A stretch of 64,000 bases of DNA from Skermanella mucosa (lineage in GTDB: Bacteria > Pseudomonadota > Alphaproteobacteria > Azospirillales > Azospirillaceae): positions 186,001 through 250,000 of the forward strand of contig NZ_CP086107.1 of the NCBI RefSeq assembly GCF_016765655.2. Direction: 5' to 3'. This document shows, in pieces, positions 1 through 64,000 of this stretch (position 1 is the stretch's first letter; each line of letters opens with the position of its first letter). The notes below the pieces were generated by a model that was given only the letters and a program-made list of their open reading frames with translations, made no database searches and was not told the DNA's origin. Position numbers and translations under genes: made by a program.

Positions 1-1
1 G

Positions 2-817
2 GAGGCCCAGCTGACGCCCGCGATCGCGATCCAGGATGCCACCGACCCGGAGACGGACTTCTCGTACCTGAACTCCGAGACCACCGCGATCCGGATCGAC
101 ACCGGCAAGGCGCCGCTCGACGACGTGCGCGTCCGTAAGGCGCTCAACCTCGCGATCGACTGGCAGGGCATGGCGGAGCTGTTCGGCGACGACGTGCTGC
201 GCGCTTCCCAGATGGTCGTCCCCGGCATCAACGGCCACAACGCGTCCGTCGAGCCCTGGACCTACGATCCGGACCGGGCGGCGAAGCTCCTGGAGGAGGC
301 GCGGGCGGACGGCGTCCCGGTCGGTACCGAGATCAAGCTGATCGGCCGCAACGGCATCTATCCCAACGGCAACGAGGCGCTGGAGGCGATGATGACGATG
401 TGGGAGGCCGTCGGCTTCAACATCGATCTGACCATGCTCGACGTGGCGGACTGGACCCGGTACCTGCAGAAGCCCTTCCCGCAGGAGCGCGGCCCCACCC
501 TGCTGCAGATCATGCACGACAACAACAAGGGCGACGCCGCCTTCACGATCCCGATCTTCTACCATTCGTCGGGTCAGTACGCGACATTCGAAGATCCGAA
601 GCTGGACGCGCGGATCGACGAGGCGCTGGACCTGACCGACGAGGCCCGGACCAAGGCGTTCCAGGAGATCCTGGCGGAAGTGCATGACGGGATCGCGGTG
701 GATATCCCGATGTTCCACATGATCGGCTACACCCGCGTCGGGCCCGGCCTCGACTGGCGCCCCAACCTGACGACCAACAGCGAGATCCCGCTGGCGGAAA
801 TCCGCCTGAAGAAGTGA
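2..817 (+). CDS. ABC transporter substrate-binding protein, family 5 (C-terminal part)
   Basis: This is the C-terminal 271 residues of a periplasmic peptide/opine-type solute-binding protein (SBP_bac_5). The reading frame is open from base 2, so the start lies before the window. It aligns without gaps over most of its length with the complete paralogue at 5377-6915; shared stretches include LNLAIDW, LFGDDVLRASQMV and HMIGYTRVGP. By eye about 60% of positions match. It should capture the solute for the permeases that follow directly (902-2748). The ligand cannot be read from sequence; a short peptide, opine or similar amino compound is the family norm. Confident on family, not on substrate. 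Confidence 0.93.
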   Translation, partial: EAQLTPAIAIQDATDPETDFSYLNSETTAIRIDTGKAPLDDVRVRKALNLAIDWQGMAELFGDDVLRASQMVVPGINGHNASVEPWTYDPDRAAKLLEEARADGVPVGTEIKLIGRNGIYPNGNEALEAMMTMWEAVGFNIDLTMLDVADWTRYLQKPFPQERGPTLLQIMHDNNKGDAAFTIPIFYHSSGQYATFEDPKLDARIDEALDLTDEARTKAFQEILAEVHDGIAVDIPMFHMIGYTRVGPGLDWRPNLTTNSEIPLAEIRLKK

Positions 818-825
818 CGCCGTTC

Positions 826-850
826 CGCGCCGCCGCTCGCCGGCGGCGCG
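826..850 (+). terminator. Hairpin between binding-protein and permease genes
   Basis: A perfect 10-bp stem (CGCGCCGCCG with its complement) closes a 5-base loop just after the binding-protein stop codon. No T-run follows. In ABC operons such a hairpin usually protects or partly terminates the binding-protein transcript, so that it is made in excess over the permeases. That role is inferred. Confidence 0.55.
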
Positions 851-867
851 GCGGCCCGCTTCCGCAT

Positions 868-895
868 CTCCGACAAGGGAACTCCGACAAGGGAA
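868..895 (+). repeat. 14-bp tandem repeat carrying two Shine-Dalgarno sequences
   Basis: Two exact adjacent copies of CTCCGACAAGGGAA lie at 868-881 and 882-895. Each carries an AAGGGA ribosome-binding core. The second copy is correctly spaced before the ATG at 902; the first is 14 bases further out. It looks like a recent slippage duplication of the translation start region. Confidence 0.7.
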
Positions 896-901
896 ATCCG
901 G

Positions 902-1825
902 ATGTTCGGTTATCTCGGAAAACGCGCCCTCCACAGCGTCGTCTCGGTCCTGGGACTGCTGGTGCTCGTCTTCTTCCTGACGCGGCTGACCGGCGACCCG
1001 TCCTACCTCTTCCTGCCGCTCGACGCGACGCCGCAGGCGCGCGAAGCCTTCTCCAGGCTCCACGGCTTCGACCAGCCCCTCTACGTCCAATTCTTCGCCT
1101 ATCTGGGCGACCTGCTCCATCTCGATTTCGGGGAGTCGCTGCGCCAGAACCGCTCGGCGATGGAGGTGGCGCTGGAAGCCTTTCCCCAGACGCTGAAGCT
1201 CGCCGTGCTCGCGATGACCTTCGCCTTCGCCCTGGCGCTGGTCGTCGGGTCGCTGGCGGCGGCGAGGCCGGGAAGCCCGTTCGACCGGTTCGCCAGCCTC
1301 GTGTCGCTGGCCGGGGCCAGCGCGCCCGACTTCTGGGTGGCGATCGTCGGCATCCTGGTCTTCGCCGTCAGCCTCGACCTGCTGCCGACCTCCGGGACCG
1401 GCTCGGCGGCCCACTGGATCATGCCGGTCGCCGTCCTGATGCTGCGTCCCTTCGGCCTGCTGGTCCAGGTCGTCCGGGGCACGATGATCGGCGCCCTGTC
1501 CTCGCCCTACGTCAAGACCGCGCGGGCCAAGGGGGTGGGGCGGCGGAAGATCATCTTCTCCCACGCGCTGCGCAACTCCCTGCTGCCGGTCGTCACCGTC
1601 GCGGGCGACCTCGCCACCAGCCTGGTCAACGGCGCGGTCGTCGTCGAGACCGTGTTCGGCTGGCCGGGCATCGGCAAGCTGATGATCGACGCCATCATCC
1701 AGCGCGACTTCGCGGTGGTGCAATCGACCGTGCTGGTCACGGCGACCGCCATCTTCCTCCTGAACATCGCGATCGACATCCTCTACGCCGTTCTCGATCC
1801 GCGCATCCGGTACCAGACGTCATGA
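902..1825 (+). CDS. ABC transporter permease, DppB/OppB type
   Basis: Inner-membrane permease of 307 residues. The N-terminal helix begins at about residue 10 with the usual DppB-type opening. The BPD_transp_1 core follows, with the EAA-loop region around residues 200-225 (ARAKGVGRRKIIFSHALRNS), which docks on the ATPase. Six transmembrane segments are expected for the family. Start ATG 902 is preceded by AAGGGA. The stop overlaps the next permease by ATGA (1822-1825), showing translational coupling. It pairs with the 1822-2748 product to form the membrane channel. Confidence 0.95.
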   Translation: MFGYLGKRALHSVVSVLGLLVLVFFLTRLTGDPSYLFLPLDATPQAREAFSRLHGFDQPLYVQFFAYLGDLLHLDFGESLRQNRSAMEVALEAFPQTLKLAVLAMTFAFALALVVGSLAAARPGSPFDRFASLVSLAGASAPDFWVAIVGILVFAVSLDLLPTSGTGSAAHWIMPVAVLMLRPFGLLVQVVRGTMIGALSSPYVKTARAKGVGRRKIIFSHALRNSLLPVVTVAGDLATSLVNGAVVVETVFGWPGIGKLMIDAIIQRDFAVVQSTVLVTATAIFLLNIAIDILYAVLDPRIRYQTS

Positions 1826-2748
1826 CCGTGATCCCGACCGACGCGAAGGCTCAGCCGAGCGAGCCGGGCAGGGCCCGGGTCCTCCTTGGATATCTCGTCC
1901 ACGACAAGCTGGCGCTGATCTCCGCGATATACCTGCTGTTCCTGATCGCCGCGGCGATCGTCGGCCCGCTGCTGGTCGGCGACCTGGCGACCAAGCTGGG
2001 CCTGCGCCAGCGCAACATGGCCCCGTTCTCCCTCGACCAGGGCTGGGCCTACGTGCTGGGCGCCGACACGCTCGGCCGCAGCATCCTGGCCCGGCTCGTG
2101 GTGGGCGCGCAGAACACCCTCGGCATCGCGGCGGCGGCCGTGCTGACCTCCGCCCTGGTCGGCGGCGCGCTGGGGCTGGTCGCCGGCTATTCCAACCGGT
2201 GGTACAGCCAGGCCATCATGCGGCTGGCCGACATCATCATGAGCTTCCCGTCGCTGCTGCTGGCGCTGATCGTGCTCTACACCTTGGGGCCGAGCATCCC
2301 CAACCTGATCATCGTCCTGGCGATCACCCGGGTGCCCATATACCTGCGGACCACCCGCGCCGAGGTGCTGGAACTGCGCGAACGCATGTTCGTGAGCGCC
2401 GCGAAGGCGATGGGTGCCGGCTCGCTGCGCATCGTGCTGCGGCACATAGCGCCGCTGGTGGCGCCCACGCTGGTCACCATCGCCGCCATCGACTTCGCCT
2501 CGGTCATCCTGGCGGAATCGGCGCTCAGCTTCCTCGGCCTCGGCATCCAGCCGCCGCAGTTCACCTGGGGCGCCATGGTCGCGACCGGGCGGGGATACCT
2601 GGCGAGCGCCTGGTGGGTCGCGTTCTGGCCCGGCTTCGCGATCCTGCTGACCACGCTGTCCCTCAACCTGCTGTCGAGCTGGGCCAGGACGGTCGCCGAT
2701 CCGCAGCAGCGGTGGCGGCTCCAGACCCTGCGGAGGGCTCCGCGATGA
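1822..2748 (+). CDS. ABC transporter permease, DppC/OppC type
   Basis: Second channel subunit, 308 residues. A short cytoplasmic N-terminus precedes the first helix (about residues 32-52). The periplasmic loop contains the DppC-type sequence VLGADTLGRSILARLVVGAQ, and the EAA-loop lies near residues 200-220 (AAKAMGAGSLRIVLRHIAP). The start is set by the ATGA overlap with the upstream permease; longer in-frame openings upstream run through that gene and are not coding. It ends in another ATGA overlap with the ATPase gene. Confidence 0.95.
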   Translation: MTVIPTDAKAQPSEPGRARVLLGYLVHDKLALISAIYLLFLIAAAIVGPLLVGDLATKLGLRQRNMAPFSLDQGWAYVLGADTLGRSILARLVVGAQNTLGIAAAAVLTSALVGGALGLVAGYSNRWYSQAIMRLADIIMSFPSLLLALIVLYTLGPSIPNLIIVLAITRVPIYLRTTRAEVLELRERMFVSAAKAMGAGSLRIVLRHIAPLVAPTLVTIAAIDFASVILAESALSFLGLGIQPPQFTWGAMVATGRGYLASAWWVAFWPGFAILLTTLSLNLLSSWARTVADPQQRWRLQTLRRAPR

Positions 2749-4424
2749 CCGGCCGGACCCTGTCCACGCGGCCCATCCTGGAAGTGCATGGGCTGACGGT
2801 CGACTTCCTGTCGGCCGGGGAACCATTCCGCGCCGTCAGCTCGGTCGATTTCCAAGTCCATCCCGGGGAAACGCTCTGCATCCTGGGGGAGAGCGGCTCG
2901 GGCAAGAGCGTCAGCACCGGCGCGATCATGGGGCTGATCGACACGCCGCCGGGCGACATCGTCGCGGGCCGGATGGTCTTCGACGGGCGCGACCTCTCGG
3001 CCATGACCGCGGAGGAGCGGCGCGACCTGAACGGCCGCCGGATCGCCATGATCTTCCAGGACCCGCTGGCCCACCTGAACCCGGTCCATACCATCGGCCG
3101 GCAGATCGCCGAGGTGTTCGAGGCCCACGGCGCCGCCCGGGGAGGGGAGGCCAGGCGGCGCGCGGTCGATCTGCTGCGCCGGGTCGGGATCCCCGACCCG
3201 GAACACCGGGTCGACCAGTATCCGCACCAGTTCTCGGGCGGCCAGCGCCAGCGCGTGATGATCGCCATGGCCATAGCTCTCCAGCCCTCCGTGATCATCG
3301 CCGACGAGCCGACGACTGCGCTCGACGTCAGCGTCCAGGCGCAGATCCTCGACCTGCTGCGCGACCTCCAGGCCGAGTACGGCATGGCGCTCGTCCTGAT
3401 CACCCATGACCTGGAGGTGGCGGCCTCCATGGCCGACCGGGTCATGGTGATGAAGGGCGGCCGGATCGTCGAGGAGGGCGACGCCAGGACCGTCTTCACC
3501 CGGCCGCGGCACGACTATACCCGCACGCTGCTGTCGGCCCTGCCGCATGCCGACGACGAGGGCGCGCACCGGCGCTCCGGCACGGCCGCCGGCGAGCCGA
3601 TCCTGCGGGTCGAGAACATCGTCAAGCGCTACACCCTCGGTGCCGGCCTGTTCGGCCCCGCCAAGTACGTCGACGCGGTCAACGACGTCAGCTTCGTGGT
3701 CGCCAAGGGCGAGACGGTCGGCATCGTCGGCGAGTCCGGTTCCGGCAAGTCCAGCGTCGCGCGCATCCTGCTGCGCCTCAACGAGCCGACCTCCGGCAGG
3801 GCGCTCTACAAGGGGGACGACATCTTCCGCATGGACCGGCACGCGCTGCTCAAGCTGAGGCGGAAGGTGCAGATGGTATTCCAGGACCCCTATGGGTCCA
3901 TGAACCCCAGGATGGACGTGCGCTCGATCATCTCGGAACCGCTCCGCATCCACCGCGACATCCTGCCCAAGGCCCGGTGGAACGACCGCGTGGTCGAGCT
4001 CCTGGAGCTGGTCGGGCTGAAGGCGGAGCACGCCGCCCGACACATCCACCAGTTCTCGGGCGGGCAGCGCCAGCGGATCGCGATCGCCCGGGCCCTCGCC
4101 AGCGACCCCGAGCTGATCGTCTGCGACGAGGCGGTGTCGGCCCTGGACGTCTCGATCCAGGCGCAGGTGATCGATCTGCTCGCCGACCTGCGGACCCGGC
4201 TGGGCCTGTCCTACATCTTCATCACCCACGACCTGCCGATCGTCCGGCACTTCGCCGATCGCATCATCGTCATGAAGCACGGCCAGATCGTCGAGCAGGG
4301 CGCCACGCAGGCGCTGTTCTCCAACCCGCAACATCCCTACACGCGCACGCTGCTGAACGCGACGCCCCATCCCAAGTGGGAGACGGGCGCCGGCGCGCAG
4401 CCATCGCGACAGGCAGGCACATAG
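2745..4424 (+). CDS. ABC transporter ATP-binding protein, fused DppD-DppF type
   Basis: A 559-residue protein with two complete nucleotide-binding domains in tandem, so one gene supplies both ATPases. Walker A GESGSGKS occurs at about residues 48-55 and again near 329. Each half has Q-loop FQDP, signature FSGGQRQR and a switch histidine in ITHDL. The Walker B region reads [13 protein letters not shown] in the first half and [14 protein letters not shown] in the second; the second has the expected DE but an unusual A-V after it. Each half carries the oligopeptide-type C-terminal extension (HPYTRTLL in the second). It starts in an ATGA overlap and is followed at once by the aldolase gene. Confidence 0.95.
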
Positions 4425-5342
4425 ATGAAATTCGACAAGCAGGATCTGAAACGGGCCCTGACGGGCATCTCCGGCATCCTCGTGACGCCGTTCGACGCCG
4501 AGGACCGGCTGGCGCCCGCGCTCCAGGCGCCGATCGTGGACCGCGCGGTGGAGGCCGGCGTCCACATCCTGGTGGCCAACGGCAACACCGGCGAGTTCTA
4601 CGCCCTGACCACCGACGAGGCGGAGACGATGGTGCGGACCGCGGCGCGCCACGTGGACGGGCGCGTTCCCCTGGTCGCCGGCGTCGGCCGCGCCATTGGG
4701 GACGCCTGCCGCCTGGCCAGGGTGTCGGCCGAGGCGGGGGCCGACGCGCTGATGATCCACCAGCCCCCCGACCCGTTCGTGGCGCCGCGCGGCGTCGCGG
4801 AATACGTGAAGCGCGTCGCCGACGCCTCCGGCGGCCTGCCGCTGGTGATATATCTCCGCAACGACGCGATCGGGGTCAAGGCCATCGAGGCGCTGTGCGC
4901 GGTCGAGGGCGTTGTCGGGGTCAAGTGGGCGGCGCCCAACCCCCTGAAGCTGGCCGAGGCCATTGCCGCCTGCGATCCGGACATCGTCTGGGTCGGCGGG
5001 CTGGCGGAAGTCTGGGCGCCGCCGCTCTACGCCGTCGGCGCGCGGGGCTTCACCTCGGGCCTGATCAATGTCTGGCCGGAAAGGTCGGTGGCGATCCACG
5101 CGGCCCTGGAAAGCGGAGACTACCCCGAAGCGCGCCGCCTGATCGCCGGCATGCGGGCTTTCGAGGACATCCGGGCCCAGGAGATGAACGGCACCAACGT
5201 GACGGGCGTGAAGGCGGCGCTGCGCCTGCTCGGACACGACTGCGGTGCCACCCGCCCGCCATCGGCCTGGCCGCTGACCGAGGCGCAGTCCGCGATGCTG
5301 GCCGCCTTCGTCGAGGCCAACGGGCTCCGGCGGCTTGGCTGA
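4425..5342 (+). CDS. Dihydrodipicolinate synthase (DapA) family aldolase/lyase
   Basis: A class I (Schiff-base) TIM-barrel lyase of 305 residues, cytoplasmic. The pyruvate-binding motif is GNTGE rather than the GTTGE of true DapA. The barrel tyrosine is in VIYLRND and the Schiff-base lysine in VVGVKWAAP. The ATG is the very next codon after the ATPase stop, so it belongs to the transport operon. In this family, members outside lysine synthesis cleave or dehydrate keto-sugar acids, hydroxyproline derivatives or opine-like compounds. Its place between the ATPase and a second binding protein suggests it processes the imported compound. True DapA is unlikely given the motif and location. Confidence 0.85.
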   Translation: MKFDKQDLKRALTGISGILVTPFDAEDRLAPALQAPIVDRAVEAGVHILVANGNTGEFYALTTDEAETMVRTAARHVDGRVPLVAGVGRAIGDACRLARVSAEAGADALMIHQPPDPFVAPRGVAEYVKRVADASGGLPLVIYLRNDAIGVKAIEALCAVEGVVGVKWAAPNPLKLAEAIAACDPDIVWVGGLAEVWAPPLYAVGARGFTSGLINVWPERSVAIHAALESGDYPEARRLIAGMRAFEDIRAQEMNGTNVTGVKAALRLLGHDCGATRPPSAWPLTEAQSAMLAAFVEANGLRRLG

Positions 5343-5376
5343 AGATAAAGAAACTCTGCACAAGGGGAGGAAACCG

Positions 5377-6915
5377 ATGAAAACGAAGAAATCCCGCAGG
5401 AGCACCGCGGCGCTCCTGGCGCCGGCGCTGGCACTGGCCCTGTCGGCGGCCCTGTCGGCGGGAACGGCGCTCGCGGCGCCGGGGGAGATCACGGTCGTCC
5501 TGCCGGAGCAGCCGGCCAACCTGGATCCGTGCCGGTCGATCCGCAACGACATCGGCCGCATCATCAACATGAACATCACGGAGACGCTGACCGACATCCA
5601 GGCGGAGGAGGGCACCGTGGAGCCCTTCCTGGCGACGGGATGGCAGCAGGTGGACGACCTGACATGGCGCTTCACGCTGCGGGACGGCGTCAAGTTCCAG
5701 GACGGGGCGGACTTCGACGCCGCCGCGGTCGTCCATACGATCAACCGCCTGATGAACCCGAACCTGTCCTGCGACAGCCGCTCCAAGTTCGGCGACATCA
5801 AGCTGACGCCCAAGGCGGTCGATCCCCGGACCGTCGAGATCAAGTCCGACATCCCGATCCCGATCCTGCCGACCCTGATGGGCACGGTCCAGATCGTCTC
5901 CCCGAACCTGCCGATGGACAAGGAAACCAACGACCCGGTCGGCACCGGCCCCTATCGGCTGGACGGCGCATCGCCGGAGCGGGTGGTGCTGGCGCGGTTC
6001 GACGGCTATTGGGGGGAGAACCCGGAAGTCGCCCGCGCCACCTTCGTCTGGCGACCGGAATCCGCCATCCGCGCCGCCATGGTCTCGACCGGCGAGGCCG
6101 ACCTGACGCCGACCATCGCGGTCCAGGACGCCACCGACCCGGATACCGACTTCGCCTACCTGAACTCCGAGACGACCCGCATGCGCATCGACGCGCAGAT
6201 GCCGCCGCTGGACGACCGCCGGGTCCGCGAGGCGCTCAACCTCGCCATCGACTGGGACGCCCTGGGCAGCGCCCTGTTCGGCGACGACGTGCTCCGCGCC
6301 TCGCAGATGGTGGCGCCGGGCGTCAGGGGGCACAATCCGGACATCGAGCCCTGGGGGTACGATCCGCAGCGGGCGAGGGAACTCCTGGACGCCGCCCGCG
6401 CCGACGGCGTCCCGGTGGACAGGGAGATCAGGCTGATCGCCCGCAACGGCTTCTTTCCCAACTCGGCGGAATCGCTCGAGGCGATGATGGGCATGTGGGA
6501 GGAGGTGGGCTTCAACATGACCATGGAGCAGCTGGAGGCGGCGGACTGGGTGCGCTACCTGGACAAGCCGTTCCCGCCCGAACGGGGGGCGACGCTGTTC
6601 CAGCAGCAGCACGACAACAACACCGGCGACGCCGGCTTCACCGCCCCGGTCATGTATTCGAGCGGCGGGCAGTACTCGACCATCGCCGACCCCGAGGTCG
6701 ACCGGCTGCTCCGGCAGGCGATGAGCGCCACCGGCGACGAGCGCGCCAAGCTGTTCCAGGAGGTCTTCGCCCTGGTCCATGACGATGTCGTCGCCGACGT
6801 CCCGATGTACCACATGATCGGATACACCCGCGTCGGCCCGCGCATCGAGGGCTGGCGCCCGACCCTCAAGACCAACAGTGAGATCAGGCTTTCGGAAATC
6901 GACCTGAAGGACTGA
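5377..6915 (+). CDS. ABC transporter substrate-binding protein, family 5
   Basis: Complete periplasmic binding protein of 512 residues. Start ATG 5377 is chosen because AAGGGGAGG lies 6 bases upstream and the protein then begins with a lysine-rich n-region, a long Ala/Leu core and a cleavage site after ALA (residues 1 to about 31). The SBP_bac_5 fold follows, with an opening typical of the family (VLPEQPANLDPCRSI). It is a paralogue of the truncated protein at 2-817, so the operon has a related binding protein at each end. Two receptors may feed one channel with related ligands. A hairpin terminator follows. Confidence 0.94.
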   Translation: MKTKKSRRSTAALLAPALALALSAALSAGTALAAPGEITVVLPEQPANLDPCRSIRNDIGRIINMNITETLTDIQAEEGTVEPFLATGWQQVDDLTWRFTLRDGVKFQDGADFDAAAVVHTINRLMNPNLSCDSRSKFGDIKLTPKAVDPRTVEIKSDIPIPILPTLMGTVQIVSPNLPMDKETNDPVGTGPYRLDGASPERVVLARFDGYWGENPEVARATFVWRPESAIRAAMVSTGEADLTPTIAVQDATDPDTDFAYLNSETTRMRIDAQMPPLDDRRVREALNLAIDWDALGSALFGDDVLRASQMVAPGVRGHNPDIEPWGYDPQRARELLDAARADGVPVDREIRLIARNGFFPNSAESLEAMMGMWEEVGFNMTMEQLEAADWVRYLDKPFPPERGATLFQQQHDNNTGDAGFTAPVMYSSGGQYSTIADPEVDRLLRQAMSATGDERAKLFQEVFALVHDDVVADVPMYHMIGYTRVGPRIEGWRPTLKTNSEIRLSEIDLKD

Positions 6916-6926
6916 CGACCTGGATG

Positions 6927-6952
6927 GCGGCGCCCGCCGGTCCGGGCGCCGC
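6927..6952 (+). terminator. Rho-independent-like terminator after the ABC operon
   Basis: A perfect 10-bp G+C stem (GCGGCGCCCG and complement) with a 6-base loop lies 12 bases after the binding-protein stop, followed by TCCTTTCC. It is a plausible end for the import operon. Confidence 0.7.
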
Positions 6953-6990
6953 TCCTTTCCGCAAGGACAGCCCGTGACGCGGATTTTCCA

Positions 6991-7890
6991 GTGACGCAGT
7001 TTCCAAGGACCGGAGCCGCCGCCTGGCTGCCGCCGGTGATCGCCGGCGCGCTCTTCATGGCGGTCAACTCGGCCGTGGGCGCGTTCGACGCGGTGATCGT
7101 CCGTCTCGTCGCGCAAGAGGTCCATCCCTTCGGGATCGTCTTCTTCCGCAACCTTTTCAGCCTGCTCTTCCTCGCGTTCTTTCTGCGGCGGATCGGCCCC
7201 AATCCCTTCCGCTCCTCGATGTGGCCGGTCCATTGCCTGCGGGCGGTGATGAAGCTCGCGGCGCTGGTCGCTTACTTCTACGCGGTGACCCTGCTGCCCC
7301 TGTCGGTGGCGATCGCCGTGGCCTTCACCACGCCCCTGTTCGTCTCGCTCGGCTCCCTGCTGTTCCTGGGCGAGCGCCCGCGCCCGCTGCGCCTGCTGGC
7401 GCTCGCCGCCGGCTTCGGCGGGGTCTGGATCGTCCTGCGCCCGGATACGGTGCCGGTCGGCACGGGAGCGTTCCTGGCGCTGGGCGCGGCGGTCGGGCTG
7501 GCGGGGGTGGCCCTCCTGATGAAGGTCTCCTCCTCGCGCGAGCCCGCGCTCCGGATCGTGCTGTTCAACCTGCTGGTGACGGTGCCCGTGGCGTTCCTGC
7601 TCTGCCTGCCGGTCTGGACAACGCCGTCGATCGGCAGCCTCCTGCTCCTCGCGGTGCAGGGGGCGGGGGGCCTCGCCGCCCAGTTCGCCTTCGCCCGCGC
7701 GATGAAGCTCGCCGACGCGTCGCTCCTCATCCTGGTGGACTTCATCCGGCTGCCTCTCGCCGTGTTCCTCGGCCTCGCCTTGTTCGGCGAGCCGGTGGAG
7801 GTCGAGGTCTTCATCGGCGGCGGGGTGATCCTCGCGTCGCTCCTCCTGCTGCTCCGGCAGGAACGGAAGGCGGCCCGGCAGGGGCCATAA
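6991..7890 (+). CDS. EamA/DMT-family membrane transporter
   Basis: A 299-residue inner-membrane protein with two EamA repeats (about residues 12-140 and 150-290), ten hydrophobic segments expected, of the RhaT/YdcZ-like drug/metabolite exporter class. The first repeat shows the typical RNLFSLLFLAFFLRR segment; the second ends in a basic tail. A GTG start at 6991 is used; no ATG in frame lies nearby. It follows the ABC operon after a terminator, so it may be only loosely linked. The substrate is unknown; amino acids and metabolites are common for the family. Confidence 0.85.
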   Translation: MTQFPRTGAAAWLPPVIAGALFMAVNSAVGAFDAVIVRLVAQEVHPFGIVFFRNLFSLLFLAFFLRRIGPNPFRSSMWPVHCLRAVMKLAALVAYFYAVTLLPLSVAIAVAFTTPLFVSLGSLLFLGERPRPLRLLALAAGFGGVWIVLRPDTVPVGTGAFLALGAAVGLAGVALLMKVSSSREPALRIVLFNLLVTVPVAFLLCLPVWTTPSIGSLLLLAVQGAGGLAAQFAFARAMKLADASLLILVDFIRLPLAVFLGLALFGEPVEVEVFIGGGVILASLLLLLRQERKAARQGP

Positions 7891-7911
7891 GCAAGGGAGG
7901 TCGCAGATACC

Positions 7912-8370
7912 GCGAGTGTCAGGCCGAAGCAGTTGGCGGGGCTGGCCGAGCTCGCGCCTGAGGGTGGCGCGAAGCGTCGCAGCATCATCGCTCGGCGTCA
8001 GGTTGAACAGGCGGCGATAGTCGGGATTGAACTGCGACAGGCTCTCGTAGCCGACATCATAGGCCACAGCCGAGATGGTGCTGGATCCCGAAAGTCCCCG
8101 GCGCGCTTCCTGCAGCCGGACCCGCTTCTGGAACTGGACGGGCGACATGGAGGTCACCGCCTTGAAGTGCCGGTAGAAGCTTGGAACGCTCATGCTCGCT
8201 CGCCCGGCGAGATCCGGAATGCTCAGCGCCGCAGCGTAGTTGTCTCTGATCCAAGCCGTCGTCCGGCCGATCCGGGCGGCGTTTCCGTTGGCGAAAGCGA
8301 GCTGGCTGGGGAGCGGGCCGTGCTCCGTGTGCAGCAACCGCCAAACGATCTCCCGCTTGATCAACGGTGC
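7912..8370 (-). pseudogene. Truncated AraC-family transcriptional regulator
   Basis: The minus strand encodes about 150 residues of an AraC regulator with an AraC_N-type sensor. It begins in the middle of the sensor domain (APLIKREIVWRLL) and continues through both helix-turn-helix motifs (SIPDLAGRASMSVPSFYRHF, then YDVGYESLSQFNPDYRRLF). The N-terminal half is missing: the frame runs instead into the reverse of the hydroxylase fragment at 8418. No stop codon terminates it near 7900 either. The second motif has N-P-D where related proteins have S-R-E or similar. It cannot give a normal regulator. Confidence 0.75.
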
Positions 8371-8417
8371 CCGGCATGGACTCGCCCGGCGCCGCTGCGC
8401 AGGCGCTGGAATCCATG

Positions 8418-8837
8418 GCTGTGAGTGTCGGTGACTTCGAAGCGGCGTATGCCGCGGCACCGGTCAGGATCGACGCCCGCTACTCTACGCCTCCGCAGCA
8501 CCAGAACCCGATGGAGCTTTTCGCCACCCAGTGCATGTGGGAGGGCGACCGACTGGTCGTCCATGAGCCGAGCCAGTATGTGAACAGCGTCAAGTTCGGG
8601 CTCGCCGAGCAACTCGGCATCGACCCCGAACGCATACGCGTCATCAGCACCTATGTCGGGGGTGCGTTCGGAGCCAAAGGCTTCCTGACACAGCGCACCG
8701 CCCTGGTCGCGCTCGCCGCGCGGCACGTCGGAAGGCCGGTCAAGCTCGTGCCGACGCGGGAGCAGGGCTTCACCGTGTCGGGCTATCGCGCCGAGACCCG
8801 GCACCATGTGCAACTCGCCGCCGGACAGGACGGTCGC
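8418..8837 (+). pseudogene. Internal fragment of a xanthine dehydrogenase-family molybdopterin subunit
   Basis: About 140 residues match the central part of the large Mo-binding subunit of xanthine dehydrogenase/aldehyde oxidoreductases: HQNPMELFATQCMWEG, LVVHEPSQYV, VISTYVGGAFGAKG and ALAARHVGRPVKLVPTREQ. These proteins are normally over 700 residues. Here both the N-terminal hammerhead region and the whole C-terminal half are absent; homology stops abruptly after residue string AAGQDGR. No FeS or FAD subunit is nearby. This is a relic left by deletion or rearrangement. Confidence 0.75.
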
Positions 8838-8992
8838 GGCGCGCCCGGGCCGGACGAAAACGCCCGTTCTGCCCCGGCCGTCCCATCGCAGAAGGTTCGC
8901 GGCCACTCAATCCGGCCATGCGCCGCGATGACCTGGATATGGCGGTCGCGCCGGGTCGGATCAGTCTCGGCCGAGGCGCTGGGAACAGCCGT

Positions 8993-9136
8993 CTAACGCG
9001 GCGGCACGAACACCGCGCGGCCCGGAGAATGCCCGGCAACGGTGTCGTAGGGGTTGTCATGGTTTTCCAGCGCCATGCGCTGGATGCGATGCACCCGGAC
9101 CGTTGCTCCGGCATTGCCGGGCGATATCAAGCTCGC
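8993..9136 (-). pseudogene. Unidentified C-terminal protein fragment
   Basis: On the minus strand, about 45 residues read cleanly to a TAG (…RIQRMALENHDNP, then AGHSPGRAVFVPPR and stop). It has protein-like composition but no start codon of its own, and the frame runs upstream into the 3' end of the LysR gene. It sits next to two other gene fragments. I do not recognise the parent family. It could be chance. Confidence 0.3.
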
Positions 9137-9149
9137 AACCGACCCTGGC

Positions 9150-10064
9150 TTAACGCAATCCGCTGTAGTCTCCGGCGTCGCGGTATCGTACGTGATTGAT
9201 CAGGGCGCGCAACTTGGGCGGGAGATTCCGGCGGTCCGCGAAGTAGAGGTAAAAGCCCTGGAACGGTGGGCAGTATTCCTCCAGCAGCGGCACCAGTTCC
9301 CCCCGATCGAGATACGGCCGGAACGTCTCCTCCATGCCGAAGGTCAGGCCGCCTCCGGCGCATGCTGTCCGCACCATCAGCCACATGTCGTTCGTCGTGA
9401 TCCTCGGGTTGACCGCCACGTCGAACTCCCGGCCATCCTCCTCGAATTCCCAACGGTAGGGCGCCATTCCCGGTGCGGGGCGCCAGCCGATACAGGAGTA
9501 TCGCGGAAGCTCGATCGGGTGAGACGGCGCGCCGAAGCGCTCCAGGTATGAAGGAGCGGCGACGACCAGCTGGCGCTGGTCACCCGAGACCGCCACCGCG
9601 ATCATGTCCTGCTCGATCACTTCGCCAAGCCGGACGCCGGCATCATAACCCTCCGCGACGATGTCGAACTCCTCGTCCGTCACGGTGACATCCAGCAGCA
9701 CGCCGGGATGAGCATCCGCGAAGCTCGAAAGCAGCGGGCCGGAGATGAACCGTTCGGCGATCGAGGAGACCGCGAGCCGCAGCAGCCCCGTCGGCTTCGC
9801 CTCACGGTCCCGGGCGGCGTCGAGCGCGGTCTCGACTTCGGCGATGGCCGGGGCGATACGGCGGTGGAGTTGGGCGCCGGCCTCGGTGAGGCTGACGCTG
9901 CGCGTCGTGCGCTGGACAAGGGCCACGCCCAGCCGATCCTCCAGTCGCCGGACCGCCTGGCTCACCGCGGAACGGGTCACGCCCATCCGCTCCGCTGCGG
10001 CGCGAAAACTCCTGGCATCCGCGACCGCCAGGAAGACGGAAACGAGGTTCAGGTCGGTGCTCAT
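9150..10064 (-). CDS. LysR-family transcriptional regulator
   Basis: A 304-residue LysR regulator. The N-terminal winged HTH (residues 4-62) has the standard pattern: FLAVADARSFRAAAERMGV, then SAVSQAVRRLEDRLG and LVQRTTRSVSLTEAG. A LysR_substrate co-inducer domain follows (about 90-295). It is transcribed away from the aldo/keto reductase at 10165 with 100 bp between starts, the classic arrangement for a LysR protein controlling its neighbour. The C-terminal domain resembles regulators (PA0477/AaeR-like) that respond to small aromatics or electrophiles, but the inducer is not evident. Confidence 0.92.
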   Translation of the reverse strand: MSTDLNLVSVFLAVADARSFRAAAERMGVTRSAVSQAVRRLEDRLGVALVQRTTRSVSLTEAGAQLHRRIAPAIAEVETALDAARDREAKPTGLLRLAVSSIAERFISGPLLSSFADAHPGVLLDVTVTDEEFDIVAEGYDAGVRLGEVIEQDMIAVAVSGDQRQLVVAAPSYLERFGAPSHPIELPRYSCIGWRPAPGMAPYRWEFEEDGREFDVAVNPRITTNDMWLMVRTACAGGGLTFGMEETFRPYLDRGELVPLLEEYCPPFQGFYLYFADRRNLPPKLRALINHVRYRDAGDYSGLR

Positions 10065-10164
10065 TGGTTAGCGGCTCTTACCAAGCTGTTCAGGACTGGG
10101 CAAATTGTCTCACGTATCGCCCCGATGTACCTGTGTCTCCGACGAAACTTGGGAGACAGGGACG
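10065..10164. promoter_or_regulatory. Divergent promoter region, LysR / aldo-keto reductase
   Basis: These 100 bp separate two divergent start codons and must hold both promoters and the LysR site. A LysR-type T-N11-A box would be expected; several candidates fit (for example within the AATTGTCTCACGTATCG stretch near 10100), so no single one is called. Confidence 0.5.
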
Positions 10165-11226
10165 ATGACTTCTCTGGACAGTTACCGCCTTCTTGGCCGC
10201 TCCGGCCTCCGGGTATCGCCGATGGCGCTCGGTACCATGACTTTCGGCCAGGACTGGGGTTGGGGCGCCGACGCGGGAGAAGCCCGCCGGATCTTCGACC
10301 TTTATGTCGAGCGCGGCGGCAACTTCATCGATACGGCGGTGAACTACACGGAGGGTGCCTCCGAGCGCATCACGGGCGGTTTCATCAAGGAAAAGCGCGG
10401 CCGCATCGTGCTCGCGACCAAGTTCACCATGGCGCGGGAGCCAGGCAACCCCAATTCCGGCGGCAACCATCGGCTCAACATGGTGCGCTCGGTGGAACAG
10501 AGCCTGCGGCAGCTCGACACCGACCGCATCGACCTGCTGTACCTGCACGCCTGGGACATGACGACACGGCCCGACGAGGTGATGCGCGGGCTCGACGATC
10601 TCGTCAAATCGGGCAAGATCCACTATGCCGGAATCTGCAACACGCCGGCTTGGCGCGTCGCCCAGATGCAGGCGATGGCCGATCTGCGCGGCTGGTCGCC
10701 TTTCGTGGCGCTCCAGATCGAGTACAGCCTGGTCGAGCGCACGGTCGAGCATGAGCTCATCCCGATGGCGGAGGCGCTGGGCATGGGCGTGCTCCCCTGG
10801 TCGCCGCTCGGCGGCGGCGTGCTGACCGGCAAATATGCCCGGTCCGATGTCAAGGACTCGCGCGATGCGGCCGTGTCGCAGACACGCAAGGGGGTGATCG
10901 CCTCGTCCGGGCACCTCAATGAGCGGTCGATCGGCATCGCCGAAGCGGTGCGGGCCGTCGCCGAGGAGATCGGGGCGACCCCGTCCCAGGTGGCGATCGC
11001 CTGGACCCTCGCGAATCCCGCGGTTGCCTCGCCAATCATGGGTGCGCGCACGCTCGCGCAGGCGGAGGACAATCTCGGCGCCCTCGACCTGGCTCTTTCC
11101 CCCGATCATATCGAACGGCTTGATCAGGCGAGCGCGCCGGACCCGATCTTCCCCACCCGCTTCGTCGGCCGGCCGATGGTCCGGCAACTCATCTTCGGCG
11201 GCGCGTCCGTCGGCCGCCCAGGCTGA
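10165..11226 (+). CDS. Aldo/keto reductase
   Basis: NADPH-dependent oxidoreductase of 353 residues, cytoplasmic (alpha/beta)8 barrel. The catalytic tetrad is visible: Asp and Tyr in FIDTAVNYTEG, Lys in IVLATKF, His in DLLYLHAWD. The C-terminal cofactor segment reads ASPIMGARTLAQAEDNLGAL. ATG 10165 is preceded by GGGAGACAGG; this fits the AKR N-terminus (YRLLGRSGLRVSPMALGTM). It probably reduces an aldehyde or ketone and is likely controlled by the divergent LysR. Closest in style to the YajO/Tas-like AKR group; the true substrate is unknown. Confidence 0.93.
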   Translation: MTSLDSYRLLGRSGLRVSPMALGTMTFGQDWGWGADAGEARRIFDLYVERGGNFIDTAVNYTEGASERITGGFIKEKRGRIVLATKFTMAREPGNPNSGGNHRLNMVRSVEQSLRQLDTDRIDLLYLHAWDMTTRPDEVMRGLDDLVKSGKIHYAGICNTPAWRVAQMQAMADLRGWSPFVALQIEYSLVERTVEHELIPMAEALGMGVLPWSPLGGGVLTGKYARSDVKDSRDAAVSQTRKGVIASSGHLNERSIGIAEAVRAVAEEIGATPSQVAIAWTLANPAVASPIMGARTLAQAEDNLGALDLALSPDHIERLDQASAPDPIFPTRFVGRPMVRQLIFGGASVGRPG

Positions 11227-11262
11227 CGCGGTATCCGATCCAATCGAAACAAGGAGCAGGCA

Positions 11263-11790
11263 ATGGCTCACACGGCACATCCCGCATTGGCATGGTGCGT
11301 ATCCTTCGCGATGTTCTCGGCTCTCTGTTCGACCGTGGCGATCGCCGGCACCCGCGCGAGCACGGTGGAAGACCACAACAGGCGCGTCGTCATGGAAGCC
11401 TTCGATCGCTGGGCGGCAGGCGGAACATCCTTCTTCAACGAGATCGTAGACGAAAACGTCGTCTGGAGGATCGCGGGATCCGGTCCGAGCGCCGGGGTCT
11501 TCGAAGGCCGCGAGACCTTCCTGGAGGAGGCCGTCCTGCCCTTCACGACCCGGCTTTCCACCCCGGTGCGGCCGACGGCCGCGACCGTCTGGGCGGACGG
11601 CGACCATGTGATCGCCCATTGGGAAGGCAGTGCCGTTGCTCGCGACGGCAGGGGCTACAGCAACCGCTACGCCTGGATCCTGCGCATGGACGATGGGAAG
11701 GCGGTGGAGGTGACGGCCTTCCTCGATCTCGCCCCGTATGACGATGTTCTGCGGCGAATCCCGTCACCTCCCCCACCAAACGGCCCGTGA
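11263..11790 (+). CDS. Secreted SnoaL-like (NTF2-fold) protein
   Basis: A 175-residue protein with an N-terminal signal peptide (hydrophobic WCVSFAMFSALCSTVAIAG, cleavage near residue 29) followed by a SnoaL/NTF2-like cone domain: VMEAFDRWAAGGTSFFNEIV, VVWRIAGSGPSAGVFEGRETFLEE and a C-terminal ILRMDDGKAVEVTAFLDLA. An AAGGAG ribosome site lies before ATG 11263. It follows the aldo/keto reductase by 36 bp and is probably co-transcribed. NTF2-fold proteins bind or isomerise small hydrophobic molecules; the export signal is less usual for them. Function unknown. Confidence 0.82.
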   Translation: MAHTAHPALAWCVSFAMFSALCSTVAIAGTRASTVEDHNRRVVMEAFDRWAAGGTSFFNEIVDENVVWRIAGSGPSAGVFEGRETFLEEAVLPFTTRLSTPVRPTAATVWADGDHVIAHWEGSAVARDGRGYSNRYAWILRMDDGKAVEVTAFLDLAPYDDVLRRIPSPPPPNGP

Positions 11791-11829
11791 ACGGCATCGA
11801 CGGACATGGTTCCGGGGTGATCCCCAGGC

Positions 11830-11868
11830 GCCGGCAAGCGGGACGGCGGAGCCGTCCCGCTTGCCGGC
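11830..11868. terminator. Bidirectional hairpin terminator, 18-bp perfect stem
   Basis: An 18-bp perfect inverted repeat (11830-11847 with 11851-11868; core GCAAGCGGGACGGC) around a 3-base GGA loop lies between two convergent genes that end at 11790 and 11930. Its symmetry and position suit termination from both sides, though no clear T-run follows. Confidence 0.8.
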
Positions 11869-11929
11869 ATGTTGCACGGATGGTCGGGATTGCGCAGGAG
11901 GATGGTCCGCTTCGATGCTCCGGAATCCG

Positions 11930-13339
11930 TCACTTGGCCCCGGCGATCGCCCGCGTCGCCCTTTCCTCGTTCTCCCGCGTCGCCGTCGCCAGGCTGACGA
12001 TCACCAGGACGGCGACGGAGCACGGCAGCGCGAACAGCACGCTGTTCCAGCCCAGAGGCTTGCCGAGCGCCAGTTCCCACACCAGGGTCGCCACGCCGCC
12101 GGTCAGGATCGCCGAGAGGCCGCCCGCGGGCGTCGCCTTGCGCCAGACCAGGGCGGCCAGCAGGGCCGGGGTGATGGCGGCGCCGTACATCGTGTATGAG
12201 TACATCTGCAGGGCCAGGATGGTCGGGAAGAAGGTGCCGAGCGCATAGGCCAGGACTCCCAGCCCGACGACCGCCAGCCGGTCGAACATCAGCCGGCGCT
12301 CGGGCGCCACCGTCCTGCCCATCAGGGAGCCGTGGAGGTCGTACATCACGTTCGCGGACGCCGACAGCAGGTAGGAATTGCCGGTCGTGATGATGATCGC
12401 GACGGCCGCCGCCAGCAGCATGCCGCCCAGCAGGACCGGCAGTTTCTGGTTCGCCAGCGAAAGCACCGCCGTGGCCGGGTCGATCTCGGGCAGCAGGACG
12501 GCGGCCGAGGCGGCGAGCACCAGGATGATGCCGATGGTCAGGACCGAGCCCACGAAGAAGCCGATCGCCGCGACCCGGGCCGTCCTCGGGTTCTCCGCCG
12601 CGGAGAACCGCTGGTAGACGTTCTGGTCGCCCAGCAGCAGCAGGAACAAGGGCAGGAAGTAGCCGAGCATCTGCGGTACGGTGAGGCCGCCGGTGATGGT
12701 CTGCTTGGCCTCGGGAAGGGCCGCGATCATGCCGTCCAGCCCGCCCGTCTGCGACAGGATCAGCGGCACCGCGGCGATCAGCGAGACCAGGATGAAGATG
12801 GCGCTGATGAAGTCCGTGTAGGCTACGGACACCAGGCCGCCGATCGTGGCGAGGAAGATGATGATGGCCGCCGCGATCAGCGTCGCCTGCCACTCCGGGA
12901 TGCCCGTCGTGATGTGGAGGACCTTGCCCCCGCCGATGAACTGGTAGGAGGTGATCCCGATGAAGGCGAAGAGGATGATCAGCGCCGAGACCGCGCGGGC
13001 CGCCTTGCCGTAGCGGATCTCCAGGATCTCGGGCACGGTGTAGCGCGCCGCGACGCGGACCTTGTCGGCCAGCCAGAAATACAGGATCAGCACGCCGATC
13101 GGCGTGCCGAGAAAGAAGAAGATCCCGGCGAACGGACCGTACTGGAATACGAAGCTGGCGCCGCCGACGATGGTGCCGGATCCGACGAAGGTCGCCAGCA
13201 GCGTGCCGGCCAGCACGGCCTTGGACAGGCTGCGTCCGGCCACCATGAAGTCGTCGCTGTCCTTGACCAGCTTGCGCATGATGTAGACGCCGAACACGCA
13301 CACGAAGAGCAGGTACGCGGCGATGATTACGATCTGCAT
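11930..13339 (-). CDS. Sodium:solute symporter (SSS family)
   Basis: An inner-membrane sodium-coupled transporter of 469 residues with about 12-13 hydrophobic segments. The family-typical N-terminus is YIMRKLVKDSDDFMVAGRSL followed by GSGTIVGGASF. The start MQIVIIAAYLLF at 13339 is chosen because it opens directly with the first membrane helix; in-frame codons upstream would add a hydrophilic extension that overlaps the operator-like repeat. It is divergent from an amidohydrolase (13468), suggesting that the imported compound is the hydrolase substrate. Closest to the pantothenate/proline-type SSS members; substrate unknown. Confidence 0.9.
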   Translation of the reverse strand: MQIVIIAAYLLFVCVFGVYIMRKLVKDSDDFMVAGRSLSKAVLAGTLLATFVGSGTIVGGASFVFQYGPFAGIFFFLGTPIGVLILYFWLADKVRVAARYTVPEILEIRYGKAARAVSALIILFAFIGITSYQFIGGGKVLHITTGIPEWQATLIAAAIIIFLATIGGLVSVAYTDFISAIFILVSLIAAVPLILSQTGGLDGMIAALPEAKQTITGGLTVPQMLGYFLPLFLLLLGDQNVYQRFSAAENPRTARVAAIGFFVGSVLTIGIILVLAASAAVLLPEIDPATAVLSLANQKLPVLLGGMLLAAAVAIIITTGNSYLLSASANVMYDLHGSLMGRTVAPERRLMFDRLAVVGLGVLAYALGTFFPTILALQMYSYTMYGAAITPALLAALVWRKATPAGGLSAILTGGVATLVWELALGKPLGWNSVLFALPCSVAVLVIVSLATATRENEERATRAIAGAK

Positions 13340-13368
13340 GTCTCGGATCTCCCGGATTGCCACCCCAA

Positions 13369-13406
13369 GGTTTCGCTCGATTTCGAAACTTATCGAAAGC
13401 GAAACC
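13369..13406. promoter_or_regulatory. Operator-like phased inverted repeats between symporter and amidohydrolase
   Basis: GGTTTCGCT (13369-13377) is perfectly complementary to AGCGAAACC (13398-13406). Between them lies the palindrome TTTCGAAA (13381-13388). The half-site TTTCG recurs 10 bp apart (13371, 13381) and CGAAA recurs 10 bp apart (13384, 13394), so copies sit on one face of the helix. The element lies between divergent starts at 13339 and 13468. It looks like a repressor or activator site for both genes; no regulator gene is adjacent. Confidence 0.65.
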
Positions 13407-13467
13407 GTTGGAATCGGACTTGGTGGCATCACTGGCCGCCCGATTTTCCCGGAATCGGAGAAGCATC

Positions 13468-14712
13468 GTGTCCGTCGTGATTTTCAAGGATTGCACCGTG
13501 TTCGACGGGACCAGCGCGGATCTTCGCGACGGCATGAGCGTCGTCGTGGAGAACGACCGGATCCAGGAGGTCGCCGACCGGCCGGTCGGGGTCGATGGCG
13601 CGCGCGTCATCGAGGCGAAGGGCAAGACCCTGATGCCGGGCCTGATCGATGCCCATTTCCACGCGATCGCCGCCGATCCCGACCTGGGCAAGCTCGAGAA
13701 CATGCCGAAGATGCTGCTGGCCCAGCATGCCCGCCGATTCCTCGAGGCGGCGCTTCACCGCGGCTTCACCTCCCTGCGGGACGCCGGCGGGGCGGACTAC
13801 GGGCTGGCGCTCGCGACGGAGCATGGCCTGATCGACGGGCCGCGCCTGTTCTTCGCCGGCCGTGCCCTGACCCAGACCGGAGGGCACGGCGACTTCCGGT
13901 CCTACGAGGACGGCTCGTCGCTCAGCCTGTGCATGTGCTGCCGCGGCGGCGCCGCCCTGGCCCAGGTGGCGGACGGGGTCACGGAGGTGCGAAAGGCTGC
14001 GCGCGAGGAGCTGCGCCGCGGCGCCACCCAGATCAAGATCATGGCGTCCGGCGGCGTCGCCTCGCCCAGCGATCCGATCGACAATCTCCAATATTCCGAC
14101 GAGGAGATCGCGGCCGCCGTGTGGGAGGCGCAGTCCTGGGGGAAATACGTGATGGCCCACGCCTACACGCCCCAGTCGATCACGCGCTGCCTGAACCACG
14201 GCGTCCGGAGCATCGAACATGCCAACCTGATCGACGAGGCGACCGCGACGCTGGCGGCACGGAAGGAAGCGTTCGTCGTCCCGACGCTGGTGACCTACGA
14301 CGCGCTGAACCGGTTCGGCGCCGGTTTGGGATTCCCGCAGGTCAGCCTGGACAAGCTTCAGGTGGTTCTGTCCGCCGGTCTCAAGTCCCTCGAAGTGTTG
14401 CGCCGGGCGGGGGTCAGGACCGGATTCGGGACCGACCTGCTGGGCGACATGCACCAGCACCAGTCATCCGAGTTCTCCATCCGGCGCGAGGTCATGAGCG
14501 CCGCCGAGATCCTGATCTCGGCGACTTCGGTGAACGCGGCCCTTGTCCAGAGGGAAGGCGAGCTGGGGGTGGTCCGCGCGGGGGCGCTCGCCGACCTCCT
14601 GCTGGTCGATGGCAACCCGCTTGAAGACATCAACCTGCTGGAGCATCACGGTCGCAATCTGGCGATCGTGATGAAGAACGGCAGGATCTACAAGGATGCG
14701 CTGGCCGCTTGA
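13468..14712 (+). CDS. Metal-dependent amidohydrolase (imidazolonepropionase-like)
   Basis: A 414-residue cytoplasmic hydrolase of the amidohydrolase superfamily. Metal ligands are visible: HxH in GLIDAHFHAI, Lys in IKIMASGGVASP, His in MAHAYTPQS, His in SIEHANLID and Asp in TGFGTDLLG. The small beta domain is formed by both ends (FKDCTVFDGTSADLRDG and ADLLLVDGNPLEDINLL). GTG 13468 is used because GGAG lies 8 bases upstream and the family N-terminus begins there. Members act on Xaa-Pro dipeptides, organophosphates, or cyclic amides and ureas. The divergent symporter may import its substrate. Confident on family, not on substrate. Confidence 0.9.
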   Translation: MSVVIFKDCTVFDGTSADLRDGMSVVVENDRIQEVADRPVGVDGARVIEAKGKTLMPGLIDAHFHAIAADPDLGKLENMPKMLLAQHARRFLEAALHRGFTSLRDAGGADYGLALATEHGLIDGPRLFFAGRALTQTGGHGDFRSYEDGSSLSLCMCCRGGAALAQVADGVTEVRKAAREELRRGATQIKIMASGGVASPSDPIDNLQYSDEEIAAAVWEAQSWGKYVMAHAYTPQSITRCLNHGVRSIEHANLIDEATATLAARKEAFVVPTLVTYDALNRFGAGLGFPQVSLDKLQVVLSAGLKSLEVLRRAGVRTGFGTDLLGDMHQHQSSEFSIRREVMSAAEILISATSVNAALVQREGELGVVRAGALADLLLVDGNPLEDINLLEHHGRNLAIVMKNGRIYKDALAA

Positions 14713-14732
14713 CGCCGCTTGACGCCGCTTGA
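14704..14732 (+). repeat. 10-bp tandem repeat across the amidohydrolase stop codon
   Basis: GCCGCTTGAC occurs almost three times in tandem (14704, 14714, 14724; the last copy lacks its final base). The first copy contains the TGA stop of the amidohydrolase. It is probably a slippage product with no function, but each copy supplies a TGA. Confidence 0.6.
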
Positions 14733-14902
14733 GCCGGCCTTTCAGGATCCTCCGACGCGTCCGTACGCTTTCGGCCGAATCGTCGCGTCGATCCCGACCC
14801 GCGGATCGATCAGCAGGTGAACGCACTGATCCACTTGCCTGACGGAACGGGGCAGTCCTTATTCTCCGGGCTCGCCCCTCACTGGTTCGGACACTGGCCT
14901 AA

Positions 14903-17164
14903 ATGCGGAATGGAATGTCGGAAAGCGCAAGTCCAATTCTCGGACACGGTCCAATACATCGAAAGGAGTGGACGGATACGGGTGCCGCGATATTCGTCGT
15001 GACCGTCACGGTCTGCATGGCGGCGGTCCCGTTTTTCGGAAACAATTATTTTTACTTCTCCGATGATTTCCAGACGATGATCATGCCGGTCATGCTGGAG
15101 ATCGCCCGCCAGGTGAAGGAATGGCAGATACCGCTCGTGACCGGCCGGTCCTGGCTCGGCGGGGCGATCTCCGCCGAATACCAGTACGCGATCTGGAACC
15201 CGGTGTCCGTCTCGCTCTATGTCCTGATGGATCGCTTCGGCCGTCTTGACCAAGCCGCGGCCTTCTTCTCGATCTTCCATCTCGGCCTGCTGTCGGCCGG
15301 CATCTTCGCGCTGTGCCGCGGGCTGGGCATCCCGCGGGCGGGAGCCGTCGCCGCGGCACTGGCCGGCGGCACCGGCATGTGGGTGGTCTATTGGGGCCAG
15401 GCATGGGTGAACGCCCTGGTCGGCATCGCCTGGCTGCCCTGGGCGTCGGCCGCCCTCCTGCTGGCCTACCGCCGCACCCTCCATGTCGGACCGGCGGCGG
15501 TCGCGACCGCCCTGGCCCTGGTCAGTGGCTGGCCCTACACGGCCATCGCCCTGATTCTTGGCGCCGGCCTCGGCCTTGCCACGAGCCTCGCGCTGACCGG
15601 CCGGTTCCTGCCCTGTCTCCGGGTCGTCCTCGCCATGGGCCTGGGGGGCGCCGTCGCCGCCCCGGCGTTTCTCCCCCTGCTGTACTTTCTCCTGGACGCC
15701 TCGATGCGCTCCCACGGCGCATCGGCGGGCGTCCTGACGGCGCATTTCGAGACCCTCGCCGCCGTCAGCCTTCCGGTCTTTCCCAATGTCCTGAAGACTT
15801 TCGGCGGCGTGGACCGCATCTCGCCGTCCCCGCCGATCCATTATGTGTCCTGGTTCATCCTGCCCGTCCTGGCCAATGCGAACTGGGCGATCCTGAAGGA
15901 GAGGCGGGGAGGCCTCGGCCTCGGGCTGGTCCTGGTGGCGGCCGCCTTCGGGCTGCTGTCCATGTACGGGGCCGGCTGGTATTTCCGGTGGCCCTTCCGG
16001 CTGCTGCCCTACTACCACATCACGCTCGCCGTCCTGGCGGGATGGCTGATGACCCGGACCATGCGGGACGGGCAGGGGGCCGCGGCCTGGGGAACGGGCA
16101 GGACTGCGCTTGCCTTCGCCGTGCCCCTGGTCCTGGGGCTGTTCAACCAACCTACCCTGGGCCTTGACCAGGCGGTCCTGCTCTCGTGGATCTGCGTGCT
16201 GGTCCTGCTCACCCGGCAACTCCAGAGGTCATGGCCGGACTACTGGATAGCCGTTCCCGTCATCGGGCATGTCACCGTCTTCATCTATCTGACGTCGATC
16301 TTCCCCCACAACGACCTGGTGCCGCGATGGACGCCGCCGGTGGAGAGGCAAGCCCTGCCGGGCATCACGGAGGCTCCGGGCGTCCGGCGGCTCGCCCTTT
16401 ACCAGCCGCCCGGGCGCGACGCGTCCTTCGGTTCCGGCAAGGCCCTGGACGATGCCTTCTGGTCCGAGATCATGCCGGGCAACACGCCGCTCCACCATGA
16501 CGTGGAGGCGATCAACGGCTACTCCGCCCTGGACCCCCGGGGACTGCGCCAGGCCTTCTGCATGGACTACATCGGGGCCAGCTGCCCGGACGCCGCGAAG
16601 CGGATCCTGTCCCCGGACGGGGTTACCGGGCTTTCGCTCCTGGATCTCACCCGCGTCGACCGCGTGGTCGCGCAGCGGGGGCTTCATGCCGACAGGTTCG
16701 CTTCCGCGGCCGGAGGGACCTGGGTGCGGGCCGGATCGGGGAAGCACAGCGACGTCTTCGTGAGGCGCGAACCGCTTCCCGAGCGGCCGGGCAGCGTTTC
16801 GGTCCAGCCGCCGGACATGCGGCTGCGGCTGGTCGGGAGACTGCCGGACCGCGAGTCCTATCACCTGGACCGGGGGCACGGCGGCGGCCGGATCATCTGG
16901 GCGCGGGCCTGGTACCCCGGGTACCGCGCCTTCCTGGCCGGGCGCCCCCTCGAGGTCGAGCCCGTCCTCGGGCTCCTCCCCTCCGTCGTGCTCCCCCCGG
17001 GCGAGGGGGGCGAACTGGTCCTCGACTATGTCCCGGCCGGCCTTCGGTCGGGCTTGGCGATCGCGGGCGTGGCCCTCGGGCTGGCCGGCGCCCTCTCCCT
17101 CGGGTGCCTGTTCCGGGGCCGGAACGGCAGGCGCCTGGCCCGGCCTCTGCTTGAGCGGCGATGA
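14903..17164 (+). CDS. YfhO-like polytopic membrane protein
   Basis: A large integral membrane protein of up to 753 residues. About twelve hydrophobic segments fill residues 25-460, a soluble periplasmic region follows, and a last helix lies near residues 715-735. The region before the last helix has the YfhO-type beta domain ending (WARAWYPGYRAFLAGRPLEVEP … VVLPPGEGGELVLDYVP). YfhO-like proteins have a GT-C glycosyltransferase fold and are thought to add sugars from lipid carriers to envelope polymers. No acidic DxD-type site is obvious; an early D-D pair sits in YFSDDFQT. The start is uncertain: ATG 14903 or 14915. It stands alone, so its role is open. Confidence 0.75.
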   Translation: MRNGMSESASPILGHGPIHRKEWTDTGAAIFVVTVTVCMAAVPFFGNNYFYFSDDFQTMIMPVMLEIARQVKEWQIPLVTGRSWLGGAISAEYQYAIWNPVSVSLYVLMDRFGRLDQAAAFFSIFHLGLLSAGIFALCRGLGIPRAGAVAAALAGGTGMWVVYWGQAWVNALVGIAWLPWASAALLLAYRRTLHVGPAAVATALALVSGWPYTAIALILGAGLGLATSLALTGRFLPCLRVVLAMGLGGAVAAPAFLPLLYFLLDASMRSHGASAGVLTAHFETLAAVSLPVFPNVLKTFGGVDRISPSPPIHYVSWFILPVLANANWAILKERRGGLGLGLVLVAAAFGLLSMYGAGWYFRWPFRLLPYYHITLAVLAGWLMTRTMRDGQGAAAWGTGRTALAFAVPLVLGLFNQPTLGLDQAVLLSWICVLVLLTRQLQRSWPDYWIAVPVIGHVTVFIYLTSIFPHNDLVPRWTPPVERQALPGITEAPGVRRLALYQPPGRDASFGSGKALDDAFWSEIMPGNTPLHHDVEAINGYSALDPRGLRQAFCMDYIGASCPDAAKRILSPDGVTGLSLLDLTRVDRVVAQRGLHADRFASAAGGTWVRAGSGKHSDVFVRREPLPERPGSVSVQPPDMRLRLVGRLPDRESYHLDRGHGGGRIIWARAWYPGYRAFLAGRPLEVEPVLGLLPSVVLPPGEGGELVLDYVPAGLRSGLAIAGVALGLAGALSLGCLFRGRNGRRLARPLLERR

Positions 17165-17320
17165 TGTTACCGATGTGTCACAACCGGATGCCGGGAGAAA
17201 ACGATCTGGTGAAGGATTGTGACCTGAGGAAGCATCGACAAGTGGAAGCCGTCAGCTTCGCAGAATCGAAACCGCCGCACGGCAGGGCGGAGACACGAGA
17301 GGCAGCAGGGAGGAGCAAGC

Positions 17321-17578
17321 GTGGATATGGATCTTTGGCATCTGGGAATTCTGCTTGTCCTGTCCTGGATGGCGTGGCTTAACCGGCGGGTCATCGTCTA
17401 TTACCTGCGCTCCCGACGTCTTCTTAACAGGACGATGGCCCGCTACGTCCTGCTTTCATCTTCGGATGTCGTTCTGTCGAGCCTGATCCATATAGGCGGA
17501 ATCATCGGCATCATCCTTGTGTGCGACGCATACTATAGCTGGTATGCCGGCGTGGCCGAGTACCAAGCTCCTCATTGA
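17321..17578 (+). CDS. Small membrane protein of unknown function
   Basis: An 85-residue protein with two hydrophobic stretches (about residues 7-19 and 54-73) separated by a basic loop (NRRVIVYYLRSRRLLNR). GTG 17321 has AGGAG 5 bases upstream; ATG 17327 is the alternative. Codon third positions are less G/C-rich than in neighbours. Its stop lies 15 bp from the convergent LprI/MliC gene. I do not recognise the family. Confidence 0.55.
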   Translation: MDMDLWHLGILLVLSWMAWLNRRVIVYYLRSRRLLNRTMARYVLLSSSDVVLSSLIHIGGIIGIILVCDAYYSWYAGVAEYQAPH

Positions 17579-17593
17579 GACGCTCCGGCTGCC

Positions 17594-18229
17594 TCAAGGC
17601 AGCCTCGCGCAGCGCATTTCCGGCTCACCGTATCCCCACGTCACCAGAGCCGTGTCATCCTGCTCCCGGAAACTCTCGTTGCGGCCCCGGTAACTGGTGG
17701 CCCCTCCGGCCGGCTGGCCGTACATCAACGAGACGCCGTCCCCGCGCTCGGCGATCAACGTCGGAGGATCGGTCCTGAAGAACGTCACGGCGAGCTCATC
17801 CCGCGGGTTGCCGTTGCAGGCGAAGACGGTATGGGCAGTGGCGGGAACCAGGCGATACTCCGCCTGCAGCTCGGCAATGCGGAGCCGGTAGGAATCGCGC
17901 ACGCAACCCCGCTTGTCGCTGCTCTTCCAGCAGTCGTCGCGCCCCTTGATCCAGCCGCGCTGCTCCGCCTTCAACACCGGCGGATGCTCATTCGCCGCCT
18001 TCCGGGATGCCTGCGCATAGACGTCGTCCAGCCGGCGGTCGAGGTCCGACAGTTCGCGGTCGCCGCAGACCATCTCCTCGATGCTGCCGGCCGCCGCCTT
18101 GGCGCAGGGAAAGGACGGAGCCTGGGCATGCGCCGCTCCGCCGGCGGATCCGAAGCCCGCGGCCAGCAACGCCGTTCCAAGGACGATCCGGCCGATATCG
18201 GGGCCGCGACCGATGAGGTGCCAAGTCAT
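17594..18229 (-). CDS. Periplasmic LprI-MliC double-domain protein (lysozyme-inhibitor-like)
   Basis: A 211-residue exported protein. The signal peptide covers about residues 14-36 (ending AAHAQA). An LprI-type domain follows (about 42-125: FPCAKAAAGSIEEMVCGDREL, DLDRRLDDVYAQA, then WIKGRDDCWKSSD and CVRDSY), with its paired cysteines. An MliC-like beta domain forms the C-terminus (about 137-208: VFACNGNPRDELAVTFFRT … EPEMRC). LprI and MliC are both lysozyme inhibitors in characterised bacteria, so this may protect peptidoglycan. Its ATG overlaps the stop of the dioxygenase gene (ATGA), an unexpected partner. Confidence 0.8.
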   Translation of the reverse strand: MTWHLIGRGPDIGRIVLGTALLAAGFGSAGGAAHAQAPSFPCAKAAAGSIEEMVCGDRELSDLDRRLDDVYAQASRKAANEHPPVLKAEQRGWIKGRDDCWKSSDKRGCVRDSYRLRIAELQAEYRLVPATAHTVFACNGNPRDELAVTFFRTDPPTLIAERGDGVSLMYGQPAGGATSYRGRNESFREQDDTALVTWGYGEPEMRCARLP

Positions 18230-19149
18230 CGCAAGGACCTTTCTTCCGTCGATTTCCTCGAGGATATCGGCTCCCCGTCGGTCCGCTCGGGTGCGGCGCG
18301 AGCCTTCAGCTTGAAATCATAGGCGAGCCTCCGCCACGGCCCGGCGCTCCCGTCCGGGGCGTCGCCGGGGGCGCCTGGCGGGCACTCCACGACCAGGGAG
18401 GGCTTGACGCCGAACGCCACGTCGTCGGCGAGGTATGGACCGTCGGCCGGGAAGAGCTGGGTGACCAGCGTCTCGTGCCCCTCCGCCGCGATCCTGAAAT
18501 GGATGTGAGCCGGCCGGAAGGGATGGCGCCCGGTGGCGTTCAGCAGCTCGCCCACGGGGCCGCCCGCCGGGATCGGGTAGTGGGACGGCAGGATCGACCG
18601 GAAGGCGAAGCGCCCCCGCCCGTCGGTGCGGAAGCAGGCCCGCAGCGTCGGTTCCGTCAATTCGGGGCGCTGGACGTCGTAATAGCCGTTCTCGTCGGCC
18701 TGCCACACATCGACCAGGGCGCCGGCCAGCGGCCGCCCGTCGGCCGACGACACGGATCCTTCCACGTGGAGGCGCTCGCCCGGCTGCCCCCGGGCCATGT
18801 CGGCGCCGAGCGGCAGTTCCGGGGCGCCGGCGGCGTAGAAGGGGCCGGGCGGGGTGGTCTCGGTGGCGCCCCCGGCCACCGGGTGGTTGAGGGAATCGAC
18901 CAGCATGGTGACGCCGAGCACGTCGGACATCAGGGCGTATTCCTGGCGCGTCCCGGCGCAGGCGCGGCCGGCGCGGGCCAGAAAATCGATCGCCGCTTCC
19001 CATTCCCCGATGGTGGGCTCGACATCCCGCACGAAGCCGTGCAGGTGGCGCACGAGGCTGGCCATGACGGCCCTCAGGCGCGGATCGCCGGTGCGGGCGA
19101 AGCGGTCGATCACCTCCCGGGTGAGGGAGTTCCCGTCGAGATCCGTCAT
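18226..19149 (-). CDS. Intradiol ring-cleavage dioxygenase
   Basis: A non-heme Fe(III) dioxygenase of 307 residues. The four expected iron ligands are visible: Tyr at 156/157 (ADENGYYDVQ), Tyr191 (SHYPIP), His215 and His217 (RPAHIHFRI). An N-terminal catechol/hydroxyquinol dioxygenase dimerisation domain covers residues 10-100, ending GPFYAAGAP. ATG 19149 is preferred over an ATG 12 bases upstream, because the intervening bases GGGGGA form its ribosome site. It opens catechol or hydroxyquinol rings between the hydroxyls. Its cytochrome c neighbour is separated by only about 20 bp, so both are one operon. Hydroxyquinol-type is the better guess. Confidence 0.9.
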   Translation of the reverse strand: MTDLDGNSLTREVIDRFARTGDPRLRAVMASLVRHLHGFVRDVEPTIGEWEAAIDFLARAGRACAGTRQEYALMSDVLGVTMLVDSLNHPVAGGATETTPPGPFYAAGAPELPLGADMARGQPGERLHVEGSVSSADGRPLAGALVDVWQADENGYYDVQRPELTEPTLRACFRTDGRGRFAFRSILPSHYPIPAGGPVGELLNATGRHPFRPAHIHFRIAAEGHETLVTQLFPADGPYLADDVAFGVKPSLVVECPPGAPGDAPDGSAGPWRRLAYDFKLKARAAPERTDGEPISSRKSTEERSLR

Positions 19150-19169
19150 GAAGTCCCCCATTGCGGCCG

Positions 19170-19679
19170 TCAACCGGGCATCATGACGCCGAGATAGGGC
19201 GCCGTCGGCTTCTCGGACGGTCCGGCCAGATCCGGCACCTTGTGCTGAACGGGCTTGAGGCTCCTGAGATAGGTTGCCAGGGCCCGGGCATCGGCGTCGG
19301 TGAGCTTCCCGTAGCTGTGGTAGGGCATCACCGGGGCCAGGACGCGGCCGTCCGGGCGGACGCCGGTGCGCACCGCCTTGACGATATCGGCCTCGCTCCA
19401 GTTGCCCAGGCCGGTTTCCGGCTCCGGGGTCAGGTTGGGCGGGTAGAAGGTCCCGAGCCCCGGGACCTGGAATCCCACATCGGAACCGCCGAGATGGCCC
19501 TGCGGATCGGGCTTCCCCAGCAGCGCCCCGGTGGTATGGCAGCCGCCGCAGTCCATGATGGCGGCAAGATACTCGCCTCGCTTCACGGTCTCCTCCGCGG
19601 CGGTCGGCGAGGTCGTCACGAGGGCCGCGCCGAGCAGCAGCGAGGTGGCGGCGGCGCCGGCAGTCAGGATCGTGCGCAT
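19170..19679 (-). CDS. Periplasmic c-type cytochrome
   Basis: A 169-residue mono-heme cytochrome c. The signal peptide covers residues 1 to about 28 (ending TAAEE). The heme motif CGGCH is at 44-48; the likely distal ligand is Met in APVMPYHSYGKL. The sequence style (GGSDVGFQVPGLGTFYPPNLTPEPETGLGNW) matches cytochromes that accept electrons from alcohol or aldehyde dehydrogenases. It is the first gene of an operon with the ring-cleavage dioxygenase, so it may serve an upstream oxidation of an aromatic substrate. No dehydrogenase is present here. Confidence 0.9.
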   Translation of the reverse strand: MRTILTAGAAATSLLLGAALVTTSPTAAEETVKRGEYLAAIMDCGGCHTTGALLGKPDPQGHLGGSDVGFQVPGLGTFYPPNLTPEPETGLGNWSEADIVKAVRTGVRPDGRVLAPVMPYHSYGKLTDADARALATYLRSLKPVQHKVPDLAGPSEKPTAPYLGVMMPG

Positions 19680-19766
19680 GTTCCCAAAGTCCCTTGATCA
19701 TCGTTGGATGACCGGAGTCTTACCGTGTGCGGCTTTCCCGGGCTCTCGCCGGACCTTTCCTGAACT

Positions 19767-19785
19767 TTCCGGAATTCTTCCGGAT
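19767..19785. promoter_or_regulatory. TTCCGGA-type repeat upstream of the cytochrome/dioxygenase operon
   Basis: TTCCGGAA (19767-19774, self-complementary) is followed by TTCCGGAT (19778-19785), 11 bp later. The same TTCCGGAT core forms the inverted repeat at 21272-21303 next to the HTH regulator start. It lies about 90 bp upstream of the cytochrome start, just beyond the regulator's stop codon. A shared binding site for that regulator is a guess. Confidence 0.35.
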
Positions 19786-19788
19786 CCC

Positions 19789-21219
19789 CTATTCGGGCAC
19801 CCCGGCCTTCCTCAGCCCCTCGATGAACACGTCGCGGTGGGCGAACTTGCCCAGGTTGCGGCGAAGCACGCCGAGGCAGAGCGGAGGGCCCACCCTGTTG
19901 CGGATCTCGATGAATTCCCGGGCCTCCTCGATCAGGCCCAGGTGGCCGCAGCAGCTGATCAGGGTGTTGTAATGCCCGGAATATTCCGCGAAGGAAGAGA
20001 CCGAGGTCCGCAGGAAGGGCAGCGCCTCCTCGAAATGCTGGGCTCCCAGAAGCGCCAGCCCGTGGATCGCCGTGTACAGCCCGGAGAAGCCGTCGAGCGG
20101 GCTCATGCGCAGCGCGCGGGCGGTCTCGGCGATCGCCTCGTCGAAATGGCCCGCCCGCAGGAGCGCCCAGCCCAACGCCGTGCGGCCCAGCGCGAAGCTC
20201 GGGTGGAGACCGAGCGCGGTCCGGAGCTCCCCGAGGGCCCGCTCGTGCTGGCCCGCCGTGCTGAGGCACAGCCCCGAGACCATGCGGGCCCAGGGGTCGC
20301 CGGGATCGAGGGAAAGCGCGTCCTGGGCATGTCCGGCCGCTTGGCCATAGCCCTCGCGCGCATCGGGGAACCAGTAGCACAGCGCCGCCCACCACAGCGC
20401 CCAGCTCAGCAGCGCATGGGCGCGGGCATAGCCCGGCTCGATGGCGATGGCATGGCGCAGCAGGGCCTGCGCATCCTCGTTCTGCCGGCGTCCCACCCGG
20501 TTGATCAGGCCCATGGCCCGCACGACCAGCCCCCAGGCGTCGATGCTGTCCGGCGGCCTGCTGGAGACGCGGAACCCCTCCTCGGCGTAGAGGTGGGGCT
20601 CCACCGCGGCGACCACCCGTTCCGTGATGTCGTCCTGGACCGCGAAGATGTCCTGCAGGTCGCGGTCGTACCGCTCCGCCCAGATGTGCTTTCCCGACTC
20701 CGCGTCGACCAGCTGGCCGCTGATGCGGATGCGCAGGCCCGCCGTCCTGACGCTCCCCTCCAGGACGTAGCGGACCCCCAGGTCCCGGGCGACCTGCCTG
20801 ACGTCGGCGGGCTTGCCCTTGTAGACGAAGGAGGAGTTGCGGGAGATGACGAACAGCCAGCGCAGGCGGGCCAGCGCCGTGATGATGTCCTCGGTGATGC
20901 CGTCCGCGAGATACTCCTGCTCGGGATCGCAGCTCATGTTGGCGAAGGGCAGGACCGCGATGGAAGGCTTGCCGTGGATCGTCGCCTCGCCGGGACCCGC
21001 GACCGTCGCCGCGTGCCGGTCCGGTTCCCCTGCCGGGCGGAAAGACAGTTTCGTGTGGTTCTCGACGATGGAGAGCGTCTTGTCGGAGAACAAACCTATC
21101 AGCAGCTTGTCGACCGTCGATTTTCCCAGCTTCGTTTTGAAGGCGAACTGCTCCCGCGACATCCTTTCACGGGCAAGATAGTCCCTGATCGTCGCTGCGA
21201 TAAGCTTCTTGTCTTCCAA
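19789..21219 (-). CDS. HTH / TolB-like (FlgO) / TPR regulatory protein
   Basis: A 476-residue protein. Residues 1-60 resemble a helix-turn-helix (ARERMSREQFAFKTKLGKST, VDKLLIGLFSDKTLSIVE). Residues 84-205 form the TolB-like FlgO module (SIAVLPFANMSCDPEQEYLADGITEDI, YVLEGSVRTAGLRIRISGQLVDAESG). The rest is TPR-like repeats, for example GRTALGWALLRAGHFDEAIA. The same TolB-TPR tail is common on class III adenylate cyclases of alphaproteobacteria; here a DNA-binding-like domain replaces the cyclase domain. No membrane helix is clear. It is divergent from the methyltransferase at 21424 with a strong inverted repeat between them. It probably acts as a signal-dependent regulator. Confidence 0.82.
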   Translation of the reverse strand: MEDKKLIAATIRDYLARERMSREQFAFKTKLGKSTVDKLLIGLFSDKTLSIVENHTKLSFRPAGEPDRHAATVAGPGEATIHGKPSIAVLPFANMSCDPEQEYLADGITEDIITALARLRWLFVISRNSSFVYKGKPADVRQVARDLGVRYVLEGSVRTAGLRIRISGQLVDAESGKHIWAERYDRDLQDIFAVQDDITERVVAAVEPHLYAEEGFRVSSRPPDSIDAWGLVVRAMGLINRVGRRQNEDAQALLRHAIAIEPGYARAHALLSWALWWAALCYWFPDAREGYGQAAGHAQDALSLDPGDPWARMVSGLCLSTAGQHERALGELRTALGLHPSFALGRTALGWALLRAGHFDEAIAETARALRMSPLDGFSGLYTAIHGLALLGAQHFEEALPFLRTSVSSFAEYSGHYNTLISCCGHLGLIEEAREFIEIRNRVGPPLCLGVLRRNLGKFAHRDVFIEGLRKAGVPE

Positions 21220-21271
21220 CCCTGCTCTCCGTCGTCCGCAGAGGTCGCCCCTTTAGGAAAGATGCCGGCCA

Positions 21272-21303
21272 TTATCCGGAAAATCCAGGCATATTCCGGA
21301 TAA
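21272..21303. promoter_or_regulatory. 10-bp inverted repeat, likely operator, HTH-TPR gene / methyltransferase
   Basis: TTATCCGGAA (21272-21281) and its exact complement TTCCGGATAA (21294-21303) are separated by 12 bp, so the centres of the arms are about two helical turns apart. The pair lies 50-85 bp from the HTH gene start and about 120 bp from the methyltransferase start. Autoregulation by the HTH protein is a reasonable inference. Confidence 0.55.
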
Positions 21304-21423
21304 ACCCGCGGAAACGAAACGGGCGTACAAGAAGGGCGTTCCGGGACCGGCGACCCTGTTCCGCAAGAAAACCCAGGACTTCGCCGCTGGCACCCCGATG
21401 CCCTGGAAGTGGAGGAACAAAGG

Positions 21424-22506
21424 ATGACAAGCCTGATCGAGACCGCCGGCCCTGAATTTCTTCCCGATCGGCCGATCTTCGTCGAACCGGACCTGCCTTC
21501 GCCGGCACCCCTGATGGCCCTCTCGACCGGCTTCTGGGCGTTCAAGACCCTGGCCGCGGCCCATGAGCTGGATCTCTTCACCCGGCTTTCCGGCGGTGCG
21601 GGCACGACATGCCTGGAGCTTGCCGAGGCTCTCGGGATATCGCCCCGCCCGGCGGAAATGCTGCTGACCGGATGCGCGGCCCTCGGCCTCCTGGAGAAGA
21701 ACGACGGCCGGTACGGGAACGCCCCGGTCAGCGAGGCCTATCTCGTGCGCGGCAAACCCGGCTATTTCGGAGGCTGGGTCGAGATGGCCGACAAGCGGCT
21801 CTATGCCGGCTGGGGGAAGCTCGCCGAGGCGATCCGGACGAACCGGCCGACGACCTGGGATCCGGCCAAGCAGGCCTCGATCTTCGATGCCGAGGATCCG
21901 ACGATGCTGGCCCTCTTCTGGGAAGCGATGCACGCGCTCTCGACCATGACCGCGCGCCGGCTCGGGGAAGCCCTGGATTTCAGCCGCTTCCGGCGTCTCC
22001 TGGACATCGGCGGCGGGTCCGGTGCTTATGACATCGAGCTCTGCCGTCGCTATCCCCACCTTCGGGCGACCGTGTTCGACCTGCCCCACGTGGCCGGGAT
22101 CGCCGCCGGCAAGATCGCGGAGGCCGGGCTGGGCGGGAGGATCGGGACGGTTCCGGGAGATTTCTTCGGCGCGGCGCCGTTCCCCGGCGGCCACGACGTC
22201 CATCTGCTCTCGATGATCCTCCACGATTGGGACGAGGAGAAGGACCGGGCGCTGCTGCGCCGGTCCTTCGAGGCGCTGCCGAGCGGCGGCTTGACCGTGA
22301 TCAGCGAGCTTCTGGTCAACGACGACAAGACCGGTCCGGCCCCGGCCGCGCTGATGAGCCTCAACATGCTGATCGAGACGGAGGGACGGAACTACACGCC
22401 GTCCGAATACGCGGGGTGGATGCAGGATGCCGGTTTCCGCGAGGTGGCGACCGTCCGGTTCGACGCGCCGGGCGCCAACGGCGCGGTCATCGGCCGCAAG
22501 CCCTAG
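21424..22506 (+). CDS. SAM-dependent O-methyltransferase (acetylserotonin/hydroxyneurosporene type)
   Basis: A 360-residue cytoplasmic methyltransferase. An N-terminal winged-helix dimerisation domain (about residues 20-110; LELAEALGISPRPAEMLLTG) precedes the class I fold. SAM-binding motif LLDIGGGSGAYDIELCRRYP lies near 185; motif II is ATVFDLPHV. The catalytic-base region LLSMILHDWDEEKDRALLRR contains the family HxWD motif. ATG 21424 has GGAGGA 8 bases upstream; a GTG 15 bases earlier lacks one. Members methylate hydroxyls of aromatic or carotenoid compounds. The acceptor is unknown. It is divergent from the HTH-TPR regulator. Confidence 0.9.
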   Translation: MTSLIETAGPEFLPDRPIFVEPDLPSPAPLMALSTGFWAFKTLAAAHELDLFTRLSGGAGTTCLELAEALGISPRPAEMLLTGCAALGLLEKNDGRYGNAPVSEAYLVRGKPGYFGGWVEMADKRLYAGWGKLAEAIRTNRPTTWDPAKQASIFDAEDPTMLALFWEAMHALSTMTARRLGEALDFSRFRRLLDIGGGSGAYDIELCRRYPHLRATVFDLPHVAGIAAGKIAEAGLGGRIGTVPGDFFGAAPFPGGHDVHLLSMILHDWDEEKDRALLRRSFEALPSGGLTVISELLVNDDKTGPAPAALMSLNMLIETEGRNYTPSEYAGWMQDAGFREVATVRFDAPGANGAVIGRKP

Positions 22507-22562
22507 GGCGGGGGCTGGCCGGGCGCGACCGATGGACAGGGTCGATGGACAGGGAGGATGCT

Positions 22563-24602
22563 ATGGGCCTGGGGATCCGAAGCACGCTTCTGTACGCCAA
22601 CATGGCCCTGATGGCCTGCTCGCTGGCGGTCGTCTCGGCGGTCGTGCTCCTGCGTCATCTCTCCGTGGTCCAGGCCGTCGCGGACCGCGAGATCGAGCAG
22701 GTCGCCAACGACGTGGCGCACCGGGTTTCCCGATTCCTGGAGAACGGCCCCGCCGTCCTGCTCAGGGTGAAGTATTTCACCGAGCACCGGGACTCGATCC
22801 TGGGCGACACGGACCGCATGACCGGCTACCTGGTTTCCGAGGCCCGGGCGAGCCCGGCGCTGACCTGGGTGAGCGTCAGCAGCGCCGGAACGGGAGAGTT
22901 CCTGGGCGTGACCCGGCGCGACGGCATGCTCGTCCTCAACCGGTCGGACCCGAGGATCGACGGGGGGATCGCCCGTGAATGGGAACTGCGCGCCGACGGG
23001 ACCCGGACACCCCTGGAGACCGGACCGGGAGTGCCGTACGACCCCCGCGGCAAGGCTTGGTTCGCCCTGGGGATCGACGCCGACGAACCGCGCTGGACGG
23101 ATGCCTACGAGTTCGCCGAGGGCAGGCCGGGCATCTCGGCGGTGGTCGGACTGAGGCATCCCGGGACGGGCGGGGCGGCGGGCGTGGCGACCGCGGACTT
23201 CCATCTCAGCGGGATCGAGAGTTTCCTGGCGGACCTGCGGGTCGGGACCGGCGGGCGCGCCGCGATCGTGGCGCCCGGGTCGGCCGGCGAACCCCTCGTG
23301 CTCGGTGCCGGTCCCGACTTTCCGGAAGAACTGCGCGCCGCGCTGTCGGCCGCCGGCGGACACTCCGCGGGCCACTCCGGCGGCCAGTTCCGCGCCACGG
23401 CCGGCGGGGTCGTCGTCGACAGCCGAGTCCTCGCGGTCGGCGGCGGCCTGCGCTGGCGACTCCTGGTCATGCTGCCCCTCGCCGACATCGAGGAGCCGAT
23501 GTGGTCCGCCACGGCGGCGGTCCTGGTGACCGCCGGCATCTTCCTGGCGGCCGGAATCGTCGCCGCGACCGTGATCGCCCATGCCATCTCCAGGCCGATC
23601 CGCCTGATGAGCCGGGATCTCGCGGCGATCGGCGACCTGCGTTTCCCGCGCACCGGGCCGGTCCATTCCTCCATCCGCGAGATCGACGCGATGGCGCGCT
23701 CGCTCGTGCGCATGAAGGCGGCCCTGCGGTCCTTCTCGACCTATGTGCCGGTCGACGTCGTCCGGCGCGTCCTGACGAGCGGGCAGGCGGCCGAACCCGG
23801 CGGCGAGTTGCGCGTGCTGACCATCCTGGTCTCGGACCTGGCCGGCTTCACCGGGATCGCCGAAGGCATGCCGCCGGGGAAGCTGGTGGGATACCTGGGC
23901 AGGTATTTCGGCGCCCTGGAACGGGCCGTCCAGGACGCCGGCGGCGTCGTGGACAAGTTCATGGGCGACGGCATGCTGGCCTTCTTCAATGCCCCGCACC
24001 GTGTCCGCGGTCACGCGGCCCGCGCATGCGAGGCGGCGCTCGACGCGCAGCGCTTCCTCGGCCTGCTCGACCTCGAGGACGGCGACGCGCCGCCGTCCCG
24101 GACGCGCATCGGCCTGGCCACGGGAGAAGTCCTGGTCGGCAATATCGGGACGGCGCAGCGCCTGTCCTACACGGTGATCGGGGACGCGGTGAACCTGGCA
24201 TCCCGGCTGGAGATGCTGAACAAGGCCTACGGGACCGGCATCCTGGCCTCGGGCGAGGTGCGCCGGACCGCCGGCGGCGGGTTCGAATGGCGCCACCTCG
24301 ACCGGGTGACCGTTCCCGGACGGTCGGAACCGGTGGAGCTGTACGAGCTGCTGGGCCGCACGGGCGAGGTCGACGGGACGACGCTGATGGTCCGGGACCT
24401 CCACGAGGCGGCCCTGAGGCACCTGGTCGCCGGCCGGTTCGAGGAGGCCGCGCACGGCTTCCGCGCCCTCCTCGGCAAGGCGCCCGACGACCGCCCGGCC
24501 CGCTACCTCCTGGAGCACACCGTGGGGATGCGGGCGGAACCCGCCGGCGCGGCGCCGTCGAGGGACTGGCGGGGCGTGCATGTCCACCGGTCCAAGATGT
24601 GA
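22563..24602 (+). CDS. Membrane-bound class III adenylate cyclase (Cache-HAMP-cyclase)
   Basis: A 679-residue sensor enzyme. TM1 lies at about residues 8-32, a periplasmic Cache-type sensor at 40-305, TM2 at 314-343, HAMP at 345-400, cyclase domain at 415-600, and a helical tail (EAALRHLVAGRFEEAAHGFRAL) follows. Catalytic residues are present: metal Asp in LVSDLAGFTG, substrate Lys in DKFMGDGMLAFF, and Asp plus Asn/Arg in VIGDAVNLASRLE. K and D at the purine sites indicate ATP, giving cAMP. ATG 22563 has GGGAGG 7 bases upstream. It follows the methyltransferase by 56 bp in the same direction. Confidence 0.93.
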   Translation: MGLGIRSTLLYANMALMACSLAVVSAVVLLRHLSVVQAVADREIEQVANDVAHRVSRFLENGPAVLLRVKYFTEHRDSILGDTDRMTGYLVSEARASPALTWVSVSSAGTGEFLGVTRRDGMLVLNRSDPRIDGGIAREWELRADGTRTPLETGPGVPYDPRGKAWFALGIDADEPRWTDAYEFAEGRPGISAVVGLRHPGTGGAAGVATADFHLSGIESFLADLRVGTGGRAAIVAPGSAGEPLVLGAGPDFPEELRAALSAAGGHSAGHSGGQFRATAGGVVVDSRVLAVGGGLRWRLLVMLPLADIEEPMWSATAAVLVTAGIFLAAGIVAATVIAHAISRPIRLMSRDLAAIGDLRFPRTGPVHSSIREIDAMARSLVRMKAALRSFSTYVPVDVVRRVLTSGQAAEPGGELRVLTILVSDLAGFTGIAEGMPPGKLVGYLGRYFGALERAVQDAGGVVDKFMGDGMLAFFNAPHRVRGHAARACEAALDAQRFLGLLDLEDGDAPPSRTRIGLATGEVLVGNIGTAQRLSYTVIGDAVNLASRLEMLNKAYGTGILASGEVRRTAGGGFEWRHLDRVTVPGRSEPVELYELLGRTGEVDGTTLMVRDLHEAALRHLVAGRFEEAAHGFRALLGKAPDDRPARYLLEHTVGMRAEPAGAAPSRDWRGVHVHRSKM

Positions 24603-24668
24603 GGACAACGGCGGTTTCTCACGCCTTCCCGTCGATGGGAACGGGAAGACGTCCATCTCATCGACGTC

Positions 24669-24692
24669 ACTTCCGGTGAAGTCACCGGAAGT
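24669..24692. terminator. Bidirectional hairpin between convergent genes
   Basis: ACTTCCGGTGA (24669-24679) pairs exactly with TCACCGGAAGT (24682-24692) around a 2-base gap. It overlaps the stop codon of the minus-strand gene ending at 24682 and follows the cyclase stop by 66 bp. It probably ends both transcripts. Confidence 0.65.
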
Positions 24693-25203
24693 CTCGCCGG
24701 GCTTGACCAACCTTGACCGCTTGCGACACCCGGCCGATCTCCCGCGGGTCCATGGCGACCGTCGGATTGGGGTTCTCGATCAGCGTCATGGGACGGCTGG
24801 CGGTCCTGCCGGAACCCGGGTGATGGCGGATACGGTTCCGGCGTTTCATGTCCAGAGCGCGGCGGGCGTGTTCGCCCTGAACCTTCCGGCTCCTGGCTTT
24901 CCTGATTCGCGACAGTTCCCGGTTGATGCGCTTCAAGGCGCTTGCGAAGATTTCCCCTTTCCGCTCCGTGCCGCTGTTGTCACGAGCGGCGACCGCCCCC
25001 CGCGGCTGCGACTTTCCGCGCATCTCGCGGCGCTGCTGCCGCGCGCGGTCGCGCGCTTTGTCCCTGTAATCCCGCAGCAGCTTCACGATTTCCGACAGGT
25101 TTTCCTCGGGCAGTTCCAGGATCGCCGGATAGTGGGTCCGCTCGACGACCTCGAACTCCGTGGCGGTCAGCATCCGTTTCTCGGTGGAAATGGGTGTGCC
25201 CAT
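24682..25203 (-). CDS. Highly charged hypothetical protein
   Basis: A 173-residue protein rich in Arg, Lys and Glu. The N-terminal part is conserved-looking (MLTATEFEVVERTHYPAILE, LPEENLSEIVKLLRDYRDK); the middle is a long basic helix (residues about 45-130); the end is disordered. ATG 25203 is chosen because AAGGGAG lies 8 bases upstream. There is no membrane segment or signal. It follows the M20 peptidase gene by 42 bp on the same strand and could bind nucleic acid through its basic region, but that is only suggested by composition. Confidence 0.65.
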   Translation of the reverse strand: MGTPISTEKRMLTATEFEVVERTHYPAILELPEENLSEIVKLLRDYRDKARDRARQQRREMRGKSQPRGAVAARDNSGTERKGEIFASALKRINRELSRIRKARSRKVQGEHARRALDMKRRNRIRHHPGSGRTASRPMTLIENPNPTVAMDPREIGRVSQAVKVGQARRDFR

Positions 25204-25245
25204 GTGATCGCTCCCTTTTGAAAGCCGGCCTTCCACGCTCCGCCG

Positions 25246-26622
25246 CTACAGGGCGGCCAGGATCCGCACCCAGGACCGGATCCCCTTGTGGAAGCTCTTC
25301 AGGTCGTACTTCTCGTTGGGGCTGTGGATCCGGTCGTCGCTGAGGCCGAAGCCCACCATAACCACGTCGATCCCGAGCTTGTCCTTGATCAGCGTCGTCA
25401 CCGGGATCGAGCCGCCCCCGCCCACGAAGGCGGCGTCGCGGCCCCATTCCCGGGTCAGGGCCCCCTGCGTCTTCTGGAAGGCCGGCGCGCCCGTATCGAA
25501 GGCCACGGCGGTCCCCGACCCGTGCTCCATGAACTCCACCCGGCAGTCGGCCGGGACCCGCGCCCTGACGAAGTCCCGGAAGGCCGCGCGGACCTTGTGC
25601 GGATCCTGGTCGAACACCAGCCGGAACGAGATCTTGGCCGAGGCCTGCGCCGGGATCACCGTCTTGAAGCCGGCGCCCTGGTAGCCGCCGCCCATGCCGT
25701 TCACTTCGCAGGTCGGCCGCGACCAGACCATCTCGAGCGCCGAGCGCCCCTTCTCCCCCGCCGGCACCGAAAGCCCGATCTCGCCCAGGAAGGCCTCCGT
25801 GGAGAAATCGAGCCTGGCCCAGCTCTCCTTCAGCGCCTTGGGCAGCTCCGGCACGCCGTCGTAGAATCCGGGGATGGTGACGCGGCCGTCGGCGTCGCGC
25901 AGGTCGGCGATGATGCGGGCCAGGATGTGGTTGGGGTTCGCGGCCGCCGAGCCGTAGAATCCGGAGTGCAGGTCGCGGTCGGCTGCGTGGATGGTGATCT
26001 CCTCGCCGCAGAGCCCGCGCAGGCTGGTCGTGATCGCCGGCGTGTTCGCATCCCACATGTTGGTGTCGCAGATCAGCGCCAGATCGGCGCGCAGCTCCTC
26101 CCTGTTGGCGTCCAGGAACGGCGGCAGGTTCACGCCGCCGGATTCCTCCTCGCCCTCCAGCAGGATCGTGATCGGGATCGGCAGCTTGCCCGTTACCGCC
26201 TTCCAGGCGCGGCAGGCCTCGACGAAGGTCATCAGCTGTCCCTTGTCGTCCGCCGCCCCGCGCGCGACGATCATTCGGGAGCCGTCCGCCCGCGTCTCGA
26301 TCGAGGGGGCGAAGGGGTCGTGCTCCCACAGCTCCAGCGGATCGACCGGCTGCACGTCGTAATGACCATAGAACAGCACCGAGGTCCCCGGCGCCGAGCG
26401 GTCGTGCGCGACGACCATCGGATGGCCTTCCGTGTCCCGCACGCTCGCGTCGAAGCCGATCGAGGCGAGATCGGCCGCGTGCCATTCGGCGCAGGCCCGC
26501 GTCTCGGCGGCATAGGCCGGATCGGTCGAGATCGACTTCAGCCGCAGCGTGGCGAACAGGCGGTCCAGCGCCGCGTCGAGATCGGCGTCGGCACGGGCGA
26601 GGACTGCATCGAGTTCGGACAT
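25246..26622 (-). CDS. M20-family metallopeptidase (dipeptidase/carboxypeptidase)
   Basis: A 458-residue di-zinc peptidase. Metal and catalytic residues follow the M20 order: His and Asp in VLFYGHYDVQP, bridging Asp in RGAADDKGQL, catalytic Glu pair in LLEGEEESGG, Asp in LALICDTN, and late His in a KYDLKSFHKGI segment. A lid/dimerisation domain (residues about 200-320) includes DLHSGFYGSAAANP. It is likely a cytoplasmic dipeptidase of the CNDP type. It lies downstream of the DASS transporter (73 bp) on the same strand, across from AbgT. In E. coli, AbgT works with M20 hydrolases AbgA/AbgB, so functional linkage is possible. Confidence 0.93.
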   Translation of the reverse strand: MSELDAVLARADADLDAALDRLFATLRLKSISTDPAYAAETRACAEWHAADLASIGFDASVRDTEGHPMVVAHDRSAPGTSVLFYGHYDVQPVDPLELWEHDPFAPSIETRADGSRMIVARGAADDKGQLMTFVEACRAWKAVTGKLPIPITILLEGEEESGGVNLPPFLDANREELRADLALICDTNMWDANTPAITTSLRGLCGEEITIHAADRDLHSGFYGSAAANPNHILARIIADLRDADGRVTIPGFYDGVPELPKALKESWARLDFSTEAFLGEIGLSVPAGEKGRSALEMVWSRPTCEVNGMGGGYQGAGFKTVIPAQASAKISFRLVFDQDPHKVRAAFRDFVRARVPADCRVEFMEHGSGTAVAFDTGAPAFQKTQGALTREWGRDAAFVGGGGSIPVTTLIKDKLGIDVVMVGFGLSDDRIHSPNEKYDLKSFHKGIRSWVRILAAL

Positions 26623-26695
26623 TTCCAGGTTTCCTCCCTTGGTTTCCTTTACCTTCCGCAGAGATTCACGCGGAGTCTTCGCCTGGGCCGCAGGC

Positions 26696-28501
26696 TCAGA
26701 ACGGCCAGATGACCGGCACCACGAAGATCACGAGGATGAAGCACCAGATCAGCATCGGCAGGCCCAGCTTCCAGTAATCGCCGAACCTGTAGGCGCCCGG
26801 CTCCATCACCATCAGGTTCGTCGCCGTCGCCACCGGAGTCAGGAAAGCCCCGGCGCAGGCGACGCACACGCACATCAGGACCGGCTGCGTCGAGATGCCC
26901 ATCTGCTGGGCCGCGACCACCGAGATCGGGATGATGATGAGCGCCGTGGCGGTATTGGAGATCACCTGCCCGAGGACCGCCGAGAACACGAAGAGGCCGG
27001 TCATCAGCGCATAGGGTCCGGCATCCCCGACGAACCCCACGAGGCTCTCGGCGAGCAGGGCGGCGGCGCCGGTCCGCTCCATCGCGGTCGAGAGCGGCAT
27101 CATGGCGCCGACCAGGATCACCGTCGTCCAATTGATCGAGCGATACACCTGTTCCACGCTCAGCACTCCCGAGATCAGGATGATGCCGGCGGCGAGCAGC
27201 CCCGCGACGGCGGGCGGCACCAGCCCCGTGGCCAGCAGGAACACCATGACCGCGAGCGCCGCGAGGACCGTCCCGGCGCCCCGCCCCATCGGCACGGCCT
27301 GGCGCCGCATCAGGTCGGGCGAGTTGACCACCAGCACCTCGGCTTGGTCGAGCCGCGTGTCGAGGGCCTTCCAGGTGCCCTGCAGAAGCATGGTGTCGCC
27401 CGCCGCCAGCGCGTTGCCCGGCGTCAGGTCGACGCCCTGCCGCTGAAGCGCCAGCACGATCAGGTCGCCGCTTTCGGTGACCATCCCGGGAAAGAAACGC
27501 TCCCCGATCAGGGGCGACCGCGGCGGGATCAGCACTTCCGCAAGCCCGGAGTCGCGGTTGAAGAGCTGGTCGGCGATCTCCCCCTCGGGCGCGTCCTCGC
27601 GGAAGGCGAGGTTGAATTCCCGGGCGACTTCGGCCGCCTGGTCGGCAGGCCCGCGCACGACCAGCAGGTCGCCCTCGCCTATGGTGTCGCGCCGGATCAG
27701 GAGGCCCTGCGCGTCCTTGAACGTCACGAAGGTCAGATCGCCCCTTCTGGCGAGGCCGATGGCCTCGCGCGTCTTTCCGATCAGCGGGGATCCCGGACGC
27801 ACATGCAGCTGATACACGTCGCCCGACAGGCGATACTGCTCGAACAGGGTGGTCGCATGCCGGCTCAGGTCGGGCGGCAGGGACCGGCTGGTGCGGCTCG
27901 GCAGCAGGCGTTCGCCGAACAGCACCACGATCCCGATGCACCCCAGCACGATCGGCGCGCCGATCAGCGCGAACTCGAAATAGCCGAATCCGCCGCCGCC
28001 CGCATCCGCCGAAGCTTCCACCACGAGCACGTTGACCGGGCTGCCGGTCAGCATCAGCAGGGAGCCCCCATGGGCTCCGAAGACCAGCGGCATCAGCAGC
28101 TGGGAAGGCGACCGGCCCAGCCGGATGGCCATGACGACCACCACGGGCAGAAGCGCCGCCACCGCGCCGTTCACGCTGATCAGCGCGCTCAGGACCCCGA
28201 CGAAGCCCATCATCAGCACGATCAGCCTCATCCGGCTGTCGCCGGCCTGCCTGATCAGGACCTGCCCGGCCCAGGCCGTCACGCCCGCCACCTCCAGGCC
28301 GGCGCTGACGACGAAGAGCGCCGCGATGAATATCACCGCCGGGTCGCCGAAGCCTGCCAGGCTCTGGCTCAACGTCAGGATTCCCGTCACCCAGAGCGAC
28401 AGCGCGGCGCCTACGCAGACAGCGATGACCGGAAGACGGTCCCATATGAACAGCACGATGATCGCAGCAATGATGGCGAAGACGATCCAGATATCGCTCA
28501 C
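26696..28501 (-). CDS. DASS/SLC13-type anion transporter with two RCK_C domains
   Basis: A 601-residue membrane protein. Hydrophobic segments occupy about residues 1-180 and 385-601; between them are two TrkA_C/RCK_C modules (YQLHVRPGSPLIGKTREAIG, then LIPPRSPLIGERFFP). The transport halves show family motifs (GSLLMLTGSPVNVLVVEAS and ATALIIIPISVVAAQQ). Such proteins (YfbS/SAC1-like) carry sulfate or dicarboxylates with sodium. GTG 28501 is preferred, since it starts directly before the first helix; an ATG at 28588 would add 29 polar residues without a ribosome site. It heads an operon with the M20 peptidase. Confidence 0.87.
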   Translation of the reverse strand: MSDIWIVFAIIAAIIVLFIWDRLPVIAVCVGAALSLWVTGILTLSQSLAGFGDPAVIFIAALFVVSAGLEVAGVTAWAGQVLIRQAGDSRMRLIVLMMGFVGVLSALISVNGAVAALLPVVVVMAIRLGRSPSQLLMPLVFGAHGGSLLMLTGSPVNVLVVEASADAGGGGFGYFEFALIGAPIVLGCIGIVVLFGERLLPSRTSRSLPPDLSRHATTLFEQYRLSGDVYQLHVRPGSPLIGKTREAIGLARRGDLTFVTFKDAQGLLIRRDTIGEGDLLVVRGPADQAAEVAREFNLAFREDAPEGEIADQLFNRDSGLAEVLIPPRSPLIGERFFPGMVTESGDLIVLALQRQGVDLTPGNALAAGDTMLLQGTWKALDTRLDQAEVLVVNSPDLMRRQAVPMGRGAGTVLAALAVMVFLLATGLVPPAVAGLLAAGIILISGVLSVEQVYRSINWTTVILVGAMMPLSTAMERTGAAALLAESLVGFVGDAGPYALMTGLFVFSAVLGQVISNTATALIIIPISVVAAQQMGISTQPVLMCVCVACAGAFLTPVATATNLMVMEPGAYRFGDYWKLGLPMLIWCFILVIFVVPVIWPF

Positions 28502-28873
28502 GGATCCAACCTTCAAATCTTTTGCAGATGCCGACCGTGCCGATGCAGGCGCGCCAGCCGCCGGGATCAAGCGTTGCCGGCTCTTCATCTAACACGCCAG
28601 GGAAAATAATCAAACCATCAGCAATGACAGGAAGTCCACCGAAATTTGCTGATAACCGGAAACGAGATTGCATGCCTAATGTCTCATTTTGAAACATCAG
28701 TTCGCAAATGCAAAAAGATTCTTGAAACTGTTTCACCGGTTTCTATTTGTCTTTACAATGGTTGGGATGATTTTCGAAGTTCTTGCCATTTTGGTATTAA
28801 TACTATGCTTGAAGTATCCTCGCGGTCGTTGTTCTGACTATATCCCCATAAACCTTGTCTGAAGGGGAGGACG
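28502..28873. promoter_or_regulatory. A+T-rich divergent control region, DASS operon / AbgT
   Basis: These 372 bp between divergent genes are clearly A+T-richer than flanking DNA, most of all from 28600 to 28860. It contains a 13-bp palindrome TGAAACTGTTTCA (28723-28735) and a second partial copy TTTTGAAACAT nearby (28687-28697). A short open frame (28646-28837) has no ribosome site and atypical codons, so I do not call it. It probably holds both promoters and a shared operator. Confidence 0.55.
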
Positions 28874-30445
28874 ATGGCGGGCGAACTCGGATACACGACG
28901 CCGAGCCAGACGCAGGCGGTGGCCAAGAAACCGGGAGCTCTGGACAGGTTTCTCACGACGATCGAACGCGTTGGAAACAAGGTGCCGCACCCGGGCATCA
29001 TCTTCTTCATCCTGATCGGCATCGTCATCGTCCTGTCGGCTGTTTTCGGCCTTCTGGGAACCTCGATCACCTACGAGGTGGCCGATCCGGTCTCGGGCGA
29101 GATCGAGACGCGCACGACGGCCGTGCGGAGCCTGCTGTCGGCAGAGGGCCTGCGCTTCATGATCACGTCCCCCGTGGCTAATTTCCTGGGCTTCGGATCG
29201 GTCGGCGTGATCATCATCGCCATGGTCGGCGTGGGCGTCGCCGAGGAGTCCGGGCTGATCGCGACGCTGGTCCGCAAGATCGTCCTCATCGCGCCCCGCT
29301 CGATCTTCACCTTCATCGTCGTGATGCTCGGGGTCGTTTCCTCGATCGCGGCGGACGCGGGCTACCTGGTGCTCGTCCCGCTGGGCGCCGCGGCATTCCA
29401 CAGCCTCGGGCGGCATCCCCTGGCGGGGCTGGCGGCGGCCTTTTCCGGGGTGGCGGCGGTATTCCTCGTCAATGTCTTCGTCACGCCCACCGACGCGCTG
29501 CTGGCCGAAATGACCAACGACGCGATACGCCTCGTCGATCCGGCGCGCCAGGTCACCCTCGTCGGCAACCTCTATTTCATGATCGTCTCAAGCCTTCTGA
29601 TGGCAGTTCTCTGCACGCTCATCACCGAGAAGATCGTCGAACCGCATCTGGGACCCTACACGGGCGGCGTGCCGGTGGAGGCCGCCGAAGGATTGACCCC
29701 GGAGCAATCCAAGGGCCTGCGCAACGCCGGCATAGCGCTCGCGGTGTTCGTGGCGGTGATGGCGCTCCTGACCGCACCGCCGAACTCGGTGCTGCGAAAC
29801 CCGCAGACCGGGGAGATCCTGTCGGGCTCGCCCTTCATGGACGGCCTGATCATCCAGATCAGCGCGCTTTTCTTCGCGGTCGGCTTCGCCTACGGCAAGG
29901 GAGCCGGCACGATCAACAACCTGACCCAGGCGATCGGCATGATCGTGAAGACCTTCGCGGGGCTCGCGGGGCTGATCTTCCTCCTCCTTGTCATCGCGCA
30001 GTTCATCGCGTTCTTCAACTTCACCAACATGGCGACCGTGCTGGCCGCCAACCTCGCCGACATCCTGCAGGACGCGCCGATCAACGGGGTCGGCTACATC
30101 ATCATCTTCGTGCTGATCATCTTCCTGATCGATGTCCTGATCACCGGGGCCGTCGCGAAGTGGGCGATCTTCGCTCCCGTGTTCATTCCGCTCTTCATGC
30201 GACTGGGCGGGGACCCGAACCTTGTCCTGGCGGCCTATCGGGTCGGGGATTCGCCGATGAACGTCATAACGCCGCTGAACGTGTATCTCGGGGTCATGGT
30301 CGGCTTCGCCGCGAAGTACCAGAAGGACGCAGGCATCGGCACCATCGTCTCCCTGATGCTGCCATACACCGGGATCCTCGTGGTCGCCTGGACCCTGCTC
30401 CTGATCGCCTGGTACGTGCTCGGCATCCCGCTCGGGCCGGCCTGA
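28874..30445 (+). CDS. abgT: AbgT-family transporter
   Basis: A 523-residue inner-membrane protein of the AbgT family. The N-terminus is typical (LDRFLTTIERVGNKVPHPGIIFFIL), and later motifs GVGVAEESGLI, SIAADAGYLVLVPLGAAAF and the C-terminal GDSPMNVITPLNVYLGVMVGFA are diagnostic. Members import p-aminobenzoyl-glutamate or export sulfonamides with proton or sodium coupling. GGGGAGG lies just before ATG 28874. Opposite it is an operon with an M20 peptidase, the enzyme class that splits aminobenzoyl-glutamate. The gene name is by family; substrate not shown. Confidence 0.93.
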   Translation: MAGELGYTTPSQTQAVAKKPGALDRFLTTIERVGNKVPHPGIIFFILIGIVIVLSAVFGLLGTSITYEVADPVSGEIETRTTAVRSLLSAEGLRFMITSPVANFLGFGSVGVIIIAMVGVGVAEESGLIATLVRKIVLIAPRSIFTFIVVMLGVVSSIAADAGYLVLVPLGAAAFHSLGRHPLAGLAAAFSGVAAVFLVNVFVTPTDALLAEMTNDAIRLVDPARQVTLVGNLYFMIVSSLLMAVLCTLITEKIVEPHLGPYTGGVPVEAAEGLTPEQSKGLRNAGIALAVFVAVMALLTAPPNSVLRNPQTGEILSGSPFMDGLIIQISALFFAVGFAYGKGAGTINNLTQAIGMIVKTFAGLAGLIFLLLVIAQFIAFFNFTNMATVLAANLADILQDAPINGVGYIIIFVLIIFLIDVLITGAVAKWAIFAPVFIPLFMRLGGDPNLVLAAYRVGDSPMNVITPLNVYLGVMVGFAAKYQKDAGIGTIVSLMLPYTGILVVAWTLLLIAWYVLGIPLGPA

Positions 30446-30486
30446 CGAAGGGAAACGTCCGTCTCACCATAGGGAGGAAACCACAG

Positions 30487-31014
30487 ATGTCCGATCTGAT
30501 CTGCGTCGCGTTCAAGGACAAGGAAACGGCCGACAAGGCCCTCGACGAACTGCGGGAGATGCAGCGGGAATACCTCATCGACCTTGAGGATGCCTGCGTC
30601 GCGGTGCGGGAACTGGACGGCAAGGTGCGCCTGAAGCAGGCGGTGAACCTCGTGTCCCTGGGAAGCGCCAAATCGGGGCTTTCCGGCATGCTCTGGGGCT
30701 CGCTGGTCGGCCTGCTGTTCCTCAATCCTCTCGCCGGCATGGCGCTGGGAGGCGTCATCGGCGCCGGGACCGGCGCGCTGGCCGGCAGCGTGACCGATTA
30801 CGGCATCCCGGACGATTACATCCGGAAGATCGCCCAGACGATCGAGCCGGGGACCTCCGCGCTGTTCGTGCTGGTGCGCAGGGTCAATCCCGACAAGGTG
30901 CTGCCCGAGCTCAGCAAGTACCATGGCACGGTGCTGCGCACGTCGCTGACGACCGAGCAGGAGAACCGCCTCAAGGAGGCCTTGAACTGCGCCACTGCGC
31001 AGGCGACGGCATAA
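30487..31014 (+). CDS. DUF1269-domain membrane protein
   Basis: A 175-residue protein. An alpha/beta N-terminal part (DLICVAFKDKETADKALDEL) leads into one hydrophobic glycine-rich hairpin (about residues 62-98; LLFLNPLAGMALGGVIGAG) and then a soluble end (TSALFVLVRRVNPDKVLPEL). This is the DUF1269 pattern. AGGGAGG stands before ATG 30487. It follows AbgT by 41 bp and probably shares its transcript. The family has no firm function. Confidence 0.85.
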   Translation: MSDLICVAFKDKETADKALDELREMQREYLIDLEDACVAVRELDGKVRLKQAVNLVSLGSAKSGLSGMLWGSLVGLLFLNPLAGMALGGVIGAGTGALAGSVTDYGIPDDYIRKIAQTIEPGTSALFVLVRRVNPDKVLPELSKYHGTVLRTSLTTEQENRLKEALNCATAQATA

Positions 31015-31020
31015 CCGGAA

Positions 31021-31050
31021 ACCCGCGGTCGGGCTTTGCCCGACGCGGGT
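31021..31050. terminator. Hairpin terminator between convergent genes
   Basis: ACCCGCG-G-TCGGGC pairs with GCCCGA-CGCGGGT around a TTT loop with one bulged G. It lies 6 bp after the DUF1269 stop and 3 bp before the CDF stop, so it can serve both strands. Confidence 0.7.
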
Positions 31051-31053
31051 CAT

Positions 31054-31965
31054 TCAGATCGACCAGCGCCTGTCGCCGACGAAGGCGATCGTCAGCCAGC
31101 GCTCGCGTTCCGATCCGCCGATCGCCGCCCCGATCTCCTCCCGGATCTCGTCGAGGCGCCGGACGCTGTCGATCCGGAACGATTGCGGCACGATCAGGTG
31201 GATCTCGATGAAACGGGAGCGGCCGACCTTGGCGACGTAGGTCTGGTAGCCTTCGAAGCCGTATTTCTCCACCGTCGCCTCCGCGACGGCCCGGACGCTG
31301 CTGTCCAGGTTGCCCGGCGCGGCGAGGAGGATTTCCGAGATCGCCTGCCTCACCGTCCTCACGGGCACCGGAAGGATGATCAGCGCCAGCACGGCGAGGA
31401 TGGCCGGATCGACATAAGGTGCCAGGGCCTCGAAGCGCGTGTCCCGCAACATGGCCGCGGCGATGAAGGCCACCAGCAGGGCCAGGGTGATCGTCCCCGA
31501 CATCAGCCAGCCCTTGACGTCGAGGGCGACGAACTCCGACCCGATCGCCCGGTTCGCCCTGCGGCCGGCGAAGAACATCGCGAAACACGCGGCCGCGACG
31601 ACGGCGGCGTAGACGATCGCCCAGTCGAAGGAGAGGTCGCGCCCGCCGGCCAGCAGCAGGCCGACCGCGTTCACGAAGGCGTAGAAGGCGAGGAGGATCA
31701 GCAGGGCGCCGTTGAGCGCCAGCGCCATCGGTTCGAGGTGCCAGAAGCCCAGCTGGAAGCGCTCGCTCTTGTCGCGGGCGATGAGCCGCGTCACCATCAG
31801 CGCCAGCGCCGTCATGGAGGCGTCGACGGCCGAGAACATGCCGTCGAAGATGATGGAGAGCGATCCGGACAGGATGCCGAAAAGGACCCCGGCCGCTCCG
31901 ATGAGGACGGTGACGATGATCGAGCGGCGTAGGACTTTCTGTTCGGCGTCGGCTGCGGGCATCAT
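31054..31965 (-). CDS. Cation diffusion facilitator-like transporter with degenerate metal sites
   Basis: A 303-residue membrane protein with the six-helix CDF fold (residues about 15-210) and a C-terminal cytoplasmic domain. The metal site of TM2 (HxxxD in zinc CDFs) reads FxxxD in IIFDGMFSAVDA. That of TM5 (HxxxD) reads GxxxS in ALDVKGWLMSGT. Canonical Zn/Cd/Fe transport by these residues is therefore doubtful. GGAG lies 5 bases before ATG 31965; a second ATG follows at once. It sits last in the TamB operon, 56 bp after TamB. It may carry another cation or have a structural role. Confidence 0.82.
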   Translation of the reverse strand: MMPAADAEQKVLRRSIIVTVLIGAAGVLFGILSGSLSIIFDGMFSAVDASMTALALMVTRLIARDKSERFQLGFWHLEPMALALNGALLILLAFYAFVNAVGLLLAGGRDLSFDWAIVYAAVVAAACFAMFFAGRRANRAIGSEFVALDVKGWLMSGTITLALLVAFIAAAMLRDTRFEALAPYVDPAILAVLALIILPVPVRTVRQAISEILLAAPGNLDSSVRAVAEATVEKYGFEGYQTYVAKVGRSRFIEIHLIVPQSFRIDSVRRLDEIREEIGAAIGGSERERWLTIAFVGDRRWSI

Positions 31966-32021
31966 TGAACTCCAACTGACTGGGCAGACTGCCTTGATCC
32001 CCGGCGGTTCCCGGCAGCCGT

Positions 32022-35000
32022 TCAGTATTCCCATTCGTACAGCACGCCGATACTGGCGCCCGAGTTGGTCCCAACATCGGTGCGGAGCCTCAGGTTCCTG
32101 GTCAGGGTGATCTCGACCACGGCCCGGCTGCCCGCCTCGCCCACGCGCTGCTCGGCACCGACATAGACGTCGCGCGAGACGTAGCGGCCGGCAGCGACGC
32201 CGGTACCCGACAGGCCCTCGCCCGGCTTGCCGCTCAGCAGCTCGAGCCGGTCGATGCCCAGCGTGCCGCGCACCTTGTCGATGACGCCGGGAGCGCCGCC
32301 GATGCCGGTGAGACGGCTGACGGACTGGGCGATCTGGACGGCCTCGATCGCGCTCAGGTTGCTGAACGGCTTGCTGAACAGGACGCGCGCGAGGATCTCG
32401 TCCTGCGGCAGTTCGGGCGTGGAGGTCAGCGTGATCCTGGGGGCGGACGCGCGCCCCGTGACCACCACCCGCGCCGTGATGTCGGCGGCCCTGGCCTGGG
32501 CGCTGACGTCCAGCATCGGATCGGCGCTGCCGTCGCCGGTGAAAACGATGTCGGCCCGGGTGAACTCGAACCACGTGGTCAGCAGGTCGAGCGTGCCGTT
32601 GACCAGCCTCAGCCCGCCGCCCGGGATCGGCTTGGCGGCCGTGCCGCCGACCGTCGCATCGGACGACAGTTCGATCGCCAATCCGCGGCCGCGAACGAAA
32701 ATCCGGTTCTCCGCCTTCACGGTCATGTCGAGCCGGAGCCGGAGCGGCGACGCCGTGGGCTGCTCCGCCGGGGCGGGGCCGCCCGGCCGGTTGATCTCCT
32801 CCACCTGGATCTCGACCACGCCGGGCGGCATCCTCTCCGGTATCCGGATGTCGGCGTGCCGGATCGTGACCGGTCCCCGGAGCAGCGGGGCGTCGAGCGG
32901 CCCGGTCAGGCTCAGCAGCGTGTCGAACTTCGCCGTGACGATGTCGGTCTGGACGAGCTGCGCGTTGCCGGCCTCGATGCTCAGGTCGAAGGCCCGGGGG
33001 TCGGCCGGATCGACGTTCACCGAGCCGGAGACCTCGACGGTGCCGCCGCCCGGGGTGCGTCCGTCGAACCGGTCGACTGTCAGGCGCCTGCCGTCGCCGC
33101 GCAGCCGCAGGGTGATCCCGCTGATCACCGCGCCCGCCGCCCGGTTCTCGTAGCGGCCGCCTGCGATTCTGGCGTCGCCGCCCAGCCGCGGATCGCCGAG
33201 GGAGCCGGCAAGGTCGAGATTGACGTCGAGCCGCCCCTGCGCTTGGTCGCCGGTGTCGGCGAGCAGGTCGTTCAGGATCGCGAGCTCGACATGGCCGCGC
33301 AGCGCCCCGCTGACGGGGACGTTCCGCGGCAGGTCCACCGTCAGCGGTTCCCGGCGCAGCACGAGCGGCAAGTCCGCCTGGAACCGCATGTCGACGCCGT
33401 CCCGCCGGCGGGTCGCGGCCTTGCCGTCCAGGGCCAGCCGGCCGTTCCGCCACCGGCCGGTGGCACCGATGTCGATGCCGGTCAGTCCCGCGGCCTCTCC
33501 GCCCCTCAGGGTCACGTCGGCGGCCCGCAGGTCCAGGTCGGCGCGCGGATCGGCGAGGCTGCCGCCGAAGACGGCCTTGCCGTCCAGGCGGCCGGTGACT
33601 TCATGATCAGGCGCTACCAGGGAGGCGAGCGCCAGCGGGATCCGGGTCAGGGTGGCGGTGCCGTCCAGGGCGTTGCGGACCAGTCCGCCGTCCAGGGCGA
33701 CGCGGGCCTCGCGGCTGGTGAGGAGCAGGTTGCGGACCTCGAAGATGTCGGGGCCGATGGCCGCGGTGGCCGGACCGGCCAGCCGGAACGGTTCACCGGC
33801 ATAGGCGCCGTCCAGCTTGTCGACTCCGAGCCGCCGGAGAGTTCCTTCCCGGGTCAAGCCGCCCGCGAGTCTCACCCGTACGGGCTGCGCCGGAGCGCCG
33901 GCGACGGCAACGCCCGTTCCGTCCAGCCTGCCGTCGAACCGAATCCCGCCCCGCGCGGCGCTGACGTCGGCGTTCAGGTCAAGCCGGCTGGCCGCCAGCA
34001 CGGGACCCTCCGGACCGGCGACCGACAGGTTCCTTGTCCCGAGGGCGGCGGTCGCGGCCTGCCGGCCCCGAGCATCGTCAAGCCTGACTTCCAGCCTGCC
34101 GCTGCCGCCCAGCGTCCGGCCGGCCAGGACGGAGAAGACGCCGAGATCGCCGATGTCGCCGGCCAGCCGGCCCGTCGCGGTCATGCGGTCGAGCGCCACC
34201 CCGACGGCGCCGGTGATCCGGTCGCGCCCGGCGCCCAGCGATAGGCCGGTCAGGCCAAGGCGTTGTCCTTCGAGGGCGAAGGCGGTCCTGGCATCGAACG
34301 GCTGCCGGCCCACGACGGCGCTGGCGTCCAGGGTGCCGCGCGATGTTCCCGGCGCCAGGGTCGCCCGCACGGAGAGATCGGCGCGCGGCACGGCGCGGCC
34401 TGACAGGACCAGATCGCGGCCGGCCAGATCGGCCCGGACTTCCAGCGCGTCGAGCGGCCCGGTCGCGGTGCCGTCCACCACGGACGATCCGGCCACCGCC
34501 GTCTCCAGCGGTTCGGCGAGGACGTCGAGGCGGGGCAGGCTGGCGCGCCACCCGGCGTCCAGGGCGCCGTCGCGGAAAGTCGCCGACGCCGTGAGCTCCA
34601 CATGCCGGCCGTCAATCCTCAGGCTGGACAGGTCGATCGAGCCGTCGGTCCCCACGGTCACGAGGCCGGCCAGATCCACCTCGCGGCCGACCAGGGCGTC
34701 GACTGCGGGATGGATCCGGCCGGTGCGCAGGCCGGTGGCGGTGCCAGTCACGTCCGCCCGCACCAGGACCGCCTGATCGCCGCCGGTCAGATCGGCGCCG
34801 AGCACGGCCGCTCCTTCGAGCGGCACCCCGGCGATATCCGCGAGGTGCTTCAGGTCGGGCATGTCGAGCGCGACCCGGGCGTCGACCGCCTGCCAGTCGC
34901 GGACCAGGGCGGTGGCGCTCAGGGTCCCGATCGCGGCGCCGACCCGAAGGCCGTCGATACGGATCTCTCCGGTGCCGGGAAGGATCACGGCGCTGCCGGA

Positions 35001-36242
35001 GATCCTCACCTCCGGGCCGGCCAACCGGGCGATACGCGGGTCCGCGGCGGCGATACCCTCGATGGCGAGATCGGCGGCGACGGTCGGTGCGTCGACCGGT
35101 CCGGCGGCTTTCCCCGAGAGCCGGACGTGCTCCCAGCCGACCTCGGGAGCGAGGATGCGCAGGGACGAACCGGCATCGGCCTCCAGTGCGTAGTCGAAGT
35201 CGAGCTCCGGGGGATCGAACCGGTAGGTGCCGGAAAGCTCCAGCGTTCCGGCTGCCAGCGTCACGCGGGCGCCGGTGAGCGCGATCCTGCGGGCCGGCTC
35301 GAGGGCGGCTTCCGCCCGAAAGGCGATGCCGTCACCGATCAGCGCGGCGATCCGCCGGTCGAGCAGCCGGTCGGGCGGTCGGGCGAGGGCGGCGTCACCG
35401 CTGATCGTCACCCCGTAGCCCGCAGCGCCGTCCGCACCCGGAATGCCGCGGATGGTGGCATCGGCGCCGACGCGCGCCATGTCGCCGGCGCTGCCGTCCA
35501 GCCGGCCCCGCCAGCCGGGCAGGGGGCCGGAGCCGCGCAGGACGACAGTGACCGGCGGCAGGCCGGGGATGCCGGCGGCCCGCGCGATCACGCCACCCTC
35601 CGGCTCCTCCACCGCCAAGTCGAGGTCGAGCCGGTCGGCGCCGGGCGCGTGGTCCAGTGCCAGCTTGCCGGAGCCCGGCCTGTCCAGGCGGCCGACCGCG
35701 AGATTCGCCGCGACCCCAGCGCCGCGGCGCTCCAACCGGGCACTGCCGTCGATCCTCAGGCTGGCCGGCTCGCCGCCGAGCAGGGGGGCACCGAGGTCGA
35801 GCTGCCCCACCGTCAGCTTCTGAAGATCGATGCCGACCGGCAGGTCGGGAAGCCGCGGCAGGCCGAAGGGCTCTTCGCCGGGCGGAGGCTCGGGCTGGCC
35901 GGCGGGCAGGCGCTCCAGCGCCATGCGGTTGACGTCGAGGCCGCCGATCCGGACCTCGCGGCGCAACAGGGCGCCCGGCGCCCAGTCCAGCGTCACCCGA
36001 TCGACGTCGAGCCAGATTCCCTGGCCGTCGGCAATGGCGAGGTCATGGATGGCGACGTCGAGGCTCCAGCCGATTTCGACGCGGCCGATCGTGACGGTGC
36101 GGTCCGGGCCGCTCAGCAGGTGCTGGACTTGGCCGGCGATCCAGCCGGAACCGTTCTCCCCGGATCGCTCCTGGAAGATGACGGCGCCTGCCGCGCCCGC
36201 CAGCAGCAATGCCGCAGCCCACCGGCGAACCCGACTTCCCAT
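32022..36242 (-). CDS. tamB: TamB-type translocation and assembly / lipid-transfer protein
   Basis: A 1406-residue periplasm-spanning protein. One N-terminal membrane anchor (residues 7-23, RWAAALLLAGAAGAVIF) is followed by about 1000 residues of repeated beta strands of the AsmA-like bridge type. A C-terminal DUF490/TamB domain ends in ASIGVLYEWEY. TamB proteins form hydrophobic grooves that carry phospholipid to the outer membrane and aid protein assembly with TamA. Start 36242 places the anchor at the N-terminus; ATG 36299 would add 19 residues and overlap MlaA. No TamA/BamA partner is next to it; instead it follows MlaA. Confidence 0.93.
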   Translation of the reverse strand: MGSRVRRWAAALLLAGAAGAVIFQERSGENGSGWIAGQVQHLLSGPDRTVTIGRVEIGWSLDVAIHDLAIADGQGIWLDVDRVTLDWAPGALLRREVRIGGLDVNRMALERLPAGQPEPPPGEEPFGLPRLPDLPVGIDLQKLTVGQLDLGAPLLGGEPASLRIDGSARLERRGAGVAANLAVGRLDRPGSGKLALDHAPGADRLDLDLAVEEPEGGVIARAAGIPGLPPVTVVLRGSGPLPGWRGRLDGSAGDMARVGADATIRGIPGADGAAGYGVTISGDAALARPPDRLLDRRIAALIGDGIAFRAEAALEPARRIALTGARVTLAAGTLELSGTYRFDPPELDFDYALEADAGSSLRILAPEVGWEHVRLSGKAAGPVDAPTVAADLAIEGIAAADPRIARLAGPEVRISGSAVILPGTGEIRIDGLRVGAAIGTLSATALVRDWQAVDARVALDMPDLKHLADIAGVPLEGAAVLGADLTGGDQAVLVRADVTGTATGLRTGRIHPAVDALVGREVDLAGLVTVGTDGSIDLSSLRIDGRHVELTASATFRDGALDAGWRASLPRLDVLAEPLETAVAGSSVVDGTATGPLDALEVRADLAGRDLVLSGRAVPRADLSVRATLAPGTSRGTLDASAVVGRQPFDARTAFALEGQRLGLTGLSLGAGRDRITGAVGVALDRMTATGRLAGDIGDLGVFSVLAGRTLGGSGRLEVRLDDARGRQAATAALGTRNLSVAGPEGPVLAASRLDLNADVSAARGGIRFDGRLDGTGVAVAGAPAQPVRVRLAGGLTREGTLRRLGVDKLDGAYAGEPFRLAGPATAAIGPDIFEVRNLLLTSREARVALDGGLVRNALDGTATLTRIPLALASLVAPDHEVTGRLDGKAVFGGSLADPRADLDLRAADVTLRGGEAAGLTGIDIGATGRWRNGRLALDGKAATRRRDGVDMRFQADLPLVLRREPLTVDLPRNVPVSGALRGHVELAILNDLLADTGDQAQGRLDVNLDLAGSLGDPRLGGDARIAGGRYENRAAGAVISGITLRLRGDGRRLTVDRFDGRTPGGGTVEVSGSVNVDPADPRAFDLSIEAGNAQLVQTDIVTAKFDTLLSLTGPLDAPLLRGPVTIRHADIRIPERMPPGVVEIQVEEINRPGGPAPAEQPTASPLRLRLDMTVKAENRIFVRGRGLAIELSSDATVGGTAAKPIPGGGLRLVNGTLDLLTTWFEFTRADIVFTGDGSADPMLDVSAQARAADITARVVVTGRASAPRITLTSTPELPQDEILARVLFSKPFSNLSAIEAVQIAQSVSRLTGIGGAPGVIDKVRGTLGIDRLELLSGKPGEGLSGTGVAAGRYVSRDVYVGAEQRVGEAGSRAVVEITLTRNLRLRTDVGTNSGASIGVLYEWEY

Positions 36243-36279
36243 GGAACTTCGCCTTCTTGCAATGCTTCCGCGCCGGCAC

Positions 36280-37080
36280 TCATTCGGGAGGCGGAGCATC
36301 GCGGTTCACCTGGAAGTCCCGCTTGGCCGTCCAGGCATAGCGGATCAACTCGTATTCGAAGGGCGATCCTGTCGAATGATAGCGGAATGGAACCCGGTAG
36401 CGGGCATCGATCTGCTGGATGCCGTAGGGAGCGTAGTCATAGGCGGTGTTGTCCAGGATCGAGTTCGGGATGGCGAAAGCGAGCGTCGCCCAGTCCACCG
36501 CCGTCCCGACCGCGTCGCGCAGGTTGGATGGGCCGAGGGCGGGCAGCACCAGGTAGGGTCCGGTGTCCACCCCCCAGATGCCCAGGGTCTGGCCGAAATC
36601 GGCGTCCTGCCGCGGGACGCCCAGTTCGGTGGCGACGTCGAACAGGCCGAACAGCCCGACGGTCGAATTGATCATGAACCGGCCCAGCGTGGGAGTCGCC
36701 TTGTCGGGACTTGCCTGAAGCACCGAATTGGTGAAGGTGTTGATCTCCCCCAGGTTCTGGAAGAACGACGTCACCCTGCGGCGCAGGAAGCGGGGGACGA
36801 CGAACTTGTAGGCGTCCACCACCGGGATGAGGACGTATTGGTCGAGCTGGGCGTTGAACTTGTAGATGCGGCGGTTGGCGCCTTCCAGGGGGTCAGAAAC
36901 GAGGAGGATCTCGCGAGCCCGGGCCGGATCGTCCGAAACCGCGGCCAGGTCCCTTCGGGGAGGCTCGTACCGCCCGCCTCCGCCCGGACCGGCGCATCCG
37001 CCGGCCGCCAGCAGGAAAACCAGGGCCAGATGGGCCACGAGGCAACGGGGCATTGGGCGCCGGGGCATGCGGCGCGTCAT
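36280..37080 (-). CDS. mlaA: MlaA (VacJ) outer-membrane lipid-asymmetry lipoprotein
   Basis: A 266-residue lipoprotein. The signal peptide ends in a lipobox before the Cys in LLAAGGCAGP (about residue 28). The MlaA core follows: DPLEGANRRIYKFNAQLDQY, RRRVTSFFQNLGEINTFTNSVLQ, and the late FGQTLGIWGVDTGPYLVLPALGPSNLRD, all diagnostic. It removes misplaced phospholipid from the outer leaflet with an OmpC-type porin. The start is set by an ATGA overlap with the lipoprotein hydrolase gene upstream. Other mla genes (mlaBCDEF) are not in the window. Confidence 0.95.
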   Translation of the reverse strand: MTRRMPRRPMPRCLVAHLALVFLLAAGGCAGPGGGGRYEPPRRDLAAVSDDPARAREILLVSDPLEGANRRIYKFNAQLDQYVLIPVVDAYKFVVPRFLRRRVTSFFQNLGEINTFTNSVLQASPDKATPTLGRFMINSTVGLFGLFDVATELGVPRQDADFGQTLGIWGVDTGPYLVLPALGPSNLRDAVGTAVDWATLAFAIPNSILDNTAYDYAPYGIQQIDARYRVPFRYHSTGSPFEYELIRYAWTAKRDFQVNRDAPPPE

Positions 37081-38402
37081 CGTGAAAAGAAGTCCGCTAT
37101 GAACGCGGCGACGGCGCGGTGCTGAAGGTTTCCCATATGGCCGCCGTTGGGGAAGATCCTGCTGCGCGGGCCGAACAGCCGGATGAGTTCGTCCAGGTCG
37201 CCCGGTGCCAGGATGACGTCGTCCCGGTTCGTCATCAGCCAGACCCTGTCGTCGCGCGACAGCCACTCCCCGATGGTCGAGAGGCTGGTCCGGTCGAGCA
37301 AATCCTGCCGGGTGCGTCCCGGTTCCTTGCCCAGATAGTGGTCCGCCAGCATATCGTCGAAATAGTCGAGCAGGCTCGTGCGGAAGGCCACGGCCAGGTA
37401 TTCCGACAGGGGCGTCGTGGACCTGTACGGGCGGTCCCGGGGAAAGATGTACCCGGCCCCGGTCATCACGTCCGAGGTGAAGACCAGGTTCGCCGCGGAC
37501 AGCCGGAAGGCCAGGCCGATCGCCGTGGCGAGCTGGTCGTCGGTGGGGCGAAGCCTCCGGTAGGCCGCCATCTTGAGGTCCGGGTCCTGGAAATCGAGGG
37601 CGTCGGAGCCCGGATACGCCGCCAGCCGGGCGACCGCCCGGTTCAGGAAAGCGTCCAGCCCGTAGATCCCATCGGGCAGTCCGCGCACCAGCATGGCATC
37701 GATCTCCTTCACGGAGTGGTAGACGCTGAGGGGGGGATTGATCAGGAGGACCCGCTCGAAACCGAAGCCCGCCTGTCCGGAACCCACCGTCTCGTCATCC
37801 AGCTTCGCGACATAGGCGGCATGCCACCCGCCCAGGCTGTAGCCGGTCAGGTGGTAGCGGGAGATTTCGACGGATCCCCGCAGCCGGCCGTCGATCAGGC
37901 GCATGAGCGCGTGCAGGTCGGCGGCGTCCGATTCCGGATATCCCGGCAGCCGGGTCGTGCTGGCGTTGACGATGAAGTTCGCGTGCGTCGGCGACGGGAG
38001 GAGGACGACATGCATCCCGGCCGCATGCAGGACCTGGCCGAGCATCAGCATGTGGCGGGACTGGTCGTCGGCGCCCGTGCCCGCGATCACGAACACCAGC
38101 GGCGCCTCGTGGTCCTGGAGGAGGGTCGAATAGCGGAGGCGGTCATTGTGCCAGAACCCCTCGGGCACTTCCCTGCCGTCGAAGACCGTCAGGTTCCGGC
38201 GGTCGATTCCGACGTCCGCCGGGAACTGGGCCTGGAACTCCGCCGGCGTGCCCAGCACCGTCGCGGTCCAGGGATTGTCGAAAGGATAGTCATAAGGCGG
38301 GGCGGCGCCCGAATCGATTCCGCCCGGCGCCGGAAGCCGGGCGCAGCCGGCCACGAGGAGCAGGCAGAGCGCCGCGCACAGGATGCGGGTTGGGAAGATC
38401 AC
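37077..38402 (-). CDS. Lipoprotein alpha/beta hydrolase
   Basis: A 441-residue putative envelope esterase or lipase. A short signal ends in lipobox LLVAGC (Cys near residue 19). The catalytic triad of the alpha/beta fold is visible: Ser in LTGYSLGGWH, Asp in MTNRDDVILAP, His in FPNGGHMGNL. The GTG start is fixed by a GTGA overlap with the small membrane protein gene; longer frames upstream are not needed. Placed between an RND pump and MlaA, it may act on lipids at the membrane surface, for example as a phospholipase or lysophospholipase. That is inference from context. Confidence 0.85.
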   Translation of the reverse strand: MIFPTRILCAALCLLLVAGCARLPAPGGIDSGAAPPYDYPFDNPWTATVLGTPAEFQAQFPADVGIDRRNLTVFDGREVPEGFWHNDRLRYSTLLQDHEAPLVFVIAGTGADDQSRHMLMLGQVLHAAGMHVVLLPSPTHANFIVNASTTRLPGYPESDAADLHALMRLIDGRLRGSVEISRYHLTGYSLGGWHAAYVAKLDDETVGSGQAGFGFERVLLINPPLSVYHSVKEIDAMLVRGLPDGIYGLDAFLNRAVARLAAYPGSDALDFQDPDLKMAAYRRLRPTDDQLATAIGLAFRLSAANLVFTSDVMTGAGYIFPRDRPYRSTTPLSEYLAVAFRTSLLDYFDDMLADHYLGKEPGRTRQDLLDRTSLSTIGEWLSRDDRVWLMTNRDDVILAPGDLDELIRLFGPRSRIFPNGGHMGNLQHRAVAAFIADFFSR

Positions 38403-38965
38403 CGCCGGACGACGACTTCGGCGGCGGCGAGGCGCTGGAACAGGCGTCGTCGGCGGTCCGGCGGAAGCCACTCGTACAGGAACATCTCGAGCGGCTTCCA
38501 GATCGAGACCCACCCCAGGATGACGAAGCTTTCCTGCACGATCCGCGTGATCGGACGGGCGGGAAGGTTTTCCGTCACGTGCCAGGCGAGCAGCAGGCAG
38601 GTGGCGAGCGTCGCGAAGCCGATCAGCCCGGCGCGGCGCCCGGCCCTGAACAGCTCCCTGATCCTTTTGGACTCGACGTTCGCGCTGGCGGCGAAATGGC
38701 CGGTCATGGCGGCGGCGATGTCGGACGCCGAACGCCCGGACTCCCCGGCCGCTTCGGCGGCCGGCAGGTGGATGACGATGCGGAGCCGCTGGTTCGCCGG
38801 CAGCTCCTTCGCCTTCAGGAGGAGATACTCGTCCGCCTCCGCCGTCAGGGTGCCCTCGCGGAACGGCGACGGATCAACGTCGGTGAACAGCTGCGAAAGC
38901 CTGCCCAGCCTGATGTCGATGTCCCCGCCCGTCCGCTCCGTCGGCAGCACGACCGCTTTGTTCAT
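38399..38965 (-). CDS. Small two-helix membrane protein in the RND/MlaA operon
   Basis: A 188-residue protein. Residues 1-105 are soluble (TDVDPSPFREGTLTAEADEY, YLLLKAKELP), and then come two hydrophobic segments (about 115-132 AGLIGFATLATCLLLAWHV and 145-165). The tail is basic (RRRRLFQRL). Both ends overlap neighbours by 4 bases (ATGA, GTGA), so it is made with the pump and the lipase. GAGGG precedes ATG 38965. I do not know a function; the family seems to travel with RND-type transporters. Confidence 0.75.
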   Translation of the reverse strand: MNKAVVLPTERTGGDIDIRLGRLSQLFTDVDPSPFREGTLTAEADEYLLLKAKELPANQRLRIVIHLPAAEAAGESGRSASDIAAAMTGHFAASANVESKRIRELFRAGRRAGLIGFATLATCLLLAWHVTENLPARPITRIVQESFVILGWVSIWKPLEMFLYEWLPPDRRRRLFQRLAAAEVVVRR

Positions 38966-41900
38966 GTCGATCCCTCCAGCTTCCTCTCCCGGCCGCCGAA
39001 CCACGTCACGTACAGGGTCGGCAGGAAGACGAGCGTCAGCAGCGAGGCGACGAGCAGGCCGCCCATGATCGCGAAGGCCATCGCCCCCCAGAACACCGTG
39101 AACGCGATCGGGATCAGGCCGAGCACGGTGGAGGCCGCCGTCAGCATGATCGGGCGGAACCGGGAACTGCTCGCCTCGATCACGGCGTCCGTCACGTTCC
39201 TTCCCGCCTTCCGTTCCGCCTCGATCTGCTCGATCAGGATCACCGCGTTCTTCGCGATCATGCCGACCAGGGCCAGGACGCCCAGGATCGCGACGAAGCC
39301 GAGCGGCTGGCCGAAGGCCAGCAGCGCCAGGACGACGCCGATCAGCCCGAGCGGCACCACGCTCAGCACAAGCAACAGGCGCTGGAAACTCCTGAGCTGG
39401 ACCATCAGGACGGTCAGCACGAGGAACACCATCAGCGGCACGACGGCGAAGACCGACGCGCGGCTCTCGGCGCTTTCCTCCGCGATGCCGCCGATCTCGA
39501 TGCGGTGACCCTTCGGCAGGGTCGAGGACAGGTCCGCGATCTTCGGCGCCAACTCGTCGATGACGGCTTCCGGCATGATGCCGCCCGCCACGTCGGCCTG
39601 CACCGTCAGCGTCGGCACCCGGTTGCGCCGCCAGACCAGCGGATGGTCCTGTCCGTACTCGAACGTCGCGAACTGCTTCAACGGGACGGTGCGCCCGTTC
39701 GGCAGCGACACTTCGAGGGTGCGCAGCGTCTCCACGGAAAGGGTCTGGCCGCGGGTCTCCCGCGCCAGGACGTTGACCAGATGGATCCCGTCGCGCACCT
39801 GGGTGACCGTCGCCCCGGAGATCGCGGCGTTGAGCACGGTGGCCGTTGCCGCCGAGCTCAGGCCCAGGCGCCGCGCCTCGTCCTGGTCGATCCGGATGCG
39901 CAACTCGCGGGAGGTCTCCATCCAGTCGAAGTTGATCCGCCGCGTCTCCGGTGCGGTCGCCATGACCTGCGCCAGCCGGAGCGCGATCTCGCGCACCTCG
40001 ACCGGATCGGGGCCGCTGACGCGATACTGGAGCGGCCAGCCCACGGGCGGCCCGAGCTCCAGCGGATAGACGCGTCCGACCACGTCGGGGAACTCCTCGG
40101 CCAGCAGCTGCTCCAGCCGGGGCTGCAGCCGCTCGCGCGCCTCGATGCTCTTGGTCACGATCACGGACTGGCCGACGAAGGGGTTGGCCAGCTGGACGTT
40201 CAGCGGCAGGTAGAAGCGGATGGCGCCGCGCCCGACATAGCTGCTCCAGCTTTCGATGTCGGGGTCCTCGCCCAGGCGCGCGTCGAACCGCTCCACGGCG
40301 CTCTGCGTGGCATGGATCGACGCGTTCTGCGGCAGCCGGAGATCGACCAGAAGCTCGACGCGGTCCGATGGCGGGAAGAACTGCCGGGGAACCAAGCCCA
40401 GCATCAGGATCGAGAGGACGAAGAATCCCAGCGTGACCCCGATGGTCAGCCAGCGCGCCCGGATCGCTGCGGCCAGCACGCGGCGATAGGATCGCAGCAC
40501 GACGTTCGGCTTCGTGGCCTGGGCCGCCATGGGCGGGCGCAGCAGCATCGTGCCCAGCAGGGGCGCGAAGATCATCGCGACGAACCAGGAGGCGATCAGC
40601 GCGATGCCTACGACGGCGAAGATCGAGAAGGTGTACTCCCCGGCCGAGCTCTGCGCGAAGCCGATGGGCACGAAGCCCGCGATCGTCACCAGCGTGCCGG
40701 CCAGCATGGCGAAGGCCAGGGTCTTGTAGGCGTACACCGCCGCCACCTCCATCCGGTCGCCTGCCGCCAGCCGCCGGGTCATGGCGTCGATGGTCGTCAG
40801 GGCATCGTCGACCAGCAGGGCCAGCGCTATGATCAGCGCGCCCAGGGAGACGCGCTGGAGGTCGATATCGACCAGGTCCATCACCGGAAAGACGATGGCC
40901 AGGGTCAGCGGTATGGCGATCGCGACGACGGTCCCGGCGCGGACGCCGAGCGCCAGGAAGCTGACCGACAGCACGATGAGGATCGCCTGCCACAGGGAGG
41001 TGGTGAAGTCCGAGACCGCCTCGTCCACGGTGCTCGCCTGGTCGGCCACCAGCTCCGCCTCGATGCCGATCGGCAGGTCGGCGACGATGCTCGCCATCTC
41101 GGCCGCGATGTTGTTGCCCAGCGCCAGGATGTCGCCGCCCTCGCGCATCGCGATAGCAAGGCCGAGCGCCGGCTCGCCATTCACCCGGAAGACGGGCTGC
41201 GGCGGGTCGGCGTAGGCGCGGCGCACGTCGGCCAGATCGCGCAGGCGCAGCATGCGGCCCGCCGCCACGAAGTTGACGTCCAGGATGTCCCGCTCCGTTT
41301 CGAAGGCGCCCGACACCTGGAGGGACAGCGCCTCCTCGCCGGTGCGCAGCACGCCGGCCGGACGTACCATGTTCTGGGCCTGGAGCGCCGCGATCAGCGC
41401 GGCCGGCTCGACCCCGAGCCCGGCCAGCGCCGCCGCCGAGAAATCGACGAAGATGCGTTCGTCCTGCTCGCCCAGGATCTCGATCTTGGAGACGTCCGGC
41501 ACCAGCAGCAGGCGGGAGCGGACATCCTCCACATGGTCGCGCAGTTCGCGGTGGGTGAAGCCCTCGGCGGTGAAGCCGTAGATGATGCCGAACGTGTCGC
41601 CGAAATCGTCGTTGAAGCCCGGCCCGACGACGCCCTGGGGCAGGGTATGGCGCATGTCGGCGACCCTCTTGCGCACCTCGTACCAGGTGTCGGCCACCAC
41701 TTGCCCGTGGGCGCTTCCCACGAGATCCACGAAGATCACGGTCGTCCCGGCGACCGTGTAGCTGCGCAGCCTGTCGAGGTTGGATACCTCCTGCAGCGTC
41801 CGCTCGAGCCGCTCCGTCACCTGCTGCAAGGTATCGTCCAGCGTAGCGCCCGGCCATTGGGCCTGTACCACCATCGTGCGGATCGTGAAGACGGGGTCCT

Positions 41901-42015
41901 CCGCCCGGCCCAGCTTCAGGAAGGACATGGCCCCGGCCAAGACGATGGCGATCATGAAGAAGACGACCAGGGAGGGGTTCCTGATCGACCATTCCGAAAG
42001 GTTGAAGCCGTTCAC
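38962..42015 (-). CDS. RND-family efflux transporter permease
   Basis: A 1017-residue inner-membrane pump of the AcrB-like superfamily with twelve helices and two large periplasmic loops. Proton-relay residues are present: the Asp pair in ALLVDDALTTIDAM (TM4) and Lys in GMIAKNAVILIEQIE (TM10). The N-terminus SEWSIRNPSLVVFFMIAIVLAGAMSF places it with the CzcA/AcrB-like branch that pairs with one adaptor. The GTG start at 42015 is fixed by a GTGA overlap with the adaptor gene. No outer-membrane channel gene is close; MlaA and TamB follow instead. Its substrate could be lipid-like. Confidence 0.95.
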   Translation of the reverse strand: MNGFNLSEWSIRNPSLVVFFMIAIVLAGAMSFLKLGRAEDPVFTIRTMVVQAQWPGATLDDTLQQVTERLERTLQEVSNLDRLRSYTVAGTTVIFVDLVGSAHGQVVADTWYEVRKRVADMRHTLPQGVVGPGFNDDFGDTFGIIYGFTAEGFTHRELRDHVEDVRSRLLLVPDVSKIEILGEQDERIFVDFSAAALAGLGVEPAALIAALQAQNMVRPAGVLRTGEEALSLQVSGAFETERDILDVNFVAAGRMLRLRDLADVRRAYADPPQPVFRVNGEPALGLAIAMREGGDILALGNNIAAEMASIVADLPIGIEAELVADQASTVDEAVSDFTTSLWQAILIVLSVSFLALGVRAGTVVAIAIPLTLAIVFPVMDLVDIDLQRVSLGALIIALALLVDDALTTIDAMTRRLAAGDRMEVAAVYAYKTLAFAMLAGTLVTIAGFVPIGFAQSSAGEYTFSIFAVVGIALIASWFVAMIFAPLLGTMLLRPPMAAQATKPNVVLRSYRRVLAAAIRARWLTIGVTLGFFVLSILMLGLVPRQFFPPSDRVELLVDLRLPQNASIHATQSAVERFDARLGEDPDIESWSSYVGRGAIRFYLPLNVQLANPFVGQSVIVTKSIEARERLQPRLEQLLAEEFPDVVGRVYPLELGPPVGWPLQYRVSGPDPVEVREIALRLAQVMATAPETRRINFDWMETSRELRIRIDQDEARRLGLSSAATATVLNAAISGATVTQVRDGIHLVNVLARETRGQTLSVETLRTLEVSLPNGRTVPLKQFATFEYGQDHPLVWRRNRVPTLTVQADVAGGIMPEAVIDELAPKIADLSSTLPKGHRIEIGGIAEESAESRASVFAVVPLMVFLVLTVLMVQLRSFQRLLLVLSVVPLGLIGVVLALLAFGQPLGFVAILGVLALVGMIAKNAVILIEQIEAERKAGRNVTDAVIEASSSRFRPIMLTAASTVLGLIPIAFTVFWGAMAFAIMGGLLVASLLTLVFLPTLYVTWFGGRERKLEGST

Positions 42016-43163
42016 GGTGCTGCACCCAGGATGCGGACCTGCTGACCCGGCCGCAGCGCCTGCACGCCGGCCGTGACGACGACGTCATAAGGCTCCAGCC
42101 CTTGCGCCACGACGACCCGGGCGAGGTCGAAGCGATCGACGTCGATGTTGCGGAGCGCCACGGTGCCGCTCGCCGGATCGACGATCCAGACGGCGGGCTG
42201 GCGGTTGGCCTGGGTCAGGGCCGAGGCGGGGATCTCGATCGCGCCGGCCCCGCCCAACTGCATCGACCCGACGACCGTGGAGCCGAGCCGCATCGCCTCG
42301 GGCGGGTCGTGCAGGCCGATCCGGATCTGGAAGGTGCGGGTCACGGGATCGGCCTGAGGTGCCACCTCGCGCACCCGGCCGGTGGTGCTCACCGTCGGGT
42401 CCGAGGTCAGCGCCACGGTGATGAAGGGGTCGGCGGGCGCATTCTGGATCACCCGCGCCGGCACGTCGAAGACGGCGTCGCGCCCGCCTTGGCGGGCCAG
42501 GTGCACGATCATCCGGCCGGCCGCCACGACCTCGCCCGGTTCGGCCCCGCGGGCGGTGACCGAGCCGGCGCTGTCCGCCACCAGTTCGGTGTATCCCAGG
42601 TGGTCCTCGGCGATGTTGAGCTGCGCCTGGGCCGCATCGAGCTGGGCCTCGGCGGACTTCCGCGCCTCCAGCGCCTGGTCGTAGCGCGCGCGGGTGGTCC
42701 AGCCCTGGCCCAGCAGGGTCTCCTGCCGGTCGTAGTCGTTGCGCACCCTGGTCAACTGGCCCATGGCGGCCGTCAGGTTCGCGCGGGCCGTCTGGAGGGC
42801 GTTGCGCGCCGGTTCGGGATCGAGCCGGGCGATGACCTGGCCGGCCTCCACGCGGTCGCCCACGTTCACCGGGCGCTCGATCATCCGCCCGCCGACGCGG
42901 AACGACAGGCTGACCTCCTCCTGCGCCTGGACCTGCCCCGTCAGGGTGACCGTCTCACCCGCCTCGCGTTTCTCGACCGTCACCACCCGGACCGGACGGA
43001 TCGGCTCGGCCACGCTTTCCTCCTCGCCCCCGCACGCCGCCAGCAGCGTCAGCGATACGAGCGCGAGCACCAGGGGCGCCGGCCTCCGCCGCCGCGGCAA
43101 GGGTCGGGATTTCCGCTCGGAAGCGCAGATCCAGGTTCGTCTTCGGTTCACGGTCGCCCCCAT
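42012..43163 (-). CDS. RND efflux periplasmic adaptor (membrane fusion) lipoprotein
   Basis: A 383-residue adaptor. The N-terminus has a basic stretch and a lipobox (LTLLAACGG, Cys near residue 43). Then come the biotinyl-lipoyl half motifs (VSLSFRVGGRMIERPVNVGDRVEAG), a coiled-coil hairpin (about residues 105-185; ARKSAEAQLDAAQAQLNIAE) and beta-barrel domains. It links the pump to an outer-membrane duct. ATG 43163 is used. It is the first gene of the tight RND-TamB series and starts only 29 bp after the GntP permease gene. Confidence 0.93.
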   Translation of the reverse strand: MGATVNRRRTWICASERKSRPLPRRRRPAPLVLALVSLTLLAACGGEEESVAEPIRPVRVVTVEKREAGETVTLTGQVQAQEEVSLSFRVGGRMIERPVNVGDRVEAGQVIARLDPEPARNALQTARANLTAAMGQLTRVRNDYDRQETLLGQGWTTRARYDQALEARKSAEAQLDAAQAQLNIAEDHLGYTELVADSAGSVTARGAEPGEVVAAGRMIVHLARQGGRDAVFDVPARVIQNAPADPFITVALTSDPTVSTTGRVREVAPQADPVTRTFQIRIGLHDPPEAMRLGSTVVGSMQLGGAGAIEIPASALTQANRQPAVWIVDPASGTVALRNIDVDRFDLARVVVAQGLEPYDVVVTAGVQALRPGQQVRILGAAP

Positions 43164-43192
43164 TTGTGCCGGTTCACGGCGAGCCTGTCCGG

Positions 43193-44662
43193 TCAGAAGG
43201 AGCCGAAAAGGCTGGTCAAGACGATCAAGACAGCCAACGCCAGCATCGGTATGGCGCAAGCGACGATGAAGACGTCGCCGTAGGCCTCGCGGTGGCTGAT
43301 CTTGCAGACGGTGAGAAGCGTGATGACGGCACCGTTGTGCGGCAGCGCGTCGAGGGCGCCCGACGCGACCGCCGTCACCCGATGCATGGCATCAAGGGAA
43401 ACGCCGGTCGCGTTCGCCAAGTCGACGAATGTCGGACCCAGGCTGTCCAGGGCGATGCTCATGCCGCCGGAGGCCGAGCCGGTCATCGCGGAAAGCACCG
43501 AGACCGACAGCGCCACCGACATCAGCGGGTTGCCCCCGCCGACCGCCAGGACGGCCTGGCTGATCAGGTCGAAGACCGGCAGTGCCGCGATCACCGCACC
43601 GAAGCCGACGAGGCTCGCGGTATTGAAGATCGGCAGGACCGAGGCGTCGGCGCCCTTGTCCAGGCTCGCCCGCAGATCGGTCAGACGGCGCCAGTTGCCG
43701 GCGACGAGCAGGAGGATGGCGAGGAACAGCGCCACGATGACCGCCCAGACGCCCCGGACGCTCTCGATCGTCGTCGACCCGAACAGCGGCTCGGCGAGCC
43801 ACGAGGTGTCGAGCATCGGGATCACGACCTGGATGAAGGCGAAGTTGGTGACGATCACCACGACCACGGGCAGCACCGCCAGCGCGAACGGGGGCAACTC
43901 CCCGTTCCGGCGCGTTCCCGCCGGTGCCGGGTCCCCCGACAGTTCGGCGATGTCGAACCCCGCGCCCTGCGCGTGCTCGCGCGTCGCCACGTCGGTTCCC
44001 GGCACGCCGTCGGCATGCGCGCCGTAGCCCTCGCCCGCCGTCCGCGCCCGGGCGGCGCGGCGGTTCAGCCATGCCAGCCCGAGCAGAAGCATCACCAGGC
44101 CGGTGACGATCCCGAGCCCCGGGGCGGCGAAGGCCGTGGTGCCCAGGAAGGGCATGGGGATCGCGTTCTGGATGGCCGGCGATCCCGGCAGGGCCGACAT
44201 GGTGAAGGTGAACGCGCCGAGCGCCAGCGCCCCCGGCATCAGGCGCTTCGGAATGTCGGCGGCGCGGAACAGGGCCGCCGCGACCGGGATGATCGCGAAG
44301 GCGACGACGAACGCCGAGACGCCGCCATAGGTCAGCAGGGCGCAGCACAGGACGACCGAAACGATGGCGCGCTCGGGTCCCAGCCAGGCGCTGACCGAGC
44401 CCGCGAGGGATTTCGCCGATCCCGTATCGTCCATCAGCTTCCCGAAGATCGCCCCCAGCATGAACAGGGGGAAGAACGAAACGATGAAGGCGCCGGTGTT
44501 GGTCATGAAGATCTGGGTATAGGCCCCCAGGATCGGCAGCCCGCCGGTCAGCAGCGCCGCGAGAAGCGCCATGGCCGGAGCCAGGATCAGCAGGGTCACC
44601 CCGCGATAGGCCAGGTACATGAGCAGTCCGAGCGCCAGGAGGACCGCGACGAGATCGAGCAT
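43193..44662 (-). CDS. GntP-family permease
   Basis: A 489-residue proton symporter of the GntP group with about 12 helices and a polar insert near residues 210-250. Features include a typical opening (LALGLLMYLAYRGVTLLILAP), LPGSPAIQNAIP mid-protein, and a conserved SGSASGGMSIALD-type segment (TGSASGGMSIALDSL). GntP members carry gluconate, other sugar acids or, in several proteobacteria, 3-hydroxybutyrate. Since a D-3-hydroxybutyrate dehydrogenase is 12 kb away and a patatin directly upstream (47 bp), 3-hydroxybutyrate is a fair candidate. Confidence 0.9.
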   Translation of the reverse strand: MLDLVAVLLALGLLMYLAYRGVTLLILAPAMALLAALLTGGLPILGAYTQIFMTNTGAFIVSFFPLFMLGAIFGKLMDDTGSAKSLAGSVSAWLGPERAIVSVVLCCALLTYGGVSAFVVAFAIIPVAAALFRAADIPKRLMPGALALGAFTFTMSALPGSPAIQNAIPMPFLGTTAFAAPGLGIVTGLVMLLLGLAWLNRRAARARTAGEGYGAHADGVPGTDVATREHAQGAGFDIAELSGDPAPAGTRRNGELPPFALAVLPVVVVIVTNFAFIQVVIPMLDTSWLAEPLFGSTTIESVRGVWAVIVALFLAILLLVAGNWRRLTDLRASLDKGADASVLPIFNTASLVGFGAVIAALPVFDLISQAVLAVGGGNPLMSVALSVSVLSAMTGSASGGMSIALDSLGPTFVDLANATGVSLDAMHRVTAVASGALDALPHNGAVITLLTVCKISHREAYGDVFIVACAIPMLALAVLIVLTSLFGSF

Positions 44663-44709
44663 GTCTAAGACTTCTCCCGGAAGCGGAGACCCAGCGTTTC
44701 AAGCCCGGT

Positions 44710-45969
44710 TCAGGCGGGTTCGGGGTAGCGCGCGTCGTTCGGATAGCGGATGAAGTCCGCGCCCAGCGCACGCCAGTCCGCCAGCCACCGTTCCGCGACC
44801 GCCTGGCCCTCCTCGCGAAGCCTCGCGAAATGCGCCGGGCTGCGGTCGAACTTGGATGTGTGCTTGAGGCCCCAGGCGGTTTCGCTCGTCATCTTGATCG
44901 TCCGGACATCGACGATCTTCCGGGCGTCCAGCGGGGGGTGGTCGTTGCCGTATTTCCTGATCCACTGGTTGATCGTCATGATGGTGTCCAGTTCCTGGTT
45001 CAGGGACAGGTTTCCGGCCAAGTCGTTCACCCGATCGTCGATGTCCTCGAGGCTGATATTCAACGACGCGGGACGGAATTCCTGCGGATTGATGCGGACG
45101 ATCCAGATCTCGTCCGGCTTCTCGTCCTTCGTCGCGGCGTCCAGCAGATCCCGCACGGGCGGATTGCGCGAGTACAGGCCATCCCAATAGTATCCGGTGC
45201 GGGTGACGGTCCGGCCCGGATCGCAGGTCGGGAACATCATGTTCCCGATGACCTGTGCCGGCAGGACTTCCGGAAGCATCCCCGACGCCGCCACGCCCTC
45301 CAGCGATATCGAGCGGCGCATCCGCCACCGGACGATGTCGTACTGGTCTATCTCCCGTCCGTCCGGCAGCAGGCCCATCTGCTCGAGGGTCTTGTCGCTG
45401 TCGAAGATTTCGAAGTTGCCGCTGAGGACCTCGATGGCGCCGACGATGATCCGCAGATCCGCCTTCGCCAGCTGCGGCCAGTCGATCTTGTCGAAGTCCG
45501 GACACACCGCCCTGAGCAGGGCCGGAAATCCCAGGTACTCCTGGCGGGCGCCCATCATCGACAGGCTGGTAAGACCGAGATTGGCCTGCCTGTCGTAAGG
45601 ATTCGACCCGGGAAACGGCACCCCCCGCGATTTCCAGTGCAGGAGGGTGCCGACGATCTGGTTGAGGGCGGTTTCGGCCGGGGTGGTCGCGGCGAACGTC
45701 GTCCAGAGGAAATCCAGACGCTCGATGGCCTTGTCGATCGTCCCGCAATCCGCGTCGGCGGAGTTGGGAGCCAGGCCGTACCATGTCGCGAGCGCACACA
45801 GCGCGCCCGCCGAGGTGCCGCTGACCGCGATGATCCTGAAGGTGTCGCCGTCCCGCGGGTTGGCGTCCCAGCGCTTCTTCGTCGCCAGGATCGTCCTCAG
45901 CACGCCCCAGGTGAACGCGGCATGCGTGCCCCCGCCCTGGCAGGCGATCGCAACCTTTCTGGTGGCCAT
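44710..45969 (-). CDS. Patatin-like phospholipase
   Basis: A 419-residue serine acyl hydrolase. Oxyanion loop GGG at 12-14 (CQGGGTHAAFTWGVL), nucleophile Ser53 in GTSAGA, and catalytic Asp in YYWDGLYSRNPP complete the dyad (DGL instead of the common DGG). No signal peptide: it should act inside the cell on lipids or possibly on polyhydroxybutyrate granule surfaces. AGGAG precedes ATG 45969. It lies 98 bp after the hexapeptide-repeat gene and 47 bp before the permease. A second patatin is at 57549 beside the hydroxybutyrate dehydrogenase. Confidence 0.92.
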   Translation of the reverse strand: MATRKVAIACQGGGTHAAFTWGVLRTILATKKRWDANPRDGDTFRIIAVSGTSAGALCALATWYGLAPNSADADCGTIDKAIERLDFLWTTFAATTPAETALNQIVGTLLHWKSRGVPFPGSNPYDRQANLGLTSLSMMGARQEYLGFPALLRAVCPDFDKIDWPQLAKADLRIIVGAIEVLSGNFEIFDSDKTLEQMGLLPDGREIDQYDIVRWRMRRSISLEGVAASGMLPEVLPAQVIGNMMFPTCDPGRTVTRTGYYWDGLYSRNPPVRDLLDAATKDEKPDEIWIVRINPQEFRPASLNISLEDIDDRVNDLAGNLSLNQELDTIMTINQWIRKYGNDHPPLDARKIVDVRTIKMTSETAWGLKHTSKFDRSPAHFARLREEGQAVAERWLADWRALGADFIRYPNDARYPEPA

Positions 45970-46003
45970 GACTCTCCTAATCTTCTCTTGATGCAACGGC
46001 AAC

Positions 46004-46032
46004 GGAGCGGCCGACCGCAGGCCGGCCACTCC
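46004..46032 (-). terminator. Hairpin after the hexapeptide-repeat gene
   Basis: GGAG-C-GGCCG pairs with CGGCC-A-CTCC (one mismatch, 9-base loop) in the 98-bp gap between the repeat gene stop and the patatin start. It may attenuate transcription into the patatin gene. There is no T-run. Confidence 0.4.
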
Positions 46033-46067
46033 GCCCGCGTCCGTAGTCACAGGGTACGGGCCCGGGG

Positions 46068-46646
46068 CTACCGCATCGAAACGTCGGTGTCGTAAGGAAC
46101 CCTGACCTTCTTGACGGTCAGGTCGAACGGCGCATCCGGGGTCGAGGCCGTGGTGCCCAGGTACATGAAGGTTCCCGCCGGAAGGGATGCGCCCGCGGCC
46201 AGCGTCGTGCCGGCGGGCAGGCAGGCGCCGGGCGGCAGGGACATGCCGGCCGGCAGTGTCGTGCCGCCCGGAAGGAACATGCCGCTGGGCAGGATCGAGC
46301 CCTTGGGCCAGGTGGTTCCTTCGGCGACCCTCTCGCCATCGGCCAGCATCGCGCCGTTGGGCATGGTCATGCCCTGCGTGAGGGTGACGCCGCTGGTCAG
46401 GGCGACGCCGCTGGCCAGGCTTATGTCCTCGTTGACGTCCATGCCGTTGAGCAGGCACACGCCGTTGAGCAGCTTGATATCGTTTTCGAGGGTGATGTCA
46501 TCGGTCAGCAGCAGGCCGCGGCTCATGGTCACGCCGTCGACGACCATCTCGGCCGCCATGGCCGGGCCGGAGGCGCTGCAAAGACCGACGGCGACAGCCA
46601 CGATCCCGGCAGCCCGCATGGCTTTGAAGACAGGTGTTTTGCGCAT
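46068..46646 (-). CDS. Secreted hexapeptide-repeat (predicted beta-solenoid) protein
   Basis: A 192-residue exported protein. The signal peptide covers residues 1-32 (AAGIVAVAVGLCSASGPAMA). Residues 35-166 consist of 22 uninterrupted six-residue units with consensus [LMV]-x-x-[GD]-x-[TSLIAM]; examples are LTSGVT, LPAGTT and LPPGAC. A 26-residue non-repeat tail (FDLTVKKVRVPYDTDVSMR) ends it. The strict 6-residue period with buried Leu and turn Gly suggests a left-handed beta-helix or similar solenoid, but the Gly sits at +3 from Leu, not +1 as in hexapeptide acyltransferases. GGAAG precedes ATG 46646. It likely works in the periplasm or at the surface. I do not recognise a described family. 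Confidence 0.85.
   Translation of the reverse strand: MRKTPVFKAMRAAGIVAVAVGLCSASGPAMAAEMVVDGVTMSRGLLLTDDITLENDIKLLNGVCLLNGMDVNEDISLASGVALTSGVTLTQGMTMPNGAMLADGERVAEGTTWPKGSILPSGMFLPGGTTLPAGMSLPPGACLPAGTTLAAGASLPAGTFMYLGTTASTPDAPFDLTVKKVRVPYDTDVSMR
46149..46544 (-). repeat. 22 tandem 18-bp coding units (hexapeptide array)
   Basis: The 396 bp encode 22 hexapeptides in perfect register with no insertion or deletion. At DNA level the copies have diverged well, apart from the Pro-Gly-rich 3' half, where units such as CTGCC-GGC-GGC-type recur. So the array is old and kept by selection, not a recent slippage tract. Confidence 0.85.
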
Positions 46647-46692
46647 GGTTTCTTCCTTTTTTGAAAGATGAAGATCCGACACCATTGGGGTT

Positions 46693-46896
46693 TCACTGCG
46701 CGCAATCGAATGAAAGGCTTTCCATTTTCATGGCGATGGAAGCTTCTGACGTTTCATCGGATTTCAATGCGGGTGGCAGGTCAGATGATTCCGCAATGAA
46801 CATCTCGTTTTCTAAGGAGAGCGTGACTGTGAAATGATCTTCTGCGTCCGTCGGAAACCGGCTTGATATCTTTGGATCGCTTCTCGCGAACCTCAT
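46693..46896 (-). CDS. Possible small protein (weak)
   Basis: A 67-residue frame on the minus strand, 10 bp after the glycine-zipper lipoprotein stop. It has a beta-strand-like middle (HFTVTLSLENEMFIAESS) but no ribosome site and weak G/C at third positions. An overlapping frame exists on the other strand. It may only be A+T-richer spacer. Confidence 0.25.
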   Translation of the reverse strand: MRFARSDPKISSRFPTDAEDHFTVTLSLENEMFIAESSDLPPALKSDETSEASIAMKMESLSFDCAQ

Positions 46897-46905
46897 TCAT
46901 TGACG

Positions 46906-47313
46906 TTATTTATTGCGTTCGCGATGCCATTGCTCGAAAAGACGTCGCTCCTCGATCTCGCGGCGGACCTCTTCGTCCTGCAGGGCGCGTTGGCGCTCGA
47001 AGTCGAGTTGCCGGCGCGCGCTGGCGTCCCGTGAGGCTTCGGCCTCCTGTATCCGCCGATTCTCGGCTTGCCGGTCGAGCGTCATGTTGCCGGCGAGTCC
47101 TCCGGCGGCGGCCCCGATGAGCATGCCGCTCGTGCTGTTGCCGAAGATCGCCCTGCTGACGCCCGCGCCGGCGGCGGCGCCGCCGAGCGTGCCGACGCCG
47201 GCCGTCGCGGTTCCGCCGCCGGTCGTCTCGCAGCCGGCCAGCGCCAACCCGGCGACGACCCCCAGCAAGGAGATCCTCAGTCCCGTCCGGCGCGTTCCAT
47301 GCAGCTTCCTCAT
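46906..47313 (-). CDS. Glycine-zipper lipoprotein
   Basis: A 135-residue lipoprotein. The signal ends in lipobox GLALAGCETT (Cys near residue 28). A glycine-zipper hairpin follows (about residues 38-76: AGVGTLGGAAAGAGVSRAIFG and GMLIGAAAGGLAGNM), then a charged alpha-helical tail (EVRREIEERRLFEQWHRE) typical of peptidoglycan-side SlyB/OsmB-like proteins. Its ATG overlaps the stop of the EF-hand gene (ATGA), so they are made together. A role in outer-membrane integrity is likely but general. Confidence 0.85.
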   Translation of the reverse strand: MRKLHGTRRTGLRISLLGVVAGLALAGCETTGGGTATAGVGTLGGAAAGAGVSRAIFGNSTSGMLIGAAAGGLAGNMTLDRQAENRRIQEAEASRDASARRQLDFERQRALQDEEVRREIEERRLFEQWHRERNK

Positions 47314-47747
47314 CTTGCAGCTCCCAGGTCGGAGCTTGCCGCCTCGACCATTTCTTCGAAGGACAGGGCACCGTCACCGTCTTTGTCGCCGGCCGCGAGC
47401 GCCCGGGTCTTGTTGATCATCACCTCCGAGAAAGTCAGGACGCCGTCGCCGTTGGCGTCGATGCGGGAGAACCTGGCCGGGTCATGCGGTCCCAGTTCAC
47501 TCCGCGTCAGCGTCCCGCTCCGGTCCTTGTCGAGCGAACTGAACCCGACGGCCGCATCCCGGGCAAGTTCGGCCTCGCTGACCAGTTCATCGGCATCGGT
47601 ATCGGCCGCCTCGAAGGCCAAGCGTTCGTACCCGGTTGCTTCCGTCCCGCCAGCCTGCTGCGCATTGGCGGACTTGACCGGCACCCCCGCCATTACAAAG
47701 GGGAAACACAGTGAGGCCGCGAGAATTCGGGCATACGGGGTCAGCAT
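47310..47747 (-). CDS. Secreted four-EF-hand calcium-binding protein
   Basis: A 145-residue protein. The signal peptide covers residues 1 to about 29 (ILAASLCFPFVMAGVPVKSANA). Four EF-hand loops follow: DTDADELVSEAE, DKDRSGTLTRSE, DANGDGVLTFSE and DKDGDGALSFEE, each with Asp at 1, acidic or Asn/Asp at 3 and 5, and Glu at 12. It should bind calcium in the periplasm. ATG 47747 puts the signal at the N-terminus; the in-frame ATG 33 bases earlier lacks support. It is first in the minus-strand envelope run and translationally coupled to the lipoprotein gene. Confidence 0.9.
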   Translation of the reverse strand: MLTPYARILAASLCFPFVMAGVPVKSANAQQAGGTEATGYERLAFEAADTDADELVSEAELARDAAVGFSSLDKDRSGTLTRSELGPHDPARFSRIDANGDGVLTFSEVMINKTRALAAGDKDGDGALSFEEMVEAASSDLGAAR

Positions 47748-48347
47748 AGCCCATCGTTCTCTTGCGTATCGGCTAAGCATCCACGTTTCCTCTTTTCTGT
47801 TCTATCGCGATCTTGCGCTATCCAGATCGGATCAACCTGACATGTGTACAGTGAAGTTACTCACGTGGACAAACTACTATATTGACTATGAGCGCAAGAA
47901 GCATTCAATGCGGTAAGGCGATTAGCTCTTTAGGCTTCTACAAAATAGTGTTTCAAATAAGCCGTTCATGGAAATCAGAATCGACCATGAGTCTTCCGGA
48001 GTAAAGTAAAAATGTCATATCAATATTTCAAGAAAACATTTCATATGAAACGATACATTCTATGAACAGTCCTTGCCAGGAAGTTTTCATTCGGATAACG
48101 TGGCTATAACGGTCTGTTTTCTCGGTTGTTTCCTCATTTCCGACATCGCTCAAGGTCTCGGTCATCGCGCGGCTGTGCTGCGGGACCGTTCTCATGGATC
48201 GATCCCTTCATGTGGATGGGCGAGGTCACCGAAGCGGCGGGTTATCCGGGCGGAAACACCCCGGGGGTCCCGCCGGGGCCCACGGGAAACGAAGTAAACG
48301 GAAGCGGGAATACTCGGAAGCCGGAATACCAACAAGAGGTGGGCATC
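47748..48347. other. 600-bp A+T-rich intergenic region, divergent promoters
   Basis: No convincing gene lies here. From 47790 to 48130 it is strongly A+T-rich for this genome; from 48150 it returns to high G+C. A 12-bp perfect palindrome TTTCATATGAAA is at 48039-48050. Open frames in the G+C-rich part (48126-48347) merge with the lipase frame but have no ribosome site. It separates the divergent EF-hand operon and the lipase gene, so it should hold both promoters. Confidence 0.6.
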
Positions 48348-49829
48348 ATGCGGATTTGGGTCGCAAGGATGTTGAAGCGGGCCGCGGCGCTGCTTGCCGT
48401 CCTCGCGGTGGCGTTGCTCGGCATCCGCGCCTATGATTCCCAGCGCGGCCAACCGCTCGAACCCTGGCACAAATACGTCCCCGAGGAACTGGGCGCCGAT
48501 GAACTCGACGACGGCGACTGGGCCGGTTACCTGAAGACCGAGGCGGATCTCTTCGACAGGGTGCGGGAGGAAGTCACGCGGAAGCTGCCGCCGGAAGACC
48601 GCATCCCGGTCAACCGTTATTTCGACGGCAGCCCGATCCATCCGGGACGGTTTCCCCAGGACTGGAACCGCTCATATACGCTCGAACCCGTCGGCCCTCT
48701 CCGCGGCGCGGTCGTGTTCCTCCATGGCCTGACCGACTCGCCCTACAGCCTGCGCCACATCGCCCGACGGTACGGCGAGCACGGCTTCGCCGCGGTGGCC
48801 ATCAGGCTGCCCGGGCATGGCACCGTCCCGGCCGGCCTGACGGACATCGACTGGGAGGATTGGCTGGCGGCGACCCGGTTGACGGTCAGGGAAGCCCGGC
48901 GCCGGGCAGGTCCGGGGCTGCCGCTTCACCTGGTCGGCTTCTCGAACGGCGGCGCGCTCGCGATGATGTACGCGCTCGACGCCTTGGACGACGATCGTCT
49001 GACGCGGCCGGACCGGATCGTGCTGATCTCACCGATGATCGGAATCACCGCGTTCGCGCGCTTCGCCGGACTGGCGGGGCTGCCCGCGATATTCCCGGCC
49101 TTCGCGAAAGCCGCCTGGCTCAGCGTGCTGCCGGAGTTCAATCCCTTCAAATACAACTCCTTCCCGATCAACGGGGCGCGCCAGTCGCACCTGCTGACGG
49201 AAGCGCTCCAGCGGAAGATCGCGGCCCGCGCGTCGGACGGCCGTTTGGCCGAACTGCCCCCGATCATCACTTTCCAGTCGGTGATGGATTTCACGGTCAG
49301 CACGCGCGCGATCGTGTCCGCGCTGTATGCCCATCTGCCCGCCAACGGCAGCGAACTCGTGCTGTTCGATGTGAACCGCAACACCAAGTTCGGTCCGCTC
49401 CTGAGTTCCGCCTCCGACACCATTCTGACCCGGATCCTGCCCGAACCGCCCCGGCGGTTCAGGACTACGATCATCACCAACGCCAGCCCCGACAGCGCCG
49501 AGGTGGTCGAGCGCGTCGTGGAGGCGGGTGCCGCCACCGAGCAGACACGCGATCTCGGATTGTCCTATCCGATCGACGTCTACTCGCTTTCCCATGTCGC
49601 CCTTCCGTTCCCGACCAGCGACTCCCTTTACGGCCTGCACCCCGATCCTGCGGAGGATTTCGGCATCAACCTGGGCGCCCTGGCCGCGCGGGGGGAGCGG
49701 GGCGCCCTGATCGTCAGCATGGACTCGCTGCTTCGCATGTCGTCCAATCCGTTCTTTCCCTATCTCATGGGGCGGATCGAGGAAAAGCTGACGTCGCCTC
49801 CGCAGCTGAACGCCGGACACGGCGATTGA
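48348..49829 (+). CDS. Membrane-anchored alpha/beta hydrolase (lipase/esterase)
   Basis: A 493-residue protein. An N-terminal hydrophobic anchor or signal covers residues 5-24 (MLKRAAALLAVLAVALLGI). The hydrolase core has HG oxyanion motif VVFLHGLTDSPYSLRHIA, nucleophile elbow LVGFSNGGALAMM, and a late His in DVYSLSHVALPFP. It resembles monoacylglycerol lipase-like serine aquaporin-independent esterases in the order of motifs, with a long C-terminal lid region. ATG 48348 is preceded by GAGGTGGG. It faces the periplasm by topology. The substrate is probably a lipid ester, unproven. Confidence 0.87.
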   Translation: MRIWVARMLKRAAALLAVLAVALLGIRAYDSQRGQPLEPWHKYVPEELGADELDDGDWAGYLKTEADLFDRVREEVTRKLPPEDRIPVNRYFDGSPIHPGRFPQDWNRSYTLEPVGPLRGAVVFLHGLTDSPYSLRHIARRYGEHGFAAVAIRLPGHGTVPAGLTDIDWEDWLAATRLTVREARRRAGPGLPLHLVGFSNGGALAMMYALDALDDDRLTRPDRIVLISPMIGITAFARFAGLAGLPAIFPAFAKAAWLSVLPEFNPFKYNSFPINGARQSHLLTEALQRKIAARASDGRLAELPPIITFQSVMDFTVSTRAIVSALYAHLPANGSELVLFDVNRNTKFGPLLSSASDTILTRILPEPPRRFRTTIITNASPDSAEVVERVVEAGAATEQTRDLGLSYPIDVYSLSHVALPFPTSDSLYGLHPDPAEDFGINLGALAARGERGALIVSMDSLLRMSSNPFFPYLMGRIEEKLTSPPQLNAGHGD

Positions 49830-49832
49830 CCC

Positions 49833-50105
49833 TTATCCGGGCCGTCGGGGCGGGATATGATCCACGTCCCGATTGGACGTCGCCTGGTCGCGAGCATCCG
49901 GAGCCCGGCCGGCGTCATGCTCGGTCAGCACCGCGTCGACCGCGGCGGGATCGATTGCCTGAGCCTGCGACAGCAGATCATACGCCTCTTCCTCATGGCC
50001 CAGGGCCTGCTCGTGAAGTCCTCGTTCGGCCAGCTTCCGGGCGCGATGCGCCGTTCCGGCGCCATCGTCCTCGGGAATATCGGATCTTGCAGATCTGTCG
50101 GTCAT
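49833..50105 (-). CDS. Small acidic hypothetical protein
   Basis: A 90-residue soluble protein with a helical centre (RARKLAERGLHEQALGHEEE, AYDLLSQAQAIDPAAVDAVL), which looks like one or two TPR-type helices, and disordered ends. GGAGG stands 6 bases before ATG 50105. Its stop is 3 bp from the convergent lipase stop. No known family. Confidence 0.6.
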   Translation of the reverse strand: MTDRSARSDIPEDDGAGTAHRARKLAERGLHEQALGHEEEAYDLLSQAQAIDPAAVDAVLTEHDAGRAPDARDQATSNRDVDHIPPRRPG

Positions 50106-50213
50106 GGCTTCCTCCTGGGGAGTGAACAGGCGAGACGGCACATCGGTGCGGAGGCGCCGCGGATACTCGGCGGCGGAAGGTCATCCGCTGGAAATCCGGC
50201 CCGGCAATCGACA

Positions 50214-50234
50214 GGACCGGTCAGGAGACCGTCC
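50214..50234 (-). terminator. Hairpin downstream of the PAS_5 gene
   Basis: GGAC-C-GGTC pairs with GACC-GTCC (one bulged C, 4-base loop) 30 bp beyond the PAS_5 stop and upstream of the small gene at 50105. A weak terminator candidate without T-run. Confidence 0.35.
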
Positions 50235-50263
50235 CGGCTTCACGATCAGGAAGAAGATGCCGC

Positions 50264-50770
50264 TCATCCCACGAGGTCGATGACGCCGACGATCGTGTCG
50301 GGCACCGCTCCGTAGCGGATCAGCGGGATATCGACCGACTCGAAGCGGATATGGTCGCGGTTCTCGTACAGCAACCGTCCCGAACAGCGCCAGGATCGGC
50401 CGCCGGTCAGGACACGGGTGAAGTAATCGTGCAGCTGCTCGCTGATCGCCCCCGGAGTCTCCGGCGTGATGACCTGGCCGGTCATGTTCCGTCCGATGAT
50501 CTGGATCGCCCGCTCGCCGTAGAGACGAAACTGGAAGGCGTCGTCCAGAGCGCGCACCACGTAGATGTTGGGAAGCAGCGGCCCATGGCTGGTGACGTCG
50601 AAGGAGGACCAGTGCGGGACCCCGTCGCGGCTGGCCGCCGCCCACCAATGCCACAGCTTCTCTGTCAGGCGGCTTTGGAAATACCGGGCCTGAACAGCCG
50701 CCTCATCGATGGGCTCTTCCACGACCCCGGGTTTGCTCTGCTCGCATTCGTTCCAGTGCTCTGAATACAT
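50264..50770 (-). CDS. PAS_5 domain protein
   Basis: A 168-residue soluble protein with one PAS_5-type fold. Conserved pieces are LWHWWAAASRDGVPHWSSFDV, LLPNIYVVRALDDAFQFRLYG and YRN-like LLYENRDHIRFESVDIPL. PAS_5 proteins are small single-domain proteins frequent in Rhodospirillales and Rhizobiales; their ligand and partner are unknown. No output domain is attached. It is transcribed alone. Confidence 0.85.
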   Translation of the reverse strand: MYSEHWNECEQSKPGVVEEPIDEAAVQARYFQSRLTEKLWHWWAAASRDGVPHWSSFDVTSHGPLLPNIYVVRALDDAFQFRLYGERAIQIIGRNMTGQVITPETPGAISEQLHDYFTRVLTGGRSWRCSGRLLYENRDHIRFESVDIPLIRYGAVPDTIVGVIDLVG

Positions 50771-50906
50771 GTTGTTCCGAGGCGGGCCATTCGACGGGGT
50801 TCCATCGTATCATGACCAAGCTTAATTTAAGATTGTTGGATCGGGCAACGGCACTTTATTCGCCGCGGCCGCGAAGCCGAGCCGACTATTGCCGCGTCGG
50901 CGGCGC

Positions 50907-51611
50907 CTATTCCCGCGCCGCCACGATCGTCCGGCCGTCGGCGCCGTGGATGACGAGCGTCCCGTCGTCTGGAAGCTCGTACCGGGCCGGCGCCTCGAGG
51001 ATACTCAGGAATGCCGCCTCCAGACGAAGGAGATCCGGTGGGCAGGCCCGCCGGGTCGAGGCGACAGGTCCGATCGACACTCCCTCGCCCCTGACGGCAT
51101 AGGCCGCGCCATAGGCGTTGCAGCCCGTCGTGCCGGAAAGCCGGCCGCCGTCCGCGAAGGCCAGCGTGGGCGGCATGCTTCCGGCGACCGCGGAACCGCC
51201 GACCTCGCGGACGGTCCAGGGGCGGCCTCGCAGCAGCTCCTCCGGATCTCCGCCGCAGCCCGCCAATTCCCGCCCGTCCACCGTGACGGTGACATGGTCC
51301 GGGTAAGGTATGCCGGTCATGGTGTCCGCGCAGGTCCGCGTCTCGATCGCGACGTGCAGCCGATGCGCCTCCGTAATCGCTTCGTAGCGGCGGCCGCCGG
51401 GCACCGTCTCCTCCGCCGGGCGCGGGACGGTGATCCGCGCCGCTCCGTAGTCCATCACCAGGGTGATCCGGTCCGGGGCGATCTCCAGCGACCAGCCCGG
51501 CTCGTTGCCGCGCGCCGCATAGGCGGCGTCGGCATCCGCCGCTGCCGCCGGGCAGGTTCCGCACAACACGGCCGCGGCGAGCATCGGCGGGAGGAGGACT
51601 CTCGACATCAT
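50907..51611 (-). CDS. Secreted COG3650/META-domain protein
   Basis: A 234-residue exported protein. The signal peptide ends near residue 24 (CPAAAADA). The first module (residues about 30-118) is COG3650-like: RGNEPGWSLEIAPDRITLVMDYG and the Cys-containing RTCADTMTGIPYP. The second is a META/HslJ-type domain (about 127-230): LRGRPWTVREVGGSAV, SGTTGCNAYGAAY, with the family GCN. Related HslJ proteins aid heat or novobiocin tolerance. Two adjacent ATGs (51611, 51608) are possible. It is divergent from the LysR gene at 51760. Confidence 0.83.
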   Translation of the reverse strand: MMSRVLLPPMLAAAVLCGTCPAAAADADAAYAARGNEPGWSLEIAPDRITLVMDYGAARITVPRPAEETVPGGRRYEAITEAHRLHVAIETRTCADTMTGIPYPDHVTVTVDGRELAGCGGDPEELLRGRPWTVREVGGSAVAGSMPPTLAFADGGRLSGTTGCNAYGAAYAVRGEGVSIGPVASTRRACPPDLLRLEAAFLSILEAPARYELPDDGTLVIHGADGRTIVAARE

Positions 51612-51759
51612 GGAAACCCCGGAGACGGTCCGCCAGATTTCCACGCCGATCGTGAAAGGTCCAGGGTGCGGCATGGTCACCCCGATCGGGCGCGGGATGC
51701 CCGGCGTCATCCTCCTGCGCACCGGAATTCCCTCAAAATCCGTCTATATTTTGCGACCC

Positions 51760-52677
51760 ATGGAAATGCATCAGATACGCTACTTCCTGGCGGTCGCCCG
51801 CACGCGCAACTTCACCCGCGCCGCGGAGGAGTGCCATGTCAGCCAGCCGTCGCTGACCCGCGCGATCCAGAAGCTGGAAGGGGAACTGGGCGGCCCGCTG
51901 TTCCGGCGGGAACACAGCCTGTCGCACTTGACCGACCTGGGCCGCATCATGCTCCCCCACCTGGAGCAGACCTACGGCGCGGCGCAGGCCGCGAAATCCA
52001 TGGCGGAAGGGTTGCGCAAGGGCAGCCTGGCACCGCTTGGCCTGGGCGTCACCGCGTCCTTCGCCCCCGATCACCTGGTGGATCTGCTGGAGACGCTGAA
52101 CCGCTCGCTGAACGGGCTGGAGCTGACGCTGGAGTCCGGGACCCACGCCGATCTCGTGCGGGACATGATGCAGGGCGGGTTCGACGTCGCGATCCTGGAG
52201 GAGGCGGCCGACCTTCCCGACCGGCTGCGAAGCTGGCAGCTCTTCCGGGAGCATTACCGGGTGCTGTGCCGGACCGACCACCGCTTCGCCCAGCTGAACG
52301 CGATCGAGCCGGCACTGCTCGACGGCGAGGTCTGGATCGACCGGCCGAACTGCCTGTCCAGCCCCCGCTTTCGGCAGCTCTGCGCCTTGGCCGGGGTCAT
52401 GCCCGCGTTCCGCCACCGCGCCACCGGCGAGGAGCATCTCCAGCGGATGGTGCTGGCCGGCTTCGGCTGCGCCCTGGCGCCGGAAACCGTGCCGATCGCG
52501 GAAGGGCTGGCGATGCGCCCGGTCCACGACCTGGACCTGTCTCGTACCGTGCTGGTCGCCACCGTGATCGGCCGCCGCCTGTCGCCGGCCTCGGACGCCT
52601 TCCTGAAGGCGGCGCGGGCCCGCGCCTGGCCGCCAGGGGACCCGGAGGCTCAGCCGCCGATGCCCCGCAGGACCTGA
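51760..52677 (+). CDS. LysR-family transcriptional regulator
   Basis: A 305-residue regulator. HTH residues 1-60: MHQIRYFLAVARTRNFTRAA, then CHVSQPSLTRAIQKLEGELG and LFRREHSLSHLTDLG. The ligand domain (about 88-290) is of the CynR/OxyR-like type, with GCALAPETVPI near the end. ATG 51760 fits; a second ATG follows two codons later. Its 3' end overlaps the convergent peroxiredoxin-like gene by 28 bp. It may control the redox operon that it faces, or the divergent META gene. Confidence 0.9.
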   Translation: MEMHQIRYFLAVARTRNFTRAAEECHVSQPSLTRAIQKLEGELGGPLFRREHSLSHLTDLGRIMLPHLEQTYGAAQAAKSMAEGLRKGSLAPLGLGVTASFAPDHLVDLLETLNRSLNGLELTLESGTHADLVRDMMQGGFDVAILEEAADLPDRLRSWQLFREHYRVLCRTDHRFAQLNAIEPALLDGEVWIDRPNCLSSPRFRQLCALAGVMPAFRHRATGEEHLQRMVLAGFGCALAPETVPIAEGLAMRPVHDLDLSRTVLVATVIGRRLSPASDAFLKAARARAWPPGDPEAQPPMPRRT

Positions 52678-53291
52678 AGCACCGCCTCCGGTTCCGCGCG
52701 GCGGCGGAAATCCACGTCGGCCTCGGCGAAGCGGATGATGCCGTGCCGGTCCACGACATATGTGGCCGGCACCGGGATGAACCACGCGTCGCTGCCGTAA
52801 TGCAGGGCCAAGTCGCGGCCGATCCCCAGGTACGCCTCGCGGATCCGGTCGTTGATCCGGACGGCGAGCCCCATCCGGAGCGCAAGGCCATGGTCGACAT
52901 CGACCAGGAACGAACCGTCCAGGTCGAGCGCCCGGCGGAGCGCCTCCGCCTCGCCGCCGATCTCGCCGGTCACCGCCACGAAGGTGGCGCCGAGCCGGCG
53001 GACTTCGGAAGCAGCCTCCGACCATGCCGCCATCTCGGTTCGGCAATAGGGACACCAGCCGCCCCGGTAGAAGCTCAGCACCGCCGGCCCCTCCGCCAGG
53101 AGGTCGAGGGACGACACGTAGCGGCCCCGGCTGTCGGGCAGGGCGAAAGGCTCCAGCCTGTCGCCGACCGCCGGGCTGCACGACGCGGCGCCGGCCGCGC
53201 GCAGATCCGCGACGAACCCGTCGTAGAGGACGTCCCAGGCCGGATCGAGCGACCGGCGTATCTCACCCAGCCTGTCGGCGAGTAGTGTCAT
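52650..53291 (-). CDS. AhpC/TSA-type thioredoxin-fold peroxiredoxin-like protein
   Basis: A 213-residue soluble protein with an AhpC/TSA redoxin domain (residues about 45-200). The active site is FYRGGWCPYCRTEM, a CxxC rather than the single peroxidatic Cys with T-x-x-C of classical peroxiredoxins, typical of the PRX-like2/bacterioferritin-comigratory-like group. The last part has PVPATYVVDRHGIIRFAE. It is the last gene of a minus-strand operon with a disulfide oxidoreductase (23 bp upstream), a possible electron donor. Its 3' end runs 28 bp into the opposing LysR gene. Confidence 0.88.
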   Translation of the reverse strand: MTLLADRLGEIRRSLDPAWDVLYDGFVADLRAAGAASCSPAVGDRLEPFALPDSRGRYVSSLDLLAEGPAVLSFYRGGWCPYCRTEMAAWSEAASEVRRLGATFVAVTGEIGGEAEALRRALDLDGSFLVDVDHGLALRMGLAVRINDRIREAYLGIGRDLALHYGSDAWFIPVPATYVVDRHGIIRFAEADVDFRRRAEPEAVLQVLRGIGG

Positions 53292-53314
53292 GACCCGTGT
53301 CCCGATCGAAGGCG

Positions 53315-54709
53315 TCACTCCAAGGGCTTCAAGCCGGCCAGCAGCGTGGGGATCAGTTCGCTGACCGTGGGGTGGATATGGACGCAGCGCTGGATCACCG
53401 TGTAGGGCGCCTTCGCCGCCATGACGTCCAGCAGCGAATGGACGATCTCGTCGCCCTCGATGCACAGCAGCGCCGCCCCCAGGATCAGGCGGGTCTCGCG
53501 GTCCACCAGCACCTTCATGAAGCCCTGGGTCTCGCCGCGCTCCCGGGCGCGGCCGACGCGGGTCATGGGCAGCACGCCCTTCAGCGCCGGCCGGCCGGTG
53601 GCCCGCACCTCCGCCTCGGTCATGCCGGCGCGGCCGAGGGGAGGATCGGTGAACAGGGCATAGGCCGTGATGCGGTCCGACACCCGGCGCGGATCGCCGT
53701 CGAGCAGGTTGGCGGCGACGATCTCGAAATCATTATAGGAGGTATGGGTGAAGGCGCCGCGCCCGTTGACGTCGCCCAGGGCCCAGATCCCTTCGGCCCC
53801 GCTCTCCGCGGCGCTTGCCCTCAGCTGGTCGTCGACCTGGATGAAGCCGCGCTTGTCGGTGGCGACGCCGGCGGCCTCCAGGTTCAGGCCGTCCGAGTTC
53901 GGCACCCGGCCGACCGCCAGCAGCAGGTGGCTGCCCTCGACCTCGACGGGGCGGCCGCCGGCCGTAGCCGCCAGCCGCACGCCGGAGCCCCGCTTCTCCA
54001 CCGCGATATCCCGCACCCCCAGGTGGATCTCGATCCCTTCCGCCGCCAGGATGTCGCGCACCGTGTCGGATACCTCCGGGTCCTCCCGGGCGATCAGGCG
54101 GTCGGCATACTCGACCACCGTGACGCGGGAGCCGAAGCGGCGGTACATCTGGGCGAACTCCAGGCCGATATAGCTGCCCCCGGCGACGATCAGATGATCC
54201 GGCAGCGTGTCGATCCCCATCATGGAGGTGTTGGTCAGGTAGGGCACCCCGGACAGGCCGGGCCAGTCGGGCACCGCCGGCCGCCCGCCGGTATTGACGA
54301 AGATCCGGGGCGCGGTCAGGGTCTCGCCGTTCACCTCGATCTCGCGGGGACCGGTGAAGCGGGCCGATCCCCAGACCAGGGTCAGGTTCTCCGTGCCGCC
54401 CAGCCAGGCCGCCAGGCTGTCCAGCGACGCCTGCACGATCCGGTCCTTCCGCGCCTTGACCGCCTTCATGTCGACCCGGACCTCGCCGCCGGTCAGCACG
54501 CCGTAGTCCGCCGCTCGGCGCGCCAGGTGGGCGACCCGGGCGCTGGCGACCAGGGTCTTGGTCGGGATGCAGCCGTCGTTGACGCAGGTCCCGCCCAGGT
54601 GCTCCCGCTCGATGACCGCCGTCCTCATGCCCGCCTGGGCCAGCCGGACCGCCAGGAAGGGACCGGCCTGGCCGCTCCCGATGACGATCGCGTCGAAAGT
54701 CTTCGCCAT
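53315..54709 (-). CDS. FAD-dependent pyridine nucleotide-disulfide oxidoreductase
   Basis: A 464-residue class I flavoprotein. The FAD-binding start is VIGSGQAGPFLAVRLAQAG; redox disulfide is CVNDGC (GGTCVNDGCIPTK); NAD(P) site IVAGGSYIGLEFAQMYRRFG near residue 177; second FAD motif IWALGDVNGRGAFTH; C-terminal catalytic HIHPTVSE. It has neither an N-terminal metal domain nor the C-terminal Cys pair of mercuric reductase. It could reduce the neighbouring peroxiredoxin-like protein or a small disulfide. It lies between an MFS transporter (33 bp) and the redoxin gene (23 bp). Confidence 0.92.
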   Translation of the reverse strand: MAKTFDAIVIGSGQAGPFLAVRLAQAGMRTAVIEREHLGGTCVNDGCIPTKTLVASARVAHLARRAADYGVLTGGEVRVDMKAVKARKDRIVQASLDSLAAWLGGTENLTLVWGSARFTGPREIEVNGETLTAPRIFVNTGGRPAVPDWPGLSGVPYLTNTSMMGIDTLPDHLIVAGGSYIGLEFAQMYRRFGSRVTVVEYADRLIAREDPEVSDTVRDILAAEGIEIHLGVRDIAVEKRGSGVRLAATAGGRPVEVEGSHLLLAVGRVPNSDGLNLEAAGVATDKRGFIQVDDQLRASAAESGAEGIWALGDVNGRGAFTHTSYNDFEIVAANLLDGDPRRVSDRITAYALFTDPPLGRAGMTEAEVRATGRPALKGVLPMTRVGRARERGETQGFMKVLVDRETRLILGAALLCIEGDEIVHSLLDVMAAKAPYTVIQRCVHIHPTVSELIPTLLAGLKPLE

Positions 54710-54742
54710 GCCGTTTCCTCCCCCGTCCTTGTCGGCGCCGCC

Positions 54743-55927
54743 TCAAGGGCGGCCTGCACTCGGAGACGTTTTCAGATTGAACCCCAGAACCGCGGCCAGC
54801 GCGAGGGCAACTCCGACTCCAGCCACCGCGGCGGACCAGCCGAACCGGTCGAAGACCTGTCCCAGGACGGCGCTCCCCGCCAGCCCGCCGGAGAAATAGG
54901 CCGCCAGGTAGACGCCGCTCGCCGCCGCCCGGTCCGGGGCCGCCCGGCTGACGAAGCCGGTCGCCGTCGCCTGGGCGAAGAAGGTCCCGGCCCCCGCCAG
55001 CACCATGCCGAGCAGCACCTCCCCCAGGGCCGGGCTCAGCAGCAGGGGCAGGCCGGCGGCCGCGACGCCCAGGCCCGCCCACAGGGCAGGGCGCAGGCCC
55101 CAGCGCGCGGCGAAGCCGCCCGCCAGCGGCGTCAGCACGATCGACGGCAGGAAGACGAAGTAGACGAGCCCGACCGACATCATGCCGAGACCCAGCGGCG
55201 GCCCGGCCAGCACGAAATTGACATAGGTGAAGACGCCGATGAAGGCGAACAGGATGCAGAAGCCGATCCCGAACGCCGACAGCACCGGCACCGTGCACAG
55301 CCGGCGCAGGCGGACCCACGGCGGGGCCGCCGGTCCGGCGGATGCCGGCGCCGGGTGGCCGCGCAGGGTGGTCCAGGCCAGCGCCGCGCCGGCCAGGTTG
55401 AGCGCCGCGAACAGGACGAAGTTGCCGGCCAGGCCGAAGCCGTCGGCGAAGGTCGCGGCGGCCAGCCGCCCGATCAGGTTGCTGGCGACGTTCCCCGTCA
55501 CATAGGCCGCGAAATGCCCTCCGCCGCCGCCCCGCTCGCCGAGCCAGGCCAGGGTCAGGGCGAAGGCGGTGGACATGCACAGCCCTTGGAGCACGCGCAG
55601 CGCGGCGAACACCTCCAGGTTGGGCGCCAGCGCCAGCAGGCAGGTCGGCACCGCCAGCAGCACGAGGCTGACGGTGACTCCCCTCCTCCGGTCGATCCGG
55701 TCGCCGAACAGGGCGGTCGCCAGCCCGGCCGCCGCCATGCCGAGCGTGCAGGCATTGACCGCCATGCCCATCGCCGAGGGCGCCACGCCGTAGGCTTCGG
55801 CCAGCATCGGCAGGATCGCCTGCGTCGCGAACAGGTCGACGACGGTGAAGAACGCCATCAGGGCTACGATCGTGGGACGGAGCGCCGGAACGCCCTCGGC
55901 CCCGGGAAGTGCTCTCGTGACGGACAT
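54743..55927 (-). CDS. MFS transporter (YnfM/AraJ-like)
   Basis: A 394-residue permease with twelve expected helices. The loop 2-3 motif FGDRIDRRRG and the N-terminal opening (ALMAFFTVVDLFATQAILPMLAEAYG) place it in the drug:proton antiporter-1 part of the MFS. A second-half partner is FLPSIVLTPLAGGFAARWGLRP. GGAGGGG lies before ATG 55927. It follows the cupin gene by 35 bp and leads the redox pair, so it is operon member two of four. Export of a toxic or reactive small molecule is plausible. Confidence 0.88.
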   Translation of the reverse strand: MSVTRALPGAEGVPALRPTIVALMAFFTVVDLFATQAILPMLAEAYGVAPSAMGMAVNACTLGMAAAGLATALFGDRIDRRRGVTVSLVLLAVPTCLLALAPNLEVFAALRVLQGLCMSTAFALTLAWLGERGGGGGHFAAYVTGNVASNLIGRLAAATFADGFGLAGNFVLFAALNLAGAALAWTTLRGHPAPASAGPAAPPWVRLRRLCTVPVLSAFGIGFCILFAFIGVFTYVNFVLAGPPLGLGMMSVGLVYFVFLPSIVLTPLAGGFAARWGLRPALWAGLGVAAAGLPLLLSPALGEVLLGMVLAGAGTFFAQATATGFVSRAAPDRAAASGVYLAAYFSGGLAGSAVLGQVFDRFGWSAAVAGVGVALALAAVLGFNLKTSPSAGRP

Positions 55928-55962
55928 GGCGGATCCCCTCCGAAGAAGCCGGTCGCGGCGTG

Positions 55963-56475
55963 TCACATCATGCCCGGCTCGGGGTCGGCGACATGCAGCA
56001 GATCGGCGGAGAGCAGCACGGCCGTGCCTTTGCCGGTGTTCTTCCACCAGTGGGCGACGCCGTGCCGCTCCGCCGTGCTTTCGCCGGCCTTGTGGACGAT
56101 CGGCACCGCGCAGGTGCTGGAATACTCGGTGATCTCGCCCTTGATGACGTAGATGATCGCGGGGCGGTCCTGGTGGCTGTGCCAAGGCACGACCCCGCCG
56201 GGCTTCACCTCCAGCCGGCGCAGACGGAACTGGCGGTCCTGGATGCCGGCCGGCTCCTTCGCCAGGTCGATCGAGGCGACGACCTTGTCGGTGACGTCCT
56301 TCGCCGGGGTGGAATCCGGCATGCGGAGGTCGGTCCCCTCCTGGCCCGCCGGGCAGGTGCCGGCGAGCGCCGCGGCCGGTGCCAGGGCCAGGGCGGAGCC
56401 GAGCAGCAGGAAGCCAAGCAGCCCCCCCTTCAGAACGGTCTTCAGGGAAAGCACGGCAGTGAAACGACGTGTCAT
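55963..56475 (-). CDS. Secreted cupin protein
   Basis: A 170-residue protein. The signal peptide spans residues 1 to about 40 (GLLGFLLLGSALALAPAAALA). The cupin motif 1 reads VPWHSHQDRPAIIYVIKGEI and motif 2 includes RHGVAHWWKNTGKGTAVLL, with His ligands for a metal. Cys residues in GTCPAGQEG and SSTCAVP may pair. ATG 56475 has GGGAG just upstream. It is the first gene of the cupin-MFS-oxidoreductase-redoxin operon and is divergent from hydroxybutyrate dehydrogenase across the 65-bp dyad. Confidence 0.85.
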   Translation of the reverse strand: MTRRFTAVLSLKTVLKGGLLGFLLLGSALALAPAAALAGTCPAGQEGTDLRMPDSTPAKDVTDKVVASIDLAKEPAGIQDRQFRLRRLEVKPGGVVPWHSHQDRPAIIYVIKGEITEYSSTCAVPIVHKAGESTAERHGVAHWWKNTGKGTAVLLSADLLHVADPEPGMM

Positions 56476-56547
56476 GTGAAGTCTCCCGGTTGCCACGCCC
56501 CATCGCGTGGTGTCGGGACCGAGGATCGGCGGAACCGGCGCTCCGGG

Positions 56548-56612
56548 GAAATGCCGGTTGGCTAAGGGATCGATAGCCGGCGGCTATGGACTGGTTAGCC
56601 AACCGGCATTTC
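56548..56612. promoter_or_regulatory. 65-bp compound dyad, likely shared operator
   Basis: GAAATGCCGGTTGGCTA (56548-56564) is the exact complement of TAGCCAACCGGCATTTC (56596-56612). A 15-bp palindrome ATAGCCG-G-CGGCTAT (56573-56587) has the same centre, base 56580. The half-site TAGCC appears four times in alternating direction, with starts 14, 8 and 14 bp apart. It lies between divergent starts at 56475 and 56683. It fits a dimer-of-dimers repressor site controlling both operons; the regulator is not identified. Confidence 0.8.
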
Positions 56613-56682
56613 ACGGCGGGGGGCTCCCGGTGGGACAGTCAGGCCAGGATCACCAGACCATGATCGCAAGAGAGGTCTCGCC

Positions 56683-57519
56683 ATGGATACGTTCGCAGTG
56701 AGGAAACCCGCCGCGCCGGCCGCCGCCCCGGTCGACGAGTTCGCGGGGAGGGTGGCGCTGGTCACCGGCTCGACCAGCGGGATCGGCCTCGGCATCGCGC
56801 GGGCCTTCGCCGCCCGGGGCGCCGCGGTCGTGTTGAACGGCTTCGGCCCGGCGCGGGACATCGCCGAGGCGCGCACCGCCATCGAGGAGGAGTTCGGGGT
56901 CGGGACGGACTATTCGGACGCCGACATGTCCGACCCGGAGGCGATCGGCCGCATGGTAGAGACCGCGGCCTACCGGCACGGGCGGATCGACATCCTGGTC
57001 AACAATGCCGGCATCCAGCACGTGGCGCCGGTCACCGGGTTCCCGCCCGACAAGTGGGACCGGATCCTGGCGATCAACCTCACCTCCGCCTTCCATACCG
57101 TGCGGCTGGCGCTGCCGGTGATGCGGCGGAACGGCTTCGGCCGGATCGTCAACGTCGCCTCGGCCCACGGGCTCGTCGCGTCGCCCTTCAAGTCGGCCTA
57201 CGTCGCGGCCAAGCACGGCGTCGTTGGCTTCACGAAGACGGTGGCGCTCGAGGTGGCGGAGGAGCCCATCACCTGCAACGCGATCTGCCCCGGCTACGTC
57301 CTGACGCCGCTGGTCGAGCAGCAGATCGACGACCAGGCGAAGGTCCACGGCATCTCCCGCGAGGCGGTCGTCCGCGACGTGCTGCTGGCGCAGCAGCCGA
57401 GCAAGCGGTTCGCCACGGTGGACGAGATCGGCGCGCTCGCCGTGTTCCTGTCCAGCCATGCCGCCGCCTCGATCACCGGCGCCGCGATCCCGGTCGACGG
57501 CGGCTGGACCGCCCATTGA
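56683..57519 (+). CDS. bdhA: D-3-hydroxybutyrate dehydrogenase (SDR family)
   Basis: A 278-residue NAD-dependent short-chain dehydrogenase. NAD site TGSTSGIG at 28-35; catalytic Ser in VASAHGLVASPFKSAYVAAK, with Tyr near 173 and Lys near 177; specific sequence VNNAGIQHVAPV is the hallmark of D-beta-hydroxybutyrate dehydrogenases, as is a late QQIDDQAK-type segment. It interconverts D-3-hydroxybutyrate and acetoacetate, the step after polyhydroxybutyrate breakdown. About 18 residues of Ala/Pro-rich N-terminal extension are unusual. GAGG precedes ATG 56683. It forms an operon with a patatin (29 bp). Confidence 0.94.
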   Translation: MDTFAVRKPAAPAAAPVDEFAGRVALVTGSTSGIGLGIARAFAARGAAVVLNGFGPARDIAEARTAIEEEFGVGTDYSDADMSDPEAIGRMVETAAYRHGRIDILVNNAGIQHVAPVTGFPPDKWDRILAINLTSAFHTVRLALPVMRRNGFGRIVNVASAHGLVASPFKSAYVAAKHGVVGFTKTVALEVAEEPITCNAICPGYVLTPLVEQQIDDQAKVHGISREAVVRDVLLAQQPSKRFATVDEIGALAVFLSSHAAASITGAAIPVDGGWTAH

Positions 57520-57548
57520 CCCCGCCTCCAGACACCGGAGATCCCCCC

Positions 57549-58724
57549 ATGCTGATAACCAGGACCCCGACCGAGCCCGGAACCGGCGAGAAGCCGAAGC
57601 CGGCGTTCGACAAGGAAACGCTGGGCCAGATCGTGCTGGTGTTCCAGGGCGGCGGCGCCCTGGGCGCCTACCAGGCCGGCGTATACGAGGCGATGCAGGA
57701 GGCCGGACTGGAGCCGGACTGGGTGATCGGCACCTCGATCGGGGCCATCAACGCCGGCCTGATCGCGGGCAACCTGCCCGGCATGCGGCTGGCCCGCCTC
57801 CGGGAGTTCTGGCGGAGGGTCCAGCACGGTCCGTTCCGGCAGCTGACCGCGGCATCCTTGGGCGGCGGTCCGGAGGCGTTCAGCGCCCTGACGGCGGCGG
57901 CGGGGGTGGACGGCTTCTTCCAGCCCAACCCCTGGGCCTTCCTTGGCATGAAGACCGTCCTCGGGCCGGAGAACGCCGGCTACTATTCGACCGAACCGCT
58001 GGCGAGGACGCTGGCCGACCTGATCGACCCCGGCTGCCTGGGCGCCGGCCACCCGCGGCTGACGGTCGGCGCCGCCAATGTCCGGACCGCGGAGATGCAT
58101 TACTTCGACAGCCGCGCCGCGCCGCTGACGATCCGGCACGTGATGGCGTCCGGGGCGCTGCCGCCGGCCTTCCCTGCGGTCCGGATCGACGGCGAACTCT
58201 ACTGGGACGGCGGCATCCTGTCGAACACGCCCGTCGAGGCGGTGTTCGACGACAATCCCCGGCGTAGCGGCCTCGTCTTCGCGGTCCATATCTGGAACCC
58301 CAGCGGGCCGGAGCCGGACAGCATCTGGAAGGTCATGAGCCGCCAGAAGGACCTCCAGTACGCCAGCCGGGCGGCCAGCCACATCGCCCGGCAGAAGCAG
58401 ATCCACCGCCTGCGCCACGTCATCGCCGAACTGGCGGAGACCCTGCCGGCCGATCTGCGCGACGATCCGCGCGTCCGCGAGCTGGCGGCCTACGGCTGTC
58501 TCACCCGCATGCACGTGGTCAGGCTTCTGGCCCCGCCGCTGGCGGGCGAGGACCATTCCAAGGACATCGACTTCAGCCCGCAGGGCATCCGGGCCCGCTG
58601 GTCCGCCGGCTATGCCGACACCGCGCGCGTGCTGGCCCAGGCTCCCTGGACCCATCCCGCCGACCCGATCGAGGGCTTCATCCTGCATGATGCCAAGGCC
58701 GGCCGGGTCGTCGGGGAAGGTTAG
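57549..58724 (+). CDS. Patatin-like phospholipase with DUF3734-type tail
   Basis: A 391-residue serine hydrolase. GGGALGAY at 34-41 is the oxyanion loop, Ser63 in GTSIGA the nucleophile and Asp near 220 in YWDGGILSNTP the partner. The extra C-terminal region (about 245-385; RQKDLQYASRAASHIARQKQ) matches the DUF3734-type tail. In many alphaproteobacteria this gene accompanies D-3-hydroxybutyrate dehydrogenase, as here, which has led to the idea that it acts on polyhydroxybutyrate granules or their lipid. Direct proof is lacking. There is no signal peptide. Confidence 0.93.
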   Translation: MLITRTPTEPGTGEKPKPAFDKETLGQIVLVFQGGGALGAYQAGVYEAMQEAGLEPDWVIGTSIGAINAGLIAGNLPGMRLARLREFWRRVQHGPFRQLTAASLGGGPEAFSALTAAAGVDGFFQPNPWAFLGMKTVLGPENAGYYSTEPLARTLADLIDPGCLGAGHPRLTVGAANVRTAEMHYFDSRAAPLTIRHVMASGALPPAFPAVRIDGELYWDGGILSNTPVEAVFDDNPRRSGLVFAVHIWNPSGPEPDSIWKVMSRQKDLQYASRAASHIARQKQIHRLRHVIAELAETLPADLRDDPRVRELAAYGCLTRMHVVRLLAPPLAGEDHSKDIDFSPQGIRARWSAGYADTARVLAQAPWTHPADPIEGFILHDAKAGRVVGEG

Positions 58725-58895
58725 CCGCCGGATGCCGCGGCGCCTCTCGAAAGTGGTATGACGATACGAAATCGCCAGCAGCTCCATTGTCAGGCTGCCC
58801 ATTCTGTGGCTCAATATCAAAAAAACGCGCTGCCAAGGGCTCCGGGCCGGCAGCAGAATCAAGACCCGCGGGGAAGCTCAACAGAGGGGTTGCAT

Positions 58896-59162
58896 ATGAG
58901 GGACAATCTCGACACTCAGGCGCAGCTATACTGGCGCGCCAATATCCAGACGGTCATGGCCTGTCTGATCGTATGGTTTCTCGTGTCGTTCGGAGCGGGA
59001 ATCATCTTCGCCGATGCCCTGAACGGCATCATGCTCGGCGGTTTTCCATTGGGCTTCTGGTTCGCCCAGCAGGGCTCCATCGTCATCTTCCTGCTGCTCA
59101 TCATTTTCTACGCTTGGCGAATGAACCGGCTGGACCGGAAATTCAACGTCGACGAGATCTAG
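58896..59162 (+). CDS. DUF4212 small subunit of a sodium/solute symporter
   Basis: An 88-residue protein with two membrane helices (about 19-40 MACLIVWFLVSFGAGIIFA and 58-76 IVIFLLLIIFYAWRMN) and the family N-terminus AQLYWRANIQ. ATG 58896 has GAGGGG 8-12 bases upstream; frames from further upstream lack one. It is the small partner of the symporter that starts 24 bp later. The pair is analogous to small-subunit plus ActP-like systems for acetate and other short acids. Confidence 0.9.
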   Translation: MRDNLDTQAQLYWRANIQTVMACLIVWFLVSFGAGIIFADALNGIMLGGFPLGFWFAQQGSIVIFLLLIIFYAWRMNRLDRKFNVDEI

Positions 59163-59186
59163 GCGATCGCAGGGAAGGCTGAAACA

Positions 59187-60968
59187 ATGGAACTCCAGAC
59201 ACTTACCTATCTGATCGTCGGAGCCACCTTCGCCCTCTATATCGGGATCGCCGTATGGTCGCGGGCGGCGACGACGGGCGATTTCTATGTCGCGGGCAAG
59301 GGCGTCCATCCCATCGCCAACGGCATGGCGACCGGTGCCGACTGGATGTCGGCGGCTTCCTTCATCTCCATGGCCGGGTTGATCGCGTTCCTCGGCTACG
59401 GCGGTTCCGTCTACCTGATGGGGTGGACCGGCGGCTACGTCCTGCTGGCGATGCTGCTCGCCCCGTACCTGCGGAAGTACGGCAAGTTCACGGTGCCGGA
59501 ATTCATCGGCGACCGCTATTACAGCAGCGCCGCGCGGGTCGTGGCGGTGATCTGCCTGATCTTCATCTCCTTCGTCTACGTCGCCGGGCAGATGCGCGGC
59601 GTCGGCATCGTGTTCTCCCGCTTCCTCGAGGTCAGCATCGAGGTCGGGCTGATCGTCGGCATGGGCATCGTGTTCGTCTATGCCGTGCTGGGCGGCATGA
59701 AGGGCATCACCTATACCCAGGTGGCCCAGTATATCGTGCTGATCACCGCCTATATCGTGCCGGCGGTCTTCATCTCCCTCCAGCTGACCGGCAACCCGTT
59801 CCCGCCGCTCGGCCTCGGCGGCACGCTGGTGGACAGCCCCGCGGTCAGCGCCGACGGCGTGTTCCTGCTGGAACGGCTGAACGCCGTCGTCACCGAGCTC
59901 GGTTTCGCGGCCTATACCGACGGGCAGAAGAGCGTCATCGACCTGTTCGCCATCACCGCGGCGCTGATGGTCGGCACCGCGGGGCTGCCGCACGTGATCG
60001 TTCGCTTCTTCACCGTGCCGCGCGTCCGCGACGCGCGCTCCTCGGCCGGCTGGGCGCTGTTCTTCATCGCCCTGTTGTATCTCTGCGCCCCGGCGGTCGG
60101 CGCCATGGCCCGGTACAACCTGATGGACACGCTCCAGGTCGGTGCCGTGGGCGCCCCGGACGGCAACCTGCTCTATGAGGACCGTCCGGCCTGGATGCAG
60201 CGCTGGGAACAGACGGGCCTGCTCAAGTTCGAGGACAAGAACGGCGACGGCCGCATCCAGTACTACAACCCGGCCGGCATGAACGACGACCTGGAAAGGC
60301 AGTACGGCTGGAGCGGCAACGAACTTACCGTGGACCGCGACATCCTGGTGCTCGCCAATCCCGAGATCGCGCGGCTGCCCAACTGGGTCATCGCCCTGGT
60401 CGCGGCGGGCGGTATCGCGGCGGCCCTGTCCACCGCCGCCGGCCTGCTGCTGGTGATATCGTCCTCGATCTCCCACGACCTGCTGAAGAGCACCCTGGCC
60501 AAGGACATGTCGGAGAAGAACGAGCTGATGGCCGGCCGCATCGCCGCCGCCGGCGCCATCCTGATCGCCGGTTACCTGGGCTACAATCCTCCCGGCTTCG
60601 TGGCGGAGGTGGTCGCCTTCGCGTTCGGCCTCGCGGCCAGTTCGCTGTTCCCCGCGATCATGATGGGCATCTTCGCGAAAAGGGTGAACCGGGAAGGGGC
60701 GATCGCCGGGATGCTGACCGGGCTCATCTTCACGATGGGCTACATCGTCTACTTCAAGGGGATCTTCATCACCCCGATCGGAGTCAACGCGCCCGCGAAC
60801 TGGCTGCTGGGGATTTCTCCGGAAGGCATCGGATTCGTCGGCATGCTGCTGAACTTTGCCGTCGCGTTCGCGGTCAGCAGGATGACGGCGGCACCGCCGC
60901 GCGAGATCCAGGAACTGGTGGATTATATCCGGTCGCCGCGCGGCGCCAAGGCCGCGGTCGACCACTGA
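59187..60968 (+). CDS. Sodium/solute symporter, large subunit (VC_2705 / ActP-like)
   Basis: A 593-residue SSS symporter with 13 or more helices. The N-terminal part shows GDFYVAGKGVHPIANGMATGADWMSAASFI, a sodium-site segment. Between helices near residues 345-380 is a long polar loop containing DKNGDGRIQYYN, which matches an EF-hand/dockerin loop apart from Asn at position 12. It pairs with the DUF4212 protein. Likely substrates are acetate or similar short carboxylates. A strong hairpin terminator follows, and the DUF294 signalling gene is next. Confidence 0.92.
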   Translation: MELQTLTYLIVGATFALYIGIAVWSRAATTGDFYVAGKGVHPIANGMATGADWMSAASFISMAGLIAFLGYGGSVYLMGWTGGYVLLAMLLAPYLRKYGKFTVPEFIGDRYYSSAARVVAVICLIFISFVYVAGQMRGVGIVFSRFLEVSIEVGLIVGMGIVFVYAVLGGMKGITYTQVAQYIVLITAYIVPAVFISLQLTGNPFPPLGLGGTLVDSPAVSADGVFLLERLNAVVTELGFAAYTDGQKSVIDLFAITAALMVGTAGLPHVIVRFFTVPRVRDARSSAGWALFFIALLYLCAPAVGAMARYNLMDTLQVGAVGAPDGNLLYEDRPAWMQRWEQTGLLKFEDKNGDGRIQYYNPAGMNDDLERQYGWSGNELTVDRDILVLANPEIARLPNWVIALVAAGGIAAALSTAAGLLLVISSSISHDLLKSTLAKDMSEKNELMAGRIAAAGAILIAGYLGYNPPGFVAEVVAFAFGLAASSLFPAIMMGIFAKRVNREGAIAGMLTGLIFTMGYIVYFKGIFITPIGVNAPANWLLGISPEGIGFVGMLLNFAVAFAVSRMTAAPPREIQELVDYIRSPRGAKAAVDH

Positions 60969-60991
60969 GCATCGACTACTGGGCGACGGCC

Positions 60992-61024
60992 GGAGGGGCA
61001 GGGCGGTCGCCGTCCTGCCCCTCC
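60992..61024 (+). terminator. Strong hairpin terminator after the symporter
   Basis: A 15-bp stem (60992-61006 with 61010-61024) with one G-U pair and a 3-base loop, core GGAGGGGCAGG. It lies 23 bp after the symporter stop and separates it from the DUF294 gene. Confidence 0.8.
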
Positions 61025-61047
61025 ACGTCATCGTGTGATAAACCACC

Positions 61048-62907
61048 GTGGAGGCGGCCTTGAACATGCCGGTCGAGCCTGCCGCGGTCCGCGATTTCAT
61101 CGCCGACCAGCCGGCCTTCGCGAAACTGCCCGAGGGGGACCTGGACGCCGTCGCCGCCCAGGTCGTCCCGATCCGCCTGAACAGGGGCGAAACGCCGGCC
61201 TGGGCGGGTGACCCCGCCGGCGGCATCGCCCTGGTACGAAGCGGATCGCTGGAGGTCCGGACCGTCACGGGGGAACCCGTCGCCCGCCTGGGCGAGGGCG
61301 ATCTGGTGCCGGCCTCCGGATCTTCCGATGGCGAGACCCCGCTTCGCGTCGCCGTCCTGGAGGACGCCGTTCTCTACCGGATCCCGGCCGAACAGGTCCT
61401 CCGGTTGCGCGCGGCGCACCCCGGTTTCAGCCGCCTGCTCGATTCCAGGCCGGGCGAACGGCTGCGCGCGGCCCATGGGCGGATGGATCCGGCCAGCCGC
61501 CGGGAGGTGAGGGATCTGATCCGGCGCCCGCCGGAGGTGGCCTCCCCCGCGACCAGCATCGCCGACGCCGCCCGGCACATGCATCGGGCCGCGGTCTCCT
61601 GCCTGCCGGTGGTCGAGGAGGGGCGGCTCCTGGGGATCCTCACCGACCGCGACCTGCGCAACCGGGTCCTGGCGGCGGGCCTGGATCCGGCCGGCCCGGT
61701 GGCTTCCGTTATGACGCCGGACCCGTACCGGATCGACGACACCGCCCTGGTCTTCCAGGCGGAGATCCTGATGGGCCGCCACGGCATCAACCACCTGCCG
61801 GTCATGCGCGGGGCGGAGCTGGTCGGGATGGTGACCAGCACCGACATCCTGCGGACCCATGTGCGGTCGGTCGCGTTCATGGCGGGCGACATCGCCAGGC
61901 GGGACGACGCCGCCGGCGTCGCGGCGGCCGTGAAGCCGGTGCCGGACATGGTTCACGATCTGGTGGAAGGGGGCAGCAGCGCCTATGGCATCGGCCACGC
62001 CGTCGCGGCCGTCACCGACGCGGCGACGGAACGGCTGCTCGGGTTGGCGGAGCAGCGGCTGGGCCCGCCGCCGGTGCCCTATCTCTGGATGGCGCTCGGT
62101 TCCCAGGCGCGGAACGAGCAGGCGGCGGGCTCGGACCAGGACAACGCCCTCGTCCTTTCCGACGACTATGAGGAAGCGATCCACGGCGACTACTTCAAGG
62201 CCCTGGCGGAGTTCGTCTGCGACGGGCTGGCCGATGCCGGCTATCCCCTTTGCCCGGGCGGCATCATGGCCCGGAACCCGCGGTGGCGGATGCCGCTGGC
62301 GGCCTGGCGCCGCGCCTTCGAGCGCTGGGTAAGGGAGCCGCTGCCCGAGGCGCTGATGAACGCCAGCATCTTCTTCGACATGCGGCCGGTCGCCGGCCCG
62401 CCGCCGCTGTTCCGCGACCTTCAGCGCCACGTCCTGGAACTGACCGGAAGCAACGGCATCTTTCTCGGCCACATGGTCCGCAATGCGCTGACCCACCAGC
62501 CGCCGCTGGGACTCTTCCGGAACTTCGTCCTGATCTCCGGCGGGGAACACCACCGGTCGCTGGACCTCAAGCACTCCGTCCTGGCGCCGATCGTCGATCT
62601 GGCCCGGATATACGCCCTGGACGCCGGCTCGCCCGTGGTCAATACCCACGACAGGCTGGTGGTCGCCGGCGAGACCGGCAAGGTCAGCCGGGACGGCGCC
62701 CGCGATCTGGTGGACGCGCTGGAGTTCCTGGGCCTCGTGAGGATCCGGCACCAGGCGCGGCTCATGGCGGCCGGCAAGGCCCCCGACAACTACCTGTCGC
62801 CGCAGGAACTCTCGCCGTTCGAGCGGGGGCACCTCAAGGACGCTTTCGCCGTGGTGAAACTGATGCAATCGGCGGCTCTCGCCGCCTACCGCGGCGGCAT
62901 GGCCTGA
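61048..62907 (+). CDS. cNMP-binding / CBS / DUF294 nucleotidyltransferase-like protein
   Basis: A 619-residue soluble signalling protein. Domains in order: cyclic nucleotide-binding-like (about 15-135), two CBS domains (165-220, LLGILTDRDLRNRV; 225-285, GMVTSTDILRTHV), DUF294 nucleotidyltransferase core (about 310-445: WMALGSQARNEQAAGSDQDNAL with the GS and DxD pattern) and the helical DUF294_C (about 470-610). It resembles GlnD-type uridylyltransferases in the core and is often beside VC_2705-type symporters, so it may control acetate uptake. GTG 61048 or ATG 61066 could be the start. Confidence 0.9.
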   Translation: MEAALNMPVEPAAVRDFIADQPAFAKLPEGDLDAVAAQVVPIRLNRGETPAWAGDPAGGIALVRSGSLEVRTVTGEPVARLGEGDLVPASGSSDGETPLRVAVLEDAVLYRIPAEQVLRLRAAHPGFSRLLDSRPGERLRAAHGRMDPASRREVRDLIRRPPEVASPATSIADAARHMHRAAVSCLPVVEEGRLLGILTDRDLRNRVLAAGLDPAGPVASVMTPDPYRIDDTALVFQAEILMGRHGINHLPVMRGAELVGMVTSTDILRTHVRSVAFMAGDIARRDDAAGVAAAVKPVPDMVHDLVEGGSSAYGIGHAVAAVTDAATERLLGLAEQRLGPPPVPYLWMALGSQARNEQAAGSDQDNALVLSDDYEEAIHGDYFKALAEFVCDGLADAGYPLCPGGIMARNPRWRMPLAAWRRAFERWVREPLPEALMNASIFFDMRPVAGPPPLFRDLQRHVLELTGSNGIFLGHMVRNALTHQPPLGLFRNFVLISGGEHHRSLDLKHSVLAPIVDLARIYALDAGSPVVNTHDRLVVAGETGKVSRDGARDLVDALEFLGLVRIRHQARLMAAGKAPDNYLSPQELSPFERGHLKDAFAVVKLMQSAALAAYRGGMA

Positions 62908-62933
62908 CCGCGGACCAACCGGGAATTCCACGG

Positions 62934-63518
62934 ATGCTCCTCGATGTCGTGATCGCCGCCTGCGCGGCCTTTGCAGCCCTCGGCGTCATGCTGATCTGCT
63001 TCAAGGCGCTGCGCGCCAAGCCGCCGCGCTGGCTCGGCCCGGCGGTGGCCGCGGTCGCGGTCGTCGCGGTCACCGCCACGTTGCGTTACCAGTGGGCCGG
63101 CCGCATGGAAGCGATGCTGCCGAAGGAGATGGTCGTCGTCGAGCGTCTCGCCACGCGGTCGCCGTTCGAGCCCTGGTCCTACGTGAAACCGGTCGTCACC
63201 ACGCTGGTGCTGGCCGACAAGGGCACGGCGCGGACCAACTCCGCCCATGCCGACCTCGTGCTCATCAACGTCCTGATCGTGAGGCGCGCCGACGACACCC
63301 TGGTCACGCGCCATCTGGTCGATTGCGCCGGGCGGCGCGAGGCGGTGTTTCCGGCGGACGCCCCGTTCACGTCGGACGGCCTGCCGGAGGACCTTGTCTG
63401 GGCCGCCGACACCCCGCCCGAGCTGATCACCACGGCATGCACTGTCCGGCCTTCCGCCGGCATCGGTTCAAGCAGTCGGGATGAAAGTCATATGCATAAA
63501 ATCAAGGCCGTTATTTAA
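62934..63518 (+). CDS. Hypothetical membrane protein
   Basis: A 194-residue protein with two N-terminal helices (about residues 4-24 and 33-50; PAVAAVAVVAVTATLRYQWAG) and a periplasmic domain of about 120 residues with two cysteines (VDCAGRREAVFPAD and TTACTVRPS), which could form a disulfide. It starts 26 bp after the DUF294 gene and is probably in its operon. I do not recognise the family. Confidence 0.72.
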   Translation: MLLDVVIAACAAFAALGVMLICFKALRAKPPRWLGPAVAAVAVVAVTATLRYQWAGRMEAMLPKEMVVVERLATRSPFEPWSYVKPVVTTLVLADKGTARTNSAHADLVLINVLIVRRADDTLVTRHLVDCAGRREAVFPADAPFTSDGLPEDLVWAADTPPELITTACTVRPSAGIGSSSRDESHMHKIKAVI

Positions 63519-63616
63519 CTAATACTGCAGGAAACCTTGGCCAAGAATGGCGCATCCGGGCGGCTCGCCATGTCGATCGGCACTGCCCCGCAGGAAAGCG
63601 CAACCAAGGATCCGCC

Positions 63617-64000
63617 ATGTCATCCATTTCGTCCGCGACGCGGCATTTTCGCTCCCCCGGTATCGGAGCGTCGCTGAACCTGATCGTCGCAGCACTCTGC
63701 CTGATCCTCGTCGGCATCACCGGCTCGACGCTGATCGGCGCCTTCGGTGCCGTACGTTCCGCGGAGCGCGCGGGCGAATTGGCGCGCGCCGGCCGCGACG
63801 TCTTCACGGCACTCCAGAACGTCCGGATCGAGCGCGGCAGCACCCGCCTCCAGTTGGAAGCGCGGGACGCCGCCGCGGCGACCATGCTGACCGGCCTGGA
63901 AGCCCTCCGCGCCAAGTCCGGCGGGGCGCTGGAAGCGCTGATCGCGGCCTGCGGACGCGCCGACTGCGCCGACCCGGCCGAGATGGCGGAACTCGAGGCG
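63617..64000 (+). CDS. Probable methyl-accepting chemotaxis protein (N-terminal part)
   Basis: The first 128 residues of a protein that runs off the window. One transmembrane helix is at about residues 20-42 (LNLIVAALCLILVGITGSTL). The following helix-rich periplasmic sequence has the style of a sensor with a helical bundle (ALQNVRIERGSTRLQLEA). No signalling domain is in view, so histidine kinase or another sensor is possible. AAGGA precedes ATG 63617. Confidence 0.6.
   Translation, partial: MSSISSATRHFRSPGIGASLNLIVAALCLILVGITGSTLIGAFGAVRSAERAGELARAGRDVFTALQNVRIERGSTRLQLEARDAAAATMLTGLEALRAKSGGALEALIAACGRADCADPAEMAELEA

Follow-up and report, generated by a model that had tools for sequence, protein, structure and literature searches.

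HEX, a Skermanella gene for a probably exported protein of 22 unbroken hexapeptides and a candidate left-handed β-helix-like fold

The left-handed β-helix (LbH) superfamily, to which acyltransferases and γ-carbonic anhydrases belong and which is represented in Pfam by Hexapep (PF00132), is built from six-residue units with an aliphatic column, Gly, Asp or Asn three residues later (i+3) and a small or hydrophobic residue at i+4. Successive turns of the helix are spaced about 4.8 Å apart, and γ-carbonic anhydrases carry three metal-binding histidines.

Here, we analyzed HEX, a hexapeptide-repeat protein gene located within a 64,000-nucleotide stretch of Skermanella mucosa DNA (hereafter, the window). 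Its product shares with the LbH superfamily the six-residue unit and all three column features given above. Unlike the members of that superfamily, it has no Gly at i+1 in any of its 22 units and carries Pro at this position in eight of them, has a putative signal peptide (recognized by eye) and an unbroken repeat, and is devoid of histidine; further, no Pfam Hexapep match is listed for it. If three units made one turn, HEX would have about seven turns, similar to the seven coils of NeuO described in PMC3046976.

The hexapeptide-repeat gene and its orthologues

The features of the gene and of its surroundings are listed in Table 1. Residues 35–166 of the HEX protein consist of exactly 22 hexamers with no slip in register. 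Position 1 of the hexamer is occupied by Leu in 15 units, Val in three, Met in three and Trp in one, while position 4 holds Gly in 19 units and Asp in three. Read in its best register, the mature chain had 22 out of 22 units fitting the pattern [LMVIW]-x-x-[GDN], whereas 200,000 shuffles of the identical residues reached a maximum of 10 units and a mean of 3.5. This bears out the claim of 22 unbroken hexamers after a signal peptide, made in the first-pass annotation with no strand given; HEX lies on the minus strand. At the DNA level, identity within the repeat at a lag of 18 nt was 0.56 compared to 0.29 for shuffled DNA, indicating that the units have diverged and represent neither a fresh minisatellite nor a recent DNA duplication. 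The C-terminal half of the protein is rich in Pro and Gly.

Table 1. Coordinates of HEX, its sequence features and the neighbouring genes in the window, and loci of the HEX orthologues.
Feature	Position	Strand	Remarks
RND efflux permease	38962..42015	-	ORF start uncertain; name taken over from S. rosea
RND efflux periplasmic adaptor	42012..43259	-	ORF start uncertain
GntP/CitMHS-like permease	43193..44662	-	Two Pfam scores, each under the cut-off; GntP in the S. rosea annotation
Patatin-like phospholipase	44710..45972	-	About 95 bases downstream of HEX
HEX (hexapeptide-repeat protein gene)	46068..46646	-	192 aa plus stop
C-terminal tail, residues 167-192	46071..46148	-	26 residues with conserved DLTVKK and VPY (ortholog alignment)
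22 hexamers, residues 35-166	46149..46544	-	
Putative Sec signal peptide, residues 1-31	46554..46646	-	A-M-A before Ala32-Glu33; by eye
AGGAAG, likely ribosome-binding site	46652..46657	-	Ahead of the HEX ATG; by eye
Glycine-zipper 2TM-type protein	46906..47313	-	Just below Pfam cut-off; beside HEX in 3/3 loci
EF-hand protein	47310..47780	-	Beside HEX in 3/3 loci
Alpha/beta hydrolase	48126..49829	+	Start uncertain; inverted relative to the Azospirillum module
HEX orthologue, S. rosea			NZ_CP086113.1
HEX orthologue, S. stibiiresistens			NZ_AVFL01000033.1

No HEX match above the curated cut-off was found in Pfam or NCBIfam, and the best PHROGs match had an E-value of 0.028. The best Pfam matches, Drf_FH1 and DUF4813, lay far below the cut-off and were taken as compositional. 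No description of the HEX protein was found in the literature searched. In line with the initial reading of HEX as a regular, probably exported repeat protein outside the named families, with a signal peptide that is putative and identified by eye, the search of protein families with the repeat, which had been suggested as a check, returned no confident named family. The absence of an enzyme motif, also claimed at that stage, is consistent with these searches and with a sequence count of zero histidines. DUF6799 (PF20606) was tried and dropped; where bits were listed, full-length proteins scored 12.8 at most, with the cut-off at 26.8. It gave a weak match over 25 residues of the S. stibiiresistens protein (E-values of 0.1 and 0.61) and matched one of the three repeat domains at an E-value of 0.038; the window protein was not among its listed matches. 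A sample of 299 genomes from the phylum gave no match to DUF6799, but the control genomes gave none either, so that this result does not establish its absence.

Orthologues of HEX in S. rosea (86% identity) and S. stibiiresistens (72%) are equal in length and align with zero gaps. Across the three orthologues, dN/dS was 0.30–0.32 for the whole gene and 0.19–0.24 for the repeat. The AGGAAG upstream of the gene has identical letters in S. rosea and one change in S. stibiiresistens, and the S. rosea annotation includes HEX as a gene. A promoter/terminator scan of 45900–48300 gave no match.

An ORF of 186 aa lies opposite HEX (46111–46671, plus strand) and is open in both relatives too (191 and 212 aa), which raises the alternative that the minus-strand ORF is spurious and that the true gene, if any, is the one on the opposite strand. 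The antisense frame also showed low dN/dS (0.37–0.39 over the gene and 0.23–0.30 over the repeat), near the sense values, as expected where frames have third codon positions in common; selection alone therefore tells the strands apart weakly. However, the sense value was below the antisense value in each of the three pairs, and the minus-strand ORF begins like a signal peptide, is preceded by a conserved ribosome site and has a fixed length. The minus strand is favoured by this start and ribosome site together with the S. rosea annotation, and we regard the opposite-strand reading as scarcely credible. In all likelihood, HEX is a genuine gene of some age, and its product, judging from its N-terminus, is probably exported.

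Comparison with left-handed β-helix hexamers

A table of LbH columns was compiled from the Hexapep matches that the genome carrying HEX itself contains. Twenty-one matches were found and 19 entered, L067 and L070 being left out as short and overlapping others; after a length filter (L063 and L069 out), 17 matches remained, several from the same proteins, with 85 complete units. Gly, Asp or Asn occurred at i+3 from the aliphatic residue in 59 of these 85 units and in 22 of the 22 HEX units. A Leu–Gly spacing of three, which the first-pass annotation had taken to argue against the hexapeptide fold, is therefore no argument against LbH. Similar profiles were also observed in column 1 (Leu, Ile, Val or Met in 21/22 HEX and 81/85 LbH units) and in column 5 (small or hydrophobic in 21/22 and 84/85, respectively). 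What set the two apart was position i+1, immediately behind the aliphatic residue: Gly in 0/22 HEX vs. 51/85 LbH units, and Pro in 8/22 vs. 0/85. The full classical hexapeptide motif, as given in PMC12081914 and PMC3046976, was present in three of the 22 HEX units (one of 22 in each orthologue) compared to 53 of the 85 own-genome LbH units, and a further motif criterion was found in 0/22 and 47/85 units, respectively. As this defining motif is largely absent, HEX was not placed in the hexapeptide acyltransferase family. Nor does a protein that has no histidine offer the three metal-binding residues of γ-carbonic anhydrases, and the lack of histidine together with the unbroken repeat makes LbH enzyme activity unlikely. 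An ORF of another genome (L024), which we take to be a γ-carbonic anhydrase, carries VPPGKR-VPAGEM, the same unit type as HEX.

The LbH domain of EIF2B epsilon (PF25084) matched weakly over 7–8 hexamers, with E-values of 0.17 for the window protein and 0.0053 for S. rosea; its best E-value, 0.0023, was obtained with a repeat domain, and scores were 12.4–17.2 bits where shown vs. a cut-off of 54. In a sequence search of the PDB, 16 of the 21 weak HEX matches were LbH chains, chains being classed as LbH partly by title and partly from recall. Among the control sequences, reversed HEX matched LbH chains in 8/8 cases, two column-swapped versions in 36/36 and 17/20, and one other swap in 0/3; the swap placing Gly beside the aliphatic residue scored best of all (E-value of 2.5e-4). 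Since the reversed and two of the permuted controls match as often, LbH identity by sequence similarity is not proof, which also tempers the likeness to the EIF2B epsilon domain.

When scored against the LbH units of the same genome, the natural register was the best of six rotations in all three proteins, with a lead over the runner-up of 3.4–5.2 bits per hexamer. The natural column order ranked 11 among 120 cyclic orders, and those of the orthologues 13 and 23. Ten simple-repeat controls had column-order ranks of 12 to 93, and one of them, L023, scored slightly above HEX per hexamer.

A period of three hexamers gave a contrast p of 0.054 in the window protein, 0.011 in S. rosea and 0.36 in S. 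stibiiresistens, while periods of two, four and five gave 0.28–0.90 across the three proteins. Among periods of 2–5 hexamers, contrast was greatest for that of three in both the window protein and S. rosea, mostly from column 6, which would face outward; in S. stibiiresistens, the period-5 contrast was slightly above that of period 3. Columns 1 and 5 varied among orthologues in six of the 22 units, as many as columns 2 and 3, and a hydrophobic residue was kept at five of the six variable places in each, the exceptions being V/T in the first hexamer and T/D in the last. In column 4, two of the 22 units varied, each by a change to a charged residue (D to R and G to E), and mixed swaps, some of them charged, were observed in columns 2, 3 and 6. 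The substitutions would thus follow, in part, the inside/outside pattern of a solenoid.

Two AlphaFold2 models had mean pLDDT values of 39 and 51.6; in their central part, strand pairs recur at intervals of about six residues. Searches of solved structures with both models, and of viral structures with the second, returned none at an E-value ≤ 0.001. Such poor models say little, given that they were built from three near-identical sequences, but a clean LbH might have been recognized by AlphaFold2 despite so few sequences. Fold prediction had been put forward at the outset as a check: the strand pairs accord with the regular β-solenoid then expected, while no recognizable LbH was built. A confident match to a named family or a disordered chain had been named as outcomes that would count against that expectation; the former did not appear, and the models were too poor to judge the latter either way.

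Gene neighbourhood and distribution

The patatin and permease genes follow HEX on the same strand, as the first-pass annotation had stated. They form part of a five-gene row, α/β hydrolase, patatin, GntP permease, RND adaptor and RND permease, which is common to Azospirillum and Skermanella (window 38962–49829), with matches 70–98% identical to the window proteins. No description of this row was found in the literature searched. It was present in the Azospirillum plasmid loci L043, L044 and L045, which are three of the seven Azospirillum records with patatin, and in L048, from a genome of the same family; the proteins of these Azospirillum-type rows were 70–82% identical to those of the window. 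HEX, the EF-hand protein and the glycine-zipper protein had no match in these four loci (tblastn, E-value ≤ 1e-5, alignments over 40 aa), and patatin and GntP occurred without HEX in 4/4 loci read (the three Azospirillum plasmids and genome G028 of the same family).

All three Skermanella loci have an inverted hydrolase gene, with the EF-hand, glycine-zipper and HEX genes lying between hydrolase and patatin. Of five Skermanella genomes, the same three contain all of these last three genes; none of them was found in the other two, nor was patatin (E-value ≤ 1e-20). By eye, the starts of the EF-hand and glycine-zipper proteins look like export signals. Whether the neighbours are kept with HEX, another check proposed initially, was answered in the affirmative for patatin (3/3 loci) and in part for GntP (2/3). 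In the S. stibiiresistens locus (L049), there was no GntP match between patatin and the RND adaptor, and in the S. rosea locus (L034) a gene of the recombinase family separates GntP from the RND adaptor. As the Azospirillum-type row exists without HEX, and HEX is kept with its two neighbours, HEX seems to have been added to a gene row of greater age, within a small sample of three loci.

Full-length HEX was found in three of five genomes of the soil bacterium Skermanella, the window's own included. There were no other full-length matches among 99 relatives or 385 genomes of the class sample; among the genomes searched, HEX is restricted to Skermanella. Eight of the 99 relatives matched at an E-value ≤ 0.01, three at full length (G000, G002 and G004) and five over short stretches. 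In the class sample, nine of 385 genomes matched at an E-value ≤ 0.001, namely G000 and eight others, which were read as six simple six-residue repeats, one γ-carbonic anhydrase-like ORF (L024) and one acyltransferase-like ORF (L025). Fourteen weak loci were inspected, of which L012 crosses a stop and was unreadable. Six-residue repeat ORFs in other class genomes (L018, L022 and L023) have units such as VSIDPG and VAAGIA.

The genome-contig search confirmed one locus, that of S. stibiiresistens, of 102 candidate stretches, and 80 stretches of viral contigs fitted the pattern with none confirmed. Of eight plasmid records, those of S. rosea, Haliscomenobacter, Methylomagnum and Geminocystis were read, and those of Bacillus, Streptomyces (two) and Corynebacterium were left out. 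Apart from S. rosea, all plasmid matches read were simple repeats, as was the single phage record, where the annotated gene is on the other strand. The Haliscomenobacter, Methylomagnum and Geminocystis ORFs are 18-nt minisatellites that share with HEX the six-residue period; in contrast to their near-identical copies, the HEX units are diverged and fixed in length. These 18-nt repeats (L030, L031 and L032) lie within annotated plasmid genes, that of Geminocystis inside a tyrosine-type integrase gene.

Proposed fold and role

We propose, with about an even chance of being right, that HEX is an exported, non-enzymatic, short LbH-like β-solenoid that serves as a rigid envelope module made with the EF-hand and glycine-zipper proteins. 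A three-sided LbH-like solenoid with altered turns would be the most likely fold, and taken by itself this part of the proposal has roughly the same chance. Three hexamers would make one turn and the whole repeat about seven, a number that had already been suggested and is supported as a possibility. Columns 1 and 5 would point inward and columns 2, 3 and 6 outward, while column 4 (Gly or Asp) would form the turn; Pro, Ala or Thr takes the place of the Gly of classical LbH. Of the periplasmic scaffold and the surface fibre that the first-pass annotation had considered as possible roles, the latter would require stacking, since seven turns would give a stub of about 35 Å. The putative signal peptide, the partners and the surrounding module suggest that HEX, located in the periplasm or on the cell surface, may serve for rigid binding or packing; the role is read from the gene neighbourhood, and export and location are likewise inferred. 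HEX would be produced jointly with the EF-hand and glycine-zipper proteins, and the trio may be what Skermanella has added to a module of lipid/ester hydrolase and RND transport.

The main rivals to the LbH-like fold are another β-solenoid and an assembling low-complexity chain. In the former, a β-solenoid or β-roll with six residues per strand-turn and not three units per turn, as in the view of the first-pass annotation, the consistent lack of Gly after the aliphatic residue and the eight Pro would need no explaining away, nor would the failure of AlphaFold2 to build a recognizable LbH or the silence of period 3 in S. stibiiresistens. On the other hand, periods of two, four and five hexamers are nonsignificant while period 3 shows signal in S. 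rosea and, at the margin, in the window protein, and the column chemistry is LbH-like except at i+1; we consider this fold unlikely, if worth keeping in view. Rather improbable, in our judgement, is a flexible or assembling chain of the elastin or silk kind, with Pro/Gly turns, that is ordered on aggregation or binding only. The low confidence of both AlphaFold2 models is compatible with it, as are the Pro- and Gly-rich C-terminal half and the fact that the best Pfam likeness, although below cut-off, is a low-complexity FH1 region. Low-complexity chains often vary in length; however, the repeat number of HEX is constant in three species, dN/dS in the repeat is about 0.2, and changes in columns 1 and 5 are mostly hydrophobic-for-hydrophobic.

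An ice- or crystal-binding LbH with a threonine ladder on one face was also weighed. In column 6 of the window protein, one putative face has Thr at six of eight places compared to 0/7 and 2/7 on the others, and β-helix antifreeze proteins do exist (PMC12081914). However, the ladder is weaker in the orthologues (4/8 in S. rosea and 3/8 in S. stibiiresistens), T-x-T occurs once in the window repeat, once in S. stibiiresistens and not at all in S. rosea, and nothing points to a cold habitat. This function appears very improbable.

Returning to the LbH-like solenoid, a more far-reaching version of it would make HEX a new secreted LbH class, in which Pro-x-Gly turns replace Gly at i+1 and 22 loop-free units form a rigid adaptor without enzyme activity that connects the cell envelope with the Skermanella lipid-ester hydrolase/RND system; we put this forward as a doubtful, tentative extension. 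If HEX is an LbH protein, the motif used for recognition of the fold would be too narrow, as Pro, Ala, Thr and other residues could stand in for the Gly after the aliphatic residue in every unit. Protein design could then draw on a naturally occurring prism of 132 residues that lacks loops and is fixed in length. As a probably exported protein found in one genus with conserved partners, HEX may provide a small case of a new secreted module joining an older gene row.
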